Source: Kaistia algarum (GTDB lineage Bacteria; Pseudomonadota; Alphaproteobacteria; Rhizobiales; Kaistiaceae). Taken from it: a stretch of DNA of 64,000 bases. Made by a program: the position numbers and the translations under genes. The first letter of the stretch is position 1. Every line of letters begins with the position of its first letter. Location of the stretch: contig NZ_JAPKNJ010000001.1 in NCBI RefSeq assembly GCF_026343945.1, positions 1,488,001 through 1,552,000 of the forward strand, given 5' to 3'. A model generated the notes under the pieces. It saw only the letters and a program-made list of their open reading frames with translations. It did not search any database and was not told the DNA's origin. Below, piece by piece: positions 1 to 64,000 of the stretch.

Positions 1-881
1 TGCTGCCGGATACGGTGCTGTTGTTTGGCCAGACGGCTATGCCGCGCGAGCGGCTCGACCGGGCGCCCCATCTGAAGGCGATCTTCAACGTCGAGAGCAA
101 TTTCCTGCCGAATGTCGACTATCAGGCCTGCGTGGAGCGCAACATCCCGGTGCTCTCGCCCGGCTCAGCCTTCGCCGCGCCGGTGGCGGAAGCGGCGCTC
201 GGCATGGCGATTGACCTTGCCCGAGGCATCACCGAGGCAGACCGCGACTTCCGCGCCGGGCGCGAGAAATACGGGCTCGAGGCGAACACAAAGACCTTCC
301 GCCTGATGGGCGCCCCGGTCGGGCTGATCGGCTTCGGCGATCTCGGCAAGAGCCTTCGCGAGCTGATCCGCCCGTTCAAGAACCGCGTCGCCGTCTATGA
401 TCCCTGGCTGCCGGACGAGATCATCCGCCGCCATGATTGCGAGCCGGGCAGCCTCGATGAAGTGCTGTCGACCTCGAAGGTCATCTTTGTCTTTGCCGGC
501 ATCACCAGCGAGAATCAGGGCCTGATCGACGCCCGCGCTTTCGCCAAGATGCAGAAGGGTACGGCCTTCCTGCTGATGAGCCGCGCCGCGATCGTCGATT
601 TCCCGTCCATGCTGGACGCGATCCGCTCAGGCCATATCAGCGCGGCGGTCGACGTGTTTCCCGAGGAGCCTGTGCCGGCGGACGATCCGGTGCGTCGCCT
701 CCCCGGCATCCTCCTCTCCGCCCACCGCACCGGCGGCACGACCGACGCGCTCTTCGCCATCGGCCGCATGACCGTCGCCGACGCGGAACTGATCATGAAG
801 GGCCTGCCGCCGCAGCTCTGCCGCAAGGCCGATCCCGCCATCGCCAGCCGCCTGCGATCCAAGCCGGTCAGCATGACCTGA
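1..881 (+). CDS. D-2-hydroxyacid dehydrogenase, NAD-binding (5' end cut by window)
   Basis: Member of the D-isomer-specific 2-hydroxyacid dehydrogenase family (phosphoglycerate/glyoxylate dehydrogenase relatives), cytosolic NAD(P)-dependent oxidoreductases. The frame is open to the first base, so the true start is probably outside the window; a GTG at 15 is the first internal candidate. Seen: a Rossmann motif GLIGFGDLGKS about 100 residues in, then the family's catalytic Arg (SRAAIVD), Glu (FPEEP) and His (LSAHRTGG) in the right order. The substrate cannot be told from sequence. The convergent neighbour is a ribitol-dehydrogenase-like SDR, so a sugar or polyol acid pathway extending upstream is a reasonable inference. 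A strong hairpin follows the stop codon. Confidence 0.88.
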   Translation, partial: LPDTVLLFGQTAMPRERLDRAPHLKAIFNVESNFLPNVDYQACVERNIPVLSPGSAFAAPVAEAALGMAIDLARGITEADRDFRAGREKYGLEANTKTFRLMGAPVGLIGFGDLGKSLRELIRPFKNRVAVYDPWLPDEIIRRHDCEPGSLDEVLSTSKVIFVFAGITSENQGLIDARAFAKMQKGTAFLLMSRAAIVDFPSMLDAIRSGHISAAVDVFPEEPVPADDPVRRLPGILLSAHRTGGTTDALFAIGRMTVADAELIMKGLPPQLCRKADPAIASRLRSKPVSMT

Positions 882-900
882 GACAGACGCTTTCAGCCGA

Positions 901-924
901 TAGGCCGGGCAGGGTCCCGGCCTA
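901..924. terminator. Perfect 9-bp hairpin between convergent genes
   Basis: TAGGCCGGG (901-909) and CCCGGCCTA (916-924) pair perfectly around a 6-nt loop. It sits between the hydroxyacid dehydrogenase stop (881) and the 3' end of the convergent SDR gene (965), the expected place for a bidirectional terminator. There is no clear T-run on either side, so intrinsic termination is inferred from position and stem strength only. Confidence 0.6.
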
Positions 925-964
925 GGCACGCCGCGCCATTGAAATGCTGCGCAGAGAGGCTGCG

Positions 965-1693
965 CTAGACGTCGAAATTGGTCGGCAGCACGATCATGTC
1001 GTGGATCGTGACGTTGCGCGGGCGGCTGAGAATGAACAGAACAGCGGCAGCGACCTCGGATGGTTCGATGAGCGCTCCATCATCAATCGCAGCCTGAAGC
1101 CGCTCCGGCTGCCAGTCAGCGAGCAGAGCCGAATTCACAGGCCCCGGCGAGACTTGCGACACGCGGACGCCGTGACGATTGACCTGGCGGCGGGTCGTCT
1201 GCGTGAAGCAGGTGATGGCCCATTTCGAAGCGGAATAGACCGGCTCCGGCTTGATGGCAGAATGGCCCGCCACGGAGCATGTCACGACGATGTCGCCACC
1301 GCCCCGCTCGATCATGTGCGGCAAGACGGCATGCACGTTCTTGATCACGACATTGACGTTGAGGTTCAGCATCCGATCGATCGTGGCGGCGTCTGTGTCC
1401 ACGAGATCGCCGCCGATATAGGTTCCGGCGTTGCAATGGAAGATATCGATCCGACCGGTCTTCGCCAGGATCTGAGGCACCAAGGCGTCGCACTGCTCCG
1501 TGTCGAGAAGATCAGTTACCTGCGCGATGGCCTTGCCGTTCCACTTCGATGTCAGCGACGCCAGAGCGGCTTCGTTGCGATCGACCATGACCACGGTCGC
1601 GCCGGCACTCATCAAGGTCTCGGCCGTGGCGAGCCCGATGCCGGAACCCGCCCCCGTGATGACGGCAATCTTTCCCTCGAGTTCATTGGCCAT
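965..1693 (-). CDS. SDR oxidoreductase, ribitol 2-dehydrogenase-like
   Basis: Classical short-chain dehydrogenase of 242 residues. Seen: N-terminal cofactor motif TGAGSGIG, the NAG motif in FHCNAGTYIGG, catalytic Ser (TCSVAG) and the YSASK active site. The stretches GRIDIFHCNAG, TTRRQVNRHGVRV and the C-terminal VLPTNFDV resemble ribitol 2-dehydrogenase (ribitol to D-ribulose, NAD-linked) as I remember that family, so a polyol substrate is likely but unproven. A longer reading begins at 1759, but ATG 1693 is chosen because GGGAGG lies 7-12 bases upstream of it and the SDR fold starts there. The upstream gene on the same strand (metallophosphoesterase) ends 90 bases away and looks functionally unrelated. 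Confidence 0.87.
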   Translation of the reverse strand: MANELEGKIAVITGAGSGIGLATAETLMSAGATVVMVDRNEAALASLTSKWNGKAIAQVTDLLDTEQCDALVPQILAKTGRIDIFHCNAGTYIGGDLVDTDAATIDRMLNLNVNVVIKNVHAVLPHMIERGGGDIVVTCSVAGHSAIKPEPVYSASKWAITCFTQTTRRQVNRHGVRVSQVSPGPVNSALLADWQPERLQAAIDDGALIEPSEVAAAVLFILSRPRNVTIHDMIVLPTNFDV

Positions 1694-1783
1694 TTTCGTT
1701 CCTCCCTGAACGTCGTCAGACGATGGTTTAGCCGCCGTCGATAGCCGAGGCGCATGCAATCGTCCGCCGCATCCGCATGTGAT

Positions 1784-3541
1784 TCACGGCAAGACTGGAG
1801 ATGCACGCTCGCCGGGCAGGTCGATCCGGTCCGGCTTCAGAAGGGCGATACGACCGCCGGGACGAACTTCGAAATTGTGGACGTAAAAGTACGTGTCGTC
1901 GCTGTCCCGGGCATTCATGACCGGCGACGGCGCCGAGACGATGAGCAGCCCGCCGCAGGTTCCGATCCAGTCGACATGGCGATGGCCATGCATCATCACC
2001 GCGCGGCCGGCCACGCCGAGCATGCGGCGCACGAACCATGTGCCATTGGCGAGCGCTGTGCCGACGCGCTCGGACAGGCTCTTGGCCGCGCGCGGATATT
2101 CGACGACGTGATGATGCAGCGACAGCACCCAGCCGGCATCGGGGAAGTCCGCGATCACGCTTTCCACGGCGCGCGTCTGGTCGCGCGAGACGAGGCCGAG
2201 CGCGTTGGTGAAGGAGAAATGCGACTCGGCATTCGAATTGACGAGAATGACGCCGAGACCATCCGGCGTGGATGGCGGCAGCACCATCGGGTAGGCCGCC
2301 GTCCACAAATTCTCCAGCCGGATCGAAACACCGACGGCGCCGCTGTCGACAAAATGCTCGATGTCGCTCCGGTATTTCTCCATCAGCTCGGCGAGCGGGG
2401 GCCCGAGGTGCTGCGTTTCAGCATCGACGATGCGAACCCGGTCCCCCTGCAGCCTGGCAAAGGTCGATAGCGCGCGGAGCTGCCGCAGCCGCCGGTTCGG
2501 ACTGGTCGGCAGGTCGAGGCGGGCCGGATTGGCGCGATCGACGATGTTGAGATCGTGATTGCCGGGAATGGCGACGAGGCGTTCGACGAGCTGTGGATAG
2601 GGCTCCAGCTGATCGAGAAATTCCGCCCATTCCGACGAGCGGCCCGCATCGGTGACATCGCCGCTGACGAGCAGCACGTCGATGGGCTGCTCGCGGTCGA
2701 GGCGGTCGATCGTCGCAAGGGCGCGTTGCAGCCGCGCATTGCCGCTCGGACCGACCCGGCCGCTCTCGATGCGGAAGCCATAGCGTTCGCCGACGATGTG
2801 AATGTCCGAGAGATGCACGACGCGCCAGACGCGCGCGCCCGGCGTCCGGGTCGCAAAGGCGTCGAGATCGCGCGGCTGCGGCATCAGCGCGTCGGCCGTA
2901 CCCCACGCCAGGGCTGCGATCGCGACATAGATCGACAGCACGACGATGGAATTGAAGATCGCCACCATGATGACATGCGACGAGAAATGCAGGTCGGCCA
3001 GTGTGCCGGTCCAGCGCGCATAGGGCCAGGCCTGACGCGCCAGCCAGATCGAGAACAGGCAGACGAGCAGTCCGGCCAGCGCCGCGCTCCAGGAGCGGCT
3101 GCGATCGCGCGCATTCTGGCTCATGCCGGAGGGCAGGATGCGTTCCACGAGATGGCGCAGCACCTCGCGCGCCAGCGCATAGCCCGGCTGGACGGCGAGC
3201 GCGTTCAGCGACCAGAAATTGGTTTCCATCAGCCGCCAGAGACGCCGTCCGCCCCACCAGCCCACGAAACCCAGCACAATGAGGATCAGCGGCGGACCGA
3301 AGCCCGTGTAGAGCACGAAGGCCTGGGCCGAAACGGATTGCAACCAGATCGAGACCAGGAAGGGAGCGAGGCCGACCACCAGCACGGGAAGGCCGATCAG
3401 AAGCGTCCAGGCAACGAGCAGCTTCGGGAAACTGATCTCGGCGAGCAGGCTGCCGGCGAGCGAGATCAGCGTCCGACTCTTGGTACTCGACGCATCGTCT
3501 TCAAGGTCACCGTCGCGTGGATCGACGATCGGCCGCATCAT
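1784..3541 (-). CDS. Membrane-anchored metallophosphoesterase
   Basis: A 585-residue protein with an N-terminal membrane region and a C-terminal calcineurin-like phosphoesterase domain. Seen: about four hydrophobic segments (roughly residues 40-68, 74-98, 154-172, 185-210), then the metal-binding motifs in order: LSDIHI near residue 247, SGDVTD, PGNHDLN, HHHVVEY and HGHRH. All metal ligands expected for a dinuclear site are present, so it should hydrolyse a phosphoester at the membrane face. The reading frame runs on to 4378 but only into the shadow of the divergent gene; ATGATG at 3536-3541 preceded by GGGAGA gives the start. It is divergent from a MurJ-like flippase across 255 bases; the substrate is unknown. 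The N-terminal region matches nothing I recognise. Confidence 0.85.
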   Translation of the reverse strand: MMRPIVDPRDGDLEDDASSTKSRTLISLAGSLLAEISFPKLLVAWTLLIGLPVLVVGLAPFLVSIWLQSVSAQAFVLYTGFGPPLILIVLGFVGWWGGRRLWRLMETNFWSLNALAVQPGYALAREVLRHLVERILPSGMSQNARDRSRSWSAALAGLLVCLFSIWLARQAWPYARWTGTLADLHFSSHVIMVAIFNSIVVLSIYVAIAALAWGTADALMPQPRDLDAFATRTPGARVWRVVHLSDIHIVGERYGFRIESGRVGPSGNARLQRALATIDRLDREQPIDVLLVSGDVTDAGRSSEWAEFLDQLEPYPQLVERLVAIPGNHDLNIVDRANPARLDLPTSPNRRLRQLRALSTFARLQGDRVRIVDAETQHLGPPLAELMEKYRSDIEHFVDSGAVGVSIRLENLWTAAYPMVLPPSTPDGLGVILVNSNAESHFSFTNALGLVSRDQTRAVESVIADFPDAGWVLSLHHHVVEYPRAAKSLSERVGTALANGTWFVRRMLGVAGRAVMMHGHRHVDWIGTCGGLLIVSAPSPVMNARDSDDTYFYVHNFEVRPGGRIALLKPDRIDLPGERASPVLP

Positions 3542-3796
3542 CCGTCTCCCGATTTCCAGAGGTCGCTGGTTCCTCGTAAGGATTCCCAGCGGCCTCGGGG
3601 CGACCCTAAGCGAAAACCGCGCCGGTGGAAGCGTCCAAATCGCGACGGTATGTCGCCAATCCCCTGCCATGGGGTCCCGGATCCGATCGGGGCTTGCGGA
3701 GCGGGTGCCGTTCGGTGAATACCGGCTGGCCCGCTGCTTGCCGGTTCTCGCTGGTTCTTGGCCCGCTCCGGACCCGTTCGTGAAGAGGAAGCCTCC

Positions 3797-5437
3797 TTGG
3801 CCGATACGCCGCCGAGCCAACGCCCCCCGAGCCACGCCCGCACGGTCGGTATCGCCTCGGCGATCTGGGGCGCCTCGATCTTCCTCTCCCGCATCATGGG
3901 CCTGGTCCGCGAGCAGATCATCGGCCGGACTCTGGGCGCGAGCCGACAAGCCGATCTCTATTTCGCTTCCTTCACCCTGCCCGACTTCCTGAACTATCTG
4001 CTCGCCGCCGGCGCGCTCTCGATCGTCTTCATCCCGATCTTCCTCAAATACCTCCAGGCGGGCGACCAGTGTCGTGGCTGGGAGGCGTTCAGCGTCATCG
4101 CCAATTTCATCCTCGTCGTGGGAACGCTCGGCATCGCCCTGATGATGATTTTCGCGCGGCCGCTCGCCGAGATCATCGCTCCGGGATTCACCGCGCCGGC
4201 CGAGATCGAAACGCTGGTGCGGCTGATGCGCATCATCCTGCCGGCGCAATTCTTCCATGTGCTCGGCGGCCTGCTCTCGGCCTCGCTCATGGCGCAGGAC
4301 CGGCACGCCCTGCCAGCCATCGCGCCGCTGGTCTATTCCGGCTGCATCATCGCGGGCGGGCTCTTCGGAGCCTATCATCCCGAGCTTGGTGCCGAGGGCT
4401 TCGCCTGGGGCGTGCTGGCCGGCTCGATCCTCGGCCCGTTCGGCCTACCGCTCTATGGGTGCCTGCGGACCCATATGCGCTGGTTCCCGATCTTCTCGTT
4501 CAAGAACGAGGATCTGCGGCGCTATCTGGTGCTGTCGCTGCCGATCATGGTTGGCTTCTCGATCGTCGTCGTCGACGAATGGATCGTGAAGAACCAGGCG
4601 TCCTATCTGGCGGCCGGCGCGCTCTCCTATCTTCAATATGGCCGCACGCTGATGAAGGTGCCGATCGGCGTCTTCGGCATGGCGGCGGGCGTCGCCTCCT
4701 ATCCGACCATCTCGCGCATGGTCGCGGCCGGCGACGTCGTCGAAGCCTACCGGGTTCTAGCCCGCGCCGTTCGGCTGATGCTGGTCGCGATCTTGGGCGC
4801 GCAAGTCTGCCTGACCTTGGCCGGCTTCGAGGCGGTTTATGTGATCTGGGGCCTGTTCGGCAGCCGCTTCACCGCGGCTGATGCGCAGGCCACTTCGGGC
4901 GTGCTGGTGTTCCTCAGCCTCGGGCTCGGCGGCTGGGCGGCGCAGACGGTGATCAGCCGCGGCTTCTACGCCCTCGGCAGCACCTGGCTGCCGACCCTGG
5001 TCGGCACGGGGATCACCATCGCTATGATCCCGCTTTATGTCGTCCTGCGCATCCATTTCGGCGCCGACGGTCTCGCCGTCGCGAGCTCGATGGCGATCCT
5101 CGTCTATGTCTTCCTGCTGGGTTGGCTGCAGCGCCGTCGCTTCGACCGCGAGGCGGCGGAGCGGGGAACATCGCTTTCCGGCGTTCCCGGCATGCTGTCG
5201 GCGGCGCTTCGCCTGGCGGGGGCCGCCGCCATCGCCATCGGCGGCGGCTGGGCGATCCGCCTGGCGCTGCTCACGGTTCTGCCCGGGGTCGACGCCGTGT
5301 CGCTGCTGGGGCGCGGCGCTGTCCTCTGCGGCGCCGGGCTCGGCATCTATGCGCTCGCCGCGCGGCTCTTCGGCGTGAGCGAACTCGCCGATCTCGCCAC
5401 GATGCTCACCCGCAGGCTGCGCCGAAAGAGGGCTTAG
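3797..5437 (+). CDS. murJ: MurJ-like lipid II flippase family protein
   Basis: A 546-residue polytopic inner-membrane protein of the MOP/MVF superfamily with about 14 hydrophobic segments. Seen: the family-typical opening SRIMGLVREQIIGRTLG followed by ADLYFASFTLPDFLN and the LSIVFIPIF segment, plus internal GALSYLQYGRTLMKVPIGVFG. MurJ flips undecaprenyl-linked peptidoglycan precursors across the membrane; this sequence is divergent from the usual alphaproteobacterial MurJ, so it may be a paralogue for another lipid-linked sugar. The frame is open from TTG 3758; TTG 3797 is preferred because GAAGAGGAAG lies just upstream. The neighbour across the divergent promoter is a membrane metallophosphoesterase, which would suit a lipid-phosphate related role (inference). 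Convergent with the UspA gene, 8 bases away. Confidence 0.8.
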   Translation: MADTPPSQRPPSHARTVGIASAIWGASIFLSRIMGLVREQIIGRTLGASRQADLYFASFTLPDFLNYLLAAGALSIVFIPIFLKYLQAGDQCRGWEAFSVIANFILVVGTLGIALMMIFARPLAEIIAPGFTAPAEIETLVRLMRIILPAQFFHVLGGLLSASLMAQDRHALPAIAPLVYSGCIIAGGLFGAYHPELGAEGFAWGVLAGSILGPFGLPLYGCLRTHMRWFPIFSFKNEDLRRYLVLSLPIMVGFSIVVVDEWIVKNQASYLAAGALSYLQYGRTLMKVPIGVFGMAAGVASYPTISRMVAAGDVVEAYRVLARAVRLMLVAILGAQVCLTLAGFEAVYVIWGLFGSRFTAADAQATSGVLVFLSLGLGGWAAQTVISRGFYALGSTWLPTLVGTGITIAMIPLYVVLRIHFGADGLAVASSMAILVYVFLLGWLQRRRFDREAAERGTSLSGVPGMLSAALRLAGAAAIAIGGGWAIRLALLTVLPGVDAVSLLGRGAVLCGAGLGIYALAARLFGVSELADLATMLTRRLRRKRA

Positions 5438-5445
5438 ATCCCGCC

Positions 5446-6222
5446 TCAGTGCGAGACGAGGATGGGCACAAGCATCTGATGCACCAGCGTATTGCTGGCG
5501 CCGCCGAACAGATCCTCGCCAAGGCGTGAATGGCCATAGGCGCCGGCGACGACGAGATCCACCTCAAGCAGCGCCGCGCGTTGCAGAAGCTCGTCACCGA
5601 TCGTCATCTCGAAAGTCGGCATCGTGTCGAATGTAGCGGACAGCCCATGGCGCGCGAGATGGGCGATCAGCCGCTCCGCCTTGGCCGCGCCATCCCCGCC
5701 GAGCGAAACGATGTGGATCGTCTCGCCGCCCTTCAGCAACGGAAGCGCATCATGCAGCGCGCGGGAAGCCTGCGGACTGCCATCCCAGGCGACGAGAACG
5801 CGCGAGAAGGGCGGCGGCGCCAGGCGGCTGATCGGCAGGCCGAGGATCGGCCGCCCGCAGGAACGTACGATCTCCTCGATGCGGAAGCCCTGTGGATCCG
5901 GGCCAATATCGTCCGGCGAGCCGAGCCCGATCAGGGCCAGATCGCAGTAGCGGATCTGCTCGGCAATATCCGCGGCCAGAGGCCTGTCGCCAAGGATCCA
6001 GGCGCCGGTCAGGTGTCTGAGGCCGAGCTGTCGATCGAATTCCTGATGGACCGCCTCGGCGATGTCCTGAGGCGAGCCTTCGAGGTTCATCCCGACGGTC
6101 GGCGAGGCGTAGTAGCCCACGAGATGGGCCGCATGCTGCTCGGCGAGGTCGAACGCATATTGCATGCGCTCACGTCCGGTTTCCGACATGTCGATGCTGA
6201 CGAGAAGCGACTTGATGCTCAC
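5446..6222 (-). CDS. Tandem-domain universal stress protein (UspA family)
   Basis: A 258-residue cytosolic protein with two UspA-type domains. Seen: domain 1 begins SLLVSIDMSETGR and domain 2 begins near residue 138 with VLVAWDGSPQASRAL; the second ends with the ATP-binding signature GAYGHSRLGEDLFGGASN, while the first has only a reduced LIGLGSP version. Tandem UspA proteins act in stress and low-oxygen survival in alphaproteobacteria. Start at ATG 6222. A TTGAC-N4-GTCAA palindrome of the FNR/FixK type lies about 145 bases upstream (6361-6374), supporting control by oxygen. Convergent with the MurJ-like gene. Confidence 0.9.
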   Translation of the reverse strand: MSIKSLLVSIDMSETGRERMQYAFDLAEQHAAHLVGYYASPTVGMNLEGSPQDIAEAVHQEFDRQLGLRHLTGAWILGDRPLAADIAEQIRYCDLALIGLGSPDDIGPDPQGFRIEEIVRSCGRPILGLPISRLAPPPFSRVLVAWDGSPQASRALHDALPLLKGGETIHIVSLGGDGAAKAERLIAHLARHGLSATFDTMPTFEMTIGDELLQRAALLEVDLVVAGAYGHSRLGEDLFGGASNTLVHQMLVPILVSH

Positions 6223-6604
6223 GATGTCTACCCCGCGGCCTGATCCTTACAGGGTGCCCGGCAGATCGACGCCCTCATGCGCCTTGATGGCGTGCCAACC
6301 CGGCTCCGCCCTGCCGCCCCTCCTCGCCATGACGATAGAGCAGCCAAGCCAATCAGGGCCTTGACCTGCGTCAATCACGCGCGGCGCGCCGCCCCGGCGG
6401 CGGGCATTCCGAGATACCGGCCGACGCGCTTGGTACAGCCAGCGGTGGCAATACAACACTGGGACCACGGCGGCGTTCGCCAAGAAAAACCTCGTTCCGC
6501 ATGGCAACGATTCGCCGCTCTACGCAAACGCGCAGAGCTGTGCTATCGGCGATGTGCCCCTGGCTGCAATTTATAGTTCCGCAGCTTTGCCAACGAGAAT
6601 CGAA
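6223..6604. other. Divergent intergenic region uspA / opgG
   Basis: These 382 bases separate the UspA gene from the glucan biosynthesis gene. Short open frames here (for example 6247-6507 on the minus strand) have no recognisable motifs, poor start contexts and biased composition, and I do not call them. The only structured element seen is the FNR/FixK-like palindrome at 6361-6374, listed separately. Confidence 0.5.
6361..6374. promoter_or_regulatory. FNR/FixK-type box TTGAC-N4-GTCAA
   Basis: TTGACCTGCGTCAA is a perfect dyad with half sites TTGAC/GTCAA around CTGC. The FNR/FixK family binds TTGAT-N4-ATCAA, and in alphaproteobacteria the C/G variant at the fifth position is common (family knowledge). 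It lies between divergent uspA and opgG, centred about 145 bases from the uspA start codon and 237 from opgG. UspA genes are frequent targets of this regulator class, so uspA is the likelier target; that assignment is inference. Confidence 0.55.
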
Positions 6605-8185
6605 ATGATCCAACCGACCCGCCGCGACACCCTGCTCACGCTTCTCTCCGCCCTCGCCGCCTCCACCCTGCCCTCGCTCGGTCACGCCGCGCCTGCCGAT
6701 GAAGGCCTCGCCCTCGGCCCGGCGCAGCCCTTCTCGTTCGACCGGCTGAAGGCCATCGCCGAAGAAGCGGCGCGCCAGCCCTGGAAAGACGAGCGCTCAC
6801 CTTATGGCGCGATCCTCGACAAGATCGACTATGACAATTTCCAGGCGATCCAGTTCAACAAGGATTATTCGCTCTGGTCGGACGGAAAGGGCGGGGCGCC
6901 GGTCCAACTCTTCCATCTCGGCAAGTATTTCCAGGAGCCGTGCCTGATCCATGTCGTCGAAAACGGCGAGGCACGCGAGATTCTCTACCGCCAGCGCTAT
7001 TTCGACTTGCCCGCCAAGCATCCGGCGCGAGACCTTCCCGACGATATCGGCTTCTCCGGCTTCCGCGTCGAGGCGCCATCGCAAAAGACGGACTGGCTCG
7101 CCTTTCTGGGCGCCTCCTATTTCCGCTCCTCCGGCGCGCTCGACCAATATGGCCTCTCGGCGCGCGGCATTGCCATCGACACCGCCCTGCCCGACGCGCA
7201 GGAGGAATTCCCCCGCTTCTCGCAGTTCTGGCTGGAACGGACAGCCGGCGTCGAGAACGAAGTCATTATCTACTGCCTGCTCGACGGCCCCAGCATCACC
7301 GGCGCCTATCGCATGGTCGCCTCGAAGGACAAGGGCGCCGAAATCGACGTCGATTGCACGCTCTATCCGCGCAAGCCGATCCAGCGCCTCGGCGTCGCGC
7401 CGCTGACCTCGATGTACTGGTATTCGGAGACGGTGCGCCGCCGCGCCATCGACTGGCGGCCGGAAATCCATGACTCCGATGGCCTCGCCATGTGGACCGG
7501 CACGGGCGAGCGCATCTGGCGGCCGCTCAACGATCCGCCCTTCGTCTCGACCAACAGCTTTCTCGATGCGGACATTCGCGGCTTCGGGCTGCTGCAGCGC
7601 GACCGCAATTTCGACCACTATCAGGACGACGGCGTGTTCTACGATCGGCGGCCGAGCGTCTGGATCGAGCCCAAGGGAAAATGGGGCAAGGGCCAGATCC
7701 AACTGGTCGAGATCCCGACCGACCGCGAATATGACGACAACATCGTCGTCTACTGGGTTCCGGACAAGCCGGCGGTTCCCGGCGCGGCGCTCGATTTCTC
7801 CTATCGCATGTACTGGAACGCCGACGAGCCCTTCCCGGCGGATCTCGCCCGCGTCCAGGCGACCTATATCGGCGTCGGCGGCATTCCGGGCCAGCCACGC
7901 CCGCCGGGCAGCATCCGTTTCGTGATCGATTTCCGCGGCGGCAAGGCCGACAGCCTGAAGCGCGGCGACGGCACGCCCGAGATCACACTCTCGCGCGGCA
8001 AGGTCACCCTCGCCGACGCCTTCCCGGTCGTCGCCGGCGAGCCGGGCCTCTACCGCGCCTTCTTCGACACGGTCGTCGAGGGCGACGCCCCGCTCGACAT
8101 GCGCCTCTACGTCCGCGGCAAGGACGGCACCGCGCTGACGGAGACCTGGCTCTATCAGTATTTCCCGAAGCTCAGCCCGGTCTGA
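6605..8185 (+). CDS. opgG: Periplasmic glucan biosynthesis protein, OpgG/OpgD family
   Basis: A 526-residue secreted protein of the MdoG/OpgG family, which builds the branched beta-glucan backbone of osmoregulated periplasmic glucans. Seen: a twin-arginine-like leader (TRRDTLLTLLSALAAS, cleavage after GHA near residue 29), then the domain opening FSFDRLKAIAEEAARQPW and YDNFQAIQFNKDYSLW, and an Ig-like C-terminal part with RFVIDFRG. Length matches the family (about 500-550). The Tat-type leader points to the OpgD branch, although in alphaproteobacteria one gene often serves both roles. The frame opens earlier at 6554 but ATG 6605 is where the signal peptide starts. No opgH glucosyltransferase follows, which is unusual since opgG and opgH are often adjacent; opgH must be elsewhere if present. 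Confidence 0.87.
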   Translation: MIQPTRRDTLLTLLSALAASTLPSLGHAAPADEGLALGPAQPFSFDRLKAIAEEAARQPWKDERSPYGAILDKIDYDNFQAIQFNKDYSLWSDGKGGAPVQLFHLGKYFQEPCLIHVVENGEAREILYRQRYFDLPAKHPARDLPDDIGFSGFRVEAPSQKTDWLAFLGASYFRSSGALDQYGLSARGIAIDTALPDAQEEFPRFSQFWLERTAGVENEVIIYCLLDGPSITGAYRMVASKDKGAEIDVDCTLYPRKPIQRLGVAPLTSMYWYSETVRRRAIDWRPEIHDSDGLAMWTGTGERIWRPLNDPPFVSTNSFLDADIRGFGLLQRDRNFDHYQDDGVFYDRRPSVWIEPKGKWGKGQIQLVEIPTDREYDDNIVVYWVPDKPAVPGAALDFSYRMYWNADEPFPADLARVQATYIGVGGIPGQPRPPGSIRFVIDFRGGKADSLKRGDGTPEITLSRGKVTLADAFPVVAGEPGLYRAFFDTVVEGDAPLDMRLYVRGKDGTALTETWLYQYFPKLSPV

Positions 8186-8212
8186 GGCGCGGCGAAAGAT
8201 GCTGCCGGCCGG

Positions 8213-9394
8213 TTACAGGATCCGGTCGGCAATCATCTCCCCGATCGGCAGCGCCGACGTCGCGGCGGGGGATGGCGCGTTGAGGACATGCAGCATCCTG
8301 TCGGTGCCGCCGAACAGAAAATCATGCACCAGCGAGCCGTCGGCCAGCACGGCCTGCGCCCTTATGCCGGCGGGATAGGGCTTCAGGTCGTCGACCCGGA
8401 GCGATGGGCAATATTTGCGGCATTGCTCCAGATAGCCTGAGCGCAGCAGCGAGTTGCGCATCTCCGTCAGGCCGGACCGCCAATTGGAGCCAAGGACGCG
8501 CCAGAAGCCGGGGAAGGCCACCATGTCGGCGATATCCCGCCAATTGACCGCGCTCTTGGCATAGCCCTCGCGAGCGAGGCCGAGCACGGCGTTCGGCCCG
8601 ACCGTGACGCGGCCATCGATCATCCGCGTCAGATGGATGCCGAGAAAGGGCAGGTCCGGATCCGGAATCGGATAGATGAGATGCCGGACGATGTCGTTCT
8701 TCGCTTCCGGCAACACATAATATTCGCCGCGGAACGGGATGATCCGGTGCGCGGTCTCCAGTCCCGCCATCCGGGCGATCCGGTCCGATTGCAGACCCGC
8801 GCAGGCGACGAGCTTGCGGGATTTCAGGCTGCCCTCCGCCGTATCGACCTCGATGCCATCGACGGTTTCGCGGATCGCAAGCGCCGCACGTCCCAGCGCG
8901 ATGGTAGCGCCTTTCGCCTCGGCCTCGGCGGCGAGCGCCCGGCAGATCCGGCGGTAGTCGACAATGGCCGTCGAGCCGGCCAGCAGCGCCCCGCGTCCGG
9001 CGATATTCGGCTCGCGCTCGGCAAGTTCCCCAGCGGAGATGCGCTCGATGGCGATGCCGTTCGTCTCGGCGCGCACGGCCAGGTCGCCCATGCGGGCCAG
9101 TTCCTGCTCACTGGTGGCGACGAGCAGCTTTCCGCATTCGTCATAGGGGATGCCATGGGTTTGGCAGAACGCCTTGGTCGCCTCGGCGCCCTCGCGGCAG
9201 AGGCGAGCCTTGAGGCTGCCCGGCGCATAATAGATACCGGCATGGATGACGCCGCTATTATGGCCGGTCTGGTGCGATCCGACCTCGACTTCCTTCTCCA
9301 GCAGCAGGAACCGATCCTGCGGCCGCCGCCGCTGCAACGCCCGAAGCGTCGCCAGCCCGACGATGCCGCCGCCGATCACGATATAGTCGTACAT
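8213..9394 (-). CDS. lhgO: L-2-hydroxyglutarate oxidase
   Basis: FAD-dependent oxidoreductase of the DAO fold, 393 residues. Seen: N-terminal dinucleotide motif GGGIVGLATLRAL directly after YDYIVI, then the LhgO signature TGHNSGVIHAGIYYAPGS where the flavin-contacting His-Asn-Ser cluster lies, the IVDYRRICRAL segment and the C-terminal FGGTDRMLHVLNAPSPAATS. It oxidises L-2-hydroxyglutarate to 2-oxoglutarate and passes electrons to quinone or oxygen, a metabolite-repair and lysine/glutarate catabolism step. ATG 9394 is chosen over an upstream in-frame start at 9454 because the FAD motif begins six residues after it. It stands alone: no glutarate hydroxylase (csiD) or gab genes adjoin, so a repair role is more likely here. 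Convergent with opgG. Confidence 0.93.
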   Translation of the reverse strand: MYDYIVIGGGIVGLATLRALQRRRPQDRFLLLEKEVEVGSHQTGHNSGVIHAGIYYAPGSLKARLCREGAEATKAFCQTHGIPYDECGKLLVATSEQELARMGDLAVRAETNGIAIERISAGELAEREPNIAGRGALLAGSTAIVDYRRICRALAAEAEAKGATIALGRAALAIRETVDGIEVDTAEGSLKSRKLVACAGLQSDRIARMAGLETAHRIIPFRGEYYVLPEAKNDIVRHLIYPIPDPDLPFLGIHLTRMIDGRVTVGPNAVLGLAREGYAKSAVNWRDIADMVAFPGFWRVLGSNWRSGLTEMRNSLLRSGYLEQCRKYCPSLRVDDLKPYPAGIRAQAVLADGSLVHDFLFGGTDRMLHVLNAPSPAATSALPIGEMIADRIL

Positions 9395-9879
9395 CCCCGA
9401 TTCCCGAACTGTGGCCTGCGTCGGACCATGACACCACAGGGCGCCTTGCGCCACACGGGGGAGTGGCTCTGGAGGTTATAGCCCGGTCGAAGGCGGCCAT
9501 AGGGGCGCCGCCGGATCGAGGCGCCATTTGCGCCGGCCACACCCTCGATTGCGAGGCGATTTCGCGGGGGGATAGTGCGGCAAAGAGACGGCGAGACTGA
9601 GTTGACGGCGGCGGACATCATTGGTCGGCGTTCCGCGCAGGACCTACTGGGTGAAGAAACTCGTCACTTAGAAAATCAATACGCTTCGACATGACGATCG
9701 ACGCTCGATTTCGTCAAATCCAGATCGGTCATAGTGACTGGCCGGCAGCACCCTTTCAGCGCTCATATTCTGGCTGTGGGGCGTGGTCGTCGCGAAGGTC
9801 ATGTGAGCGGGGTAATACCAACTTTTGCTTTTATCGTGGGTTGTGCAATTCTCTTGTCACCGGGTGGGGAGGGAGTTGA
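9395..9879. other. Intergenic region leading into an AT-richer accessory patch
   Basis: These 485 bases upstream of the two unknown genes contain no ORF I can support; a 62-residue frame at 9691-9879 has no motif and no good ribosome site. Base composition changes from GC-rich to roughly balanced around 9640-9660 and stays so to about 11520. No inverted repeat, integrase remnant or copy of the tRNA-Thr 3' end could be seen by eye. Confidence 0.45.
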
Positions 9880-10818
9880 GTGACTGACAAGAGGGAAAAA
9901 ACGTTAAACTATCGCCGGGCGTCTTGGATAACCAAGCAGCCGTCATCTACCACCTTGGGGCACCTGCTGATACAGGCAGCAACCAAGCTCAATACCGCGA
10001 CAGATCGATCTATTCAGCGGGATGGTGGTCAATGGCTTCGGCTTGCACACATAAAGCCAGACGGAAACGCCGCTGCATACCTACACATTACCGAAGACAC
10101 TCCTGGCGAACAGGCTTCCGCAGTACCGAAGGTGACAAAAACAACCCTTTCGATTGACGTTACAACTGTCGAACCTCCCGACAATCGTGAATTTATGGAT
10201 GGTGACGCGCTATTATACGTTTGTCGTGACGAAGTCGTTCTTTGTACAACATCTATATCAGCGCAGGCCGTGGATTTTTTCCTACAAAAATTTCTTTCCC
10301 TTGCGAAAATAAGACACGATGCTGATCAATTCATTCTACAACCGGTCTCAGATCAAGACGCGTTGAAGACCTTGCAGATGCAAGGTGTCAAAGAAATACA
10401 TCTCGGCGCCGTTCTATATCAGGCATCGATGAGCTATATTCAACGACAACATCATCCTCAGGGAATGCTTGGGGCATTGGCCAAGTCCGTCAAGGCCGTT
10501 CTCGGATCCGAGCATGATGTAACGCCCGATGCGCTTACCGTATCTGTTGTCCTAAAGAAGGACGGAAGGATGAAGGGCAAGAGCGTCGGAGACGCTCGCC
10601 TACAGGCCTTAGGTGAGAAGATCGTCACCGACCAGCAGGTAGGCGACGACTTCGCAATAATAACAAACGACGATCAGAAAATTACGCCTCAATCAATCGC
10701 AGTAAAGACGCATACTCTTATCGAGTCACTAGGAAAATCGGTTACGCGGGAGGATGCGTGGCTTAGCCTGAAGGCTTTCTTTGATAAATTAGTTAGCAAC
10801 GGAACGATTGAACAATGA
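9880..10818 (+). CDS. Uncharacterised cytosolic protein (possibly DUF4747-like)
   Basis: A 312-residue protein without signal peptide or membrane segment. I do not recognise it with confidence; the run KTLNYRRASW, then DRSIQ, WLRLAHIKPDG, LHITEDTPGE and REFMDGDALLYVCRDEVVLC recalls my memory of the uncharacterised DUF4747 family, which I cannot check. Start is GTG 9880 with a strong GGGGAGGG at 9866-9873. Codon use and base composition are clearly AT-richer than the housekeeping genes on either side, a sign of horizontal acquisition. The stop overlaps the region of the next start (TTG 10808 or ATG 10820), so the two genes are almost certainly one transcript. The pairing of a soluble protein with a small 4-TM protein is the layout of several two-gene anti-phage modules, which is inference only. 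Confidence 0.7.
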   Translation: MTDKREKTLNYRRASWITKQPSSTTLGHLLIQAATKLNTATDRSIQRDGGQWLRLAHIKPDGNAAAYLHITEDTPGEQASAVPKVTKTTLSIDVTTVEPPDNREFMDGDALLYVCRDEVVLCTTSISAQAVDFFLQKFLSLAKIRHDADQFILQPVSDQDALKTLQMQGVKEIHLGAVLYQASMSYIQRQHHPQGMLGALAKSVKAVLGSEHDVTPDALTVSVVLKKDGRMKGKSVGDARLQALGEKIVTDQQVGDDFAIITNDDQKITPQSIAVKTHTLIESLGKSVTREDAWLSLKAFFDKLVSNGTIEQ

Positions 10819-10819
10819 G

Positions 10820-11341
10820 ATGAAAATCGTCTTCATCGCGTTCTGCGCAACGATTGGTGGGCTTGCGGCCTATTTTGGGCAGCCTTATGTGCGCGGAAAT
10901 TCCGATGCGCTGGTAATTATAGTAACTGTTCTAACGGTTTTCGCTGGATTCTTGGTCGCAATCATAGCTATCGTAGGCGATCCAGCAATGATTCCTGCAG
11001 GCTCCTGGCGCGTTGCGGAGCTACGACGCGAAACAATTGAGCATCGTCTTATCAATCATGTTTGGCTTTTCATAATATACCTCATCGCAATAGGCATTTT
11101 GTTCGCGGGTGTACTCATACGCGGATCACCCGCGCCCTGTTGGATTAAGGTCACGATTGAGAGAGCATTCTTATTTGCTGGCGTTACGTCGTTCATGCTG
11201 ACGTTTGCATTGCCCAACGCTCTCCTTAAACTGAACCTCGGCCGAATCGATATGGAAATAGAGCGCCGGCGCCAAGCAAGCGGTATCGCGGCTAACGTCG
11301 ATGCAAATTCCTCCGACCGCCAGCCGCAGCGCCATTTTTGA
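10820..11341 (+). CDS. Uncharacterised 4-TM membrane protein
   Basis: A 173-residue protein with four clear hydrophobic segments (about residues 2-20, 29-52, 77-100 and 112-135) and a charged C-terminal tail (IDMEIERRRQASG). No enzymatic motif is visible and I do not recognise a family. The start is uncertain: ATG 10820 lies 1 base past the upstream stop, while TTG 10808 overlaps the upstream gene by 11 bases. Either way translation is coupled to the upstream cytosolic protein. AT-richer than the window average, like its partner. A membrane effector partnered to a soluble sensor is one reading; nothing in the sequence proves it. Confidence 0.72.
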   Translation: MKIVFIAFCATIGGLAAYFGQPYVRGNSDALVIIVTVLTVFAGFLVAIIAIVGDPAMIPAGSWRVAELRRETIEHRLINHVWLFIIYLIAIGILFAGVLIRGSPAPCWIKVTIERAFLFAGVTSFMLTFALPNALLKLNLGRIDMEIERRRQASGIAANVDANSSDRQPQRHF

Positions 11342-11526
11342 TCGGTTCTCACTGTCATCCTCCTGTCGCCGCGTCATTCATCTCTAAAGCCGACAGGGAA
11401 CAAAGCTGGAATCAGGGTGTCAAAAACGTGCCGGAATGCTCGCAGGGTCCCGCATCGTTCTGCATTAAACACGATCTTAGAGGTGGAACTCCGCTCTCAT
11501 AAGAGATTGACGGCATTATAGAAAAA

Positions 11527-11601
<75 letters not shown>

Positions 11602-11723
11602 GTGGTCGGCGGCTGGCGCGGACGGCGGTCTTCTGCCACAGAGGGGCGGTGGGATCAAGCGCCCGGGGATGCTTTCGCAGCGAAGTCCCCGGCTGGCTTC
11701 CAAATGCCGGGATCTGCGGGACG

Positions 11724-11912
11724 ATGGGACGAGACGAGGAACCTGCGGCTTCGGCCGAAAAGACACCGGAGACGGCGGCAAGCCGGAAGGAGAGAGAGCG
11801 CGCCGAGCGGCTTTCGGCGGCGCTTCGGGCCAATCTTTCACGCCGGAAGGCGGCGCGGCGGGCCGGGCTCGATGATTTCGGCCAGCCGGCGCCCGACGAC
11901 GACAGTGCGTGA
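11724..11912 (+). CDS. Small basic conserved-type protein upstream of murA
   Basis: A 62-residue protein, rich in Arg, Ala and Glu with a helical core (ERAERLSAALRANLSRRKAARR). Small proteins with a core like RLxxALRxNLxRRKAQ are common next to murA in Hyphomicrobiales (recollection, function unknown). A longer frame starts inside the tRNA at 11526, which cannot be right, so ATG 11724 is chosen. It is followed by a 125-base gap to murA. Confidence 0.6.
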   Translation: MGRDEEPAASAEKTPETAASRKERERAERLSAALRANLSRRKAARRAGLDDFGQPAPDDDSA

Positions 11913-12037
11913 TCCTCGTCACAGCCCTTGCCCGCATTCCTTGAGTCGGCCGCATTCCTGAGCTAAACCGGCGAACCTCGGACGGGGCGCTTTTGATTTT
12001 CGAATCGCTCGCCGGAACCAGCGAAAGGCCCGCCTGC

Positions 12038-13327
12038 ATGGACAAAATCCGCATCGTCGGTGGCTCGCGCCTCAATGGCACGATCCCGATCTCGGGCGCC
12101 AAGAACGCCGCCCTGCCGCTGATGATCGCAAGCTTGCTGACGGACGAGACGCTGACGCTCGCCAACATGCCGCGCCTCGCCGATGTCGCGATGCTGAAGC
12201 GCATCCTCGGCAATCACGGCGTCGACATGACCGTTTCGGGCAAGCGCGCGGGCGAGGCCGAGCTTTCCGGCGAGACGGTGCATTTCACGGCCCGCACCAT
12301 CGTCGACACCACCGCGCCCTATGATCTCGTCTCGAAAATGCGGGCGAGCTTCTGGGTCATCGGGCCGCTTCTCGCCCGCGAGGGCTTCGCCAAGGTTTCC
12401 CTGCCGGGCGGCTGTGCGATCGGCACGCGGCCGGTCGATCTGTTCCTCGAGGCGCTGGAGAAACTCGGCGCCACGATCGAGATCGATGCCGGCTATGTCG
12501 TCGCGAGCGCGCCGAACGGCCTGACGGGCGGCCGCGTCGTGTTTCCGAAGGTCACGGTCGGCGCTACCCATGTGACGATGATGGCGGCGACGCTCGCCAA
12601 GGGCGAAACGGTGATCGAGAACGCGGCGCGCGAGCCGGAGATCGTCGACCTCGCCGAATGCCTGATCAAGATGGGCGCGCGCATCTCCGGCGCCGGAACG
12701 TCGACGATCCACATCCACGGCGTCGATCGCCTGCATGGTGCCCGCCACGCGGTCATGCCGGACCGGATCGAGGCCGGCACCTATGCCATGGCCGTGACGA
12801 TGACGGGCGGCGACGTGCTGCTCGAAGGCGCCCGCTATGACGATCTGGCCCGCCCGCTGGAGATACTCAGCCAGGTCGGCGCCGAGATCACGCCGACAAA
12901 CGAAGGCATCCGCATCTATCGCAATGGCGCGGACCTCCAGCCGGTCAACGTGACGACCGAACCGTTCCCCGGCTTCCCGACCGATCTGCAGGCGCAGCTC
13001 ATGGCGCTGGTCTGCCGCGCCGATGGGACGTCGCATATCCGCGAGACGATTTTCGAGAACCGGTTCATGCATGTCCAGGAACTCGCCCGCCTCGGCGCCG
13101 AGATCCATCTGGACGGACAGAATGCGACCATCGTCGGCGTGCCGATGCTGAAGGGCGCGCCGGTGATGGCGACAGACCTTCGCGCTTCGGTCTCGCTGGT
13201 CATCGCCGGCCTCGCCGCCGAGGGCGAGACAATGGTGAACCGCGTCTATCACCTCGACCGCGGCTTCGAGCGGCTGGAGGACAAGCTGTCGCGCTGCGGC
13301 GCCACCATCGAGCGCATCGCGGGCTGA
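12038..13327 (+). CDS. murA: UDP-N-acetylglucosamine 1-carboxyvinyltransferase MurA
   Basis: First committed enzyme of peptidoglycan synthesis: transfers enolpyruvate from PEP to UDP-GlcNAc in the cytosol. 429 residues, the normal family length. Seen: [11 protein letters not shown] with the conserved Lys22-Asn23 pair, the active-site loop [15 protein letters not shown] with Cys126 (the residue alkylated by fosfomycin, so the enzyme should be fosfomycin-sensitive), and the C-terminal [15 protein letters not shown] and [16 protein letters not shown] 12038 is used rather than the in-frame TTG at 11993; GAAAGG lies upstream. It heads the conserved murA-DUF2948-hisD block. Confidence 0.97.
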
Positions 13328-13397
13328 GCGTCGCGGCGCTTGCTTTTCCAACGGGCCGACACCACCTTCGCTCCACCGTGCCAGCAACGATGGGTGA

Positions 13398-13856
13398 ATG
13401 AAGATGGACCGTCTTAAACTTGTGGCTTTCGATGTCGATGACCTCGCCGTCGTATCGGCGCATGTCCAGGATGCCGTCCTGAAGGTTCGCGACATGACGT
13501 TTCTTGCCAAGGAGAAGCGCTTTGCGGCGGTGATCAACCGCTTCGTCTGGGAAAAGCCTGCCGAGGGCGCCATTCGCAAGACATGGGAGCGGCGCCGCGC
13601 TGGCTTTCATTTCGACCGCGTCCTCGCCGTCCGCTCGGCCGGCATCGATCGCAGCGATCCCGAGGCCGTGCTCGACCTCCTCGCCATCGGCTTTGACGGC
13701 GCCGAGGAGCCGGCCGGCACCGTGACGCTGATCTTCGCCGGCGGCGGCGCCATCGCGCTCGACGTCGAATGCATCGAAGCAGCGATCAGCGACCTCGGCC
13801 CGGCCTGGGCCACGGCCTGCTGCCCGGAGCATGGGGTAGACACACAGGTGGCCTGA
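13398..13856 (+). CDS. DUF2948 family protein
   Basis: A 152-residue cytosolic protein of the alphaproteobacterial DUF2948 family, function unknown. Seen: the opening LKLVAFDVDDLAVVSAHVQDAVLKV and the FAAVINRFVWE segment, both characteristic of this family in my memory, and a late hydrophobic strand VTLIFAGGGAIALDVECIEA. ATG 13398; a second ATG at 13404 could serve. In Hyphomicrobiales this gene normally sits between murA and hisD; here an additional gene separates it from hisD. Confidence 0.85.
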   Translation: MKMDRLKLVAFDVDDLAVVSAHVQDAVLKVRDMTFLAKEKRFAAVINRFVWEKPAEGAIRKTWERRRAGFHFDRVLAVRSAGIDRSDPEAVLDLLAIGFDGAEEPAGTVTLIFAGGGAIALDVECIEAAISDLGPAWATACCPEHGVDTQVA

Positions 13857-13930
13857 CCAGCCCCTCCTGTCATTGCACAATCAGGTGGTGTGAATAAGAT
13901 GCCCCGAGATGATAGGGGGGCATCGGTCAC

Positions 13931-14752
13931 GTGGAACAAATACAGCAGAAGCCCGGAAATTTTTCGGTCTCACGCATTGTAGGTGCGGCCTATGCCGATT
14001 CGTGGCGAGCCGCCCGCGCGATACCCTTGGTTGTGTTTACGACATTCCTCCTGCTGTTGCTGATCTTCGCGGTTCGCAGTGCGCTCGGCCTCCAACCTGA
14101 CCAATTCCTACGAGATATACCTCTAGCGGACCGGCTGGCATTAAGTTCTGCGGCGCAGCCCTTTCTTTTCGCTGTCGCGCTTGCAACGATTTCGCTGCAG
14201 ATCGCGATCCATCGCTATGTTCTATGTGAGCAGCAATCTTCCGCTTGTTCCGCTTCGCTACGACGGAGGCAGTTCTGGAAGTACACGGCATTCGTTTTTG
14301 TGTTTCAGCTGACATCATTTGGCATAAGTTACCTTTATTTTACTGGAATTGTAATAATTTGTCCCGCTGCCGGATTATTTATGATGTATATAAAGGCTCG
14401 TTTCAGCCCGATATTTCCTGCGATAGCAATTTGTGATGACCGAAATATTTCATATTTCTTCCGCCTCTCGAAAGGACGCTTCTGGAAGATATTTATCGTA
14501 TCGATTTTCTGCTCAACCCCCTCATCAATTCTACTCTTTGTGCCCGGCGCTGTGGTTTCGTACCTCGATACCGGCCAATTGGTGATGGGTCTTCTCGCTG
14601 TGTTCCTCTATGCAACTTCCGCCCTGGTCACTTGCATGGTCACCACCGCAGCCGCTTCGCACATATACAGAGCGCTGGAGTACCCCTCTGCGCCCATGAT
14701 CACCAAGCTGGAGCAGGACAATCCGGCGACCGTAGTGCTCGCGGCACCGTAA
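13931..14752 (+). CDS. Unknown 6-TM membrane protein inserted before hisD
   Basis: A 273-residue integral membrane protein. Seen: about six hydrophobic segments (roughly residues 31-55, 72-96, 113-135, 136-160, 182-205, 217-245), with soluble charged stretches between, and no catalytic motif. I do not recognise a family. Start GTG 13931 follows a G-rich stretch (about 13915-13920). The gene is markedly AT-richer in its middle third than murA or hisD and interrupts the usual DUF2948-hisD junction, so it looks like a later insertion. Nothing suggests a link to histidine or cell-wall synthesis beyond position. Confidence 0.72.
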   Translation: MEQIQQKPGNFSVSRIVGAAYADSWRAARAIPLVVFTTFLLLLLIFAVRSALGLQPDQFLRDIPLADRLALSSAAQPFLFAVALATISLQIAIHRYVLCEQQSSACSASLRRRQFWKYTAFVFVFQLTSFGISYLYFTGIVIICPAAGLFMMYIKARFSPIFPAIAICDDRNISYFFRLSKGRFWKIFIVSIFCSTPSSILLFVPGAVVSYLDTGQLVMGLLAVFLYATSALVTCMVTTAAASHIYRALEYPSAPMITKLEQDNPATVVLAAP

Positions 14753-14825
14753 CGTTTCGCGGGAACCGCTTTTCCCATCGCCTTAGCCGCGCTAGACACG
14801 TCGCTCGCACAAGAGGAGCCGTGTC

Positions 14826-16118
14826 TTGGCCATTCGTCTCTCGCACACCGACCCCGATTTCGACACCCGCTTCACCGCGCTTCTCGCGACGAAGCGCGAG
14901 GTATCGGAGGATGTCGACAGCGCGGTGCGCGCGATCCTCGCCGATGTGCGCGCGCGGGGCGATGCGGCGGTGCTGGACTATACAAAGCGCTTCGACCGGC
15001 TGGAGATGACGGCGCCGGCCATGCGGGTCGGCGAGGCCGAGTTCGAGGAGGCAGAGCAACAGGTCGACGATCGCACCCGCGCCGCGCTGGTGCTGGCGCG
15101 CGACCGTATCCGCTCCCATCATCTGCGCCAGAAGCCTGCCGATGATCGCTATGTCGATGCGCTCGGTGTCGAGCTCGGCTCGCGCTGGACGGCGATCGAG
15201 GCGGTCGGGCTCTATGTGCCGGGCGGCACCGCCTCCTATCCGAGTTCCGTATTGATGAACGCCGTTCCGGCCAAGGTCGCCGGCGTCGACCGCGTCGTCA
15301 TGGTGGTGCCCTCGCCGGATGGGGTGATCAACCCGCTCGTACTGGTGGCGGCTCGGCTCGCCGGCATCGACGAGCTTTACCGGATCGGCGGCGCACAGGC
15401 GATCGCGGCGCTGGCCTACGGGACGCAGACGATCCGGCCGGTCTATAAGATCGTCGGACCCGGCAATGCCTATGTGGCCGCCGCCAAGCGCCAGGTATTC
15501 GGGACGGTCGGCATCGACATGATAGCCGGCCCCTCGGAAGTGCTGATCCTCGCCGATGGCGACAATGATCCGGACTGGATCGCCGCCGACCTCCTCGCCC
15601 AGGCCGAGCACGATACGGCGGCGCAATCGATCCTGATCACGGATGACGCCGCTTTCGCGGATGCCGTCGAGGCCGCCGTCGAACGGCAGTTGAAGACATT
15701 GCCGCGTGGCGAGACCGCGAGCGCGAGCTGGCGCGACTATGGCGCCGTCATCGAGGTCGCGTCGCTCGGTGATGCCATCCCGCTCGTCAACCGACTGGCG
15801 CCCGAGCATCTGGAAATCGCCGCCGCCGATCCGGAGCCGCTGCTCGCCGCCGTCCGCAATGCCGGCGCAATCTTCGTCGGCCGCACGACGCCGGAAGTGA
15901 TCGGCGATTATGTCGGCGGCTCCAACCATGTGCTGCCGACGGCGCGCTCGGCCCGCTTCTCGTCCGGGCTTTCCGTGCTCGATTTCGTCAAGCGGACCTC
16001 GATCCTCCGGACGGGTCCCGAACAACTTCGCGCGCTCGGCCCCGCGGCGATCGCGCTGGCCGAGGCCGAGGGGCTCGGCGCTCATGCGAGGTCGGTGGCG
16101 ATCCGGCTCAATCTGTAG
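14826..16118 (+). CDS. hisD: Histidinol dehydrogenase
   Basis: Catalyses the last two steps of histidine synthesis (L-histidinol to L-histidine, two NAD+). 430 residues, usual length. Seen: [53 protein letters not shown] with [13 protein letters not shown], the Zn region AEHDTAAQS, and the catalytic Glu-His in [11 protein letters not shown]. Start TTG 14826 is supported by AGAGGAG at 14812-14818; no ATG sits in a better place. Followed by UPF0262 after 36 bases, so the following genes probably share its transcript. Confidence 0.97.
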
Positions 16119-16154
16119 CAGGATCGCCCCCGGGAAACGCTCGAAGGCGGAACG

Positions 16155-16643
16155 ATGGCGGTGGAGCTGCAGGGAGAGACGGGCCGGCTCGTGGCCGTGG
16201 AGTTCGACGCGGCCTCGATCGGACGTTCCACGGCCGATGTCGAGCATGAGCGGAACATCGCCGTCTACGACCTGATCGAGGACAACCGCTTCGTCCTGCC
16301 CGGCCATCCGACCGGCGGCTATCGGCTGCATCTGGCCGTGCGCGACAACCGCCTCGTCTTTGATATCCGCGACGATCAGGACCAGCCGCTTGTCCTGCAT
16401 CTCCTGTCGCTGACGCCGCTTCGGAAGATCGTGAAGGATTATTTCCTGATCTGCGACAGTTACTATGCCGCGATCCGCACCGCGACGCCCAGCCAGATCG
16501 AGACGATCGACATGGGCCGGCGCGGCGTCCACGATGAGGGGTCCCGCCTTTTGATGCAGCGGCTCGCCGGCAAGATCATCGTCGATTTCGAGACGGCGCG
16601 GCGCCTGTTCACCCTTGTCTGCGCCCTGCACTGGAAAGGCTGA
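16155..16643 (+). CDS. UPF0262 family protein
   Basis: A 162-residue soluble protein of the alphaproteobacterial UPF0262 family, function unknown. Seen: [68 protein letters not shown] and [16 protein letters not shown], which make up the core of the family as I recall it. It always travels between hisD and a low-molecular-weight phosphatase in this order, as here; the stop is 3 bases before the next GTG. Confidence 0.9.
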
Positions 16644-16646
16644 GCC

Positions 16647-17129
16647 GTGGCGGCCAGCGACGCCCCCGGGCCGGCCGATCCGGCAAGGCAGCGGCAGCCG
16701 GGATCGGTGCTCTTCGTCTGCGGCATGAACACAGTGCGCTCGCCCATGGGCGCCGCCATGGCTCGCCAGCTCTTTCCGCGCGGGCTCTATGTCGAATCGG
16801 CCGGCGTTCGCAAGGGCGAGACCGATCCCTTCGTGACGGCTGTCATGGAAGAACGCGGCATCGATCTGTCCCGGCACCGTCCGCACACGATCGAGGATCT
16901 CGAAGACACGAATTTCGACGTCGTGATCACGCTCTCGCCCGAAGCGCATCATCGCGCACTCGAACTGACGCGAACGATGGCGCTCTCGGTCGAGTACTGG
17001 CCGACGGCCGATCCGACGCTGGTGAGCGGCTCGCGCGACCAGATCCTCGACGCCTATCGCGATGTGCGAGACCAGCTCTCGCAGCGGATCAAGGCCCGCT
17101 TCGGCTGGATGCCGACGCCAAGCGGCTGA
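16647..17129 (+). CDS. Low-molecular-weight tyrosine phosphatase family protein
   Basis: A 160-residue LMW-PTP fold protein. Seen: the P-loop [15 protein letters not shown], in which Cys and Arg have the C-x5-R spacing of LMW-PTP, and a late acidic DP in WPTADPT that would be the general acid. The first loop position after Cys is unusual (CGMNTVRS rather than CxGNxCRS), typical for this conserved alphaproteobacterial branch, so the in vivo substrate is unclear. Start GTG 16647 directly after the UPF0262 stop, likely co-translated. In relatives infA commonly follows; here it does not. Confidence 0.87.
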
Positions 17130-17218
17130 GCGACCCTGGGCGTTTCCTTGCCGGGCGAATTCCGCTACGGTCCCGCCGCTTCGCCGCTGAGGCGGCTTCC
17201 CCTCGACCGGACGGACGG

Positions 17219-17860
17219 ATGACCGGCACGCCCAAATCTTTGCCAGAGCCCAAGCTCCTGCTCGCCTCCGCCAGCCCCAGACGGCTGCAGCTGCTCGCCC
17301 AAGCCGGCATCGAGCCGGACAGCCTGCTGCCGACCTCGGTCGACGAGACCCCGCTGAGGAACGAACTACCCCGCAGCCTGGCCAAGCGCCTCGCGCGGTC
17401 CAAGGCCGATGCGGCGCGGGCCATGGCGGCGCGAACGCCGGAATTCGCGGGCGCCTACATCCTGTCGGCCGACACGGTCGTCGCCGTGGGACGCCGGATC
17501 CTGCCCAAGGCGGAGTTCCACGATCAGGCGGCCGAATGCCTGATGCTGCTCTCCGGCCGCTCGCACCGGGTCTACACCGCTATCTGCCTGCTGACGCCGA
17601 AGGGCGCGATCCGCCAGCGTCTCATCGAGACAAAGGTGCGCTTCAAGCGCCTTTCGCGCGAGGAGATGGATACCTATCTGGGATCGGGAGAGTGGCGCGA
17701 CAAGGCGGGCGGCTATGCGATTCAGGGCCTCGCCGGCACCTTCGTCGTGCGCCTCGTCGGCTCGTACAGCTCGGTCGTGGGCCTGCCGCTCTACGAGACC
17801 GTGACGATGCTGGAGGGAGAAGGCTTTCCGACCCGCAAAGGCTGGCTCGGACTGGCGTAA
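17219..17860 (+). CDS. maf: Maf-like nucleoside triphosphate pyrophosphatase
   Basis: House-cleaning nucleotide pyrophosphatase of the Maf/HAM1 superfamily, 213 residues, hydrolysing non-canonical or regulatory NTPs to NMPs. Seen: N-terminal [19 protein letters not shown], the SVDET segment, the catalytic [15 protein letters not shown] and the late [19 protein letters not shown] with the [13 protein letters not shown] signature. Start ATG 17219. Twelve bases before yacG, the normal partner in Hyphomicrobiales. Confidence 0.94.
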
Positions 17861-17871
17861 GGACGAAACGG

Positions 17872-18090
17872 ATGACGGACAGGACATCGGATACGCCGCC
17901 GAAACGCGCTGAGATCGTGCCCTTGCGGCCGCCGCGGCCTTGTCCGATCTGCAGCCAGGAATCGACGCGGGCCGCCTATCCGTTCTGTTCGAAGCGCTGC
18001 AAGGATCTCGATCTCCACCGCTGGTTCTCGGGCGCCTATGCGATTCCCGCGGTGGAAGCCGACAGCGAGGACGACGAGGCGGAAGGCTGA
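17872..18090 (+). CDS. yacG: DNA gyrase inhibitor YacG
   Basis: A 72-residue zinc protein. Seen: the four-cysteine zinc site CPIC and FCSKRC, followed by DLHRWFSGAYAIP, exactly the YacG pattern. YacG binds GyrB and limits supercoiling in E. coli (family knowledge). Start ATG 17872, chosen over the much longer shadow frame that reads into maf. The C-terminal tail is acidic (EADSEDDEAE). Followed by tRNA-Phe, the conserved order in this group. Confidence 0.94.
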   Translation: MTDRTSDTPPKRAEIVPLRPPRPCPICSQESTRAAYPFCSKRCKDLDLHRWFSGAYAIPAVEADSEDDEAEG

Positions 18091-18238
18091 TTGTCGCCCC
18101 GTTCGACCGGATGCGCGACGGCTTTGCCACCGCAGCTTTCCACAGGATGAAGTCGACGCTTTCGGCCTCTGGACAGGTCCGCGAGGCTCCCCTATAAGGC
18201 CGTGTCTTCGCGACCGAGGCAACTGCCCGGATCGCCGG

Positions 18239-18314
18239 GCCTAGGTAGCTCAGTTGGTAGAGCAGCGGATTGAAAATCCGCGTGTCGCTGGTTCGATTCC
18301 AGCCCTAGGCACCA
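18239..18314 (+). tRNA. tRNA-Phe (anticodon GAA)
   Basis: Complete cloverleaf: acceptor GCCTAGG pairs with CCTAGGC, D-arm GCTC...GAGC, anticodon stem GCGGA/TCCGC around TTGAAAA giving anticodon GAA, T-arm CTGG-TTCGATT-CCAG, discriminator A and encoded CCA at 18312-18314. It closes the yacG block as in many Hyphomicrobiales. Confidence 0.97.
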
Positions 18315-18471
18315 CTCTTGCCTTTGCAGACTCCGAACAATTCACCCGAGGCGGGTTGACGCCTGCTCTGGATCGCCAAGGCTACTCGGTGTCTGCCGGA
18401 GTAGTTTAGGAATCCAAGGCTCTGACGCATCGCCCTTTCACACGAACCTATGGCCAGGCCGCTCGACCGCT

Positions 18472-19083
18472 CTATGTTGGGGTCGCAGGCGCGGGCCCGT
18501 ATAGGTTGTCGCCGGTCTGGCTGGGCTTGGCGAGCATGGCGATCAGGAAGAGGAGCGAGCCGAGATAGGCGAAGTTGTTGAGCAACAACACAACAAAAAG
18601 GCCGATGAATAGAAAGTTGAACTCGAACTCGCCCGCCATGAAGACGGCGAATAGAGTAGCAAAGAGAACCAAGCCAATCACCAGCATCGGGATCGGCAAC
18701 AACATCCAAGCCGCTGTCCTGCCGCTGTCATGCAGACGGCGGGATATCGATGCCGCCAGCAAGATGACGCCGACGCCCAGCACCGCGGCGAGCCCGGGCA
18801 GAATCTTGTCGAGTCGCGGCATCAATTCCGGATAGAATCCCCGGAGATGGACGGTGTATCCACCGGCATGCGACTCGATAGTTGCCTTGTCAGGGTTTTC
18901 GATCGCGAAGCGATGTGTGCGTTCAATCGAGCTCGTCAGCTCCGGCATCATGACTTTCGCTGCAGAAATCGACGTCAGGACCACGATCAATATGGCGTAG
19001 GGCCAGAAGCGGGATCGCGAATCCCTTCCTCGGAAACGAGCCACGTTTCGTAGATTGAAGCCGATGGCGCCTAGAATATTCAT
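18472..19083 (-). CDS. DUF805 family membrane protein
   Basis: A 203-residue inner-membrane protein of the DUF805 family, function unknown. Seen: N-terminal LRNVARFRGRDSRSRFWPYAILI, where the FRGRxSRxxFW motif opens DUF805 proteins, then SRRLHDSGRTAAWML (the RRLHDxG motif) and the closing PSQTGDNLYGP. About four hydrophobic segments. ATG 19083 is chosen over an upstream frame at 19233 because GGGGGA precedes it and the family begins there. A 112-residue loop region between the first and second membrane segments is longer than usual for DUF805. Neighbours do not suggest a role. Confidence 0.85.
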   Translation of the reverse strand: MNILGAIGFNLRNVARFRGRDSRSRFWPYAILIVVLTSISAAKVMMPELTSSIERTHRFAIENPDKATIESHAGGYTVHLRGFYPELMPRLDKILPGLAAVLGVGVILLAASISRRLHDSGRTAAWMLLPIPMLVIGLVLFATLFAVFMAGEFEFNFLFIGLFVVLLLNNFAYLGSLLFLIAMLAKPSQTGDNLYGPAPATPT

Positions 19084-19282
19084 CGTCCCCCGACCTGCCT
19101 GGATCAACGCTGGGCAAACCGCAGCGAATCCTCCGGCTGCTGCTAGAGCAGCCCCGAAGAGTTCTACCTGCGCCGGCCTCCAAGTTTCAACTTGTACTTG
19201 CGCCTCCGGGCGACCTCCGCGTGAACATGGCAACGGTTCGTCGCCGCCAGGGCGTGCGTGCGGCGAACTGGCTCACCGTCCT

Positions 19283-20416
19283 CTACCGGCCGAACCAGCG
19301 CGCCCGGCGGCTTGAGCCGAAATGCTCCTTGTCGACCCGCAGGGCCTCGGAGGGCTGATAGAAGGTGCCTGTCGGCTTGGGGCCGGAGAAGAAATCGACA
19401 TCCACCCGCGCGATGCGATTGGCACCGAACTCGATGTAGCAGGATCCGGCGCCGGGATTCTTGGCCGTCTCCTCCTCCCGGCGGAGCTGCGAGATGATGT
19501 TGGCGGCGACGGCGCGGGCGGCGCCCTCGGCAAAGACGCCCGCCTTGGGCGCCCCGGTATTGGCCAGGTCGCCTACCGCATAGACGCCGGCGTATTTGGT
19601 CTGCAGCGTGCGCGGATCGACTGGCACCCAGCCATTTTCGGTCATGCCAGCTGCGACGACGACATCGGCGGCACGGTTCTTCGGCACGCCGAGGAAGAGA
19701 TCGCAGGGTAGCGATCCGCCATTGTCCAGTGCCACGCTGCGTGCGCCCTCATCGACGGCGGTGACGCGCGTGTTGGGGATGAAGGTGATGGCACGCCTGG
19801 CGAATTCCTCGAGCAGCGCCTTCGAGGTTTCCGGAGAGGGTGGCACCGGGGAGGGCAGCGGATTGACATAGGTGATGCGCGTTGCCTCGCGCAGCCCGCG
19901 CGCCACGAGATAGTCGTGCAGCATCAGCGCGCATTCGCTGGGCGCCGGCGGGCATTTATAAGGAGCACCGCAGACGCCAATCACCACATCACCGCCCGTG
20001 AAGCCTGGCAGGACGCTGGCGATATGCGCCGCACCGGCGACCGAGTAGAACTCGTTCCTGCCAAGAACGACCCCTGGCGTGCCGGAAACGTCATAATCGG
20101 CGCCGAGCGCCACCACCAGAATATCGGCTTCGTGCACGCCTTTGTCAGTCGTGACACGCCGCGATTCAGGATCGATCGCGGTGACAGCTTCGCGCAAGAG
20201 CCGGACACCGGGCTTGGCGTAGTCGGCATAGGGATGGCGGATCGCTGCCTCGCTCGATCGTCCGAACATCAGATCGAGCTTGGCAAAACCGAAGACCAAG
20301 CCCTCGGCCTTGTCGATCAGGGTTACGTCGATACTGTCACCTAGCGCTTCGGAAAGGGAAGTCGAAAGCTCCAGCCCGCCAAAGCCGGCTCCGAGGATGA
20401 GAATGCGGGTCTTCAT
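19283..20416 (-). CDS. FAD/NAD(P)-dependent oxidoreductase, sulfide:quinone reductase-like
   Basis: A 377-residue two-dinucleotide-fold flavoprotein. Seen: N-terminal ILILGAGFGGLELSTSL, a VVALGADYD strand, the cysteine region VCGAPYKCPPAPSECALM and the C-terminal FAD contact YAVGDLANTGAPKAGVFAEGAA. The APYxCPPxPxE motif is shared by sulfide:quinone oxidoreductase and flavocytochrome c sulfide dehydrogenase, so oxidation of sulfide or a related thiol is plausible; other SQR cysteines cannot be assigned by eye. It lies 42 bases downstream of a 1-Cys peroxiredoxin on the same strand, a likely operon for reactive sulfur or peroxide stress (inference). Confidence 0.83.
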   Translation of the reverse strand: MKTRILILGAGFGGLELSTSLSEALGDSIDVTLIDKAEGLVFGFAKLDLMFGRSSEAAIRHPYADYAKPGVRLLREAVTAIDPESRRVTTDKGVHEADILVVALGADYDVSGTPGVVLGRNEFYSVAGAAHIASVLPGFTGGDVVIGVCGAPYKCPPAPSECALMLHDYLVARGLREATRITYVNPLPSPVPPSPETSKALLEEFARRAITFIPNTRVTAVDEGARSVALDNGGSLPCDLFLGVPKNRAADVVVAAGMTENGWVPVDPRTLQTKYAGVYAVGDLANTGAPKAGVFAEGAARAVAANIISQLRREEETAKNPGAGSCYIEFGANRIARVDVDFFSGPKPTGTFYQPSEALRVDKEHFGSSRRARWFGR

Positions 20417-20458
20417 GAGATCTGTCCTGATGTATGCCGGCTTCGACGAGCGTTCCTG

Positions 20459-21130
20459 TCAGGCCTGAACCATACCCGGTTGCGGAACGATGCGGATATA
20501 GGGCTTGGGCGACGCCCAGCCATTTGGATAGATCGTCTTCGCCTCGTCATTGCTGACCGAACCGGCGATGATCACATCCCCGCCATGCTCCCAATTTGCA
20601 GGCGTGGCGACGCGGAACTTTGCAGTCAGCTGCAGTGAATCCACCACGCGGAGGATCTCGTCGAAATTCCGCCCCGTGGTCATCGGATAGGCGAGCATCA
20701 GCTTGATCTTCTTGTCGGGTCCGACGACGAAGACGTGGCGCACCGTCTGATTGTCGGCAGCAGTCCGGCCTTCGGCGCTGTCGCCGGCGGCGGCCGGCAG
20801 CATGTCATAGAGCTTGGAAACGGCCAGTGCAGGATCTCCAATCATCGGGAAGCCGGGACGGGCGCCTTGGGTTTCGGCGATGTCGTCGGCCCACAGAGCA
20901 TGGCGGTCGACAGGATCGACGGAGAGCCCGATCACCTTGACGCCGCGGCGATCGAATTCGGGCTGCAGGCGCGCCATCGTGCCGAGTTCCGTCGTGCAGA
21001 CCGGCGTAAAGTCCTTCGGGTGCGAGAAGAGGATCGCCCAGCCGGTGCCGATCCAGTCATGGAATGAGATCGGGCCCTGCGTGGTTTCCGCAGTGAAATC
21101 CGGGGCGATATCGTTGATGCGAAGCGACAT
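20459..21130 (-). CDS. 1-Cys peroxiredoxin (Prx6 type)
   Basis: A 223-residue thiol peroxidase that reduces peroxides in the cytosol. Seen: the active-site segment SHPKDFTPVCTTELG with the peroxidatic Cys at residue 45, and no other cysteine anywhere in the protein, which makes it a 1-Cys type. The C-terminal KFRVATPANWEHGGDVII and Prx6-type tail support this. ATG 21130 is chosen over a longer frame to 21262; the domain starts there. Divergent from a BTAD-domain regulator (start 21262, 131 bases away) and followed by an SQR-like flavoprotein, suggesting a regulated stress operon. Confidence 0.93.
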   Translation of the reverse strand: MSLRINDIAPDFTAETTQGPISFHDWIGTGWAILFSHPKDFTPVCTTELGTMARLQPEFDRRGVKVIGLSVDPVDRHALWADDIAETQGARPGFPMIGDPALAVSKLYDMLPAAAGDSAEGRTAADNQTVRHVFVVGPDKKIKLMLAYPMTTGRNFDEILRVVDSLQLTAKFRVATPANWEHGGDVIIAGSVSNDEAKTIYPNGWASPKPYIRIVPQPGMVQA

Positions 21131-21261
21131 GATGTCCTCATTGGTTCGCGATTGCCGGACCTTTTTAGCGGGGCTATGTTCCGCCCGCGTTCCTCGCAGC
21201 ATCCGCCCTTGTGACGGCTTGCCGAAGCGATTTTGCAGCACGATCCGTGGACCCGGGAACA

Positions 21262-22974
21262 ATGCGTATTGCGATTCAGCTGCTCGGGGGATTTTCCGTT
21301 GCCGTCGATGGCGAGACCGTTCCGTCGTCGCTCTGGCGGCGGGATCGCGCCGCGGCCCTCGTCAAGCTCCTGGCGGTCACGCCGCAGCATCGGCTGCACC
21401 GCGAACAGGTCATGGACCTGTTCTGGCCGGACGCCGATCCGGATGCGGCCGGGGCTGGTCTGCGCAAGGCGGTGCATTTCGCCCGGAAGGCGCTCGGCGA
21501 CAATGGCTGGATCGAAATCCTCGGCGATTCGGTAGCGCTGGCCCCCGAGGCGGAAATCGTCGTGGATGCAGCACAGTTCGAGGCGGCGACGGAAGCAGCC
21601 TTGCGGGCGCCGAGCCCTGCCGACTGCGCGGCGGCAGCCGACCTCTACACCGGAGACCTGCTTCCGGATGATCTCTATGTCGAGTGGCTCAGTGCGCCGC
21701 GTTCATCCCTGCATCAGCGCTTCCTCGAATTGCTGCGCGTCGGCAAGCTCTGGCAGAGACTGATCGCGGTGGCACCGAGCGACGAACCCGCCCAATGCGC
21801 GCTCATGCAGGCCGCGCTGGATAGCGGAAACCGCGGGGAGGCAATCCGGCTCTTCAACCAATTGCGGCAGAGCCTACACGTGGAGCTCGGCGTCGGCCCC
21901 TCATCGGAAGCGGTGCGGCTCTATGAGCAGGCGCTGGCCATTCCGGCGGTGGATCCGGTCAGCCAGACCGACCGCATCCGCGCCTCGCTTGCCTGGGGGC
22001 TGCTGCATCTGCACAGCGGCGATTTCGACAAGGCCAGCGTGGTGGCCCAGGAAACGCGTCAACTGGCGACGGCGGCCGGGCTCGTGCGCGAAGTCGGCGA
22101 AGCCAGTGCGCTGTTCGCCCTTTGCGCACATATGCAGGGGCGCTGGAAGGAAGTCTTCCAGGCGGAGTTCATCGAATGGGCGCGAACACGGCCGGACAAG
22201 GTCTCTCAGGTTTTTGACGGCCATCTCTGCCTGGCCGAGTTCTGCCTTTGCAACGCAAAGGGCCATCATCAGATCGGCGTCGCCGCGAGGGAGCTGCTCT
22301 TCGTCGCCGAAGGGGCGGGCTCGCTGCCGGGCAAAGGCCTTGCCTCGCTCATTCTGGGCGAGGTGGCGCTGTTTTCCGGCGAGCTCAGCGAGGCGGAGCG
22401 GCTGCTGACGGAGGCGGAGCGACTGCTGGCCGAGGCTGATGCGGCGTCCGGCCGGGTGCTGGCACTGGAGCGACTCGCCGAGATCGCGCTCTCGCGCGGC
22501 CAGAGGTGGCAGGCAAACCGGCTCATCCAGCGAGCGGCGGGAATTGCCGAGGTCTCGTGGCTTTCGCCGCATCTCCTGATCCGCCTCAAGGGTCTGGAGG
22601 TCCGGGCGGCTCCAACCGAGGAAAAAGCCCGCGACATCATCCGCGAAGGCGACCGGATGCTGGCAAAGCAGACCCATGGCTGCCAGCCCTGTTCGATGAC
22701 GTTTCGCCTCGCATCGGCGACGCGGCTTGCCGCCATGGGCGAACTGAGCCAGGTCAATGGCCGGCTTGACGAAGCCGAGCGGGTGGCCGGCATGTGGCAT
22801 GGTGGACCCTGGATCGCCGCCGTCTGGGAAGCGCGCGGCTTTCAACGCCGCGCCGAGGGCCAGGAATCGCGTGCCACCTCGGCATTCGAAGAAGCCGCCA
22901 GCCGCTATGCTGCTCTCGGCCGCCCTGCCGACGAGGCGCGGTGCCTTGGGCATCTGCGGGTCGCGGCGGAGTAG
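21262..22974 (+). CDS. BTAD-domain transcriptional regulator with TPR-like C-terminus
   Basis: A 570-residue regulator. Seen: an N-terminal OmpR-like winged-helix region (IQLLGGFSVAVDG, then HREQVMDLFWPDADPDAAGAGLRKAVHFARKAL) followed by a bacterial transcriptional activation domain (residues about 95-240, ending LHVELGVGPSSEAVRLYEQAL), the SARP/AfsR layout. The remaining 330 residues are helical repeats (EAERLLTEAERLLAEAD and similar) of TPR type; no ATPase motif or second DNA-binding domain is visible. Start ATG 21262; an in-frame GTG-type start at 21211 is less likely. It is divergent from the peroxiredoxin gene, which it probably controls. The signal it senses is unknown. Confidence 0.83.
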   Translation: MRIAIQLLGGFSVAVDGETVPSSLWRRDRAAALVKLLAVTPQHRLHREQVMDLFWPDADPDAAGAGLRKAVHFARKALGDNGWIEILGDSVALAPEAEIVVDAAQFEAATEAALRAPSPADCAAAADLYTGDLLPDDLYVEWLSAPRSSLHQRFLELLRVGKLWQRLIAVAPSDEPAQCALMQAALDSGNRGEAIRLFNQLRQSLHVELGVGPSSEAVRLYEQALAIPAVDPVSQTDRIRASLAWGLLHLHSGDFDKASVVAQETRQLATAAGLVREVGEASALFALCAHMQGRWKEVFQAEFIEWARTRPDKVSQVFDGHLCLAEFCLCNAKGHHQIGVAARELLFVAEGAGSLPGKGLASLILGEVALFSGELSEAERLLTEAERLLAEADAASGRVLALERLAEIALSRGQRWQANRLIQRAAGIAEVSWLSPHLLIRLKGLEVRAAPTEEKARDIIREGDRMLAKQTHGCQPCSMTFRLASATRLAAMGELSQVNGRLDEAERVAGMWHGGPWIAAVWEARGFQRRAEGQESRATSAFEEAASRYAALGRPADEARCLGHLRVAAE

Positions 22975-22990
22975 CCTTCGGCCGCGCTTC

Positions 22991-23512
22991 TCAGGCGCAG
23001 CAGTTGGCTTTCGCGGATCGCGGTCCGCAGCAGGACGCCGTCTGGGCCTGTTCGGCGCGATGGCGCGGCTTGCAGATCGCCGGCCGGGCGCCGAGACGCA
23101 GCACCGCGCGTCTGGCGTCGATCGAGAGCCCATCAACGTCGAACACCTGCATCGGCGCCCCGGGTGGGCCGACTTCAAAGGTCAGGCGGGAGCCGGCATC
23201 CAGCGCGACCTTCTGGGCGACCTTGGCGAGGATCGAGCGGAACTTGTCCGTTCTCATGAAATCCTGGCCTTCGATCGGCGGCAGATCCTCGACCTGAAGG
23301 ATGGTCTCCTGCCATGCGTCGGGATTGCCACCGCAGTCCAGGGTGACGAACGACCCCGCCTTGACTTCCGTCACGTGGTAGCCGGCGCCGATGGTGCGGC
23401 CGGCATATTCGATCACCAGCTTCTTGTCGTCATGCGGCGCAAGCGCGCCCAGCAACTCGGCCAGCGAGTAGTCGTGAATTTGTTCGCGAAGAGGGCTGGC
23501 GGGAGCGTTCAT
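22991..23512 (-). CDS. DUF6428-like protein with cysteine-rich tail, arsenic-locus partner
   Basis: A 173-residue soluble protein that I place, from memory, in the DUF6428 family found beside ars genes. Seen: LVIEYAGRTIGAGYHVTEVKAG, then FVTLDCGGNPDAWQETILQV, and a C-terminal tail with CC, then C-C near the end (ASCCGPRSAKANCCA), giving four cysteines in 15 residues. Such a tail could bind As(III) or another soft metal (inference). Divergent from arsR across 40 bases that hold an operator-like palindrome, so it is probably under ArsR control. Function is not known. Confidence 0.75.
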   Translation of the reverse strand: MNAPASPLREQIHDYSLAELLGALAPHDDKKLVIEYAGRTIGAGYHVTEVKAGSFVTLDCGGNPDAWQETILQVEDLPPIEGQDFMRTDKFRSILAKVAQKVALDAGSRLTFEVGPPGAPMQVFDVDGLSIDARRAVLRLGARPAICKPRHRAEQAQTASCCGPRSAKANCCA

Positions 23513-23525
23513 GGCGAGCTATCCT

Positions 23526-23555
23526 CATTTCAACTATTCATGAGATATTGAAATG
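23526..23555. promoter_or_regulatory. ArsR-type operator palindrome
   Basis: CATTTCAA (23526-23533) and TTGAAATG (23548-23555) form a perfect 8-bp inverted repeat with a 14-bp spacer containing the central palindrome TCATGA. It fills the 40-base gap between divergent DUF6428 and arsR and overlaps the first possible arsR start codon (23553-23555). ArsR repressors bind such dyads and release on As(III), so this site would control both directions. The overlap favours ATG 23559 as the real arsR start. Confidence 0.7.
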
Positions 23556-23918
23556 AAAATGGACGAACCGCAAGCCCTTGATGCCTTCGCGGCCCTCTCA
23601 CAGGAAACCCGCCTCAAGATGGTGCGTGCGCTCGTCAGGGCGGGACCAGACGGGCTGCCCGCCGGCACAATCGCGGAAGCGGTCGGCACCTCATCCTCCA
23701 GTGCCTCGTTTCACCTGGCGCATCTGGAGCGCGCCGGGCTGCTGAAGTCGCGGCGTGAGTCGCGTTCGATCGTCTACACCGCCGACTATGCCGGGCTCTC
23801 GGCGCTTGCCGAATTTCTGATGCGCGACTGCTGCCAGGGCCACCCCGAGGTGTGCCTGCCTGCCGTCGATGCCCTCTCTACCTGCTGTCCACCGACCAAG
23901 GAAACCGGCCATGACTGA
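23553..23918 (+). CDS. arsR: ArsR-family metalloregulatory repressor
   Basis: A winged-helix repressor of the ArsR/SmtB family, 121 residues. Seen: ALDAFAALSQETRLKMVRALV, the recognition helix region GTSSSSASFHLAHLERAGLL with the SRRESRSIVYTADY wing. Cysteines sit in the C-terminal tail: DCCQGHPEVC and STCCPP, the type of As(III)-binding cluster seen in alphaproteobacterial ArsR with a CC motif. ATG 23553 is inside the operator-like palindrome and ATG 23559 is also possible. It heads an operon: its stop (23918) overlaps arsC by 8 bases. Confidence 0.93.
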   Translation: MKMDEPQALDAFAALSQETRLKMVRALVRAGPDGLPAGTIAEAVGTSSSSASFHLAHLERAGLLKSRRESRSIVYTADYAGLSALAEFLMRDCCQGHPEVCLPAVDALSTCCPPTKETGHD

Positions 23919-24438
23919 CCGCGCCTTCAACGTTCTCTTCCTGTGCACCGGCAACTCGGCGCGCTCGATTCTGGCGGAGAGCATCCTCGCCAAGGATGGG
24001 GCGGGTCGCTTTAATCCCTTCTCGGCCGGCAGCCAGCCCAAGGGCGTGGTTCATCCGCTGGCGCTGAAGACGCTCGCGCATTTCGGCTATCCGCATGAGG
24101 GCTTCCGCTCCAAGCCCTGGGACGAATTCGCCGTAGCCGGGGCGCCGGTGATGGATTTCGTATTCACGGTCTGCGACAACGCCGCCGGCGAAGCTTGCCC
24201 GGTTTGGCCGGGCCAGCCGATGACGGCGCATTGGGGCATCGAGGATCCCGCCGCCGTCGAAGGAACCGAGTTCGACCGGGAAGCCGCCTTCGTCGCCGCG
24301 TTCCGCTACATGAAGAACCGAATCTCGATCTTCACGGCCCTGCCGATCCGCAAGCTCGACGCCGTCGCCCTTGGCAGCAGGCTCAAGGAAATCGGCCAGA
24401 TGGACGGTGCCAGTTCGCCCCGGCCGAACGTCGCATAG
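23911..24438 (+). CDS. arsC: Arsenate reductase, LMW-phosphatase type
   Basis: A 175-residue arsenate reductase of the low-molecular-weight phosphatase fold, which reduces As(V) to As(III). Seen: the P-loop LFLCTGNSARSILAE (C-x5-R), the SAGSQPKG loop and the FTVCDNAAGEACPVWPG region with two further cysteines, typical of the thioredoxin-coupled type. Start ATG 23911 overlaps arsR by 8 bases, so translational coupling is likely. A second, unrelated arsenate reductase of the glutaredoxin type lies two genes downstream. Confidence 0.93.
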   Translation: MTDRAFNVLFLCTGNSARSILAESILAKDGAGRFNPFSAGSQPKGVVHPLALKTLAHFGYPHEGFRSKPWDEFAVAGAPVMDFVFTVCDNAAGEACPVWPGQPMTAHWGIEDPAAVEGTEFDREAAFVAAFRYMKNRISIFTALPIRKLDAVALGSRLKEIGQMDGASSPRPNVA

Positions 24439-24449
24439 GGCTATCCTCC

Positions 24450-25541
24450 ATGACGATCTTTGAACGCTACCTCACTGTGTGGGTGGCGCTGTGCATCATT
24501 GCCGGCGTCGCGCTGGGGCATTTCCTGCCGGGCCTGTTCCACGCCATCGGCGCTGCCGAGATCGCCAGGGTCAATCTGCCGGTCGCGGTGCTGATCTGGC
24601 TGATGATTATCCCGATGCTGCTGCGGATAGACTTCGCCGCGCTCGGTCAGGTCGGTCGGCATTGGCGCGGCATCAGCGTCACGCTCCTCGTCAACTGGGC
24701 CATCAAGCCATTCTCCATGGCGCTGCTCGGCTGGCTGTTCATCGGCTATCTCTTTCGGCCGCTCCTGCCGCCCGACCAGATCGACAGCTACATCGCCGGC
24801 CTGATCCTGCTGGCGGCCGCGCCCTGCACGGCGATGGTGTTCGTCTGGTCGAACCTCATCAAGGGCGAGCCGCATTTCACGCTGAGCCAGGTGGCGCTCA
24901 ACGACGTCATCATGGTGGTGGCGTTCGCGCCGATCGTCGGACTGCTGCTCGGCCTCTCCGCGATCACCGTGCCCTGGGATACGCTCGTCCTGTCGGTCGG
25001 GCTCTACATTGTCGTTCCCGTCCTCATCGCGCAGGTCCTGCGCCGCCGCCTGCTGTCGAACGGCGGACAGGCCGCGCTCGACAATGTCCTCAAACGCCTC
25101 GGCCCGGTCTCGCTCGTATCCCTGCTCGCGACGCTCGTCCTGCTGTTCGGCTTCCAGGGCGGTGAGATCATCGCCCAGCCGCTCATCATTGCCCTTCTGG
25201 CCGTGCCGATCCTGATCCAGGTCTATTTCAACGCCGGGCTCGCCTATCTGCTCAACCGGGCGAGCGGCGAGGAACATTGCGTCGCCGGGCCATCGGCACT
25301 GATCGGCGCCAGCAATTTCTTCGAACTGGCGGTCGCCGCCGCCATCAGCCTGTTTGGCTTCCATTCAGGCGCGGCGCTCGCAACAGTGGTCGGCGTGCTG
25401 ATCGAGGTTCCCGTGATGCTGTCGGTGGTCTGGATCGTCAATCGCTCCAAGGACTGGTACGAGCGCGGCGCGGCCGTCCGCTCCGTCGCGGCGAAGAGCG
25501 CCAGCCAGAATCCGTCGATCAAGCCAAGGCCAGCGCCATGA
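24450..25541 (+). CDS. acr3: Arsenite efflux permease, ACR3 family
   Basis: A 363-residue inner-membrane protein with about ten hydrophobic segments that exports As(III). Seen: the ACR3 core with LLAAAPCTAMVFVWSNL, which carries the conserved cysteine of TM4, and FNAGLAYLLNRASGE followed by ALIGASNFFELAVA in TM9-10. Start ATG 24450, 11 bases after the arsC stop. The following arsC begins inside its last codon (ATGA overlap at 25538-25541). The short cytosolic tail is basic. Confidence 0.95.
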   Translation: MTIFERYLTVWVALCIIAGVALGHFLPGLFHAIGAAEIARVNLPVAVLIWLMIIPMLLRIDFAALGQVGRHWRGISVTLLVNWAIKPFSMALLGWLFIGYLFRPLLPPDQIDSYIAGLILLAAAPCTAMVFVWSNLIKGEPHFTLSQVALNDVIMVVAFAPIVGLLLGLSAITVPWDTLVLSVGLYIVVPVLIAQVLRRRLLSNGGQAALDNVLKRLGPVSLVSLLATLVLLFGFQGGEIIAQPLIIALLAVPILIQVYFNAGLAYLLNRASGEEHCVAGPSALIGASNFFELAVAAAISLFGFHSGAALATVVGVLIEVPVMLSVVWIVNRSKDWYERGAAVRSVAAKSASQNPSIKPRPAP

Positions 25542-25960
25542 CCATCACGATCTATCACAACCCCGATTGCGGCACCTCGCGCAACACGCTGGCGATGATC
25601 CGCGCCAGCGGCGAAGATCCTGTCGTCATCGAATATCTGAAGACGCCGCCGAGCCGCGAGCGCTTGCTCGAACTGATCGCGGCCATGGGCATCACCACCC
25701 GCCAGCTTATCCGCGAGAAGGGCACGCCTTATGCTGAACTCGGCCTCGCCGACCCGAAATGGACCGACGATGATCTGATCGACGTGATGCTGGCGCACCC
25801 GATCCTGATCAACCGGCCCATCGTCGAGACGCCCAGAGGAACCGTGTTGGCCCGGCCGTCGGAGGCCGTGCTGGGCGTCCTGCCAAATCCGAGTATCGGA
25901 CGCTTCGTCAAGGAGGATGGCGAGGTGGTGGAGACAGGACAGGCGGCGACACGTGTCTGA
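25538..25960 (+). CDS. arsC: Arsenate reductase, glutaredoxin type
   Basis: A 140-residue thioredoxin-fold reductase that uses glutathione/glutaredoxin to reduce As(V). Seen: IYHNPDCGTSRNTLA with catalytic Cys11, and the anion-binding arginines in INRPIVETPRGTVLARPSE, matching the E. coli plasmid ArsC layout. Start ATG 25538 overlaps acr3 by 4 bases and its stop (25960) overlaps the next gene by 8. With the LMW-phosphatase type arsC upstream, the operon has two chemically different routes to the same product. Confidence 0.95.
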   Translation: MTITIYHNPDCGTSRNTLAMIRASGEDPVVIEYLKTPPSRERLLELIAAMGITTRQLIREKGTPYAELGLADPKWTDDDLIDVMLAHPILINRPIVETPRGTVLARPSEAVLGVLPNPSIGRFVKEDGEVVETGQAATRV

Positions 25961-27170
25961 TGCACGCAAGCGGCTGACAACGATCTCTGCCTTGGGGATG
26001 GTGCAGATCTTCGCCTGGGGTTCGAGCTTCTATCTTCCCGCGGTGCTGTCGAAGCCAATCGCGGTGGATACCGGCTGGTCTTCCTCCTGTGTCTCAGGGG
26101 GCATCTCGGTCGGCCTGCTGGCGTCAGGCATCGTATCGCCGCGCGTGGGCCACCTGATACGCCATCACGGCGGCAAGCCGGTCCTGATGACCGGCGTACT
26201 GATGCTAGCCCTCGGCCTCGGGATCGTCGGCGCGGCAGCCTCGCTGCCTGTCTATCTGTTTGGCTGGCTGGTGCTCGGCTGCGGCATGGGCGCCAGTCTC
26301 TATGACGCCGCCTTCGGGACGCTCGGCCGCTATTATGGCTATGGGGCGCGGGACGCGATCACGACGCTGACCCTCTTCGGCGGCTTTGCCTCGACGATCT
26401 GCTGGCCGCTCAGCGCCTTCCTGCTGGCTCATGGGGGCTGGCGCGAGGTCTGCTTCTTCTATGCGGCGCTGCACATCGGCTTCTGCCTGCCGCTGCTTTA
26501 TGCATTTCTGCCCAGGGTGGAGCGATATGCACCCGCTTCGGGTCCCTCGAAGGCGGGCAGCCCCGCGCGGATCGATCCTCGCCTGAGATCGGCATTTTGG
26601 CTGCTCGCCCTTATCCTGACGACGGGTGGCACGATCGCCACGATTGTCTCCATTCACCTCCTGACGATCCTGCAGGCTCGCGACGCGTCGCTCGCCGCCG
26701 CCGTATCGCTTGGCGCCCTGATCGGCCCCTCGCAGGTCGGCTCACGCGTTCTCGACATGGCAATCGGCAAGCGCCTGCCGGCGATCGCGACGCTGAGCGC
26801 CGCGGCTGGCCTGATTGCCGCCGGCATCCTCGCCCTCGCTTCGGGCCTGCCGGTCCTGGCGCTGTCATTGGTGCTTTACGGCGCCGGCAACGGGATATGG
26901 TCGATCGCGCGGGGAGCCCTGCCACTGGCCCTGTTCGGGCCCGACCTGTTCCCGGTCATGATGGGGCGTCTCGCCATGCCGAACCTTCTGGCGCAAAGCC
27001 TGGCCCCGACAGCGAGCGCCCTGCTGATCGAGCAGGCTGGCGCCGCGCGCCTGGTCACACTCCTCGCCGTCGCGGCCGTCGCCAATATGGGCCTCGTGGC
27101 CGTGCTGTGGCGAATGACGACGCGTCGTGCCTTCCAAGGCACCGCAACGGCCGTCGCCGCCCCGAAGTAG
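25953..27170 (+). CDS. arsK: MFS transporter, likely arsenite/antimonite exporter ArsK
   Basis: A 405-residue major facilitator with about twelve hydrophobic segments. Seen: RLTTISALGMVQIFAWGSSFYLPAVL, then GLLASGIVSPRVGHLI and GRYYGYGARDAITTLTLFGGFASTICWP. ArsK proteins of Agrobacterium-type ars operons export As(III), Sb(III) and trivalent organoarsenicals (family knowledge), and position as last gene of this operon fits. GTG 25953 is chosen (overlap of 8 bases with arsC); an in-frame upstream start at 25917 would read into arsC. Assignment to ArsK rests on context as much as on sequence. Confidence 0.8.
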   Translation: MSDARKRLTTISALGMVQIFAWGSSFYLPAVLSKPIAVDTGWSSSCVSGGISVGLLASGIVSPRVGHLIRHHGGKPVLMTGVLMLALGLGIVGAAASLPVYLFGWLVLGCGMGASLYDAAFGTLGRYYGYGARDAITTLTLFGGFASTICWPLSAFLLAHGGWREVCFFYAALHIGFCLPLLYAFLPRVERYAPASGPSKAGSPARIDPRLRSAFWLLALILTTGGTIATIVSIHLLTILQARDASLAAAVSLGALIGPSQVGSRVLDMAIGKRLPAIATLSAAAGLIAAGILALASGLPVLALSLVLYGAGNGIWSIARGALPLALFGPDLFPVMMGRLAMPNLLAQSLAPTASALLIEQAGAARLVTLLAVAAVANMGLVAVLWRMTTRRAFQGTATAVAAPK

Positions 27171-27184
27171 CGGCCCTTGCCGCT
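27169..27184. terminator. Short hairpin after the ars operon
   Basis: AGCGGC (27169-27174) and GCCGCT (27179-27184) form a 6-bp stem with a CCTT loop, overlapping the last base of the arsK stop codon. It lies 20 bases before the 3' end of the convergent dehydratase gene. The stem is short and has no T-run, so this is a weak candidate. Confidence 0.3.
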
Positions 27185-27203
27185 CGAAGGCTCGGTGAGC
27201 CGA

Positions 27204-28151
27204 CTAGGTCGGCCTGGCCGATCCAAGGCCGTCATTGCCGCTGCCGCAGAGGACGACGACGGTCTTTTCGCGTTGACGGACAGCGACATGGCCATTGAGC
27301 ACGGCTGCCGCGGCCGTGGCGGCGCCGAGCTCGACGGCAAGGCCGGTATGGCGCCAGAGCCATTCCGCTGCGCGGATCGGCTCTTCCTCCGGCACGAGGA
27401 TGAGTTCGTCGACGCAGCGCTCGGCGATCTCGAAATTGATCGGCTCGGTCGTGCGGGCGGCGAGGATCGGCACATTGGTGACGACGGTCTCCAGCTTGAC
27501 GATATGCCCGGCCTTCCTCGATTCGAACATCATCGGGCAGCCGGCCGCCTCGACGCCGACGATGCGCACCTTCGGCCGGCGCTGCTTGATGGCTTCGGCG
27601 ATGCCGCCGATCAGGCCGCCGCCGCCGATCGACACAACGACCGTGTCGACGTCCGGCATGTCCTCCAGGATTTCGAGGCCGATCGTGCCCTGGCCAGCGA
27701 TGACCGGCGCGTCGGCAAAGGGATGCAGCAGCGCGCCGCCCGTCTCCGCCGCCAGCAGCTTGCCGTGTTCCCAGGACAGATCCCAGAAGTCGCCGACGAT
27801 GTGCAGCTTGGCGCCGAACGAGGCGATGCGCTGGCGGGCGAGTTCCGTCGAGGTGTTCATAACGCAGACATTGGCGGGCACGCCGAGCTGCTGGGCGGCA
27901 TAGGCGATCGCGGCGCCGAAATTGCCGCCGGACGCCGTCACGACGCCCCGGCGCCGAACCTCCTCCGGCAATGACAGCACGGCGTTGAACGCGCCGCGTG
28001 CCTTGAACGAACCCGAGACCTGCAAGCATTCGGGCTTGAACCACAGCGCGGACGCATCGGGGTGCGGCGAGGGAGCGGCCGAGACGAGCGGCGTGCGGCG
28101 GACATGGCCGAGCACACGGGCGACGGCATCGCTATAAACGTTAGGTTCCAT
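27204..28151 (-). CDS. Threonine dehydratase-like PLP enzyme (EutB-like)
   Basis: A 315-residue fold-type II PLP enzyme. Seen: the Schiff-base Lys in QVSGSFKARGAFNAV, the substrate loop ASGGNFGAAIAYAA, the phosphate-binding SIGGGGLIGGIAEA and a late LCGSGNDGL. These are hallmarks of serine/threonine ammonia-lyases, and the FxAECLQVSGSFKARGA-type opening recalls hydroxyectoine-utilisation dehydratase EutB. No ACT domain, so a catabolic rather than biosynthetic enzyme. It is last in a leftward unit with two ABC permeases and a binding protein (15 bases after the permease stop). A RidA protein nearby would clear the enamine/imine released by such enzymes. The real substrate is unknown. Confidence 0.85.
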   Translation of the reverse strand: MEPNVYSDAVARVLGHVRRTPLVSAAPSPHPDASALWFKPECLQVSGSFKARGAFNAVLSLPEEVRRRGVVTASGGNFGAAIAYAAQQLGVPANVCVMNTSTELARQRIASFGAKLHIVGDFWDLSWEHGKLLAAETGGALLHPFADAPVIAGQGTIGLEILEDMPDVDTVVVSIGGGGLIGGIAEAIKQRRPKVRIVGVEAAGCPMMFESRKAGHIVKLETVVTNVPILAARTTEPINFEIAERCVDELILVPEEEPIRAAEWLWRHTGLAVELGAATAAAAVLNGHVAVRQREKTVVVLCGSGNDGLGSARPT

Positions 28152-28166
28152 GATGGTCTCTCTGGT

Positions 28167-29012
28167 TCAGCCCTTGACGCCGCCGGCCAGCATCGACTTG
28201 CCCATATAGGGATAGGCGAACAGTCCGAGGATCAGCGGCGGCAGGACCCCGATGGTCATCGCCGCGGCTGTGGGACCCCATTCGATGCCGCGGGAGGTGA
28301 CGAAGAAGGTCGCGCCGACGGTGACGGGTACCGCGCTCTTGGTGGTGAGGATCAGCCCGAACAGGAATTCATTCCAGCTATAGATGAAGGAGAGGATGAA
28401 GACAGCCAGCATGACGGGACGGCTCAGCGGGACCACGACATGGCGCAGGATCTGCCCCATCGAGGCGCCGTCGATCTTCGCCGCATCGTCGAAATCGCGC
28501 GGTAGGTCCTGGACGAAGCCGACGAAGAGCACCAGCGCGATCGGGATGTTGATGATGCAGGAGATGAGGGCGAGGCCGAGGCGCGTATCCAGCAGTCCGA
28601 CCGTCTGGAACATGAAATAGAACGGAATCGCGAAAATGATCAGCGGCAGCGCCCGCAGGTTGGTGATGATCGGCAGCAGCCATTTGGCTCCGACCTTGTA
28701 GCGCGCGATCGCATAGGCGGCCGGCAGGGTCAGGACGATCGCGAAGATCGTGCCGAGCACGGCGATGACGATGCTGTTCATCACATAATGCAGATAGTCG
28801 ACGCTGGGCGAGGTCAATACCGTCCGATAATGGTCGAGCGTCGGCGTGAAGATCCATTTCGGCGGATAGGCGTTGATGTCCGCGTCGGTCTTGAACGAGG
28901 TCAGGATCGTCGACAGAACGGGGAGGTTCACGACCAGCGCCACCACGGCGAAGACGACCCAGCGCAGGCTGTCGGCAAGGATGTTGAGGGGGCTCTGGCG
29001 TCGGACGATCAT
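28167..29012 (-). CDS. Sugar-type ABC transporter permease (MalG class)
   Basis: A 281-residue inner-membrane permease with six hydrophobic segments. Seen: the EAA loop RDFDDAAKIDGASMGQILRHVVVPLSRP that docks the ATPase, and the SWNEFLFGLILTT motif typical of MalG-type carbohydrate permeases. ATG 29012 is chosen because GAGGAACTGAG precedes it; it overlaps nothing but begins 1 base after the upstream permease stop. With the second permease and the binding protein it forms a CUT1-type importer. No ATP-binding subunit gene is in this unit. Confidence 0.93.
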   Translation of the reverse strand: MIVRRQSPLNILADSLRWVVFAVVALVVNLPVLSTILTSFKTDADINAYPPKWIFTPTLDHYRTVLTSPSVDYLHYVMNSIVIAVLGTIFAIVLTLPAAYAIARYKVGAKWLLPIITNLRALPLIIFAIPFYFMFQTVGLLDTRLGLALISCIINIPIALVLFVGFVQDLPRDFDDAAKIDGASMGQILRHVVVPLSRPVMLAVFILSFIYSWNEFLFGLILTTKSAVPVTVGATFFVTSRGIEWGPTAAAMTIGVLPPLILGLFAYPYMGKSMLAGGVKG

Positions 29013-29013
29013 C

Positions 29014-29889
29014 TCAGTTCCTCCGCACGACAAGGCGCATGGCGAGAACGATCAGCGTCAACGACATGACCAGCAGCAGCGTCGACACGGCGACGGCCTC
29101 GCCGATCGTCCGCTGCACGAAGAACAGCTTGTAGATGTAGATGCTGATCGAGGTAGTGAGGTTGCCGGGTCCGCCGCCGGTCAGCACATAGATATGGTCG
29201 AAGACGCGGAAGGAGTCGATGAAGCGCACGAACAGCACAATGACGATCGCCGGGCGCATCAGCGGCAGGAAGATATGGAAGATCGCGTGCCATCCGGTGG
29301 CGCCGTCGACGGCGCCCGCTTCCTCGATCTCATAGGCAACGGTCTGGCGCGCGGTCGCCAGGATGAGGAAGGCGAACGGCGTCCACTGCAGGACCTCGAT
29401 CGCCACCACGGTGTTGTAGATGCTGCGCCGGCCAAGGAAATTGACCGCCATGCCCGCCATTTCGAGATAGACGGGGACGATGCCGGTGAACTCGTTGAGG
29501 ATCAGCCGGTACATGACGCCCATCAGCGCCGGTGACACCATCATCGGCAGCATCAGCACCGCCGTCAGCCAGGGGCGCGTCACCAGAAGCGGATGCAGGA
29601 TGAAGACGAGCACCAGCGCGATCCCGACCTCGAACAGCGTGCAGATCAGGGCAAAGCGCAGCGAGAAGCCGAGCGCCTGCCACATCTTCGGATTTGACAG
29701 CGCGTCGCGGTAGTTTTCGAGGCCGATGAAGGAGCCGGTCAGGTTCTCGAACGACGCGTCGGCGAAGCCGTACCAGAGATTGACGATGACCGGGAAGCCG
29801 AGCATCACGCCCAGGAAGATGCAGAGACCGACGAGAAGCTTGCGCGACTCCCTCCGCTCCCTATCCTCGAACGCGATCACAGACGACAT
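29014..29889 (-). CDS. Sugar-type ABC transporter permease (MalF class)
   Basis: A 291-residue inner-membrane permease. Seen: FVRFIDSFRVFDHIYVLTGGGPGNLTTSIS, a strong CUT1 MalF-type signature, and the EAA loop with EIEEAGAVDGATGWHAIFHIFLPLMRP. Two start codons (29895, 29889) follow GGAAGAGG; 29889 has the better spacing. It lies downstream of the binding-protein gene, from which it is separated by a GC-rich stem-loop (29911-29935), and is almost contiguous with the second permease. Confidence 0.93.
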   Translation of the reverse strand: MSSVIAFEDRERRESRKLLVGLCIFLGVMLGFPVIVNLWYGFADASFENLTGSFIGLENYRDALSNPKMWQALGFSLRFALICTLFEVGIALVLVFILHPLLVTRPWLTAVLMLPMMVSPALMGVMYRLILNEFTGIVPVYLEMAGMAVNFLGRRSIYNTVVAIEVLQWTPFAFLILATARQTVAYEIEEAGAVDGATGWHAIFHIFLPLMRPAIVIVLFVRFIDSFRVFDHIYVLTGGGPGNLTTSISIYIYKLFFVQRTIGEAVAVSTLLLVMSLTLIVLAMRLVVRRN

Positions 29890-29910
29890 CGGCATCCTCT
29901 TCCTGGGAGA

Positions 29911-29935
29911 CCGGCACCGCAACAAGCGGCGCCGG
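29911..29935. terminator. Intercistronic stem-loop between binding protein and permease
   Basis: CCGGCACCGC (29911-29920) and GCGGCGCCGG (29926-29935) form a 10-bp stem with one G-U pair and a 5-nt loop AACAA, lying 29 bases after the binding-protein stop on the minus strand. Such hairpins between binding-protein and permease genes commonly stabilise the upstream mRNA or attenuate readthrough so that binding protein exceeds permease. That role here is inference. Confidence 0.6.
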
Positions 29936-29964
29936 CCAATCTCGCTCGGCCAGATGGTCGATGT

Positions 29965-31299
29965 CTACTTGGCGAAGGCCTTCGTCATGTAGTCGACGAC
30001 GTTCTTGAGCGCAGGATCGAGCTCGGTGGCGCCCGTCCAGTAGCCAGTAAAGTTCTCGGCCTGGTTGGTGTAGATCGCGAGCGCCTTGGACGACGTACCG
30101 CCATTCATGACGAAGCCGTATTTCGCCGCGTGCTCGCCCATCAGCAGCATCTCCGGACGATCGGCGGCAACTTCTGCCATCGGCTTCTCGGCAAGCGGCG
30201 GCGAGCCGCCCTCCTTGGCGTAGAGCTTCATCGGCTCGGCGGTGGCGAGCCAGGCAAGGAACTTCTTGGCCTCGTCCTGCTTTTCCGAGTTCTTGTTGAT
30301 GCCGAGGCCGAGACTGTGGAAGTGGGTCTTCGGACCGAGCGTGCCGGCCGGCTCATGCGTCAGGCCGAGCTTGCCGACAACTTCCGGGTACTTCTTCGGA
30401 TCGTTGAACTCCGGCACCGCGGCATTCCACTGCACCATGAAGGCGGCCTGGCCGGCGCCGAAGACGCTGTTGGCCTCGCCATATTCGTAGGTGTTGCTGT
30501 CGCCCGGCGTCGCTTCGTTGTCGGTGATCGTCTTGTAGATGGCGAGACCCTTGCGATAGGCCTCGGAGTCGATCGTGATGTTGCCGGCGGCATCACGCCA
30601 GTCGCCGCCATAGCTCGCCGCCGTGCCCTGCCACAGCATGATGTTATAGAGCAGGTTCTTCATCTGCAGCACGGTGCCGTAGCGTGTCGGGCTGTCGGAA
30701 TTGAGAGATTTGGTAAAGAACAGCGCCGTGGCGATATAATCGTCCCAGGTCCAGTCGTCCGGCTTCTTCGGCTCCATCTTGGTGCCGAGGATCTCTTCCG
30801 AGATCTCGCCATACTTCGCCTTCCAGGCGTCGTCGGTGAGCAGCTTCTCGATCAGGTCCTTGCGGTAGTAGAGGAAGTGCAAGCTCAGATCGGTCGGAAT
30901 GCCGTAGACCTTGCCTTCATATCTCTGCGTCTCGATCGCGTTCTTCGAAATCACGTCATAGACCGCGGGCGTGACAATATCGTCGATCGGCGTCATGAAC
31001 GGCGCGTAGAGGCCGACATCATAGGTCGCCGTCAGCATGACGTCGAATTCCTTCGATCCCGCCGCGACATCCGCCAGCATCTTCTCCTTGAAGCCCTGCT
31101 GGCTGAAATAGATCACCGAGGCCTTGGAATTGTTTTCCTTGCCCGCCGTCGAATTATAGAGGTCGAGCACCTTGCGGAAGGCGCTCTCGGCCGGCTCTCC
31201 CGGCCAGGCCAGGATGGTGATGTCGGCATAGGCCGCCGAGGCTGAAAGCGCGGCAGCAAAGGCCGCCGCCGTCCCGGCCAGAATTCTCGATCGAAGCAT
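29965..31299 (-). CDS. ABC transporter extracellular substrate-binding protein (CUT1)
   Basis: A 444-residue periplasmic protein. Seen: signal peptide (MLRSRILAGTAAAFAAAL, cleavage after AYA near residue 25), then ITILAWPGEPAESAFRKVLDLYN, a family-1 solute-binding opening, and YGIPTDLSLHFLYYRKDLIEK plus AAFMVQWNAAVPEFND in the hinge region. It delivers its ligand to the two downstream permeases. The ligand is not identifiable, although the genes around it point to a nitrogen-containing or acylated compound. Start ATG 31299 with AGAGGGAAAG. A motif at 31438-31452 shared with the SDR/ridA region lies 139 bases upstream. Confidence 0.93.
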   Translation of the reverse strand: MLRSRILAGTAAAFAAALSASAAYADITILAWPGEPAESAFRKVLDLYNSTAGKENNSKASVIYFSQQGFKEKMLADVAAGSKEFDVMLTATYDVGLYAPFMTPIDDIVTPAVYDVISKNAIETQRYEGKVYGIPTDLSLHFLYYRKDLIEKLLTDDAWKAKYGEISEEILGTKMEPKKPDDWTWDDYIATALFFTKSLNSDSPTRYGTVLQMKNLLYNIMLWQGTAASYGGDWRDAAGNITIDSEAYRKGLAIYKTITDNEATPGDSNTYEYGEANSVFGAGQAAFMVQWNAAVPEFNDPKKYPEVVGKLGLTHEPAGTLGPKTHFHSLGLGINKNSEKQDEAKKFLAWLATAEPMKLYAKEGGSPPLAEKPMAEVAADRPEMLLMGEHAAKYGFVMNGGTSSKALAIYTNQAENFTGYWTGATELDPALKNVVDYMTKAFAK

Positions 31300-31437
31300 G
31301 GTCTTTCCCTCTGGTTCGCCGGGTCGAACGCCCGTTCTTGGTCTGACGCCGTGCCTCGGCCCGGATTTTCCGGCACCGATCCGCGTAGTCGAAGCATGAA
31401 GCCCAAGGCCCGATGCTACAACTTTTATTACTCAGTT

Positions 31438-31452
31438 ATGGAATTGCATTCA
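31438..31452. promoter_or_regulatory. Shared regulator-box candidate upstream of the binding-protein gene
   Basis: ATGGAATTGCATTCA at 31438-31452 differs at one of 15 positions from the reverse complement of 34239-34253, which lies between the SDR and ridA genes. The core GAATT-G-(A/C)ATTC is nearly symmetrical, as expected for a dimeric regulator. It sits in the 247-base gap between the deacylase stop (31547) and the binding-protein start (31299). The IclR protein encoded nearby is the obvious candidate to bind it (inference). Confidence 0.5.
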
Positions 31453-31546
31453 CAACAACAGAAGCGTAGCATTGCGGGCGCTGCGGTCAAGAGCCGAAGC
31501 GGGATTGAGGCTTTGACCCGTTGCAAGGATGACGCCACGCCATCGC

Positions 31547-32572
31547 TCATTTCCCTCTTTGCTCCGCCGGCTCGAAGCGCGCCAGGTTGACGAGGCAGTC
31601 GCCGGACCGGCTATGGGTGTGCAGGCGGCGGCTGAGCACAATGCCGCCTTCGGCGAAGGTGAGCGCCTCGGGTTCGGCCAGCGGCGCTTCCAGATCGTGC
31701 AACCAGCCAGCCACATCGCCCGCTTCGACGATATCGCCGATATCCACGGCCGGTTCGAACCAGCCTTCGCGTTCGGAATAGACGAAGAGCGACTGGCCGC
31801 CGGTGGCGAGCACTACCGTCTCCGGCCCGCGATCCGCCCCTGTCCAGAGGATCGGCCCCCGCGTGATCCCGGCCGCCTGGAGCAGATTGTCGACCGCCCG
31901 CGCCGTCAGGGCCATGGTTTCCCGCGTCACGGTCGCCCCGCCGCCGAACTCGCCCGAGAGGCCGATGCAGCCCGCCCGCAGCGCCGCTGCCATCGAGGTC
32001 GGCGAATCCGGACCATTGTCGGCGATCATGCCATAGGGGAGACGCATCGATTTCATCAGTTCGAGCGCGCGGGCGAAGCGCGCCGCATCGCCGAGGCGCT
32101 CGACCAGGCTGCAGACCAGATGGTCCATGCTGGTACCGCCGGAATGAAGGTCCAGCACGATCTCGTGGCGCGGGAAGATCTCGTGCTCGATGAAATGCGC
32201 GATGCGCCAGGTCGGCTGACCATAGGGATCGCCTGGAAAGGCGCGGTTCAGATTGCCGCCATCGAAGGGCGAGCAGCGCTTCGCCGCCATGACAGCCGGA
32301 AGGTTCGCCGCCGGCAGGATGGTGAGGCTGCCGGTGATGTCCGACGCTTCGATGGCGCGGATCGCCTTCAGCAGCGTCAGTTCGCCCTCATATTCATCGC
32401 CATGATTGCCGGCCATCAGCAGCAGGCTTGGCCCCTCGCCATTGCGGATACGGCAGACCGGAACCTTGATCTGGTAGTAGGGCGAGCGGTCGATCGAATA
32501 GGGAAACGAGAAGAAGCCGATCTGCTTGCCGTTCTCCGTCCAGGAGATGTCGGAATAAGCGCCGGTATGCAT
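31547..32572 (-). CDS. AstE/aspartoacylase-family deacylase (EutE/DoeB-like)
   Basis: A 341-residue zinc carboxypeptidase-fold amidohydrolase. Seen: the zinc motif MAGNHGDEYEGEL (His and Glu ligands), NLNRAFPG, the third ligand in VLDLHSGG and a catalytic Glu in LSGEFGGG, all positions expected of succinylglutamate desuccinylase/aspartoacylase proteins. The order of motifs and the C-terminal biotinyl-like half (VYSEREGWFEPAVDIGDIVEAGD) match EutE/DoeB, which removes the acetyl group of N-acetyl-diaminobutyrate in ectoine breakdown. The ectoine hydrolase EutD is absent here, so the substrate is probably another N-acyl compound. Divergent from the MBL hydrolase across 36 bases; AAGGGGA upstream of ATG 32572. 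Confidence 0.87.
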   Translation of the reverse strand: MHTGAYSDISWTENGKQIGFFSFPYSIDRSPYYQIKVPVCRIRNGEGPSLLLMAGNHGDEYEGELTLLKAIRAIEASDITGSLTILPAANLPAVMAAKRCSPFDGGNLNRAFPGDPYGQPTWRIAHFIEHEIFPRHEIVLDLHSGGTSMDHLVCSLVERLGDAARFARALELMKSMRLPYGMIADNGPDSPTSMAAALRAGCIGLSGEFGGGATVTRETMALTARAVDNLLQAAGITRGPILWTGADRGPETVVLATGGQSLFVYSEREGWFEPAVDIGDIVEAGDVAGWLHDLEAPLAEPEALTFAEGGIVLSRRLHTHSRSGDCLVNLARFEPAEQRGK

Positions 32573-32608
32573 GAATCAATGTCCCCTTAGAGAAAGGAAG
32601 TTTCGCCA

Positions 32609-33349
32609 ATGCGGATCGATCGCGGATTGCACCTCGTCATGAGCGGCGGCGGTGGCTTCGACCTGACCGATGCATTCGACTGCAACGTCTTCCTCGTCGG
32701 CTCCGGCGAGGAGTGGCTGATGTTCGATGCCGGCGCCGGCCGCGATCCGGCGGGCGCGGCGGCCGTCCTGGCGGAAGACGGTATCGACCCGATGTCGATC
32801 CGGCATTTGTTCCTGACGCATGGCCATGCCGACCATTCCGGTGGGGCCGCGCACTGGCGCGACCTTGCCGGCCTCACTGTGCATGCCGGGCAACAGACGG
32901 CGGCGATGGTGGCGAGCGGCGACGAAAACGGGATCAGCCTTGGACGCGCCCGCGCGGCCGGCGTCTATCCGATGGACTATGTCTATTCGCCCTGCCCGGT
33001 CGACCATGTTGTCGTGCCAGGAGAATCGATCCGGATCGGCGATGTCTCGGTGCAGCCGATCGCGACCCCCGGCCACTCGCATGATCACATCTCGTACGTG
33101 GTCACGACGCCGACGCGCCGGTTGCTCCTCGGCGGCGACGCGCTGTTCCATGGCGGCAAGGTCGCGATTCAGGATATCGAGGACTGCGATGTCTCGGCCT
33201 ATTGCCGGACGATCCGGACGCTGGCGACCATCGAATTCGACGCGCTGCTTCCCGGTCACCTGACCTTCTCGCTGAAGGACGGTCATCGCCATGCCAAGGC
33301 CGCGCTCACCTATGTCGAGGCGCTGCACATCCCGCCCTCGATCATCTGA
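32609..33349 (+). CDS. MBL-fold metallo-hydrolase
   Basis: A 246-residue metallo-beta-lactamase-fold hydrolase. Seen: the dinuclear zinc motif FLTHGHADHSGG, TPGHSHDH, GGDALFHGG and the final PGHLTF histidine, so the metal site looks complete. Start ATG 32609 preceded by AGAAAGGAAG. Enzymes of this shape hydrolyse thioesters, lactones or phosphodiesters; which of these is not visible. It is divergent from the deacylase gene and part of the IclR-flanked cluster, so it most likely opens a lactone or ester in the same catabolic route. Confidence 0.88.
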   Translation: MRIDRGLHLVMSGGGGFDLTDAFDCNVFLVGSGEEWLMFDAGAGRDPAGAAAVLAEDGIDPMSIRHLFLTHGHADHSGGAAHWRDLAGLTVHAGQQTAAMVASGDENGISLGRARAAGVYPMDYVYSPCPVDHVVVPGESIRIGDVSVQPIATPGHSHDHISYVVTTPTRRLLLGGDALFHGGKVAIQDIEDCDVSAYCRTIRTLATIEFDALLPGHLTFSLKDGHRHAKAALTYVEALHIPPSII

Positions 33350-33362
33350 GGCGATGGCGGCG

Positions 33363-34232
<870 letters not shown>

Positions 34233-34238
34233 CTACAA

Positions 34239-34253
34239 TGAATTCAATTCCAT
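34239..34253. promoter_or_regulatory. Shared regulator-box candidate in the SDR/ridA promoter
   Basis: TGAATTCAATTCCAT, read on the minus strand as ATGGAATTGAATTCA, matches the site at 31438-31452 at 14 of 15 positions. It lies 79 bases upstream of the SDR start and 89 bases upstream of the ridA start, a usable operator position for either. The core GAATTGAATTC is a near-perfect palindrome with a single central base. Confidence 0.55.
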
Positions 34254-34341
34254 TAATATAGAATAATTTGGCCGTTTGATGTGGTGTGCCGCTCAAATGG
34301 CGCCATGGCGACTTTCCCTCGATCCAGGAACCCAGCAGAAC

Positions 34342-34866
34342 ATGAATGACGCAGCGCCTGCGGAAGGCATTCCCTCTGACAGCCAGCCGACCGCCGCTTT
34401 CCCGTCGCCCTATGAGCGGTTGCGAGCGCTCGGCATCGTGCTGCCGCCGGCTCCGCCGCCGGTCGCCAATTTCGTGACCTTCGTGCGGGAGGGCAACCTG
34501 CTGTTCCTGTCGGGCCAGGGCCCGCTCGAAGCGTCCGGCTTCGAGCATCACGGCAAGGTCGGCGCCGATGTCACGATCGCCGAGGCCTATGCGCATGCCC
34601 GCATCGTCGGCATCAACCTGCTGGCCGTGATGCACGACGCGCTCGGCTCGCTCGACAAGGTGCGGCGCGTCGTCAAACTGCTCGGCATGGTCAATGCGGC
34701 ACCGCTCTTCGCCGACCATCCCAAGGTCATCAATGGCTGTTCGGACCTCTTCATCGCCGTTTTCGGCGAGGCGATCGGCCGCCATGCGCGCTCGGCCGTC
34801 GGCATGGGTTCGCTGCCCGGCCAGATCACGGTCGAGATCGAGGCGGTGATAGCCGTTTCCGACTGA
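34342..34866 (+). CDS. RidA family protein
   Basis: A 174-residue member of the RidA/YjgF/UK114 family, which hydrolyses reactive enamines/imines produced by PLP dehydratases such as the EutB-like enzyme in this locus. Seen: YERLRALGIVLPPAPPPVANFV, then LLFLSGQGPLE, KVRRVVKLLGMVN and GRHARSAVGMGSLPGQITVEIE, where the conserved Arg of the binding pocket and late Glu (VEIEAV) are present. It is longer than the 130-residue archetype by an N-terminal extension. ATG 34342 is preferred over frames starting at 34276 because family similarity starts just after it. Stop is 5 bases before the convergent IclR gene. Confidence 0.88.
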   Translation: MNDAAPAEGIPSDSQPTAAFPSPYERLRALGIVLPPAPPPVANFVTFVREGNLLFLSGQGPLEASGFEHHGKVGADVTIAEAYAHARIVGINLLAVMHDALGSLDKVRRVVKLLGMVNAAPLFADHPKVINGCSDLFIAVFGEAIGRHARSAVGMGSLPGQITVEIEAVIAVSD

Positions 34867-34870
34867 AGGC

Positions 34871-35725
34871 TCAGGCGCGCGGGGCGTTGGCCCAGCCGAG
34901 ATTGTGCTCGATCTTGGCCGAAGCGGCGCGCACGGCATCGGTATAGAAACCCGGATTGGCGACGACCTTCGCTTCCGGCAGCACGATCGAAATCGTCGCG
35001 ACGCAGGCGCCGGCCGCATCCTTGATCGGCGAGGCGACGCAGGAGACGAGGAAATCGGTCTCGCTCATCTGTATCGAGACACGCTCATCATAGGCCTTGG
35101 CCGCCTGGTCGGAGAGGGTCTTCGCGTCGAGTTCCGCCCGCTGCGTCGGCGACACCTTGGCGCTGCGCCGGAAGATGGCGAGGCGTTCGGCTTCGGCCAT
35201 ATGACCGACGAGCAGACGCCCCGACGCCGTCCAGTTGAGCGGCACGCGCGTGCCGACTTCGGACATGACGCGAAAATGGCCTGGGCCATCCGCCATGGCC
35301 AGCACGACCATATGCTCGTGGTCGCGGCCGCAAATCTGTACAGTTTCGCCAACCTGCCGGCAAAGCTCGTGCATGACATGGCTCGCCTCGCTCAGGAAAT
35401 CGAGCGAACGGGCATAGACGAGACCGTAGTGATAGAGCCGCGGTCCGAGCCAGACGAGGCCGTCCGCCCGCCGGATCAGCATGTCGCGCTCGACCAGTTC
35501 ATCAATGACGACATAGACGGTCGAAAGCGGCGCCCCGATCGCCTTGGCGATCGCATAGCCGCCAGCCGGAGCACCTGTCTCATAGAGATGATCAAGGATC
35601 TGCAACGCGCGGTCGATGCCGGAGACACGGGAACGGCGTGCGGCGGGCTCCGCGACCGTCGACACGACCTCTTCGGCCGCGACGTCGCGTAACTGTCCTG
35701 TGGCGGAGGGGGAGGAGACGGGCAT
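34871..35725 (-). CDS. IclR-family transcriptional regulator
   Basis: A 284-residue regulator. Seen: an N-terminal winged helix (residues about 35-95, GIDRALQILDHLYE and YAIAKAIGAPLSTVYVVIDELVERDML) followed by the IclR effector domain with VRVPLNWTASGRLLVGHMA, then SETDFLVSCVASPIKDAAGACVATISIVLPE. Start ATG 35725 (a TTG at 35728 also fits). It is at the right edge of the EutB/EutE-like locus and divergent from the ROK gene. An imperfect palindrome (35738-35759) just upstream may allow autoregulation. The effector is likely an intermediate of the pathway it adjoins (inference). Confidence 0.9.
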   Translation of the reverse strand: MPVSSPSATGQLRDVAAEEVVSTVAEPAARRSRVSGIDRALQILDHLYETGAPAGGYAIAKAIGAPLSTVYVVIDELVERDMLIRRADGLVWLGPRLYHYGLVYARSLDFLSEASHVMHELCRQVGETVQICGRDHEHMVVLAMADGPGHFRVMSEVGTRVPLNWTASGRLLVGHMAEAERLAIFRRSAKVSPTQRAELDAKTLSDQAAKAYDERVSIQMSETDFLVSCVASPIKDAAGACVATISIVLPEAKVVANPGFYTDAVRAASAKIEHNLGWANAPRA

Positions 35726-35737
35726 CAACGACTAGCC

Positions 35738-35759
35738 TTATTGCACAAGAATGGAATAA
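35738..35759. promoter_or_regulatory. Imperfect palindrome upstream of the IclR gene
   Basis: TTATT (35738-35742) and AATAA (35755-35759) flank a 22-bp dyad, TTATTGC...GGAATAA, with the word ATGGAATA that it partly shares with the two boxes at 31438 and 34239. It begins 13 bases upstream of the IclR start codon. Autorepression is the usual arrangement for IclR regulators, so this is a candidate operator, weaker than the other two. Confidence 0.35.
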
Positions 35760-35879
35760 GACCGCGCCGCTTTCCCGTCAATCTCCCGCTGGATGAAGCT
35801 GCGCTATTTTTGAAATCCATTTGACTTGAAATAACTCGATGATACGCTCCCCCTTAATGTTAGTTTCTGAGGGGTGGCT

Positions 35880-37112
35880 TTGAACCTGCGCGGGACCAAC
35901 CAGGAATTCGGGCGACCTTATAATCGCCGGATCGTTCTCGAGACGATCCGCCTTTCGGCGCCGATTTCCCGCAGCGAGATCGCCCAGAAGGTCGGCCTTA
36001 CCGTCCAGACCGTCTCCACCATTACCCGGGAGCTTGAACTTCAGGGCTTCGTCCGCGGTGCCCGCGAGGCTCCCAAGGGTCGCGGCCATCCGCCGACGAC
36101 GCTGGCGCTCAACCCCGAAGGTGGCTTTGCCATCGGTCTGCATGTCACGCCGATCGGCATTGAGGCGGCCTTGATCAACCTGGCAGGCGACGTCATCGCA
36201 CGTCGCGGCCGCACGATTGCGCCAGTCGACCCGGAAGCCGCCCTAGCCCTTTGCGGCGACTTGGTGCGCGACATCCGCGCGGTCCGTCCCGATGGACGCA
36301 TGCTCGGCATCGGCATGGCGATGCCGGGTCCGATCGGCGTCGAATCGATGAGTTTCGTCGGTCCGACCACGCTGGAGGGCTGGAAGGGTGTGGACATCGC
36401 CGCGCGGCTCGAAGCCGCCACCGGCCTTCCCGCCTTCATCGGCCTCGACCTCGCCGCGGCCGCCCTGGGCGACCGGCTTTATGGCGAGGGCCGCGCCTTC
36501 CGCGATTTCTATTATCTCTATTTCGGCGTCGGCCTCGGCGGCACCATGATGCAGGACGGCACGGCGCTGCGCGGCTCGCGCGGCAATGCCGGCGAAATCG
36601 GCCACATCCCGGTCGTGCCGGGCGGCGATCTCTGCCCCTGTGGCAATCGCGGCTGCCTGGAACGCTATCTGTCGCTGGATGCGCTGGATCGCCGGCTGAA
36701 GGCTGTCGATCCGACCGCCGATGTCGAGCGGGCCATCCGCGTTGGCTCGCCGGTCATCGATGCCTGGATCGAGGAGACCGCGCCGCTGCTGCGGGCCGCC
36801 GTCGTTACGATCGAGAACCTGTTCGACCCCGAGACGATCCTGATCGGCGGGCTGGTGCCCGAGGATCTTCTGGCGCGCCTCGTTGCCGCCGCCGAGCCGC
36901 TGCCGCATTCGATCGCCGAACATGCGGGCCGGACGGCGACAAGGCTCAAGCCGACGCCCGGCGGACAGGATGCGGTGCTGCGCGGTGCCGCCGCGCTCGC
37001 CGTCTCCGGCGTGCTCTCGCCTCGCTTCGGCATGCTCTTCGCCGGCGAGGAAGAGCGCGCGCCGCGCGATCCCATCATGACCCGCAACCACAAGCCGGAG
37101 GTCGCCGCATGA
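35880..37112 (+). CDS. ROK-family transcriptional regulator
   Basis: A 410-residue regulator of the ROK/NagC/XylR group. Seen: N-terminal winged helix (NRRIVLETIRLSAPISRSEIAQKVGLTVQTVSTITREL), then the sugar-kinase-like fold with GIGMAMPGPIG, LYFGVGLGGTMM and the ROK zinc motif CPCGNRGCLERY. TTG 35880 is chosen since GAGGGG lies 6-11 bases upstream; the frame also opens at GTG 35874. It precedes a ribose/fructose-type ABC importer with which it shares an ATGA overlap (37109-37112), the arrangement of FrcR with frcBCA in rhizobia. It should repress the importer and release on its sugar ligand. Confidence 0.9.
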   Translation: MNLRGTNQEFGRPYNRRIVLETIRLSAPISRSEIAQKVGLTVQTVSTITRELELQGFVRGAREAPKGRGHPPTTLALNPEGGFAIGLHVTPIGIEAALINLAGDVIARRGRTIAPVDPEAALALCGDLVRDIRAVRPDGRMLGIGMAMPGPIGVESMSFVGPTTLEGWKGVDIAARLEAATGLPAFIGLDLAAAALGDRLYGEGRAFRDFYYLYFGVGLGGTMMQDGTALRGSRGNAGEIGHIPVVPGGDLCPCGNRGCLERYLSLDALDRRLKAVDPTADVERAIRVGSPVIDAWIEETAPLLRAAVVTIENLFDPETILIGGLVPEDLLARLVAAAEPLPHSIAEHAGRTATRLKPTPGGQDAVLRGAAALAVSGVLSPRFGMLFAGEEERAPRDPIMTRNHKPEVAA

Positions 37113-37906
37113 GCGAGCCGAGTCCACTGCTGCGCCTCGAAGGCATACGCAAGAATTTCGGCGCGATCGAAGCGTTGCGCGGTATCAGCTTCGATATCGG
37201 ACGTGGCGAGGTGGTGGCGCTGCTTGGCGACAATGGCGCCGGCAAGTCGACGCTGGTCAAGATCATCTCGGGCGGTCTGGAGCCATCCGAAGGACGGCTG
37301 ATCTACGAGGACAAGGAGGTGTCCTTCGCTTCGCCGGCCGAAGCAAAGGCGGCCGGAATCGAGACCGTCTACCAGGACCTCTCGCTCTGCACGAATGTCG
37401 ATGTGGTCGCCAATTTCTTCATGGGCCGCGAGATCGTGAAGCGCTTCCTGGGCATCCCGATCCTGCAGGAAAAGGAAATGGAAGCGGCAACGGCCAAGGC
37501 GATCGCCGATGCCGGGACGAAGATCCCGTCGCTGCGGACCAATGTCGAGCATCTCTCCGGCGGCCAACGCCAGGCGATCGAACTGAACCGCTTCGTCCAT
37601 TGGGGCGGCAAGCTGGTACTGCTCGACGAGCCCTTCGCGGCACTCGGCGTCGAGCAGACGCGGCGCGGCCTCGAAATGATCAAGAAGATCGCGAGCCAGG
37701 GCATCGGCGTCGTCATCATCACCCACATCATGGCGCAGGCGTTCCAGGTCGCCGACCGGATCGTGGTGATCCGCCAGGGCGTGGTGGCCGGCGACGTGCG
37801 CGCCGACGATACGACGGCCGACGAGGTCGTGCAGATGATCACAGGCGAGGCGCTCCGGCCCTCGCCATCCAGAATCGCGGAGGTCCGGCAAACGGATCCG
37901 GCGTGA
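37109..37906 (+). CDS. ABC transporter ATP-binding protein (FrcA-like, single domain)
   Basis: A 265-residue ABC ATPase. Seen: Walker [11 protein letters not shown]-loop ETVYQDLSL, signature [11 protein letters not shown], Walker [13 protein letters not shown], and H-loop IITHIM. A single nucleotide-binding domain with this opening ([18 protein letters not shown]) is the layout of FrcA-like sugar importers rather than the duplicated RbsA. It overlaps the ROK stop by 4 bases (ATGA) and precedes the binding-protein gene by 55 bases. It drives import together with the permease at 39086-40084. Confidence 0.93.
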
Positions 37907-37961
37907 CGACGGGCGGGAGGCCGCCTTCGATTTCCAGCAGAGAGCAACAGGGAAACCCGAC

Positions 37962-39005
37962 ATGAAAAGACTGATGGTAAGTCTGGCTGGGGCCGCCGCC
38001 CTCGCCGCCGCGACGTTCCTGACCCCCGCCTATGCCGCGGACAAGGGCACGATCTACTACCTCGTCCCGACACTGCTCGACGAGTTCCAGACCGGCTCGG
38101 TCACGGCGATCGAGAAGTTCATGGGAGACGTCGGCTACAAGACGGTCACGCTCAACGCCGACAACAAGACCGACGTCCAGCAGGGCCAGATGAACGATGT
38201 CATCGCCCTGAAGCCGTCGGCGATCGTGCTCGCCGCCGTCGATTTCAATGCGCTGAAACCGCAGATCGAAGCGGCACGCGCCGCTGGCATTCCGGTGATG
38301 GAATTCGACCGGCAGATCACCTCGACGCCAAGCGACCTGACTTCCGTCGCCGGCACCGTCGAGATCGGCCATGTCGCGGCCACCGAGATCGAGCGCCTGC
38401 TCAAGGAAAAGAACGGCGCGGTCAAGGGCAAGGTCCTTCAGGTCCTCGGCGACCCAGGCGATCCCTACACGCTCGACATCCAGAAGGGCTTTGAAGAGAA
38501 GATGAAGGCGTTCCCGGACGTCACCATCGTCTCCAAGCCCGCCATGCAATGGGAAGCGTCGAATGCCGGCTCGATCGTTTCGGACCAGCTTCTTGCCAAT
38601 CCCGACATCGACCTGATCTTCGTTCATGCGGCCCATCTGGCCGTGGCAGCCACCGCATCGCTGGAAGCCGCCGGCAAGAAGCCGGGTGAGGTTCTGCTCG
38701 TCTCCTCCAACGGCGCCCCCGTCGGCCTGGACCTGATCCGCAAGGGCTGGGAACAGGTTGAAGTCGAGCAGCCGCTGTTCGCCCAGGCCGCAGCGCTGGC
38801 CATGTTTGCCGACAAGGTCGTGAACAAGCAAGAAATCAAGCCCGGCACCTATGACGTGCTCGGTCTCGAAGGCACGGTCACGATCGAAAGCTGGGGCCCG
38901 AACATCAAGCTGCCGGGCGCCGCGATCACCAAGGCGAATGTCGACGATCCGAAGTTCTGGGGCAACATGAAGACCCCGGACACCAAGGTCGCACCCGCCC
39001 CGTAA
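37962..39005 (+). CDS. ABC transporter periplasmic binding protein (RbsB-like)
   Basis: A 347-residue sugar-binding protein. Seen: signal peptide ([18 protein letters not shown], cleaved near PAYA, residue 25), then the two-lobed fold with [20 protein letters not shown] and [35 protein letters not shown], and [19 protein letters not shown]. The RbsB-like family binds pentoses or fructose-type sugars; the ligand here is not certain. GGGAAA lies upstream of ATG 37962. A long hairpin (39020-39056) follows the stop, before the permease. Confidence 0.92.
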
Positions 39006-39019
39006 GGCTCCGCCCGCTC

Positions 39020-39056
39020 CCGCCGAAGGCACCGGAACGTCCGGCGCCTTCGGCGG
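39020..39056 (+). terminator. 17-bp intercistronic hairpin between binding protein and permease
   Basis: The stem pairs 39020-39036 with 39040-39056: 17 bp with a single A-C mismatch and a 3-nt ACG loop. It starts 14 bases past the binding-protein stop and ends 29 bases before the permease ATG. As with the other importer in this window, it is placed to stabilise or partially terminate the binding-protein mRNA so that it is made in excess of the permease. No T-run follows, so full termination is not expected. Confidence 0.75.
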
Positions 39057-39085
39057 CCCTCGACCGTCCATCCGCGGAGCCCGCC

Positions 39086-40084
39086 ATGGTATCCCCCCGC
39101 CGCCGGGCGGTGATCGAGTTCGTCCTCGATCACCTCGTCTGGTTCATCCTGTTCGCCGTCGTCACCCTGTTCTCGCTGACGGTGCCGAGCTATTTTCAGA
39201 TCGGCATCTTCGCCAACATCGTCGAGCAGTCGACCTTCGTCGCGACGCTCGCGATCGGCCTGTCGCTGCTGATCATCGCCGGCTACATGGATCTCTCAGT
39301 CGAATCGGTCATGGCGCTGGCGGCCATGGTGACCGGCATCCTGTTCGCGAAGTCCGGCGTCGGCCTCGGCATATCCTTCTCGCCGGAATGGCTGGTCGTC
39401 CCGATCTCGCTGGCGATCGCTCTGGCGGTCGGTGCCGTCGTTGGTGCAACCAACGCCTATTTCGTCGTTCGGCTCAAGATGAACGCCTTCATCGTCACTC
39501 TCGCCGCCTATATCTGGGGTCGCGGCCTCGTTGTGGCGCTTTCGAGCGGACGCTCGGCGCAGGAACTGCCCGCGGCCATGCGCGTGTTCGCCATTGAGCG
39601 ATTCCTGTCTATCCCGCTCATCGCCTGGGTTGCGATCGTCGCGACGCTGGTCTTCGCCTTCATCCTGAACAAGACGCCCTTCGGCCGCCATCTCCTCCTT
39701 GTCGGCGGCAATCCCGTGGCGGCCTACCGGGCCGGCATCCGCGTCGACCGCCTCACGGCGACGACCTTCATCCTTGCCGGCGCGATCGCCGGCCTCGCCG
39801 GATGGCTGCTCGCAATCCGCACTTCCGGCGCGACCGCCAATCTCGGCATCGGCATGCTGTTCCAGACCTTTGCGGCGGTCGTCATCGGCGGCGTTTCGCT
39901 GAAAGGCGGCGTCGGCAGCCTGACCGGCGTCTATGCCGGCGTGCTGCTGCTCGCCTCGATCCAGACCGCCATCAACCTGATGGGCATGCCGGCGCACTTC
40001 ACCCAGCTCATCCAGGGCGGAATGGTGCTCGTCGCCGTCCTGCTCGATACGGTCAAACTCTCCATCCGAAAGAAGCTCGCCTGA
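39086..40084 (+). CDS. ABC transporter permease (RbsC-like)
   Basis: A 332-residue inner-membrane protein with about ten hydrophobic segments. Seen: GLSLLIIAGYMDLSVESVMALAAMV, a recognisable RbsC/FrcC core (GxDLSVG-type motif), and VGGNPVAAYRAGIRVDRL followed by FILAGAIAGLAGWLL and GGVSLKGGVGSLTGVYAGVLLL. GGAG is 8-11 bases upstream of ATG 39086. Stop TGA overlaps the next ATG by one base (TGATG). Imports the sugar captured by the RbsB-like protein. Confidence 0.93.
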   Translation: MVSPRRRAVIEFVLDHLVWFILFAVVTLFSLTVPSYFQIGIFANIVEQSTFVATLAIGLSLLIIAGYMDLSVESVMALAAMVTGILFAKSGVGLGISFSPEWLVVPISLAIALAVGAVVGATNAYFVVRLKMNAFIVTLAAYIWGRGLVVALSSGRSAQELPAAMRVFAIERFLSIPLIAWVAIVATLVFAFILNKTPFGRHLLLVGGNPVAAYRAGIRVDRLTATTFILAGAIAGLAGWLLAIRTSGATANLGIGMLFQTFAAVVIGGVSLKGGVGSLTGVYAGVLLLASIQTAINLMGMPAHFTQLIQGGMVLVAVLLDTVKLSIRKKLA

Positions 40085-40878
40085 TGCCCGCTCCTACCGA
40101 TCAACGGCTCTCCGGCCGCATCGCCCTCGTCATCGGCGCCGCGCGCGGCATCGGCCGGGCGATTGCGGCGCGCTTCGTCGCCGAAGGCGCGCGAGTCATC
40201 GTCGCCGATACCGAGACGGCTCTCGGCGAGGCGACTGTCGCCTCGTTCGGCGGCCCCTCGGTCGCCCGCTTCGTCGAAATCGACATCTCGAAGAAGGCCG
40301 ATGCGGAGCGTGCCGTCGCGACCGCTGTCGAAGCCTTTGGCGGCCTCGACATTCTCGTCCAGAACGCCGGCATCTATCCCTGGACGCTGATCGAGAACAT
40401 CGAGCCGGAGGAGTGGGACGCGGTGCTCGGCGTCAATCTGCGCGGCACCTTCCTCGCGGCGCAGGCCGCCTTGCCGGTGATGCGCCAGCGCGGCGGCGGG
40501 CGCATGATTTTCACCTCCTCGATCACGGGACCGAAGGTCTCCAGCCCCGGGCATGGCCACTATGCGGCGTCGAAGGCGGGCATCAACGGCTTCATCCGCT
40601 CGGCCGCGATCGAGTTCGCCGGCTATGGCATCACAGTCAACGGCGTCGAGCCGGGCAATATCCTGACGGACGGCATGAAGGCGCATCGCAGCGCCGACTT
40701 CATCCGCCAGATGGAAGAGGCCGTGCCGCTCGGACGTCTCGGCACGCCGGAGGACATTGCTGGGGCCGTCTACTTCCTCGCTTCCGACGACGCGGCCTAT
40801 ATCTCCGGCACGACGATCGTCATCGACGGTGGGCAGATCCTGCCCGAGGGCAATGATTTCCGCCTGTCGCCGGTCTGA
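40084..40878 (+). CDS. SDR family oxidoreductase
   Basis: A 264-residue SDR. Seen: GAARGIGRAIAARFV cofactor motif, ADTET acidic region, LVQNAGIYPW (NAG), catalytic Ser in FTSSITG, YAASKAG active site and VEPGNILTDGMK. It is translationally coupled to the permease through TGATG and followed 3 bases later by a SelA-like PLP enzyme. It probably oxidises or reduces the imported sugar or an amino-sugar derivative; the exact substrate cannot be told. Confidence 0.9.
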   Translation: MPAPTDQRLSGRIALVIGAARGIGRAIAARFVAEGARVIVADTETALGEATVASFGGPSVARFVEIDISKKADAERAVATAVEAFGGLDILVQNAGIYPWTLIENIEPEEWDAVLGVNLRGTFLAAQAALPVMRQRGGGRMIFTSSITGPKVSSPGHGHYAASKAGINGFIRSAAIEFAGYGITVNGVEPGNILTDGMKAHRSADFIRQMEEAVPLGRLGTPEDIAGAVYFLASDDAAYISGTTIVIDGGQILPEGNDFRLSPV

Positions 40879-40881
40879 ATC

Positions 40882-42072
40882 ATGTCCAGGATCCTCGACA
40901 CGCTTGGCCTGACGCCGGTCATCAACGCCTCCGGTACCATGACTGTAATCGGTGCCTCCCGCGTCGTGCCCGAAGCTGTCGACGCTGTGCGAGCGATTCT
41001 GACCGAGTTCGTCGATATTGCCGATCTGCAGCGGCGGGCGAGCCAATCCATTCAGGCGGCAACCGGCGCGGAAGCCGGGCTCATTACCTCGTCCAGCGCC
41101 TCCGCGATCACGCTCGGCGTCGCCAGTGCGATGACCGGCGCCGATCCGGCGGCGATCGAGCGCCTGCCGGATGCGGCTGGCCTCAAGAGCGAGGTCATCG
41201 TCCAGGCCGGGCACCTCGTCAATTTCGGGGCGCCGGTCGACCAGATGATACGCCTCGCCGGCGCCAGCGTACGCGCCGTCGGCACGGCCTTCGACGTGCA
41301 GCCCTTCCATATCGAAGCGGCGATCGGCGAGCGAACGGCAGCCGCGCTGTTCGTCATTTCGCACCATGTCGTGCCCACGGGGCAAACCGATCTCGCGAGC
41401 TTCATCGAAATCTGCCATGCGCGCGGCGTGCCAGTGATCGTCGATATGGCCAGCGAACATGATCTTCGCGAAGCCATCCGCCTCGGCGCCGATCTCGTCA
41501 TCTGGAGCGCGCATAAATTCCTCGGCGGACCCACGGCGGGCATCGTCGCCGGACGGCGCGATCTGGTGCGCGCTACCTATCTGCAAAGCCGTGGCATCGG
41601 CCGGGCGATGAAGGTCGGCAAGGAGGGCATTGCCGGCGCCATCGCCGCTCTGGAGGCTTGGGGCCAGCGCGATGCCGACGCTATTCGCGCTCGTGAAGAA
41701 GCCATCGTCGAAGCCTGGCTGAACGACCTTGGGACGATTCCGGGACTATCGTTGCGCCGCCTGCCGGACTGGACCGGCAACCCGATCGACCGTGTCGAGG
41801 TCACCGTCGGGCGCGATGCGGGCCTGTTCGCCTGGGAGCTGGCCGACCGCCTCGCCGGGCGGACGCCATCGATCCGGGTACGCGACGACCTGATCGAAAG
41901 CGGCACTCTCCATCTCGACCCCTGCAATTTGACTGCCGATGAAGCACAGATCGTCGGAGCCGCGATCTGGGACGAGATCGCCGCGGCACAAGGACAGCGT
42001 CCGGGCTTCCGCCAGACTTTCGCCGAGCATCGCTCCGAAGGTCTTCAAGGCGCGCTTGCCTGGCCGGACTGA
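40882..42072 (+). CDS. SelA/DgaE-like PLP-dependent enzyme
   Basis: A 396-residue fold-type I PLP enzyme. Seen: NASGTMTVIGASRVVPEAVDA at the N-terminus, HLVNFGAPVDQMIRLAG, EHDLREAIRLGADLVIWSAHKFLGGPTAG with the PLP-binding Lys in SAHKF, and GRAMKVGKEGIAGAIAAL. The opening and the SAHKFLGGP motif are typical of the selenocysteine-synthase/glucosaminate-phosphate ammonia-lyase (DgaE) group. In a sugar-import operon an ammonia-lyase or aldolase acting on an amino sugar acid is likely. It is not a selenocysteine synthase gene in context: no selB or tRNA-Sec nearby. Confidence 0.82.
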   Translation: MSRILDTLGLTPVINASGTMTVIGASRVVPEAVDAVRAILTEFVDIADLQRRASQSIQAATGAEAGLITSSSASAITLGVASAMTGADPAAIERLPDAAGLKSEVIVQAGHLVNFGAPVDQMIRLAGASVRAVGTAFDVQPFHIEAAIGERTAAALFVISHHVVPTGQTDLASFIEICHARGVPVIVDMASEHDLREAIRLGADLVIWSAHKFLGGPTAGIVAGRRDLVRATYLQSRGIGRAMKVGKEGIAGAIAALEAWGQRDADAIRAREEAIVEAWLNDLGTIPGLSLRRLPDWTGNPIDRVEVTVGRDAGLFAWELADRLAGRTPSIRVRDDLIESGTLHLDPCNLTADEAQIVGAAIWDEIAAAQGQRPGFRQTFAEHRSEGLQGALAWPD

Positions 42073-42129
42073 CATAGACGGCGCCATCGCCGGACACCGA
42101 AGTCGCTCTGACAAGGCTCGCGGCACCCT

Positions 42130-42477
42130 TCAACTCGCGAGCGCCGCCTCATAGGTCTCCGGCTTGAACCCGGCCAGCCGGCGCGTGCCGAGATCGAGCA
42201 CCGGGCGGCGGATCATCGAAGGCTGCGCCAGCATCAGCGCCATGGCGCGCTCACGCGTCAGGTCCTTCTTGTCGGTATCCGGAAGCGCGCGGAAGGTCGT
42301 TCCCGAGCGGTTGAGCAGCACCTCCCAGCCGAGCTCGTCGGCCCAGGCCTCCAGTCGCGCTCCGTCAATGCCCTGCTTCTTGTAGTCGTGAAACGCATAG
42401 CCGACGCCATGCGTGTCCAGCCAGGCGCGGGCCTTCCGCATCGTGTCGCAATTCACGATCCCGTAAATCGTCACCAT
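42130..42477 (-). CDS. ArsC/YffB-family reductase-like protein
   Basis: A 115-residue thioredoxin-fold protein of the ArsC/Spx/YffB family. Seen: IYGIVNCDTMRKARAWLD with a single conserved Cys, HDYKKQGID, and the LIRRPVLDL-type arginine in SMIRRPVLDLG. YffB-like members do not reduce arsenate in tests I know of and their role is unclear; a glutathione-dependent thiol reductase is likely. ATG 42477 is chosen; a frame to 42516 has no support. It is convergent with the SelA-like gene and not linked to the arsenic operon at 23-27 kb. Confidence 0.87.
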   Translation of the reverse strand: MVTIYGIVNCDTMRKARAWLDTHGVGYAFHDYKKQGIDGARLEAWADELGWEVLLNRSGTTFRALPDTDKKDLTRERAMALMLAQPSMIRRPVLDLGTRRLAGFKPETYEAALAS

Positions 42478-42555
42478 CCGTCCATTCCATATTTTGCCGG
42501 CGAACCGGCACGCCAACGCCAGCTGTTCGATACGAATCCGTAACCTTAATGGACC

Positions 42556-42561
42556 TATAAT
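42556..42561 (+). promoter_or_regulatory. Candidate -10 box TATAAT for the small gene at 42591
   Basis: An exact TATAAT lies at 42556-42561, 30 bases before the GTG start at 42591 and upstream of AAGGAGG (42579-42585). No convincing TTGACA-like -35 box is present at the right distance, so the promoter call rests on the -10 element and position alone. Confidence 0.3.
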
Positions 42562-42590
42562 CCCATCATCGTCAGCGTAAGGAGGGCCAT

Positions 42591-42782
42591 GTGCTGAGGC
42601 GTATCTATCTCACGGCCGCGCGCGACCAACTCGTCGCCGAAGGCAAGATCCGGCGCCTGTCGAAGGCGGACGTCGTTCTTTCCAAGGTCATAGCCGGCGG
42701 CGCCGCGATCCTCTCGGACGACGACCGCGCCCTCTATGATTTCGAGCTCATTCCGCTGATCGAGCAGACGACGCTGCACTGA
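42591..42782 (+). CDS. Small conserved-type hypothetical protein, 63 aa
   Basis: A 63-residue protein with no recognised family. Seen: basic N-terminal part (MLRRIYLTAARDQ), then helix GKIRRLSKADVVLSKVIAGGA, and a hydrophobic-acidic end (YDFELIPLIEQ). The perfect ribosome site AAGGAGG ends 5 bases before GTG 42591, and an exact TATAAT is upstream, so translation is likely. Function unknown; it is not obviously linked to either neighbour. Confidence 0.6.
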   Translation: MLRRIYLTAARDQLVAEGKIRRLSKADVVLSKVIAGGAAILSDDDRALYDFELIPLIEQTTLH

Positions 42783-42789
42783 GGCGCCG

Positions 42790-42987
42790 TCACTCTCCCT
42801 GAAGGGCGTCGAGTTCGCGCGTCAACCGCTCCAACTCGTTGGCCTGCTGCTCAAGGCGCCGCGAGGCAAGATCCTCATCTGCGGCGCCCGAAAAGGCGGC
42901 GGCCTGCTCGGTCAGCTCAATGATATTCCCGCGAACCGCGGCGATCCGCTGCTCGAGTTCCGCGATCGCTTCCTGATCCTTGGCCAT
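42790..42987 (-). CDS. Small coiled-coil protein, 65 aa
   Basis: A 65-residue protein made almost entirely of heptad-like helix (EAIAELEQRIAAVRGNIIELTEQ and RRLEQQANELERLTRELDAL). No catalytic residues, no signal. ATG 42987 with GGAGA upstream; a frame to 43023 is not needed. Convergent with the 63-residue gene (8 bases apart). It may oligomerise or act as a small adaptor; function is unknown. Confidence 0.62.
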   Translation of the reverse strand: MAKDQEAIAELEQRIAAVRGNIIELTEQAAAFSGAADEDLASRRLEQQANELERLTRELDALQGE

Positions 42988-43059
42988 GCATGCTCTCCAT
43001 TTTGATGGCCTCCTTTGAACCACAGCGGGATCGTGAAAGCGAGCCGCGGCGATTTCGGA

Positions 43060-43764
43060 TTACTCGGCAGCGATGCGGGCCGGCGACGCTTCGACGAAGC
43101 CCACTAATTCGTCCGTGGTCATAACGTCGGCGAAGATCGAGACCATGTTGGAGAGCGTCGCATTGTGCTCGGCGTCGGTCAGGGCGGCCGTCGCATCGGC
43201 CATGAAGATCACCTTGTAGTTCAGCTGCATGGCATCGCGCGCCGCCGATTCGCAGCAGCAATTGGTGACCGTTCCGGAGATGATGATCGTGTCGATGCCG
43301 CGCGCGCGCAGGATCCGGTTCAGCTCTGACGAGCCCTCCACGAAGACGCTGAAGCGGCTCTTCGGCACGACGATGTCGCGCTCGTAGATGTCGAGCTCCG
43401 GCATGATTTCGCCGCCCCAGGCGCCGGGTGCGAACAAAGCCTTGGCACGGGTCCCCCGCTCCTGCGTACAGAAATAATCGAGCCAGACCGACCAGCTCTT
43501 CGGCGTATCCTCCGTCACCTCGAACTTGACGAAGACATTGAGTCCACCCGCTTCGGCGAGCGCTGCACTGATGCGGTTGATGTTGGAAACAATCTCGCGG
43601 CAGGTCGGCACCTCCAATTCGCCGCCTACCTCGCCGAACGCATTCTGCATGTCGATCACGACATGCGCGGTCCGGGCCGGGTCGATGTCGCGGAAGATAT
43701 GTTCCTTGCCGCGCCAACGCTTCACGAAGCCCAGAATTTCGGGATCGATGGCGATCTTGTGCAT
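43060..43764 (-). CDS. Isochorismatase-fold cysteine hydrolase
   Basis: A 234-residue cysteine hydrolase. Seen: catalytic Asp in AHVVIDMQNAFGE, Lys in IVVPKSRFSVF and Cys in ISGTVTNCCCESAARDA, the D-K-C triad of the isochorismatase/nicotinamidase/carbamoylsarcosine amidohydrolase fold. The triple Cys (NCCCES) is notable; the middle Cys is at the usual nucleophile position. Start ATG 43764 with AAAGG upstream; the longer frame to 43878 is not supported. Divergent from an amidohydrolase, which suggests a joint role in cleaving an amide or ureido compound (inference). Confidence 0.88.
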   Translation of the reverse strand: MHKIAIDPEILGFVKRWRGKEHIFRDIDPARTAHVVIDMQNAFGEVGGELEVPTCREIVSNINRISAALAEAGGLNVFVKFEVTEDTPKSWSVWLDYFCTQERGTRAKALFAPGAWGGEIMPELDIYERDIVVPKSRFSVFVEGSSELNRILRARGIDTIIISGTVTNCCCESAARDAMQLNYKVIFMADATAALTDAEHNATLSNMVSIFADVMTTDELVGFVEASPARIAAE

Positions 43765-43941
43765 GTAGCTGCCTTTCGGGTCGATGCCGTCGTTCAAAGG
43801 CGAATTGAAGCTCAGTTTCGGCGATCGCCGCAATCCTTGGCATGATGTTTCTTTGTGCAGAACCGACCCATTCCGCACCCGGCCGCGTAGCGTCGCAGTC
43901 TCGCGCTGGTCTATGCTGCGCGCGCTTCAGGGAAATGTGAC

Positions 43942-45174
43942 ATGCCGTTTGACCTCGTCCTTTCCGGCGCCCACGTGCCGGAACTCTCCGATGCCCCGCT
44001 CTCGATCGGCGTTACCGACGGGCAGATCGAAGCTATCGGCACCACAATCGGGGCAGGAATCGTGGAGATGGATGCCAGCGGAAGGCTGGTGCTGCCGGGC
44101 TTCGTCGACAGCCACATCCATCTCGATAAATCCTGCATTCTCGACCGCTGCCGCGCCGAAGGTTCGCTGGCCGAGGCCATTGCCGAAGTGGCCCGGCTGA
44201 AACGGGACTTCGATGAGGAGGATGTCTACGCCCGCGCCGAGACCACGCTGGTCAAGGCGATCCTGCAAGGCACGACGCGCATCCGTACCCATGTTGAAGT
44301 CGATCCCCGGATCGGCCTCCGTTCCTTTGCCGCGCTCCAGCGGTTGAAGCGCGACTATGCCTTCGCCGTCGACATCGAGATTTGCGTGTTTCCGCAGGAG
44401 GGGCTTCTCAACGATCCGGGAACCGAGGAACTACTTGTCGAAGCCTGCGAGCGCGGCGCCGATCTGATCGGCGGGTGCCCCTATACCGATACGCAGCCCG
44501 AGGCCCAGATCGAGCGGATCTTCGCCATTGCCGGCCGTTTCGATCTCGATGTCGATTTCCATCTCGACTTCGACCTCGATCCAAGCTGGACGCATCTGGA
44601 CGCGGTCATCGCGGCGACGGAGCGGCTTGGCTGGGGCGGGCGGGTCGCGGTCGGCCATGTCACCAAGCTCTCCTCCATGCCGCGCGAGATTTTTGCCGAC
44701 TATGGCCGCCGCCTCGCCGCCGCCGGTATCGCCGTTACCGTGTTGCCTGCAACCGATCTTTTTCTGATGGGCCGAGCCTTCGAGTACGACGTTCCTCGAG
44801 GCGTGACGCCGGCGCACCGGCTCGCCGCGCTCGGCGTCACCTGCTCGCTCGCGACCAACAATGTCCTCAACCCGTTCACGCCCTTCGGCGATGCGTCGCT
44901 CGGCCGTATCGCCAATCTCTATGCCAACATCGCGCAGCTCGGTCGCCGCGCCGAGATGCTTGGCTGTCTCGACATGGTGACAGCCTCGCCGGCAAGGCTG
45001 ATGCGCTGCTCCGACTATGGCATCGCCGTCGGCAACCCGGCCGACCTCGTCGTTATGGACGCGGTCGATCCCGCCCTCGCCATCGCCGAGATCGCGCCGC
45101 CGCTGATGGGCTTCAAGCGTGGCATCCAGACTTTCGAGCGCCCGGCCGCGCGGCTCATCCGGCCCGTCCGATGA
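43942..45174 (+). CDS. Amidohydrolase family protein, cytosine-deaminase-like with altered active site
   Basis: A 410-residue amidohydrolase-superfamily protein of the cytosine-deaminase-like branch. Seen: the metal motif HxH in VDSHIHLDKS, a His in VDFHLDFDLDPS, and a His in VGHVTKLSSM. Compared with E. coli CodA, the catalytic Glu after the third His is Phe here (HLDF instead of HxDE) and the metal-ligand Asp of strand 8 is Asn (ATNNVLNPF instead of HDDVFDPW). So the classical deaminase chemistry is unlikely; it may be a different hydrolase or bind metal differently. Start ATG 43942. Divergent from an isochorismatase-fold hydrolase; follows the sugar/PLP operon on the map but is a separate unit. 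Confidence 0.83.
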   Translation: MPFDLVLSGAHVPELSDAPLSIGVTDGQIEAIGTTIGAGIVEMDASGRLVLPGFVDSHIHLDKSCILDRCRAEGSLAEAIAEVARLKRDFDEEDVYARAETTLVKAILQGTTRIRTHVEVDPRIGLRSFAALQRLKRDYAFAVDIEICVFPQEGLLNDPGTEELLVEACERGADLIGGCPYTDTQPEAQIERIFAIAGRFDLDVDFHLDFDLDPSWTHLDAVIAATERLGWGGRVAVGHVTKLSSMPREIFADYGRRLAAAGIAVTVLPATDLFLMGRAFEYDVPRGVTPAHRLAALGVTCSLATNNVLNPFTPFGDASLGRIANLYANIAQLGRRAEMLGCLDMVTASPARLMRCSDYGIAVGNPADLVVMDAVDPALAIAEIAPPLMGFKRGIQTFERPAARLIRPVR

Positions 45175-45270
45175 TATGACCGGCGAAGCGGCGCTTTGCG
45201 CGCTCAGCTTTGTTGACAAGGCCGGCTCAGTCCTGTCCGATCCCCGGCGGCCAAGCGGGCGAGGGTTCGA

Positions 45271-47073
45271 GTGATCGGTGAAACGCGTTTGAAGCCGACG
45301 GCCCTCTGGGCAGCCATCGCCATGGTGGTGGGGATCGGTATCGTGGAGGCGCTCGATCAGTTCGGCGCGCCGCCGATGCTGGCCGCGTTCTTCCCGCTGC
45401 TGCCGATCGCCATCGTCCTGATCGCCGGCCTGCGCATGGGCAGCCTGACCTTCACCGACATGATCCGCGGTGGCGCCTTTGGCGAGACGGCGACGGGATG
45501 GGCGGTCGCCGGCCTTTCCACCGGCGCGGTGCTGCTGGTCGCGGCGCCGATGGCGACCGCCTTCGGTGGCTTTGAAGGTCTCCTTCTCCTTGCCGCGCTG
45601 CTGGCTGGATTCGGGCTGGCCGCTTTCCTGCTCGTACCGACGCTGCGAGCCACGAGCGAGCCTACCTTGGCCGCAGCCATCGGCACTCGCTTCGGCAGCG
45701 GCGCCCGATCGCTTGCCGCGATCGCGATCGGCCTCGCGCTGGTCCCCCTCCTCGCCGCAGAGGCCTCGCTTGCCGGGCTCATGGCGTCGCGCATGCTCGG
45801 CGTGTCCGCCGGGCCCGTACGCGACGGCCTGATCGTGCTGGCGTTGATCGCATGCCTGATCGGCGGGGTACGGGCCGCCCTCGCCATGGCGGCGATCGCG
45901 ACGCCGATCGTTGCCCTCGCCTATTGGACGCCAGTCGCCATCGTCTCGCTCGATTTGAGCGCGTTTCCCATGCCGTGGATCGGACTTGCCGAGGGCGCGA
46001 TGGCGAGTGCGCCGGCGCGCGTGTCGGGGACAATCGTTCTGGCGCTGGTCATCTGTCTCGTCGCTGGCGTCGCCACGCTGCCGACGCTGCTGCTGCCGGC
46101 ATGGTCGAAGCGGAAGCGTCCGACGGGTCCGCGCAGCCGCTGGATCGCCTTCTGTGTCGCCGGCGCCCTCATCCTGGCGGCGCCGAGCTACGCTCTGCTC
46201 GGCAGCGGCCTCGGCATTGACGCGACCGTCAACCCGGCAGGCCTGGTGCTCAACTTCGCTGGAAGCGCCAGCCTTTCCGCCCTGCCCTCCGTGCTGCTCA
46301 TCGGCGGGCTGTTGGTCGCGGCGCTCGTCGCTGCCACGGCCCTGCTCGCCACAGCGGCGGCGGGAATCGGCAATGATCTTTATGCCGAGCTTATCGAGGG
46401 CTCGGCGCCGGAGGGCCGGCGGATCTTCATCGCGCGGCTTTCGATGGTCGTTATCGCCCTTTGCGCAGCAGGTCTCTCCCGGGCGACGCAGGACGATGTG
46501 GCGCTGCTTGCCGGCAGTGGACTTTCGATCAGCGCCGCCAGCCTCGGCCCGCTGCTGCTCGTCGGCTGGCCCATCCGAAGCGTCGGCTCGGTCGCCGCCG
46601 TCTCCGCCATTTCGGTCGGGCTCTGGCTGACCGTCGCCGATATCGGCCTCGCCCTCCTGTTCCCGGATGTCGCCGGCCGGTTCCTCGGCATGGGCACGAT
46701 CGCCCCGACCGTGCTCGGCCCGACGGGCTGGTTCGGATTGCCGGTGGCCCTTTCGGGGATGACCGGCGTGATCTTCGGCGTCATCACGCTATGGGCCGTG
46801 ACGGAGCTGCCGCGCACGGATTGGCGCAGGCTCGGCATCAAGCTTCAGCAGGCCGGGGCGACGACGCTCGCCGCCGCCCGCCGCACGGCCGAACAGGTCC
46901 GACCGAAAGCGGCGGCGGTTCCTTCGGCCTCAGAACCTTCTCCGGCGGCCTCCCTTCCAACCAGCGACACGCCAATGGCCAATCCGGTGTCGCCGACCGA
47001 ACCAGTCGCCATGTCGTCCTCCAGCCCGCCAACCCAATCGGCTGCCCCGGCGGCCGAAACTCCTGCATCCTGA
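45271..47073 (+). CDS. Divergent sodium/solute-symporter-like membrane protein with Pro/Ala/Ser tail
   Basis: A 600-residue protein with about twelve or more hydrophobic segments in the first 520 residues and a disordered C-terminal tail of about 80 residues rich in Pro, Ala, Ser and Thr. Segments such as RFGSGARSLAAIAIGLALVPLLA and ATALLATAAAGIGNDLYAELI resemble the SSS (ActP-like) family, but the family signature is weak, so this is a tentative call. Start GTG 45271 with CGAGGG upstream. The next gene, pip, begins 13 bases after the stop, so they may be cotranscribed. The solute is unknown. Confidence 0.6.
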   Translation: MIGETRLKPTALWAAIAMVVGIGIVEALDQFGAPPMLAAFFPLLPIAIVLIAGLRMGSLTFTDMIRGGAFGETATGWAVAGLSTGAVLLVAAPMATAFGGFEGLLLLAALLAGFGLAAFLLVPTLRATSEPTLAAAIGTRFGSGARSLAAIAIGLALVPLLAAEASLAGLMASRMLGVSAGPVRDGLIVLALIACLIGGVRAALAMAAIATPIVALAYWTPVAIVSLDLSAFPMPWIGLAEGAMASAPARVSGTIVLALVICLVAGVATLPTLLLPAWSKRKRPTGPRSRWIAFCVAGALILAAPSYALLGSGLGIDATVNPAGLVLNFAGSASLSALPSVLLIGGLLVAALVAATALLATAAAGIGNDLYAELIEGSAPEGRRIFIARLSMVVIALCAAGLSRATQDDVALLAGSGLSISAASLGPLLLVGWPIRSVGSVAAVSAISVGLWLTVADIGLALLFPDVAGRFLGMGTIAPTVLGPTGWFGLPVALSGMTGVIFGVITLWAVTELPRTDWRRLGIKLQQAGATTLAAARRTAEQVRPKAAAVPSASEPSPAASLPTSDTPMANPVSPTEPVAMSSSSPPTQSAAPAAETPAS

Positions 47074-47085
47074 AAGGTCACGCCC

Positions 47086-48063
47086 GTGCCAGCCGACAGC
47101 TTCGTCGAGCCGCCCCGCAAGCAGCTCTTCCCGTCGATCGAGCCCTATGCCGTCCACCGCCTCAAGGTCTCTGACCTGCATGAGATTTATGTCGAGGAAT
47201 GTGGCAATCCGAACGGCAAGCCCGTGTTGATGGTCCATGGCGGGCCGGGCGCCGGCTGCGGACCCAACATGCGGCGCTATCACGACCCCGAGGCCTATCG
47301 GATCATTCTCTTCGATCAGCGCGGCTGTGGCCGGTCCAGCCCGCATGCGGAGCTACGGGAGAACACGACCTGGGACCTCGTGGCCGACATGGAGCGTATC
47401 CGCGAGCATCTCGGCATCGATCGCTGGCAGATCTTCGGCGGGTCCTGGGGCTCCTGCCTCGGCCTCGCCTATGCCGAAACCCACCCCGAACGGGTAAGCG
47501 AAATGCTGCTGCGCGGCATCTTCACGCTGAGGCAGAGCGAGTTGCTGTGGTTTTACCAGGAGGGCGCTTCCTGGATCCTGCCGGAGGCGTTCGAGGCGTA
47601 TCAGTCCGAGATCCCCGAGGCAGAGCGTGGCGACATGATCGGCGCCTATTACAAACGCCTGACGGGAGACGATGAAGCCACGCGGCTGAGCGCAGCGCGC
47701 GCCTGGAGCATGTGGGAGGGCGGCGCGCTGTCCCTGCTTCCCGATCCGAGCCGCGTTGCTGCCTTCGGGTCGCCCTATTACGCGCTCGCCTTCGCGCGGA
47801 TCGAATGCCACTACTTCGTCCATCGCGGCTTTTTCGATCGCGACGACCATCTGCTTGCCCATGCCGATCGGATCGCCGACATTCCGGGCGCGATCATCCA
47901 TGGGCGCTACGATCTCTGCACCCCGGTGGCGATCGCCTATGAGCTTTCCAAGGTCTGGCCGAAGGCCGAGTTGCGGATCGTCCCGGACGGCGGCCACGCC
48001 ATGTCGGAGCCCGGCCTCGTGCATGAACTCGTCGCGGCGACAGAGCGGTTCAAGACCGCCTGA
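47086..48063 (+). CDS. pip: Prolyl aminopeptidase
   Basis: A 325-residue alpha/beta-hydrolase that removes N-terminal proline from peptides. Seen: the opening YAVHRLKVSDLHEIYVEECGNP, the oxyanion motif MVHGGPGAGCGP, the nucleophile elbow GGSWGSCLGLAYA with catalytic Ser, catalytic Asp in IHGRYDLCTP and His in VPDGGHAMSEP. This is a textbook Pip sequence. GTG 47086 is the only reasonable start. It ends 13 bases before a convergent gene; peptide-derived proline would feed central metabolism. Confidence 0.95.
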   Translation: MPADSFVEPPRKQLFPSIEPYAVHRLKVSDLHEIYVEECGNPNGKPVLMVHGGPGAGCGPNMRRYHDPEAYRIILFDQRGCGRSSPHAELRENTTWDLVADMERIREHLGIDRWQIFGGSWGSCLGLAYAETHPERVSEMLLRGIFTLRQSELLWFYQEGASWILPEAFEAYQSEIPEAERGDMIGAYYKRLTGDDEATRLSAARAWSMWEGGALSLLPDPSRVAAFGSPYYALAFARIECHYFVHRGFFDRDDHLLAHADRIADIPGAIIHGRYDLCTPVAIAYELSKVWPKAELRIVPDGGHAMSEPGLVHELVAATERFKTA

Positions 48064-48075
48064 TCGCCCGGATCG

Positions 48076-48573
48076 TCAGGTCCGGTTGTCGTCGCCGCGC
48101 TTCATTTCGCGCATCAGGCCAAAGAAGCGCCGCATCAGCTCCTCGCTGAAATCGAGGGCGCGCTGCGCTTCTTCGTCCGAGGAAAGATCGGGCGAAGCGA
48201 CGGGCGCGGCCTTCTTGTCATGCTCGAGCGTCTCGACGCGCATGCGCAGCGCCGCCAGTTCGCGGACAAGCGTTTCGATCTGTTCACTAAGCGCCGACAG
48301 CCGGTCAGGCTGGTTCAGCACGTCCTCGGGTATCGTCGCGCAGCGCCACGGCGCGGCGGCATCCGCCGTTTCGCGCCGGCAATGGGAGACGATTCCGGTG
48401 CGGGTATCGAGCCGGACGAAACCGCCTTCCGAGGGCACCATGGTGAAGCGGCCAGCCTCCGGGACCGGGGCCTCTACGGGCGGGGGCGCATCCTCGGCCC
48501 GCGCCGACGGCAGGGCAACCCAGCTTGAAACCGTCAGCGAAAGGACGGCGATGCAGGCGGCAAGACCTCTCAT
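48076..48573 (-). CDS. Secreted coiled-coil protein, periplasmic
   Basis: A 165-residue protein with an N-terminal signal peptide (RGLAACIAVLSLTVSSWVALPSARA, cleavage near residue 27) and a C-terminal helix region (LSALSEQIETLVRELAALRMRVETLEHD). The middle has FTMVPSEGGFVRLDTRTGIVSHC with one Cys and a second in WRCATI, possible disulfide. ATG 48573 is chosen; GGAGGAG at 48581-48587 is 7 bases away, while a GTG at 48579 would be too close. Small proteins with a DTRTGxxSxC motif are common in this order and of unknown function. Confidence 0.72.
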   Translation of the reverse strand: MRGLAACIAVLSLTVSSWVALPSARAEDAPPPVEAPVPEAGRFTMVPSEGGFVRLDTRTGIVSHCRRETADAAAPWRCATIPEDVLNQPDRLSALSEQIETLVRELAALRMRVETLEHDKKAAPVASPDLSSDEEAQRALDFSEELMRRFFGLMREMKRGDDNRT

Positions 48574-48651
48574 GATCACGCTCCTCCGGCCCAGCCAGAA
48601 CCAAGACTAGCACGCGCGGACGGCCGGCGGGCGACGCTTCGCCCGCTCGCC

Positions 48652-49107
48652 TCAACTGCCGCCGCCGGCTTCCTTCTGCCGTAACAGTCCGCTGACGACA
48701 TGCACCGTACGGCGCAGCTCATCGAGCGCCTTTTCGATCTCGACCTTCTGCCCCTCCAGGATGCCGATCTGCTCGTTGAACCGCCGGAGCGCCAGTTGCA
48801 TCTGCTGCACCTGACCGTCCTTCAGGTCGTAGAGCTCCAGCATGTCCTTGATCTCCATGAGCGAGAAGCCGACCTTCTTGCCCATGAGCACAAGTTTGAG
48901 CCGGCCACGATCGCGCCGGGAATAGATACGGTTCAGGCCGTCGCGGCTCGGATTGAGCAGGCCCTTGTCCTCATAGAAGCGCAAGGTGCGCAGCGTCACG
49001 CCGAATTCGCGCGACAGATCCCCGATGGTAAAGCTCGTCTGCCGATTGCCGTCGGGAATTCCCGTCGCATCGATGTCGTCTCTCGAAATATCGGCAAACT
49101 GCGCCAT
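48652..49107 (-). CDS. MerR-family transcriptional regulator
   Basis: A 151-residue regulator. Seen: FTIGDLSREFGVTLRTLRFYEDKGLLNPSRDG, a canonical MerR helix-turn-helix, then the RLKLVLMGKKVGFSLMEIKDMLELYDL segment and a C-terminal dimerisation helix. No metal-binding cysteines in the effector region, so it is of the organic-signal or unassigned type. ATG 49107 is chosen over an in-frame start at 49158. It faces the PodJ-like gene across 306 bases. Such MerR proteins in alphaproteobacteria are sometimes linked to fatty acid or acyl-CoA use, but neighbours here give no hint. Confidence 0.87.
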   Translation of the reverse strand: MAQFADISRDDIDATGIPDGNRQTSFTIGDLSREFGVTLRTLRFYEDKGLLNPSRDGLNRIYSRRDRGRLKLVLMGKKVGFSLMEIKDMLELYDLKDGQVQQMQLALRRFNEQIGILEGQKVEIEKALDELRRTVHVVSGLLRQKEAGGGS

Positions 49108-49413
49108 ACGCTTCCAACCCAAACTGCCGCCTAGACCCGCCTCTTCAACCAGCGACACAAATCATATCGAGGTCTTGCCGTGCGGATAGGGCAAGGTGAA
49201 GGCGGGCAGCTGTCATCATTGCCGCATCTTGGCGAACGGATCGCTCAGAAACGGTTAAATCTCCTTACCGAACCGTCGCCGCGATGCCTATCGGTTAACT
49301 CCCTGTTTACCATGATCGACCGAAACTCGCCTCCATGAGGGATTCGCCCGCCGGGCTGCGGCGACGGGGACCAGCAGAAAGATGCTCACCAGGGCGTCCA
49401 GGGGCCAGACGAG
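49108..49413. other. Divergent promoter region merR / podJ-like gene
   Basis: These 306 bases carry no ORF I support. Around 49250-49315 the composition is AT-richer, with two GGTTAA words (49253, 49293), a pattern that is common in cell-cycle promoters of this group. The region 49190-49413 carries the promoter of the large PodJ-like gene. A candidate CtrA-like site is listed separately. Confidence 0.45.
49295..49310 (+). promoter_or_regulatory. CtrA-like site TTAA-N7-TTTAC
   Basis: TTAA (49295-49298), seven bases, then TTTAC (49306-49310) matches the alphaproteobacterial CtrA consensus TTAA-N7-TTAAC at eight of nine positions. It lies 104 bases upstream of the PodJ-like start. Polarity genes are under cell-cycle control in Caulobacter and rhizobia (family knowledge), so the match is plausible, but one short degenerate site is weak evidence. 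Confidence 0.3.
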
Positions 49414-52400
49414 ATGAGATCGGGCAGCAGATCCGGCTATGAGGTCAGCGAAAGCGGCTCCGCCCAACCGCCGCGACCGAAGGGCTCACTGAGATCGGGC
49501 GACGAGGCAAGCGCCGCGCGTATCGCTGCGCTTTCGGCCCTTGTCGACGAACTCAGCGGCCAGATCGATGCGATCGAGGGATCCTCGCGACGCGAGGCCA
49601 TACGGCGCGGCGTGAGGCAGGCTGCCGCGCAACCCGAACCCCGGCCGGTTCGGTCAGAGCCATCCCGCCCCGACCCACAAACCGAACGCCTCGGCGCCAT
49701 CGAAAGCCGGCTGGCCGCCATCGCCGCGCAGATCGCCAAGCGCGAGGCACCGGCCCAAGCCTCGCCGACACCTCGGCGCGAAGAAATCGGCCCTCTGCAG
49801 TCGGCCATTGCCGAGATTTCGGCCCGCCAGCAGACGATCGATCGCGTCAGCGGTCCGAAGCTCCCTGCCGTCGACACGATCGCCCTCGAAGATGCGTTGC
49901 AGGCGCTGCGCGAGGAGATCGTCGCACTGGATCGCCGCATCGTCAGCGAAGTGCGACGCGGCGAGGAATTCGGCCGTTCGCTGCGCTCGGAACTCGTTGA
50001 GCGGGCGAGCCCGCCGGCATCGTCCGCGACCGAGGCCGCCCTTGCCGGGCTGCGCTCCGATCTCGCCGGCATCCGGCAGGGGCTGGAGCTTGCCGCGCGC
50101 GAGACGACGCTCGCCAGCGTCGAATCGGGCTATGGCCACATGATCGAGCGGCTCGACGATATCGTCCGCCGTGTTCCCGAGCGCGAGCGGCTCGACACGA
50201 TCAGCCGGGAGATTGCCCGGTTGGCCGACAGGGTCGAGCAGGCACCACGTCCGCGCGAGATCGATGGCGAACTCGAGGACATCCGCAACGCCATCGCCTC
50301 GATCGCGACGCGGCGGCCGGACGATACGCTTTCCGTGCAGATCGCGGAGCTTCGGCAGGCCGTCGAGCGGATCGGCGAGACGGCGGGCCGCACCGGCGAC
50401 GTGTCGCGGATCGAAGACCGTCTTGACGCCATCGCGGGACGGCTGGACGGCTCGGGGGAGCGGCGGCTTGCTGATCTCGCCACGGCCATCGAGAAACTCG
50501 CCGCGCGGCCGCGCGAGAATGTCGACCTCTCGCATATCGAGCGCGACATCGGCGCGATGCGGCGCGAAATCGACGGCTTCGCAAAGGGCACCGACCCAGT
50601 CGTGCTGATCCGCCTGGAACAGCAGGTGGCGGCCATTCGCTCGGCGCTTGAAGAGAAGCTGCCCGTTCAGGGAGATCTCCATTCGGCGGCGCTGCTGCGC
50701 CTGGAAGAGCGGCTGGACGCCTTGGCCGGCCGGTTCGACGCGATCGCCGATCTTCCGAACCTGATCGCTCCGGCTTCCGGCGAGGCCCTTGCCGGGCTCC
50801 GCTCGGAGATTGCCGACCTTCGAAGCGACGTCGTGCAGCGCCAGCCGGCGCGCTTCGACGAGATCGAAGATCAGATGCGCCATCTGGTCCGGCGCCTCGA
50901 CGACGCGGCGAGCCGCGAGGACGGTCCGGGGCTGGCATCGCTCGAAGCCCAGGTCGGAGCGCTCGCCGAAAAGCTGGCCTTTGCCGAGCCCGGCGCCGAT
51001 GCGCTGTCCAAGGTCGAAGCCAATCTCGACCGGCTGCAGCAACTGCTCGCCGATGCACGGCACGAGACGATCGAGACCGCCCGCGTGACGGCCCGCACGA
51101 CGCTGGAGGAATTCGCCGGCTCGCTCGCTTCCGGCCATGACGACGAGATGGTTCGCGCCCTGCGCGAGGATCTGCGCCGCCTGCAGGATGCGGCGCTCCA
51201 TTCCGACCGGCAGAACCAGGACACGCTCGAGGCGGTGCACGACACGCTCGCCAAGGTCGTCGACCGGATCGCCCAGCTGGAGGCCGAGGACAGCGGCCAC
51301 GCGGCGACCTATTCTTCCATCAAGGAGCGCGCCCGCAGCGCCGTCCCGGCTCGTCCCATGGCGGGGGATTTGCCCGAAGATCACCGCCCGCTGGCTCCCG
51401 GATCCGGCAAGCCCGACGTTGCCGGCGTCTCGATTCGGCCGGAAGGCGACGTCGCGGTTCGTGCGGGCGACCGCAAGGCCGATTTCATTGCCGCCGCGCG
51501 CCGCGCCGCCCAGGCTGCCCAGGTCGAGACCGCCAAGGCCCGCGCCGAGGAGCGTGAGGCCAGCGAAGCGGACGAGAAGCCGGGGCCGTTCGCCCGGATC
51601 GGCCAAGCGCTGCGCTCCCGCCGCCGCCCGCTCGTGCTCGCCATCGCCGCTGTCGTTCTGGCGATTGGCGCCGCCAAGCTCGGTCCTCCCCTGCAGGACC
51701 GGATTGTCGAAGCCCTTGCACCGGCCGTCGCGATCGATCGCACGAGCGATCTGGACCCGACCGCGACCGGCTCGGTGGCGAAGCCGGTGCGCAATGCCGC
51801 CGCCAATCCGGCACCCGCTCCCGTGGCGCCAAAGCCGGCAATTGTCGCCGCCTCGCCCATGGTCGCCCCGAAGCCGAACAGCGAAGCGATCGCCTTCTCG
51901 CAGGATCCGTTCTCAGGCTATCTGAGCGCCGCCGCCGTCCCGCCGACGCCCGAGATCGAGAAATCGACGGCCTCCTCACTGGACTATGCGCTCGTTCAGG
52001 CCGCTGCAACCAAGGGCGACCCGATCGCCGCCTTCGTGATGGCCCGGCACCTCGCCGAACCCGCCATCGGCAAGCCGGACATCAAGCTCGCCGCTGAATG
52101 GTATGAGCGCTCGGCCAAAGCCGGCTTCGCGCTCGCCCAATATCGTGTCGGCAGCCTCTATGAGCGCGGCGACGGCGTGAAGCTCGACGTCGCCCTAGCG
52201 CAACGCTGGTATGAGAAGGCCAGCCTGCAGGGCAATGCACGCGCCACGCACAACCTCGCCGTCCTGATCAGCGAGGGCGCCAATGGCCAGCCGGACTACA
52301 AGCGTGCCGCCTCGCTGTTCGAGGTCGCGGCTGCTTATGGCGTCGCCGACAGCCAGTACAATCTCGGCGTTCTCTATGCGCGCGGCCTCGGCGTGCCGGT

Positions 52401-52662
52401 CAATATGGTCCAGTCCTACAAATGGTTCGCCCTCGCGGCGCTGCAGGGCGACACCGATTCCGGCCAGCGGCGCGACGAGGTCGCGAAGGCGATGAAGCCG
52501 GGCGACCTGGCCACGGCGCGGATCGCCGTGCAGGGCTTCCAGCCGACGCCGGTCGACCCCGTCGCCAACAACGAGCCGGCACCCGATCCAGCCTGGTTCG
52601 CCGCACCGGCGGCAACGTCCATGACCGACCGGGCGACGAGCAAGGCCGGCTCGGCCACCTGA
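49414..52662 (+). CDS. PodJ-like polar organising protein with Sel1 repeats
   Basis: A 1082-residue protein laid out as in PodJ: a cytosolic coiled-coil region (about residues 1-730, with many heptads such as RLEERLDALAGRFDAI), one membrane helix near residue 740-756 (RRPLVLAIAAVVLAIGAAKL) and a periplasmic part containing about four Sel1/TPR repeats from residue 868 (AEWYERSAKAGFALAQYRVGSLYERG, RWYEKASLQGNARATHNLAVLI, KWFALAALQGDTDSG). PodJ recruits polar proteins and organises one cell pole. The C-terminal peptidoglycan-binding domain found in Caulobacter PodJ is not visible here. Start ATG 49414. A CtrA-like site is in the promoter. Followed by a sulfite exporter gene pair, an order common in Hyphomicrobiales. 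Confidence 0.8.
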   Translation: MRSGSRSGYEVSESGSAQPPRPKGSLRSGDEASAARIAALSALVDELSGQIDAIEGSSRREAIRRGVRQAAAQPEPRPVRSEPSRPDPQTERLGAIESRLAAIAAQIAKREAPAQASPTPRREEIGPLQSAIAEISARQQTIDRVSGPKLPAVDTIALEDALQALREEIVALDRRIVSEVRRGEEFGRSLRSELVERASPPASSATEAALAGLRSDLAGIRQGLELAARETTLASVESGYGHMIERLDDIVRRVPERERLDTISREIARLADRVEQAPRPREIDGELEDIRNAIASIATRRPDDTLSVQIAELRQAVERIGETAGRTGDVSRIEDRLDAIAGRLDGSGERRLADLATAIEKLAARPRENVDLSHIERDIGAMRREIDGFAKGTDPVVLIRLEQQVAAIRSALEEKLPVQGDLHSAALLRLEERLDALAGRFDAIADLPNLIAPASGEALAGLRSEIADLRSDVVQRQPARFDEIEDQMRHLVRRLDDAASREDGPGLASLEAQVGALAEKLAFAEPGADALSKVEANLDRLQQLLADARHETIETARVTARTTLEEFAGSLASGHDDEMVRALREDLRRLQDAALHSDRQNQDTLEAVHDTLAKVVDRIAQLEAEDSGHAATYSSIKERARSAVPARPMAGDLPEDHRPLAPGSGKPDVAGVSIRPEGDVAVRAGDRKADFIAAARRAAQAAQVETAKARAEEREASEADEKPGPFARIGQALRSRRRPLVLAIAAVVLAIGAAKLGPPLQDRIVEALAPAVAIDRTSDLDPTATGSVAKPVRNAAANPAPAPVAPKPAIVAASPMVAPKPNSEAIAFSQDPFSGYLSAAAVPPTPEIEKSTASSLDYALVQAAATKGDPIAAFVMARHLAEPAIGKPDIKLAAEWYERSAKAGFALAQYRVGSLYERGDGVKLDVALAQRWYEKASLQGNARATHNLAVLISEGANGQPDYKRAASLFEVAAAYGVADSQYNLGVLYARGLGVPVNMVQSYKWFALAALQGDTDSGQRRDEVAKAMKPGDLATARIAVQGFQPTPVDPVANNEPAPDPAWFAAPAATSMTDRATSKAGSAT

Positions 52663-52789
52663 GACATCGCCACTTCGCCGCTTGGCGGAGCGGCCGCACC
52701 ACCTTGTTTCCTCGCGTTCTTCCGGGCGCGAGGCGGCTTTCCTCTCGATCGAGGACGCTCCAGAGGCCTCAAACCGCAGCGGTTCAACC

Positions 52790-53719
52790 GTGCAGATCTA
52801 CCTCCCCATCGCCGAACTGCCGGTGAACATGTTCCTGATCTTCGGCATGGGGGGCGCCGTCGGCTTTCTATCGGGCCTCTTCGGCGTCGGCGGCGGCTTC
52901 CTGCTGACGCCGCTGCTGATCTTCTCCGGAATTCCGCCGGCCGTGGCCGTGGCGAGCACGACGGCCCAGGTCGTCGCCTCCTCCTCCTCGGCGGCGATCA
53001 GCTATTGGCGGCGGCAACTGATCGATTTCAAGCTCGCCGGCGTGCTGGTGGTTGCGGGCATCATCGGCTCGTCGATCGGCGTTGCGATCTTCAGCCTGCT
53101 GCGCCGCCTCGGCCAGCTCGATCTGCTGATCTCCTTTGGCTACGTCACCTTTCTCGGCCTCGTCGGCAGCCTGATGCTGGTCGAATCCGTCCGCGCCATC
53201 ATCAACGCCCGCCGCGGGCGCCCGGCGCCGCTGCGACGGCCGGGGCAGCATAATTGGGCGCATGGGCTGCCGTTCAAGATGCGCTTCAAGCGCTCGAAGC
53301 TCTATGTCAGCGTCATCCCGATTCTCGCCATCGGCGTCGGCATCGGCATGCTCGGCGCCCTGCTCGGCATTGGTGGCGGTTTCATCCTCGTGCCGGCGCT
53401 GATCTATCTGCTGCGCGTGCCGACCAGCATCGTCGTCGGCACCTCGCTGATCCAGATGATCGGGACCATGGCGGTGGCGACGATCTTGCAATCCGGCACG
53501 AACCACACCGTCGACGGTATATTGGCGCTGATCCTGATGGTCGGCGGCGTCATCGGCGCGCAGTTCGGCGCCAGGGTCGGCGCGCAGATCCGTGGCGACC
53601 AGTTGCGCGCGCTGCTGGCGCTTCTGGTCCTCGCCGTCGGAATCCGCTTTCTCGTCAATCTCCTGATCGAGCCTGCCGAGCTGTTTTCGCTGGCGACGCT
53701 GGCGGGCGACGCGCGATGA
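52790..53719 (+). CDS. TSUP-family sulfite/organosulfonate exporter (TauE/SafE)
   Basis: A 309-residue inner-membrane protein with about eight hydrophobic segments of the TauE/SafE (TSUP) family. Seen: GMGGAVGFLSGLFGVGGGFLLTPLLIF at the first helix and the matching second-half repeat GALLGIGGGFILVPALIYLL. GTG 52790 is chosen since family members start with the segment QIYLPIAELPVNM; the frame opens earlier at 52682. The stop overlaps the next ATG by 4 bases (53716-53719), so it is cotranslated with the TIGR02186 protein, its usual partner in this group. Transported anion unknown. Confidence 0.9.
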   Translation: MQIYLPIAELPVNMFLIFGMGGAVGFLSGLFGVGGGFLLTPLLIFSGIPPAVAVASTTAQVVASSSSAAISYWRRQLIDFKLAGVLVVAGIIGSSIGVAIFSLLRRLGQLDLLISFGYVTFLGLVGSLMLVESVRAIINARRGRPAPLRRPGQHNWAHGLPFKMRFKRSKLYVSVIPILAIGVGIGMLGALLGIGGGFILVPALIYLLRVPTSIVVGTSLIQMIGTMAVATILQSGTNHTVDGILALILMVGGVIGAQFGARVGAQIRGDQLRALLALLVLAVGIRFLVNLLIEPAELFSLATLAGDAR

Positions 53720-54495
53720 CGGGCGTACGCGCCTGGCACGGTCTCGCCTGCCTCGCGCTTTTCCTCGCGGTCCTGCTGCCCGCAGAGCCTGCCGCCGCCG
53801 AAGACCTGATCTTCACGCTTTCGGCCAACCGAATCCGCATTCAGTCCGATTTCAGCGGCACGGGCCTGACGGCCTTCGGCGCCATCGAGCGCGATGCCGA
53901 GACCGTGTCGCGCGGTGCGGCCTATGACGTCGTGGTGGTGATGCGCGGGCCGAACGAGACGCTGGTGACACGGCGAAAGGACAGCTTCTTCGGTATCTGG
54001 CTCAATGGCGCGTCGCGAACCTTCGTCGACCTGCCATCGTTCTATCTGGTCAGCGCGTCGCGCCCGCTCGATCAGATCTCAACGCCGGCCATCCTGAAGC
54101 GCTACCAGATCGGCGCCGACAATCTCAGTCTTGAGACACTGGGCGGCCCGGACGCGGACGGATCGTTCCGAGGTGCGCTGACCCGCCTGAAGCAGCAGGC
54201 CGGCCTGTTTCTGGAGCAGCCCTACGGCGTGACCTTTCCGGGGACGACCGTGTTTCAGGCCAGTCTGGCGATCCCCGCCAATGTGCCGGTCGGCCAGTAT
54301 CACGTCTCGGCCTATCTCTTCAGTGACAGCGCACTGCTCGCTACTGAGAATCTCGAGGTGGTTATCTCGAAAGCTGGATTCGAACAGGTCACCTTCGATC
54401 TCGCGCGCCACAGCGGCTTTCTCTACGGCATGATCTGCGTCGCGCTTGCGCTGCTGACGGGCTGGCTCGCCGGCGTAGTCTTCCGGCGCGACTGA
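53716..54495 (+). CDS. TIGR02186 family protein
   Basis: A 259-residue protein with a signal peptide (residues about 1-28, cleaved after AAA), an extracytoplasmic beta-rich domain and a single C-terminal membrane helix (GMICVALALLTGWLAGVVF). Seen: SANRIRIQSDFSGTGLTAFGAI, the family hallmark, and VVVMRGPNETLVTRRKDSFFGIW. Function unknown; it always follows the TauE/SafE gene, and here overlaps it by ATGA, so it probably works with the exporter. The periplasmic domain has no cysteines or catalytic motif I recognise. Confidence 0.9.
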   Translation: MTGVRAWHGLACLALFLAVLLPAEPAAAEDLIFTLSANRIRIQSDFSGTGLTAFGAIERDAETVSRGAAYDVVVVMRGPNETLVTRRKDSFFGIWLNGASRTFVDLPSFYLVSASRPLDQISTPAILKRYQIGADNLSLETLGGPDADGSFRGALTRLKQQAGLFLEQPYGVTFPGTTVFQASLAIPANVPVGQYHVSAYLFSDSALLATENLEVVISKAGFEQVTFDLARHSGFLYGMICVALALLTGWLAGVVFRRD

Positions 54496-54540
54496 AGTCA
54501 CCTTCCAGCCGTTCGATCCGGCGCGGCGGCTTAAGCTTGC

Positions 54541-54807
54541 CTAGCTGCGGTTCATGTTGAGGAGACGCAGGATGATCCAGACCGGAATGACGACGACCGC
54601 TCCTAGCAGGAAATACGTCCAAATCCATTCGATCGCGCCGAAGCCCATGTTCCAGATGCGAAAGAAGAGCTGGCGTGCCTTGTCGACGATTTCCCAGGGC
54701 GTAAGACCGAGGGCAGAGAGGACGATGCCGACGATGAACGATACGACGATGAGGCGCAGCAGCACCTGGCCCGGCGAGCCGCCCATGAAGCGCTGAATTC
54801 CGTTCAT
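54541..54807 (-). CDS. DUF6460 family small membrane protein
   Basis: An 88-residue protein with two hydrophobic helices (LLRLIVVSFIVGIVLSALGL and WTYFLLGAVVVIPVWIILRLLNM). The opening GSPGQVLLRLIVVSFIVG and SALGLTPWEIV match DUF6460 as I recall it. ATG 54807 follows GAGGAAG; the in-frame start at 54822 is less likely. Function unknown. Monocistronic between the TIGR02186 gene (convergent) and the DNA ligase gene. Confidence 0.82.
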   Translation of the reverse strand: MNGIQRFMGGSPGQVLLRLIVVSFIVGIVLSALGLTPWEIVDKARQLFFRIWNMGFGAIEWIWTYFLLGAVVVIPVWIILRLLNMNRS

Positions 54808-54879
54808 CGTTTTCTTCCTCACATCCGAATCGCGACCGCCATCATATAGGGGCGGACTACCGCCGCGAAACGAGAGGAG

Positions 54880-56514
54880 TCACGGGCCTTCGTCTGCGAT
54901 CATCGCTTCCAGCGTCTCGATCCGGTCGGCTTCGGCCGGCGGCTTGTCCCAGCGCAGGCGCGAGATGCGGGGAAAGCGCATCGCCACGCCAGAGCGATGG
55001 CGCGCCGACCGGTTCAGCCCCTCGAAGGCCACCTCGAAGACCAGCCCGAGATCGGCCCGATGCTCGACTTCGCGCACCGGACCGAAGCGATTGATGGTAT
55101 GGCGGCGGACGAAACGGTCGATTTCCGCCAGTTCGTCGTCGGTGAAGCCGAAATAGGCCTTGCCGACCGGCACCAGTTCGTCGCCCGCCTCACCAGCCCG
55201 CCAGACGCCAAATGTATAGTCCGAATAGAAGGACGACCGCTTGCCATGTCCGCGCTGGGCATACATCAGCACCGCATCGATCACATAGGGATCGCGCTTC
55301 CACTTGAACCAAGGCCCCTTGGGCCGGCCGGGCTCATAGACCGAATCCCAGCGCTTCAGCATCACTCCTTCGATGATCGGTGCAGGCGGCGCGACGCGCT
55401 TCGCCAGAAGATCATCGAAATCGGCAAAAGGGAGGATCGGCGAGAGATCGATGCGTTTCGCCAGCGAGCCCGCGACGATGGTCTCAAGTCTTTGGCGGCG
55501 CTCGCGAAATGACAAGGCCCGCACATCCTGTTCGCCATCGACAAGGCAATCATAGGCGCGGATGAAGGCCGGATGGCTGATGATGAGCTTGCCGCTGACG
55601 CTCTTGCGGTTGAGGCGCTGCTGCAATTCAGAGAAGGTGCCTGCCTCGATCTGGTTATCCTTGGCCCGCCCGACCAGAAGCTCTCCGTCGATCGTCCCTT
55701 CGATGTCGAGGCCTTCCAGCACATCGGGAAAGGCGTCGCCGATATCATCGCCGGTCCGCGTATAGAGCCGGCGAACGCCGTGGTCGGACACGGCCTGGAC
55801 GCGGATACCGTCCCATTTCCACTCGGCCGCATAGGCCTCCGGCACGATCCGTGGCCGGTCGGCCTCCTCCAGCGGTTGCGAGAGCATGACCGGGCGAAAC
55901 GGCGCCCGCGCCGACGAGACCGGCTTTTCCGCTCGACCTTCGAGCCAGGCGAAGAGTTCGGCATAGGGCGGCTTCAAGCCGTGCCATAGTTCTTCTAGCT
56001 CGTTGACTTCCCTGGCGCCTATATCCGCCAATGCCTGTTTGGCGAGCCGCGCCGATATGCCGATACGCAATCCGCCGGTGACGAGTTTGAGCAGCGCCCA
56101 GCGGCCTGAGGGGTCAAGGTCATCGAGGAAGGCGGCCAACCGTTTCGGACCTTCCGAACGGGAGGAAGCGAGCAAAGACTCGACGATCGCGGCAAGCGAG
56201 GGTTTCCCTTGACGATCGGCCGCGGCCGCTGCCGCCTCGGCCGAGGGCTCCCATACCAGCGCGATGGTCTCAGCCAAATCACCAACATAATCATAGGAGT
56301 AGGCGAAGAGCACGGCATCCATGCGGTCGCTCGCCATCGCCCGCAGCATGGCGGGCTTGACCGAGGGGACGTCGAGTTCGCCGGTCAATGCGGCAAGCGC
56401 CCAGCCGCGATCCGGGTCGGGCGTTGCGCGGAAATAATCGGCGAGCAGGCGCAGTTTGGCGTTGCGCGACGGCGTCAGGATCAGGCGGTCGAGGAGAGCG
56501 GCGAAGGCCTGCAT
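54880..56514 (-). CDS. ATP-dependent DNA ligase
   Basis: A 544-residue ATP-dependent DNA ligase of the type associated with bacterial DNA damage response. Seen: N-terminal helical domain (RNAKLRLLADYFRATPD), the nucleotidyl-transfer Lys233 in AAEWKWDGIRV, then GDDIGDAFPDVLE, DGELLVGR, PIIEGVMLKRWDSVYEPGRPKGPWFKWKRDP (motifs IV-V) and a C-terminal OB fold ending RFPRISRLRWDKP. It seals nicks in DNA using ATP, unlike the housekeeping NAD-dependent LigA. ATG 56514 overlaps the exonuclease stop (TGATG), so the two are cotranslated; a helicase gene is divergent. Together they form the ligase-associated repair set. Confidence 0.94.
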   Translation of the reverse strand: MQAFAALLDRLILTPSRNAKLRLLADYFRATPDPDRGWALAALTGELDVPSVKPAMLRAMASDRMDAVLFAYSYDYVGDLAETIALVWEPSAEAAAAAADRQGKPSLAAIVESLLASSRSEGPKRLAAFLDDLDPSGRWALLKLVTGGLRIGISARLAKQALADIGAREVNELEELWHGLKPPYAELFAWLEGRAEKPVSSARAPFRPVMLSQPLEEADRPRIVPEAYAAEWKWDGIRVQAVSDHGVRRLYTRTGDDIGDAFPDVLEGLDIEGTIDGELLVGRAKDNQIEAGTFSELQQRLNRKSVSGKLIISHPAFIRAYDCLVDGEQDVRALSFRERRQRLETIVAGSLAKRIDLSPILPFADFDDLLAKRVAPPAPIIEGVMLKRWDSVYEPGRPKGPWFKWKRDPYVIDAVLMYAQRGHGKRSSFYSDYTFGVWRAGEAGDELVPVGKAYFGFTDDELAEIDRFVRRHTINRFGPVREVEHRADLGLVFEVAFEGLNRSARHRSGVAMRFPRISRLRWDKPPAEADRIETLEAMIADEGP

Positions 56515-57539
56515 CAATCGCCCTCATCTTCATAGCCGACCATATGCAGCGGCTTGGCGCGAATGCCGGCCAGCTCGCACCAGCGCACCAATGCCTCCTC
56601 GCGGCCATGGGTGACCCAGACCTCGGCCGGCGCGATTTCTTCGATCGTCTCGATCAGTTCGTCCCAATCGCAATGGTCCGAGATGATCAGCGGCAATTCC
56701 ACCCCGCGCTGCTTGGCGCGCTGTCGGATCGTCATCCAGCCCGAGGCGAAGCAAGCGACCGGATCGGGGAAGCGGCGGGCCCAGCGATCGGCGAAGGCGG
56801 AGGGCGGGCAGATGACGAGGGCGCCGGCAAAGTCCGTCTTGCGGCCGGTTTCGAGCGTCGCCGGCCGCAGTTCGCCAAGCGCAATGCCTTCCTCCTCATA
56901 GAGACGGCAAAGCTTCTCCAGGGCGCCATGGATATAGATCGGCGCGTCATAGCCTTCCTCGCGCAGCCGGCCAATGATCCGCTGGGCCTTACCGAGCGCA
57001 TAGGCGCCGACGAGATGGGCGCGCTCAGGAAATTCCCGCATCGATTTCAACAGCTTGTGGATCTCCACGCTGTCATCCGGATGGCGGAACACCGGCAGGC
57101 CGAAGGTCGCCTCGGTAATGAAGACGTCGCAGGCAACAGGCTCGAAGGGCAGGCAGGTCGGATCGCGCCGGCGCTTATAGTCGCCCGAGACGACGATGCG
57201 ACACCCTTTTGCCTCGACCGCGATCTGGGCCGAGCCAAGGACATGGCCCGCCGGATGGAAGCTGACCGTGACGTCGCCGATCCGCATCGCTTCGCCCATT
57301 TTCGCCACCTGGCTGCCTTTGGCGAAAGTCTCGCCATAGCGGGTCGCCATGATGCGCAAGGTCTCGGCGGTCGCCAGAACCTCGCCATGACCGGAGCGGG
57401 CATGGTCGGCATGGCCATGGGTAATCAGCGCCTTGGCCACCGGGCGAACTGGATCGATGTGGAAGCCGCCGAGCGGGCAACAGAGCCCATCCGGTCCGGG
57501 GGCGAGGAGTTGTTCGGGTCGGAGCATGGTGGGGCACAT
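56514..57539 (-). CDS. Ligase-associated DNA exonuclease (MBL/beta-CASP-like)
   Basis: A 341-residue metallo-beta-lactamase-fold nuclease that processes DNA ends, always found beside the ATP-dependent ligase. Seen: ALITHGHADHARSGHG zinc motif, VSFHPAGHVLGSAQI, VVSGDYKRRRDPTCLPFEP, and the late VELPLIISDHCDWDELIE and WVTHGREEALVRW. Two in-frame starts are possible: ATG 57539 and ATG 57527; 57539 is used because GGGGT lies a few bases upstream. Its stop overlaps the ligase start, so ligase and exonuclease are coupled. A perfect palindromic repeat lies in the promoter. Confidence 0.9.
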   Translation of the reverse strand: MCPTMLRPEQLLAPGPDGLCCPLGGFHIDPVRPVAKALITHGHADHARSGHGEVLATAETLRIMATRYGETFAKGSQVAKMGEAMRIGDVTVSFHPAGHVLGSAQIAVEAKGCRIVVSGDYKRRRDPTCLPFEPVACDVFITEATFGLPVFRHPDDSVEIHKLLKSMREFPERAHLVGAYALGKAQRIIGRLREEGYDAPIYIHGALEKLCRLYEEEGIALGELRPATLETGRKTDFAGALVICPPSAFADRWARRFPDPVACFASGWMTIRQRAKQRGVELPLIISDHCDWDELIETIEEIAPAEVWVTHGREEALVRWCELAGIRAKPLHMVGYEDEGD

Positions 57540-57572
57540 AGTGACCCCAATGCGCCAAGGGAAGAAAGGGTC

Positions 57573-57594
57573 CCTCTCCCGCGAGCGGGAGAGG
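57573..57594. repeat. Palindromic intergenic repeat in the exonuclease/helicase promoter
   Basis: CCTCTCCCGC (57573-57582) and GCGGGAGAGG (57585-57594) pair perfectly with a GA centre, followed by CTGGGGTGAGG. This is the shape of dispersed palindromic units found between genes in alphaproteobacteria, where the core is usually CCCTCTCCCGC...GCGGGAGAGGG. It stands in the 116-base gap between divergent exonuclease and helicase genes. No second copy is visible by eye in the window. Confidence 0.55.
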
Positions 57595-57655
57595 CTGGGG
57601 TGAGGCTCTTGCTTGCCGCCTCGACAGGCGCCCTGTTCGATCCTACCTGTTGCCG

Positions 57656-60169
57656 GTGACCCAGCCCTCCGACCTCCTGCCGAAATCCTTCCGCGACTGG
57701 TTCGCTGCGCGCGGCTGGACGCCGCGCGCGCATCAATTGGCGTTGCTGGAGAAGGCGCGCGAAAAGCGTTCGGCCTTGCTGATCGCGCCCACCGGCGCCG
57801 GCAAGACGCTGGCCGGCTTCCTGCCGAGCCTTGCCGAGATCGCCGCCCTGCCACCGGCGGGACCGAAGGGGCGCGGGCCGCATACGCTCTATATCTCGCC
57901 ACTCAAGGCGCTCGCCGTCGACATTGCCCGCAATCTCGAGGCGCCCGTCGCCGGCATCGGGCTCGATATTTCGATCGAGACGCGGACTGGCGATACGCCG
58001 GCGCATAAGCGCCAGCGGCAGAAGTTGAAGCCGCCCGACATTCTGCTCACCACGCCGGAGCAACTCGCCCTGCTTCTTTCCGGCTCCGATTCCGGACGCT
58101 TCTTCGCCGATCTCCAGACCGTCATCTTCGACGAATTGCATTCGCTGGTGACGGCGAAGCGCGGCGACCTGCTGGCGCTCGGCCTCGCACGGCTGCGGCA
58201 GATCCGGCCGGAGCTGCGCGCCGTCGGCCTCTCGGCGACCGTGGCGGAGCCGGATGATCTCCGGCGCTGGCTGATGCCGCAGGCTGTTGATCAGCCGGCT
58301 AACCATGCCGATCTCGTCACCGTCGCCGGCGGCGCGAAGCCCGATGTTACGATCCTCGATACCGAGACGCGCATTCCCTGGGCCGGCCATTCCGCCGTGC
58401 ATGCGATGGACGCGATCTATGCGGCGATAAAGGCGAGCCGCATGGTGCTGGTCTTCGTCAATACGCGTAGCCAGGCCGAGCGCATCTTTCAGGAACTCTG
58501 GCGCGTCAACGAGGATGGCCTGCCGATCGCCCTGCACCATGGCTCGCTCGATGTCGGCCAGCGGCGACGCGTCGAGGCGGCGATGGCGACGTCGAGCCTT
58601 CGATGCGTGGTGTGCACCTCGACGCTCGATCTCGGCATCGACTGGGGCGATGTCGATCTCGTCGTCAATGTCGGCGCGCCGAAGGGTGCGAGCCGCCTCG
58701 CGCAACGTATCGGCCGCGCCAATCACCGCATGGACGAGCCCTCGCGGGCGTTGCTGGTGCCGGCGAACCGCTTCGAGGTGATGGAATGCACCGTGGCGCT
58801 CGAAGCGAGTCTCACCGGCGCGCAGGATACGCCGCGCCTTCGAACCGGCGCGCTCGACGTGCTGGCGCAGCATGTCCTCGGCATGGCCTGCGCTGCACCC
58901 TTTGCCGACGAAACACTTTTTGACGAAATCCGCTCCGCCGCGCCTTATGCGAGCCTCGACCGCGAGACCTTCGACCGGATCGTCGATTTCGTCGCCACCG
59001 GCGGCTATGCGCTCAAGACCTATGATCGCTTCGCCAAGATAAGGCGTGGCAAGGACGGACTCTTCCGCATCACGCATCCGCAGGTGGCACAGCAATATCG
59101 GTTGAACGTCGGCACGATCGTCGAGGCGCCGCTGCTGAAGGTCCGCCTCGCCTCGCGACGCAGCGGCGGTCCGATCGGCATGGGCGGGCGAGTGCTGGGC
59201 GAGGTCGAGGAATATTTCGCCGAGCAATTGGCGCCGGGCGACACGTTTCTCTTCGCCGGGCTGATCGTGAAGCTGGAGGGCATTCGCGACAATAATGTCG
59301 TCGTCTCCCGGGCCGAGGGCGAGACGCCGAAAGTGCCGGCCTATAATGGCGGCAAGTTTCCGCTCTCGACCTATCTCGCCGACGGCGTACGCGGCCTTCT
59401 GGCCGACGAAAGCGCATGGAGTCGCCTACCCGACCAGGTTTCCGACTGGCTGCGCATTCAGAAAGAGGCGTCCGTCCTTCCCGGCCGCGACGAACTTCTG
59501 GTCGAGACGTTCCCGCGCGGCGGGCGCTTCTACATGGTCGCCTATCCGTTCGAGGGTCGCCTTGCCCACCAGACGCTCGGCATGCTGCTGACGCGCCGTC
59601 TCGAACGAGCGAAGCTGCGGCCGATGGGCTTCGTCGCCTCGGATTATGCCTTGGCCGTGTGGGGACTTGGCGACATGGGCCGCGCCTTTCGTCTTGAGAA
59701 GCCGTCTGTCGGCGAACTCTTCGACGCCGACATGCTGGGCGACGATCTCGACGCCTGGCTCGCCGAAAGCCACCTATTGAAGCGCACGTTCCGCTCCTGC
59801 GCGCTCATCTCCGGCCTGATCGAGCGCCGCCATCCCGGCAAGGAGAAGAGCGGACGGCAGGTGACGATCTCGACGGATTTGATCTACGACGTGCTGCGCC
59901 AGCACGAGCCGGATCATATCCTGATGCGCGCCACCTGGGCCGACGCGGCGACCGGCCTCCTCGATATCGGCCGACTCTCCAACATGCTGGCCCGGGTCGA
60001 GGGCCACATATTGTGGAAGCCGCTGGAGCGCATCTCGCCGCTCGCCGTGCCGGTCATGCTGGACATCGGCAAGGAACCGGTGGCCGGCCAGGCCAATGAG
60101 GACATATTGCGGGAGAATGCGGACGATCTGGTTCGCGAGGCGATGGGCGAGGCGGGGGACGGGCTTTGA
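57656..60169 (+). CDS. Ligase-associated DEXH-box helicase (Lhr-like)
   Basis: An 837-residue superfamily-2 helicase of the Lhr type linked to ATP-dependent ligase clusters. Seen: Walker A APTGAGKTLAGFLP (near residues 45-52), TLYISPLKAL, DELH in VIFDELHSLV, LSATVAEPDDLRRWL, FVNTRSQAERIFQELW and motif VI QRIGRANHRMDEPSRALLVPA. The C-terminal 400 residues form the winged-helix and Lhr-core region. Start GTG 57656 is chosen; TTG 57650 also opens the frame and no clear ribosome site is seen for either. Divergent from the exonuclease-ligase pair. It unwinds DNA or DNA:RNA ends for the nuclease and ligase. No pdeM nuclease gene follows, unlike many relatives. Confidence 0.92.
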   Translation: MTQPSDLLPKSFRDWFAARGWTPRAHQLALLEKAREKRSALLIAPTGAGKTLAGFLPSLAEIAALPPAGPKGRGPHTLYISPLKALAVDIARNLEAPVAGIGLDISIETRTGDTPAHKRQRQKLKPPDILLTTPEQLALLLSGSDSGRFFADLQTVIFDELHSLVTAKRGDLLALGLARLRQIRPELRAVGLSATVAEPDDLRRWLMPQAVDQPANHADLVTVAGGAKPDVTILDTETRIPWAGHSAVHAMDAIYAAIKASRMVLVFVNTRSQAERIFQELWRVNEDGLPIALHHGSLDVGQRRRVEAAMATSSLRCVVCTSTLDLGIDWGDVDLVVNVGAPKGASRLAQRIGRANHRMDEPSRALLVPANRFEVMECTVALEASLTGAQDTPRLRTGALDVLAQHVLGMACAAPFADETLFDEIRSAAPYASLDRETFDRIVDFVATGGYALKTYDRFAKIRRGKDGLFRITHPQVAQQYRLNVGTIVEAPLLKVRLASRRSGGPIGMGGRVLGEVEEYFAEQLAPGDTFLFAGLIVKLEGIRDNNVVVSRAEGETPKVPAYNGGKFPLSTYLADGVRGLLADESAWSRLPDQVSDWLRIQKEASVLPGRDELLVETFPRGGRFYMVAYPFEGRLAHQTLGMLLTRRLERAKLRPMGFVASDYALAVWGLGDMGRAFRLEKPSVGELFDADMLGDDLDAWLAESHLLKRTFRSCALISGLIERRHPGKEKSGRQVTISTDLIYDVLRQHEPDHILMRATWADAATGLLDIGRLSNMLARVEGHILWKPLERISPLAVPVMLDIGKEPVAGQANEDILRENADDLVREAMGEAGDGL

Positions 60170-60175
60170 GCGGCC

Positions 60176-60517
60176 CTACGCCACCTTCTTCTGATACCCG
60201 TCCGGTTCGCTGCCCGGAGCCAGGCTTACGCGCAGGCCGTCGAGATCGTCGGACATCAGGATCTGGCAGGAGAGGCGCGAGTTCGACTTGACCAGCATGG
60301 CGTCGTCGAGGCGCTCTTCCTCCTCGTCGCTGACGGGGATGAGGCGGTCATACCATTCCGGATCGACATAGACATGGCAGGTGGCGCAGGCGAGCGCGCC
60401 GCCACATTCGGCCTTGATGCCGATATCCCAGTCGCGGATCACTTCCATGACCCGCCAGCCTTCGAGAGCCTCGAGTTCATGCTCGACGCCGTCATGATCG
60501 GTGACGAAGATCTTCAT
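60176..60517 (-). CDS. 2Fe-2S ferredoxin
   Basis: A 113-residue ferredoxin of the adrenodoxin/plant type. Seen: the cluster ligands C38, C44, C47 in AECGGALACATCHVYV and C84 in RLSCQIL, C-x5-C-x2-C...C spacing. It is the last gene of the leftward sulfate-reduction operon, 13 bases after the DUF934 stop, so it is the likely electron donor to the sulfite reductase, which here lacks a flavoprotein partner (CysJ). In many relatives a ferredoxin-NADP reductase occupies this position instead. Convergent with the helicase gene. Confidence 0.92.
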   Translation of the reverse strand: MKIFVTDHDGVEHELEALEGWRVMEVIRDWDIGIKAECGGALACATCHVYVDPEWYDRLIPVSDEEEERLDDAMLVKSNSRLSCQILMSDDLDGLRVSLAPGSEPDGYQKKVA

Positions 60518-60530
60518 TGGGTTCTTCCCG

Positions 60531-61052
60531 CTATTCCGCCGCCCGCGCGGCCGGACGGCGCGCCCAGGGCCGCGTGCCCGCCGGAACCTCGTTGGGCTCG
60601 AAAGCCGGCTGCAGATATTCGGGAACCTCGGGCCAGCGGCCTTCGGCGAGGCCCTTGATGACCAGCGGATTTTCCGTCTCGAAGGCGTCGAAGCCGACGC
60701 GCTTCAGAAGCGGAATCTGGTCGAGGAAGAAATCGCCGATCGCCCGAAGCTCGCCAGCGAAACCATCCCGCTCGCGCAGGAGACGGCCGACCGAGAAGGC
60801 GCGGCCATCGGCGAATTTCGGCAGCGAGGCGGCGATGACCGCGATCCGCGGCAGGTCCTGCACGATGGAAGGCCAATCCGTACCCGGATCGATGCGAACA
60901 CCGAACGGAGTGGAGCGGGCGAGCAGCGCCTCGCGCTCGTCCCGGAATCGCGCCAGCGACACGATCACCGCCTCGCCATTCAAGATTTCCGCGTCGTCGC
61001 CGACATGGCGAAAACCGTCCTCGACGAAGGTTCCGTTCTTGAAGAGTGCCAT
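60531..61052 (-). CDS. DUF934 family protein (sulfate reduction operon)
   Basis: A 173-residue cytosolic protein of the DUF934 family, which travels with siroheme sulfite reductases in proteobacteria. Seen: DWPSIVQDLPRIAVIAASLPKFADGRAFSVGRLLRERDGFAGELRAIGDFFLDQIPLLKRVGFDAFE. The RIDPGTDW and FETENPLVIKGLAEGRWPEVPEYL segments are typical. No catalytic motif; likely an accessory protein for sulfite reduction. ATG 61052 is chosen; the cysH stop (61054) is one base away. Confidence 0.9.
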   Translation of the reverse strand: MALFKNGTFVEDGFRHVGDDAEILNGEAVIVSLARFRDEREALLARSTPFGVRIDPGTDWPSIVQDLPRIAVIAASLPKFADGRAFSVGRLLRERDGFAGELRAIGDFFLDQIPLLKRVGFDAFETENPLVIKGLAEGRWPEVPEYLQPAFEPNEVPAGTRPWARRPAARAAE

Positions 61053-61053
61053 T

Positions 61054-61824
61054 TCAGATGCCGCTTCCGTCGCTCTCGCCAAGGTGGATACCACATTCCG
61101 TCTTGTCGAGGCCACGCCAGCGGCCGGCGCGCTCGTCCTCGCCCGGTTTCACCTTGGAGGTGCAGGGCTGGCAGCCGATCGAGGGGTAGCCTTGCGCCAC
61201 CAGAGGATGCCTCGGAAGGTCCTGCTCGGCCAGATAGGATTTGAGTTCGGCCGACGACCAGGAAACCAGCGGATTGACCTTGATCCGGGCGCCGTCGAGC
61301 TCGAAGAACTGGATCTCGGCCCGCGTCGCCGCCTGGAAGCGCTTGCGGCCCGTAAACCAGGCGTCGAAGCCGGCAAGCGCGCGCGTCAGCGGCTCGGTCT
61401 TGCGGATGTGGCAGCATTGGTCCGCATCGGTCATCCAGAGCGCCTTGTATCGGTCCTTCTCGGCGAGCGCCGCCGGGTCGGGCGCGACGGTGCGCACATT
61501 GGTGAGGCCCAACCGATCGATCAGCGTATCGCGATAGGCGAGCGTCTCGGGGAACAGCCGCTGCGTGTCGATGAAGACGACGGGCACGGTGCGGTCGACC
61601 GAGGCGACGACATGCAGCAGCACAGCCGATTCGGCGCCGAAGGACGAGACCAGCGCGATCCGGCCCGGAAACAGGTCGAACAGGGCGCGCTCGACGATCT
61701 CGCGCGAGGAGAGGTTGCTGAAGCGCGCATTGAGGGTCGCCGCTTCGTCGAGACCGGCGTTTTCATGATCGAAAGGCGGAATATCGACCGCGGCGCCCGG
61801 AAAGCCGAGATCAAGCCGTGCCAT
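61054..61824 (-). CDS. cysH: APS/PAPS reductase
   Basis: A 256-residue adenylyl-sulfate reductase of the CysH family, which reduces activated sulfate to sulfite with thioredoxin. Seen: RIALVSSFGAESAVLLHVVA (nucleotide binding), the iron-sulfur ligands in MTDADQCCHIRKTEPL and GYPSIGCQPCTSKV, marking the [4Fe-4S] APS-reductase type, and the active Cys in DKTECGIHLGE. ATG 61824 overlaps the cysI stop by 14 bases; DUF934 follows. The enzyme uses APS directly, so no cysC kinase is needed in the immediate operon. Confidence 0.95.
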   Translation of the reverse strand: MARLDLGFPGAAVDIPPFDHENAGLDEAATLNARFSNLSSREIVERALFDLFPGRIALVSSFGAESAVLLHVVASVDRTVPVVFIDTQRLFPETLAYRDTLIDRLGLTNVRTVAPDPAALAEKDRYKALWMTDADQCCHIRKTEPLTRALAGFDAWFTGRKRFQAATRAEIQFFELDGARIKVNPLVSWSSAELKSYLAEQDLPRHPLVAQGYPSIGCQPCTSKVKPGEDERAGRWRGLDKTECGIHLGESDGSGI

Positions 61825-63469
61825 AGAGCGCCTCCTTGAACGGCGCCTGGCCGAGGCGGCGATAGGCGGCGAGGAAGGACTCGTCGGGCGAAGTGCGGCT
61901 GGCGAGATAGGTGTTCACCAAGGTCTCGACCGCGTCGACGATCGTCTCCGTCGAGAAGCCATGGCCGATGATGTGGCCGATCGCGGCATCCTCCGCGCCC
62001 GAGCCGCCGAGCGAGATCTGGTAAAATTCCTCGCCCTTCTTCTCGACGCCCAGAATGCCGATATGGCCGACATGGTGATGGCCGCAGGCATTGATGCAGC
62101 CGGAGATCTTGATCTTCAATTCGCCGATTTCGCGCTGGCGGGCGGTATCGCCGAAACGCTGCGAGATGCGCTGGGCGAGCGGGATCGAGCGGGCATTGGC
62201 GAGCGCGCAGTAATCGAGGCCCGGACAGGCGATGATGTCGGTGACGAGCCCGGCATTGGCGACGGCGAGATCGGCGGCGACAAGCGCATCGTAAATGGCG
62301 CGAAGATCTGTCTCCGCCACATGCGGCAGGATCAGGTTCTGCTCATGGCTGACGCGGATCTCGTCATGGGCGAAACGCTCGGCGATGTCGGCAACGGCGT
62401 CCATCTGGTCGGCGGTCGCGTCGCCCGGCGTGCCGCCGATCGCCTTCAGCGATATGGTCACGGACACATGGCCAGGCACACGATGCGGGAAGGTGTTGCG
62501 GGTGACGAAGGCGTCGAATTCGGGATCGGCGCGGCGCGCTTTCGCGAGGTCCGCGCTCGGCGGTAGCGGGCGCAGAGCATCGGGGGCCGCGAAATAGGCG
62601 CGGATGCGCTCGACCTCGTCGGCGGGCAGCTTGAGCGCGCCATGGCGGATGCGCTCCCACTCTTCCTCGACCTGGCGCCCGATCTCATCCGCGCCGGTTT
62701 CGTGGACGAGGATCTTGATACGTGCCTTGTACTTGTTATCGCGCCTGCCGTTCAGATTATAAACGCGAAGGATCGCCTCGCTGTAGGAAAGAAGATCCTC
62801 TTCCGGCAGGAAGTCGCGGATCTTCTTGGCGATCATCGGCGTGCGGCCCTGGCCGCCACCAATATAGACGGCGAAGCCGATGCGGCCGGCCTCGTCGCGC
62901 TTCAGCTGCAGGCCGATGTCATGGACCTGGATCGCGGCGCGGTCGCGCTCGGCGCCGGTGACGGCGACCTTGAACTTCCTCGGCAGGAACAGGAATTCGG
63001 GGTGCAGCGAGGACCATTGCCGCAAGATCTCGGCATAGGGCCGCGGATCGGCGACCTCGTCGGCGGCGGCGCCGGCGAAATGATCCGCCGTGACGTTGCG
63101 GATGCAATTGCCCGAGGTCTGGATCGCGTGCATCTCGACCTCGGCCAGTTCGGCCAGGATATCGGGGATGTCCGAGAGCTTCGGCCAGTTGAACTGCAAA
63201 TTCTGCCGCGTTGTGAAATGACCATAGCCACGATCGTAGCGGCGCGCGATATGCGCCAGCTTGCGCATCTGCCGGCCATTCAGCGTGCCATAGGGCACGG
63301 CAATGCGCAGCATATAGGCATGGAGCTGCAGATAGACGCCGTTCTGCAGGCGCAGCGGCTTGAACTGGTCCTCGGTCAATTCGCCGGAAACGCGGCGCTC
63401 GACCTGGTCGCGGAACTGCGCGACGCGGGCCTGCACGAACTCATGGTCGAACTCGTCGTAGCGATACAT
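61811..63469 (-). CDS. cysI: Siroheme-dependent sulfite reductase (nitrite/sulfite reductase hemoprotein)
   Basis: A 552-residue reductase that takes sulfite to sulfide with six electrons. Seen: the repeated ferredoxin-like lobes (GYGHFTTRQNLQFNW, QTSGNCIRNVTADHFAG), siroheme/[4Fe-4S] ligands in IIACPGLDYCALANARS and ISGCINACGHHHVGHIGILG, with both CxxxxxC and CxxxC motifs. ATG 63469 is chosen (a GTG at 63472 also fits). Stop overlaps cysH by 14 bases. No cysJ flavoprotein here; a plant-type ferredoxin ends the operon. Upstream are DUF2849 and cysG, which makes the siroheme cofactor. Confidence 0.95.
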   Translation of the reverse strand: MYRYDEFDHEFVQARVAQFRDQVERRVSGELTEDQFKPLRLQNGVYLQLHAYMLRIAVPYGTLNGRQMRKLAHIARRYDRGYGHFTTRQNLQFNWPKLSDIPDILAELAEVEMHAIQTSGNCIRNVTADHFAGAAADEVADPRPYAEILRQWSSLHPEFLFLPRKFKVAVTGAERDRAAIQVHDIGLQLKRDEAGRIGFAVYIGGGQGRTPMIAKKIRDFLPEEDLLSYSEAILRVYNLNGRRDNKYKARIKILVHETGADEIGRQVEEEWERIRHGALKLPADEVERIRAYFAAPDALRPLPPSADLAKARRADPEFDAFVTRNTFPHRVPGHVSVTISLKAIGGTPGDATADQMDAVADIAERFAHDEIRVSHEQNLILPHVAETDLRAIYDALVAADLAVANAGLVTDIIACPGLDYCALANARSIPLAQRISQRFGDTARQREIGELKIKISGCINACGHHHVGHIGILGVEKKGEEFYQISLGGSGAEDAAIGHIIGHGFSTETIVDAVETLVNTYLASRTSPDESFLAAYRRLGQAPFKEALYGTA

Positions 63470-63472
63470 CAC

Positions 63473-63787
63473 TCAACTCGCTTGGTTGGCAGCGCGCTCG
63501 GCCAGTTCCGCCTCGCCATAGGCGACAGTCGGACCCTTGGCGGCGCGGATCCGCTCGCGAAGTCGCAGCGGTACCGGAATCCCTTCGGCAAGCTCGACGT
63601 CGATCTCATAGGGTTCGACGACGATCTGCGCGTCGCTCTGCGCCTTGGCATAGGCCAGCGCCTCGTCCAATTCGCCCGTGCCGATGATCCGCGAATGCGC
63701 CAGTTCGATCGACCAGCCGCCGGAAGGTGTCAGGAAGACGACAAGGCCGCCGCGCAAATCATTGGCCGTGATGATCTTCTGGCTCAT
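63473..63787 (-). CDS. DUF2849 family protein
   Basis: A 104-residue protein of the DUF2849 family, found only next to sulfite reductase genes in alphaproteobacteria. Seen: IITANDLRGGLVVFLTPSGGWSIELAHSRIIG and DEALAYAKAQSDAQIVVEPYEIDVEL. Function unknown, probably accessory to sulfate assimilation. ATG 63787; the stop is 3 bases from the cysI start, and cysG precedes it by 9 bases, so all are one operon. Confidence 0.9.
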   Translation of the reverse strand: MSQKIITANDLRGGLVVFLTPSGGWSIELAHSRIIGTGELDEALAYAKAQSDAQIVVEPYEIDVELAEGIPVPLRLRERIRAAKGPTVAYGEAELAERAANQAS

Positions 63788-63796
63788 GCCGCTCCC

Positions 63797-64000
63797 TCAC
63801 GCCGCCATGGCCGCGAGCGGCAGCGGCGATACGCCCAGCGCGCTTTCCGCGATCACGCGGCCGACAATGATGACCACCGGGCCGTCCAGTTCGGGCTTGC
63901 CGGCGAGCGCGGCCAGTTCGTCCAGCCGGCCGGCATAGGCCTTGCGATCCTCGCGCGAGGCATTCTCGACGACGGCAACCGGGGTCGAGGGCGCGATGCC
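63797..64000 (-). CDS. cysG: Siroheme synthase/uroporphyrinogen methyltransferase, C-terminal end (window truncated)
   Basis: The last 67 residues of a methyltransferase whose beginning lies beyond the window. Seen: TPVAVVENASRED, then DGPVVIIVGRVIAESALGVSPL, the conserved end of uroporphyrin-III C-methyltransferase (CobA/CysG). This enzyme starts the siroheme branch, supplying the cofactor for the sulfite reductase downstream. Stop TGA at 63797-63799, 9 bases from the DUF2849 start. Whether the full protein also has the N-terminal dehydrogenase/ferrochelatase part cannot be seen. Confidence 0.85.
   Translation of the reverse strand, partial: GIAPSTPVAVVENASREDRKAYAGRLDELAALAGKPELDGPVVIIVGRVIAESALGVSPLPLAAMAA

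Follow-up and report, generated by a model that had tools for sequence, protein, structure and literature searches.

The RexA–RexB pair of phage λ was, according to Rosendahl et al., the first abortive-infection (Abi) system tied to anti-phage defence, and by the 2026 count of the same authors, five RexAB-like systems have been described (PMC12894663); some further actinophage Rex homologues are listed by Adams et al. (PMC11077077). The working model for the systems of λ, CarolAnn, Sbash, and P. putida makes RexA the infection sensor. Once switched on by it, RexB acts as a channel or pore, through which the membrane is depolarised or damaged and growth stops (PMC12894663; PMC6426606; PMC6426596). 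The membrane protein is reported to be the effector in the RexABpp, CarolAnn, and Sbash pairs, which are likened to λ, and a Rex-like pair with reversed roles is described for the mycobacteriophage Butters (gp30/gp31; PMC12894663). The cited accounts also report that DNA binding by RexA is uncorrelated with exclusion (PMC11077077), that the Sbash system is thought not to be DNA-activated (PMC6426596), and that a contact between RexApp and RexBpp was not found in two-hybrid tests (PMC12894663). Two exchanges within the Sbash gp31 central loop are reported to impair defence (PMC6426596), and the Sbash pair is described as having its own promoter (PMC6426606). Sbash, Butters, and Rubeelu are also said to depart from the location in the CI-repressor immunity region (PMC11077077). 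The DefenseFinder search for RexAB was built on Pfam or COG material, and its matches are reported mostly from prophages and from Proteobacteria only, limited detection being one possible reason (PMC9090908).

Here, we analysed a 64,000-nucleotide stretch of Kaistia algarum DNA (the window), in which two adjacent genes look like a distant, sequence-distinct cousin of λ RexA–RexB. The first-pass annotation had described them as two genes with coupled translation and their own strong ribosome site, AT-richer than their flanks, encoding a soluble 312-aa protein and a four-TM protein beside a tRNA-Thr gene, and the observation was borne out, with the coupling as plausible. The RexA-like gene, ORF1 (9880..10818, plus strand), encodes 312 aa from a GTG start and ends at the stop codon 10816-10818; its start (MTDKREKT) matches the starts of close relatives, and the purine-rich, ribosome-binding-like stretch GGGGAGGGAG can be read 5' of the GTG at 9866..9875 on the same strand. 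The RexB-like gene, ORF2 (10820..11341, plus strand, 173 aa), starts by family alignment with the ATG at 10820, as opposed to the alternative TTG at 10808 given in the ORF listing. As this ATG lies 1 nt past the ORF1 stop, coupled translation is plausible. A promoter scan, in which 1.7 sites were expected by chance, found none upstream of the pair and one promoter-like site within ORF2, and no intrinsic terminator was found.

The GC content of the pair is 0.495, whereas windows of the same length, slid in steps of 100, average 0.648 (sd 0.032). Only 3 of the 626 were as low, and the lowest of all, with its start at 9801, is the one that falls on the pair. Third codon positions follow the same trend, with a GC3 of 0.48 in ORF1 and 0.53 in ORF2 versus 0.82-0.87 in three other genes of the window. 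The AT-rich stretch that holds the pair extends over about 9600..11520 (GC 0.502; outer limits approximate) and contains no integrase gene. Its right edge is near the 3' end of the tRNA-Thr (GGT) gene (ARAGORN; 11527..11601, minus strand), which lies 185 nt from ORF2 on the opposite strand with its 3' end toward the pair. The left neighbour of the pair is presumably lhgO, and the right neighbour, beyond tRNA-Thr, presumably murA, both names being taken from a reading of the translations only. When the translations of the window were read, no repressor or prophage genes adjoining the pair were noticed and no neighbouring defence genes were recognised. Another AT-rich gene of the window (13931-14752; GC 0.486 in 14001-14500) encodes a 273-aa hydrophobic-looking protein and was possibly also acquired.

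A complete tRNA-bounded element around the pair is not supported, since repeat and att searches did not find the tRNA 3' end repeated to its left. The corresponding tRNA regions in 11 of the 13 other genomes of the genus gave no blastn match to window positions 1-11505 within the 16-19 kb to the left of the tRNA; short blastn matches elsewhere in the window were seen for three of these 11 regions. An integrase-like gene begins 61 nt from the tRNA-Thr 3' end in two of the genomes (G002 and G009), and in a third (G012) the longest frame of such a gene overlaps this end, the domain scores of the three genes being partly at or under the Pfam cut-offs. Moreover, G002, G011, and G012 carry a copy of the tRNA end, 26-31 nt long, about 12-17 kb away. 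Judged from these sequences, integrase-bearing elements in the genus appear to use the 3' end of this tRNA-Thr (GGT) gene as a hot spot for integration.

The ORF1 protein has no TM segment by hydropathy and a predicted pI of 6.5. In a Foldseek search of the PDB, its predicted structure matched λ RexA with a TM-score of only 0.33-0.38, the alignment covering 141 of the 312 residues. The predicted fold, that of RexA, is also found in non-defence proteins. The block-mean pLDDT of residues 181-220, which lie in the presumed dimerisation domain, was only 46-51. An alignment of 32 sequences of the family revealed the motifs YRRAxW, GVKEIxL, and DEFxIxT. The N-terminal residues K7, R12, and R13 are also conserved, which is only suggestive of non-specific DNA binding and dimerisation.

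Neither protein of the pair was recognised by Pfam, NCBIfam, or PADLOC, and neither matched a metabolic family in Pfam or NCBIfam, an outcome that would have spoken against the first-pass reading. At its curated cut-off, the Pfam RexA model (PF15969) matched neither ORF1 nor any other of the 32 members of the alignment, and it matched nothing in the K. algarum genome, where the control matched nowhere either. The same was true of the Pfam DUF4747 model (PF15931), in the alignment as well as in the genome with its control. Thus, the resemblance to DUF4747 that the first-pass annotation had tentatively noted in fragments of ORF1 did not hold as a family match. However, a DUF4747 motif is reported in λ RexA and Sbash gp30, with a weak match in CarolAnn gp44 (PMC6426596, PMC6426606), and the hunch pointed in the right direction because λ RexA is the structure match of ORF1. 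Relatives of ORF1 were present among the PHROG families: the match to phrog_26543 spans the entire protein (E 2.8e-22) and that to phrog_3482 residues 62-311 (E 5.9e-8). Both are viral families without an assigned function, and viral relatives of ORF1 therefore exist; λ RexA sits in a different family, phrog_12654. A protein search with ORF1 alone gave 4 matches and one with the ORF1 alignment 21 among the best 7997 candidates scored, each including the window's own. Searches of phage records with the ORF1 protein and three relatives found no match, nor did a scan with the protein of locus L082, and a scan with the CarolAnn protein found one contig, which its length and identity mark as CarolAnn itself.

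Kinship with Rex was also assessed at the sequence level, by hmmsearch and by hhalign, the latter with alignments both small and enlarged, and with reversed sequences as controls; six of 17 viral loci were used, the others being near copies by their listed identity. The enlarged ORF1 family aligned with ten RexA sequences colinearly over 246 columns, nearly the whole length (P 0.0097). With the three most distant relatives added, P was 0.026, and with these three alone 0.57, the reversed-RexA controls for the same three sets giving 0.78, 0.37, and 0.70, and actinophage Rex 0.18, 0.19, and 0.15. A single λ RexA scored P 0.042-0.062 and CarolAnn gp44 P 0.11-0.24 against the ORF1 family, and the L082 protein alone scored P 0.46 against λ-type RexA. 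In hmmsearch, the ORF1 family profile gave E 0.038 for one RexA, 0.65 for that of λ, and 0.25 for the reversed control. These comparisons with their controls gave no significant sequence link of ORF1 to λ or actinophage Rex. The hhalign test is itself weak, as the accepted relatives λ RexA and actinophage Rex reached only P 0.49 in it. Profiles of such depth cannot decide, and the kinship of ORF1 with RexA therefore rests on fold, gene order, and partner.

Hydropathy indicates four TM segments in ORF2. The AF2 model (pLDDT 78.9), which had no fold match among solved structures, has helices at residues 2-24, 28-52, 63-100, 107-128, and 130-153. Lysines and arginines number 0 in the N-terminus, 1, 4, and 3 in the three loops, and 7 in the C-terminal tail; this distribution places the tail most likely in the cytoplasm, and with four segments the N-terminus and the TM2–TM3 loop would lie there as well. 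A motif in TM2 and the central loop is conserved around A42 G43 ... G53 D54 P55 ... W63, and its loop residues G53, D54, P55, and W63 are common to at least 70% of 16 proteins. A protein search with ORF2 gave 147 matches, with the window's own as one of the 120 listed, and 22 of the matches were taken into the ORF2 family alignment. The λ RexB family, phrog_14878, was absent from the PHROG matches of ORF2 (hhalign P 0.48), and λ RexB scored a non-significant E of 0.054 against the ORF2 family profile in a set of 18 sequences.

The pair was followed in 20 loci: that of the window, a second pair in the same genome (L002/L060), L003 (Rhodobium orientis; also G086), L004-L007, L008 (identical to L011), L009, L010, L014/L061, L056, L057, L059, L081, L082, L083, L084, L087, and L090. 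Those designated L008, L009, and L010 are viral contigs; L056 (Ketogulonicigenium vulgare, one of three matching records of the species) and L057 (Sinorhizobium fredii) are on plasmids. A small membrane ORF lies directly 3' of the soluble gene in all 20, counting L084, in which the RexA-like frame is broken by stops inside the match; in the other 19 the soluble gene is intact (~300-350 aa). Searches with the membrane protein as the query led, for the first time or again, to 13 of the 20 loci, so the linkage is valid from both sides. The membrane protein has four hydropathy segments in 16 loci and three in L014, L056, L081, and L083 (at a stricter threshold, three in L059 and two in L083). Moreover, the two proteins diverged in parallel: their distances correlate with r 0.91 over 16 loci (L014, L084, L087, and L090 left out), which none of 2000 permutations reached, and among the eight close pairs with r 0.82, reached by 6 of 2000. 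The soluble gene could be recognised by sequence in 19 of the 20 loci. In the exception (L090, 431-1860), a gene upstream of the four-TM relative, overlapping it by 4 nt, encodes a 307-aa protein whose sequence is not recognisable and which may be an even more distant member of the RexA-like proteins.

The distribution is patchy. With K. algarum itself included each time, ORF1 occurs in 3 of 101 relatives, 2 of 385 genomes of the class, and 6 of 398 genomes of the phylum, three of these six outside the class; ORF2 occurs in 3 of the 101 relatives and 3 of the 385 genomes of the class. Neither was found in any of the 13 other genomes of the genus. With this absence and with linkage in every locus, the pair does not consist of unlinked core genes, an outcome that the earlier annotation had named as evidence against its reading. 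As to settings, the L008 pair adjoins a gene whose product carries a phage integrase central domain (E 1.1e-5, slightly below the cut-off), and the L010 pair lies upstream of a terminase small subunit gene (E 1.5e-17). In L082, a CI-type repressor gene precedes the pair by ~590 nt; this is the only locus in which a CI-like gene upstream of the pair was tested and found. A neighbour of the L083 pair reads to us as presumably terminase-like, a reading that had no Pfam support, and a large ORF near the pair on viral contig L009 had no Pfam match. The L056 plasmid pair is near type I R-M genes. The second pair of the K. algarum genome (L060 4580-8503; G000:C1 ~280.6-284.5 kb) is diverged, with 23% identity to ORF1. 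Next to it are a DUF1828 gene that matches PDC-M24B, a candidate defence model of PADLOC (6.1e-17), and a 173-aa ORF for which no family was found; directly downstream of the pair lies an IS1595-type transposase (Pfam; L060 7475-8503). We also take the ORFs directly downstream of two further pairs (L004 3663-4757 and L007 6677-7195) to be transposase-like.

Compared with the studied systems, the window pair shares with λ RexA–RexB the predicted fold of the first protein, the order of soluble and then four-TM gene, and the short spacing. It differs in its longer proteins (312 versus 279 aa, and 173 versus 144 aa) and in its location: instead of a CI repressor operon, with the typical immunity-region position behind a CI-type repressor, it occupies a chromosomal site between a chromosomal gene and tRNA-Thr. 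RexABpp of P. putida (PP_5643-5644) is, unlike the window pair, reported from a prophage (PMC12894663). The Sbash gp30/gp31 and CarolAnn gp44/gp43 pairs resemble the window pair in consisting of a soluble and a four-TM protein, the latter with an important central cytoplasmic loop, and in the overlap of their genes, but their RexA-like proteins are ~370 aa long, and no sequence relation to the window pair is detectable.

The predicted fold of ORF1, its four-TM partner, the gene order and tight spacing, the linkage, the paired divergence, and the patchy distribution all support the pair as a RexAB-type system, and we consider it likely that ORF1 and ORF2 form a free-standing phage-exclusion (abortive-infection) system of this type. 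The earlier reading of a two-gene anti-phage module is supported, the predicted ORF1 structure leading to λ RexA. The role of the pair is probably defence. By analogy with the studied Rex systems, from which dimerisation, DNA binding, activation, pore formation, and defence are carried over, ORF1 would be a two-domain RexA-like protein, expected to dimerise and to bind DNA non-specifically. Infection may activate it, the signal being either a protein of the phage or intermediates that arise as phage DNA replicates or recombines. ORF2 would be a RexB-like four-TM protein of the inner membrane, silent until activated ORF1 engages its TM2–TM3 loop; it may then open as a pore, the membrane would be depolarised or damaged, and growth and phage production would stop.

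Control in either direction would be compatible with the paired divergence and the conserved central loop, and nothing in the sequence decides between the two. The soluble protein could itself be a toxic antiviral effector that the four-TM protein holds inactive at the membrane until infection, as in the reversed roles described for Butters gp30/gp31; against this, the membrane protein is the reported effector in the three λ-like pairs, RexABpp, CarolAnn, and Sbash (PMC12894663), and we regard such an arrangement as unlikely. Comparably improbable in our judgement is that the genes are a phage moron pair for lysogeny control or element maintenance, which moved to the chromosome and is now neutral or regulatory. 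RexA without RexB is reported to bias the λ lysis–lysogeny switch (PMC11077077), and the relatives L008, L009, L010, and L082 sit on viral contigs or adjoin phage genes. However, both frames of the window pair are open and keep the family-conserved residues even though no repressor or prophage genes were noticed next to it, and pairs are also borne by plasmids, one of them beside R-M genes.

Kiwa, the first idea for the pair, has the same make-up of a membrane and a DNA-binding protein (PMC12904381). Here, the membrane protein would sense phage entry and place its DNA-binding partner on the incoming DNA, and no pore would form. This idea was set aside because neither window protein had a PADLOC match (for KwaA–KwaB, at E up to 1) and the structure match of ORF1 is RexA; we give it very little weight. 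Kiwa was not among the PDB matches listed, which does not count against it. The Kiwa models are presumably in the PADLOC library, and in Kiwa the membrane gene comes first.

The branch to which ORF1 and ORF2 belong is missed by Pfam and PADLOC, and among the titles and abstract openings listed from the open-access literature we recognised no account of it. With somewhat less assurance than for the pair itself, we incline to a wider view. RexAB-type systems would be a broad superfamily barely seen by current profile libraries. At least one sequence-distinct branch, present in Alphaproteobacteria and extending to other classes of the phylum, would have left the λ-style immunity region; it would be carried by chromosomes, plasmids, and prophages as a two-gene defence cassette that stands by itself and in some genomes occurs twice. 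Should the branch act as RexAB does, the system is more widespread than is now known. The residues conserved in the 32-sequence sensor alignment (YRRAxW, GVKEIxL, DEFxIxT) and in the membrane-protein alignment (GDP and the central loop) could then be used to probe how Rex is triggered and how its pore works.
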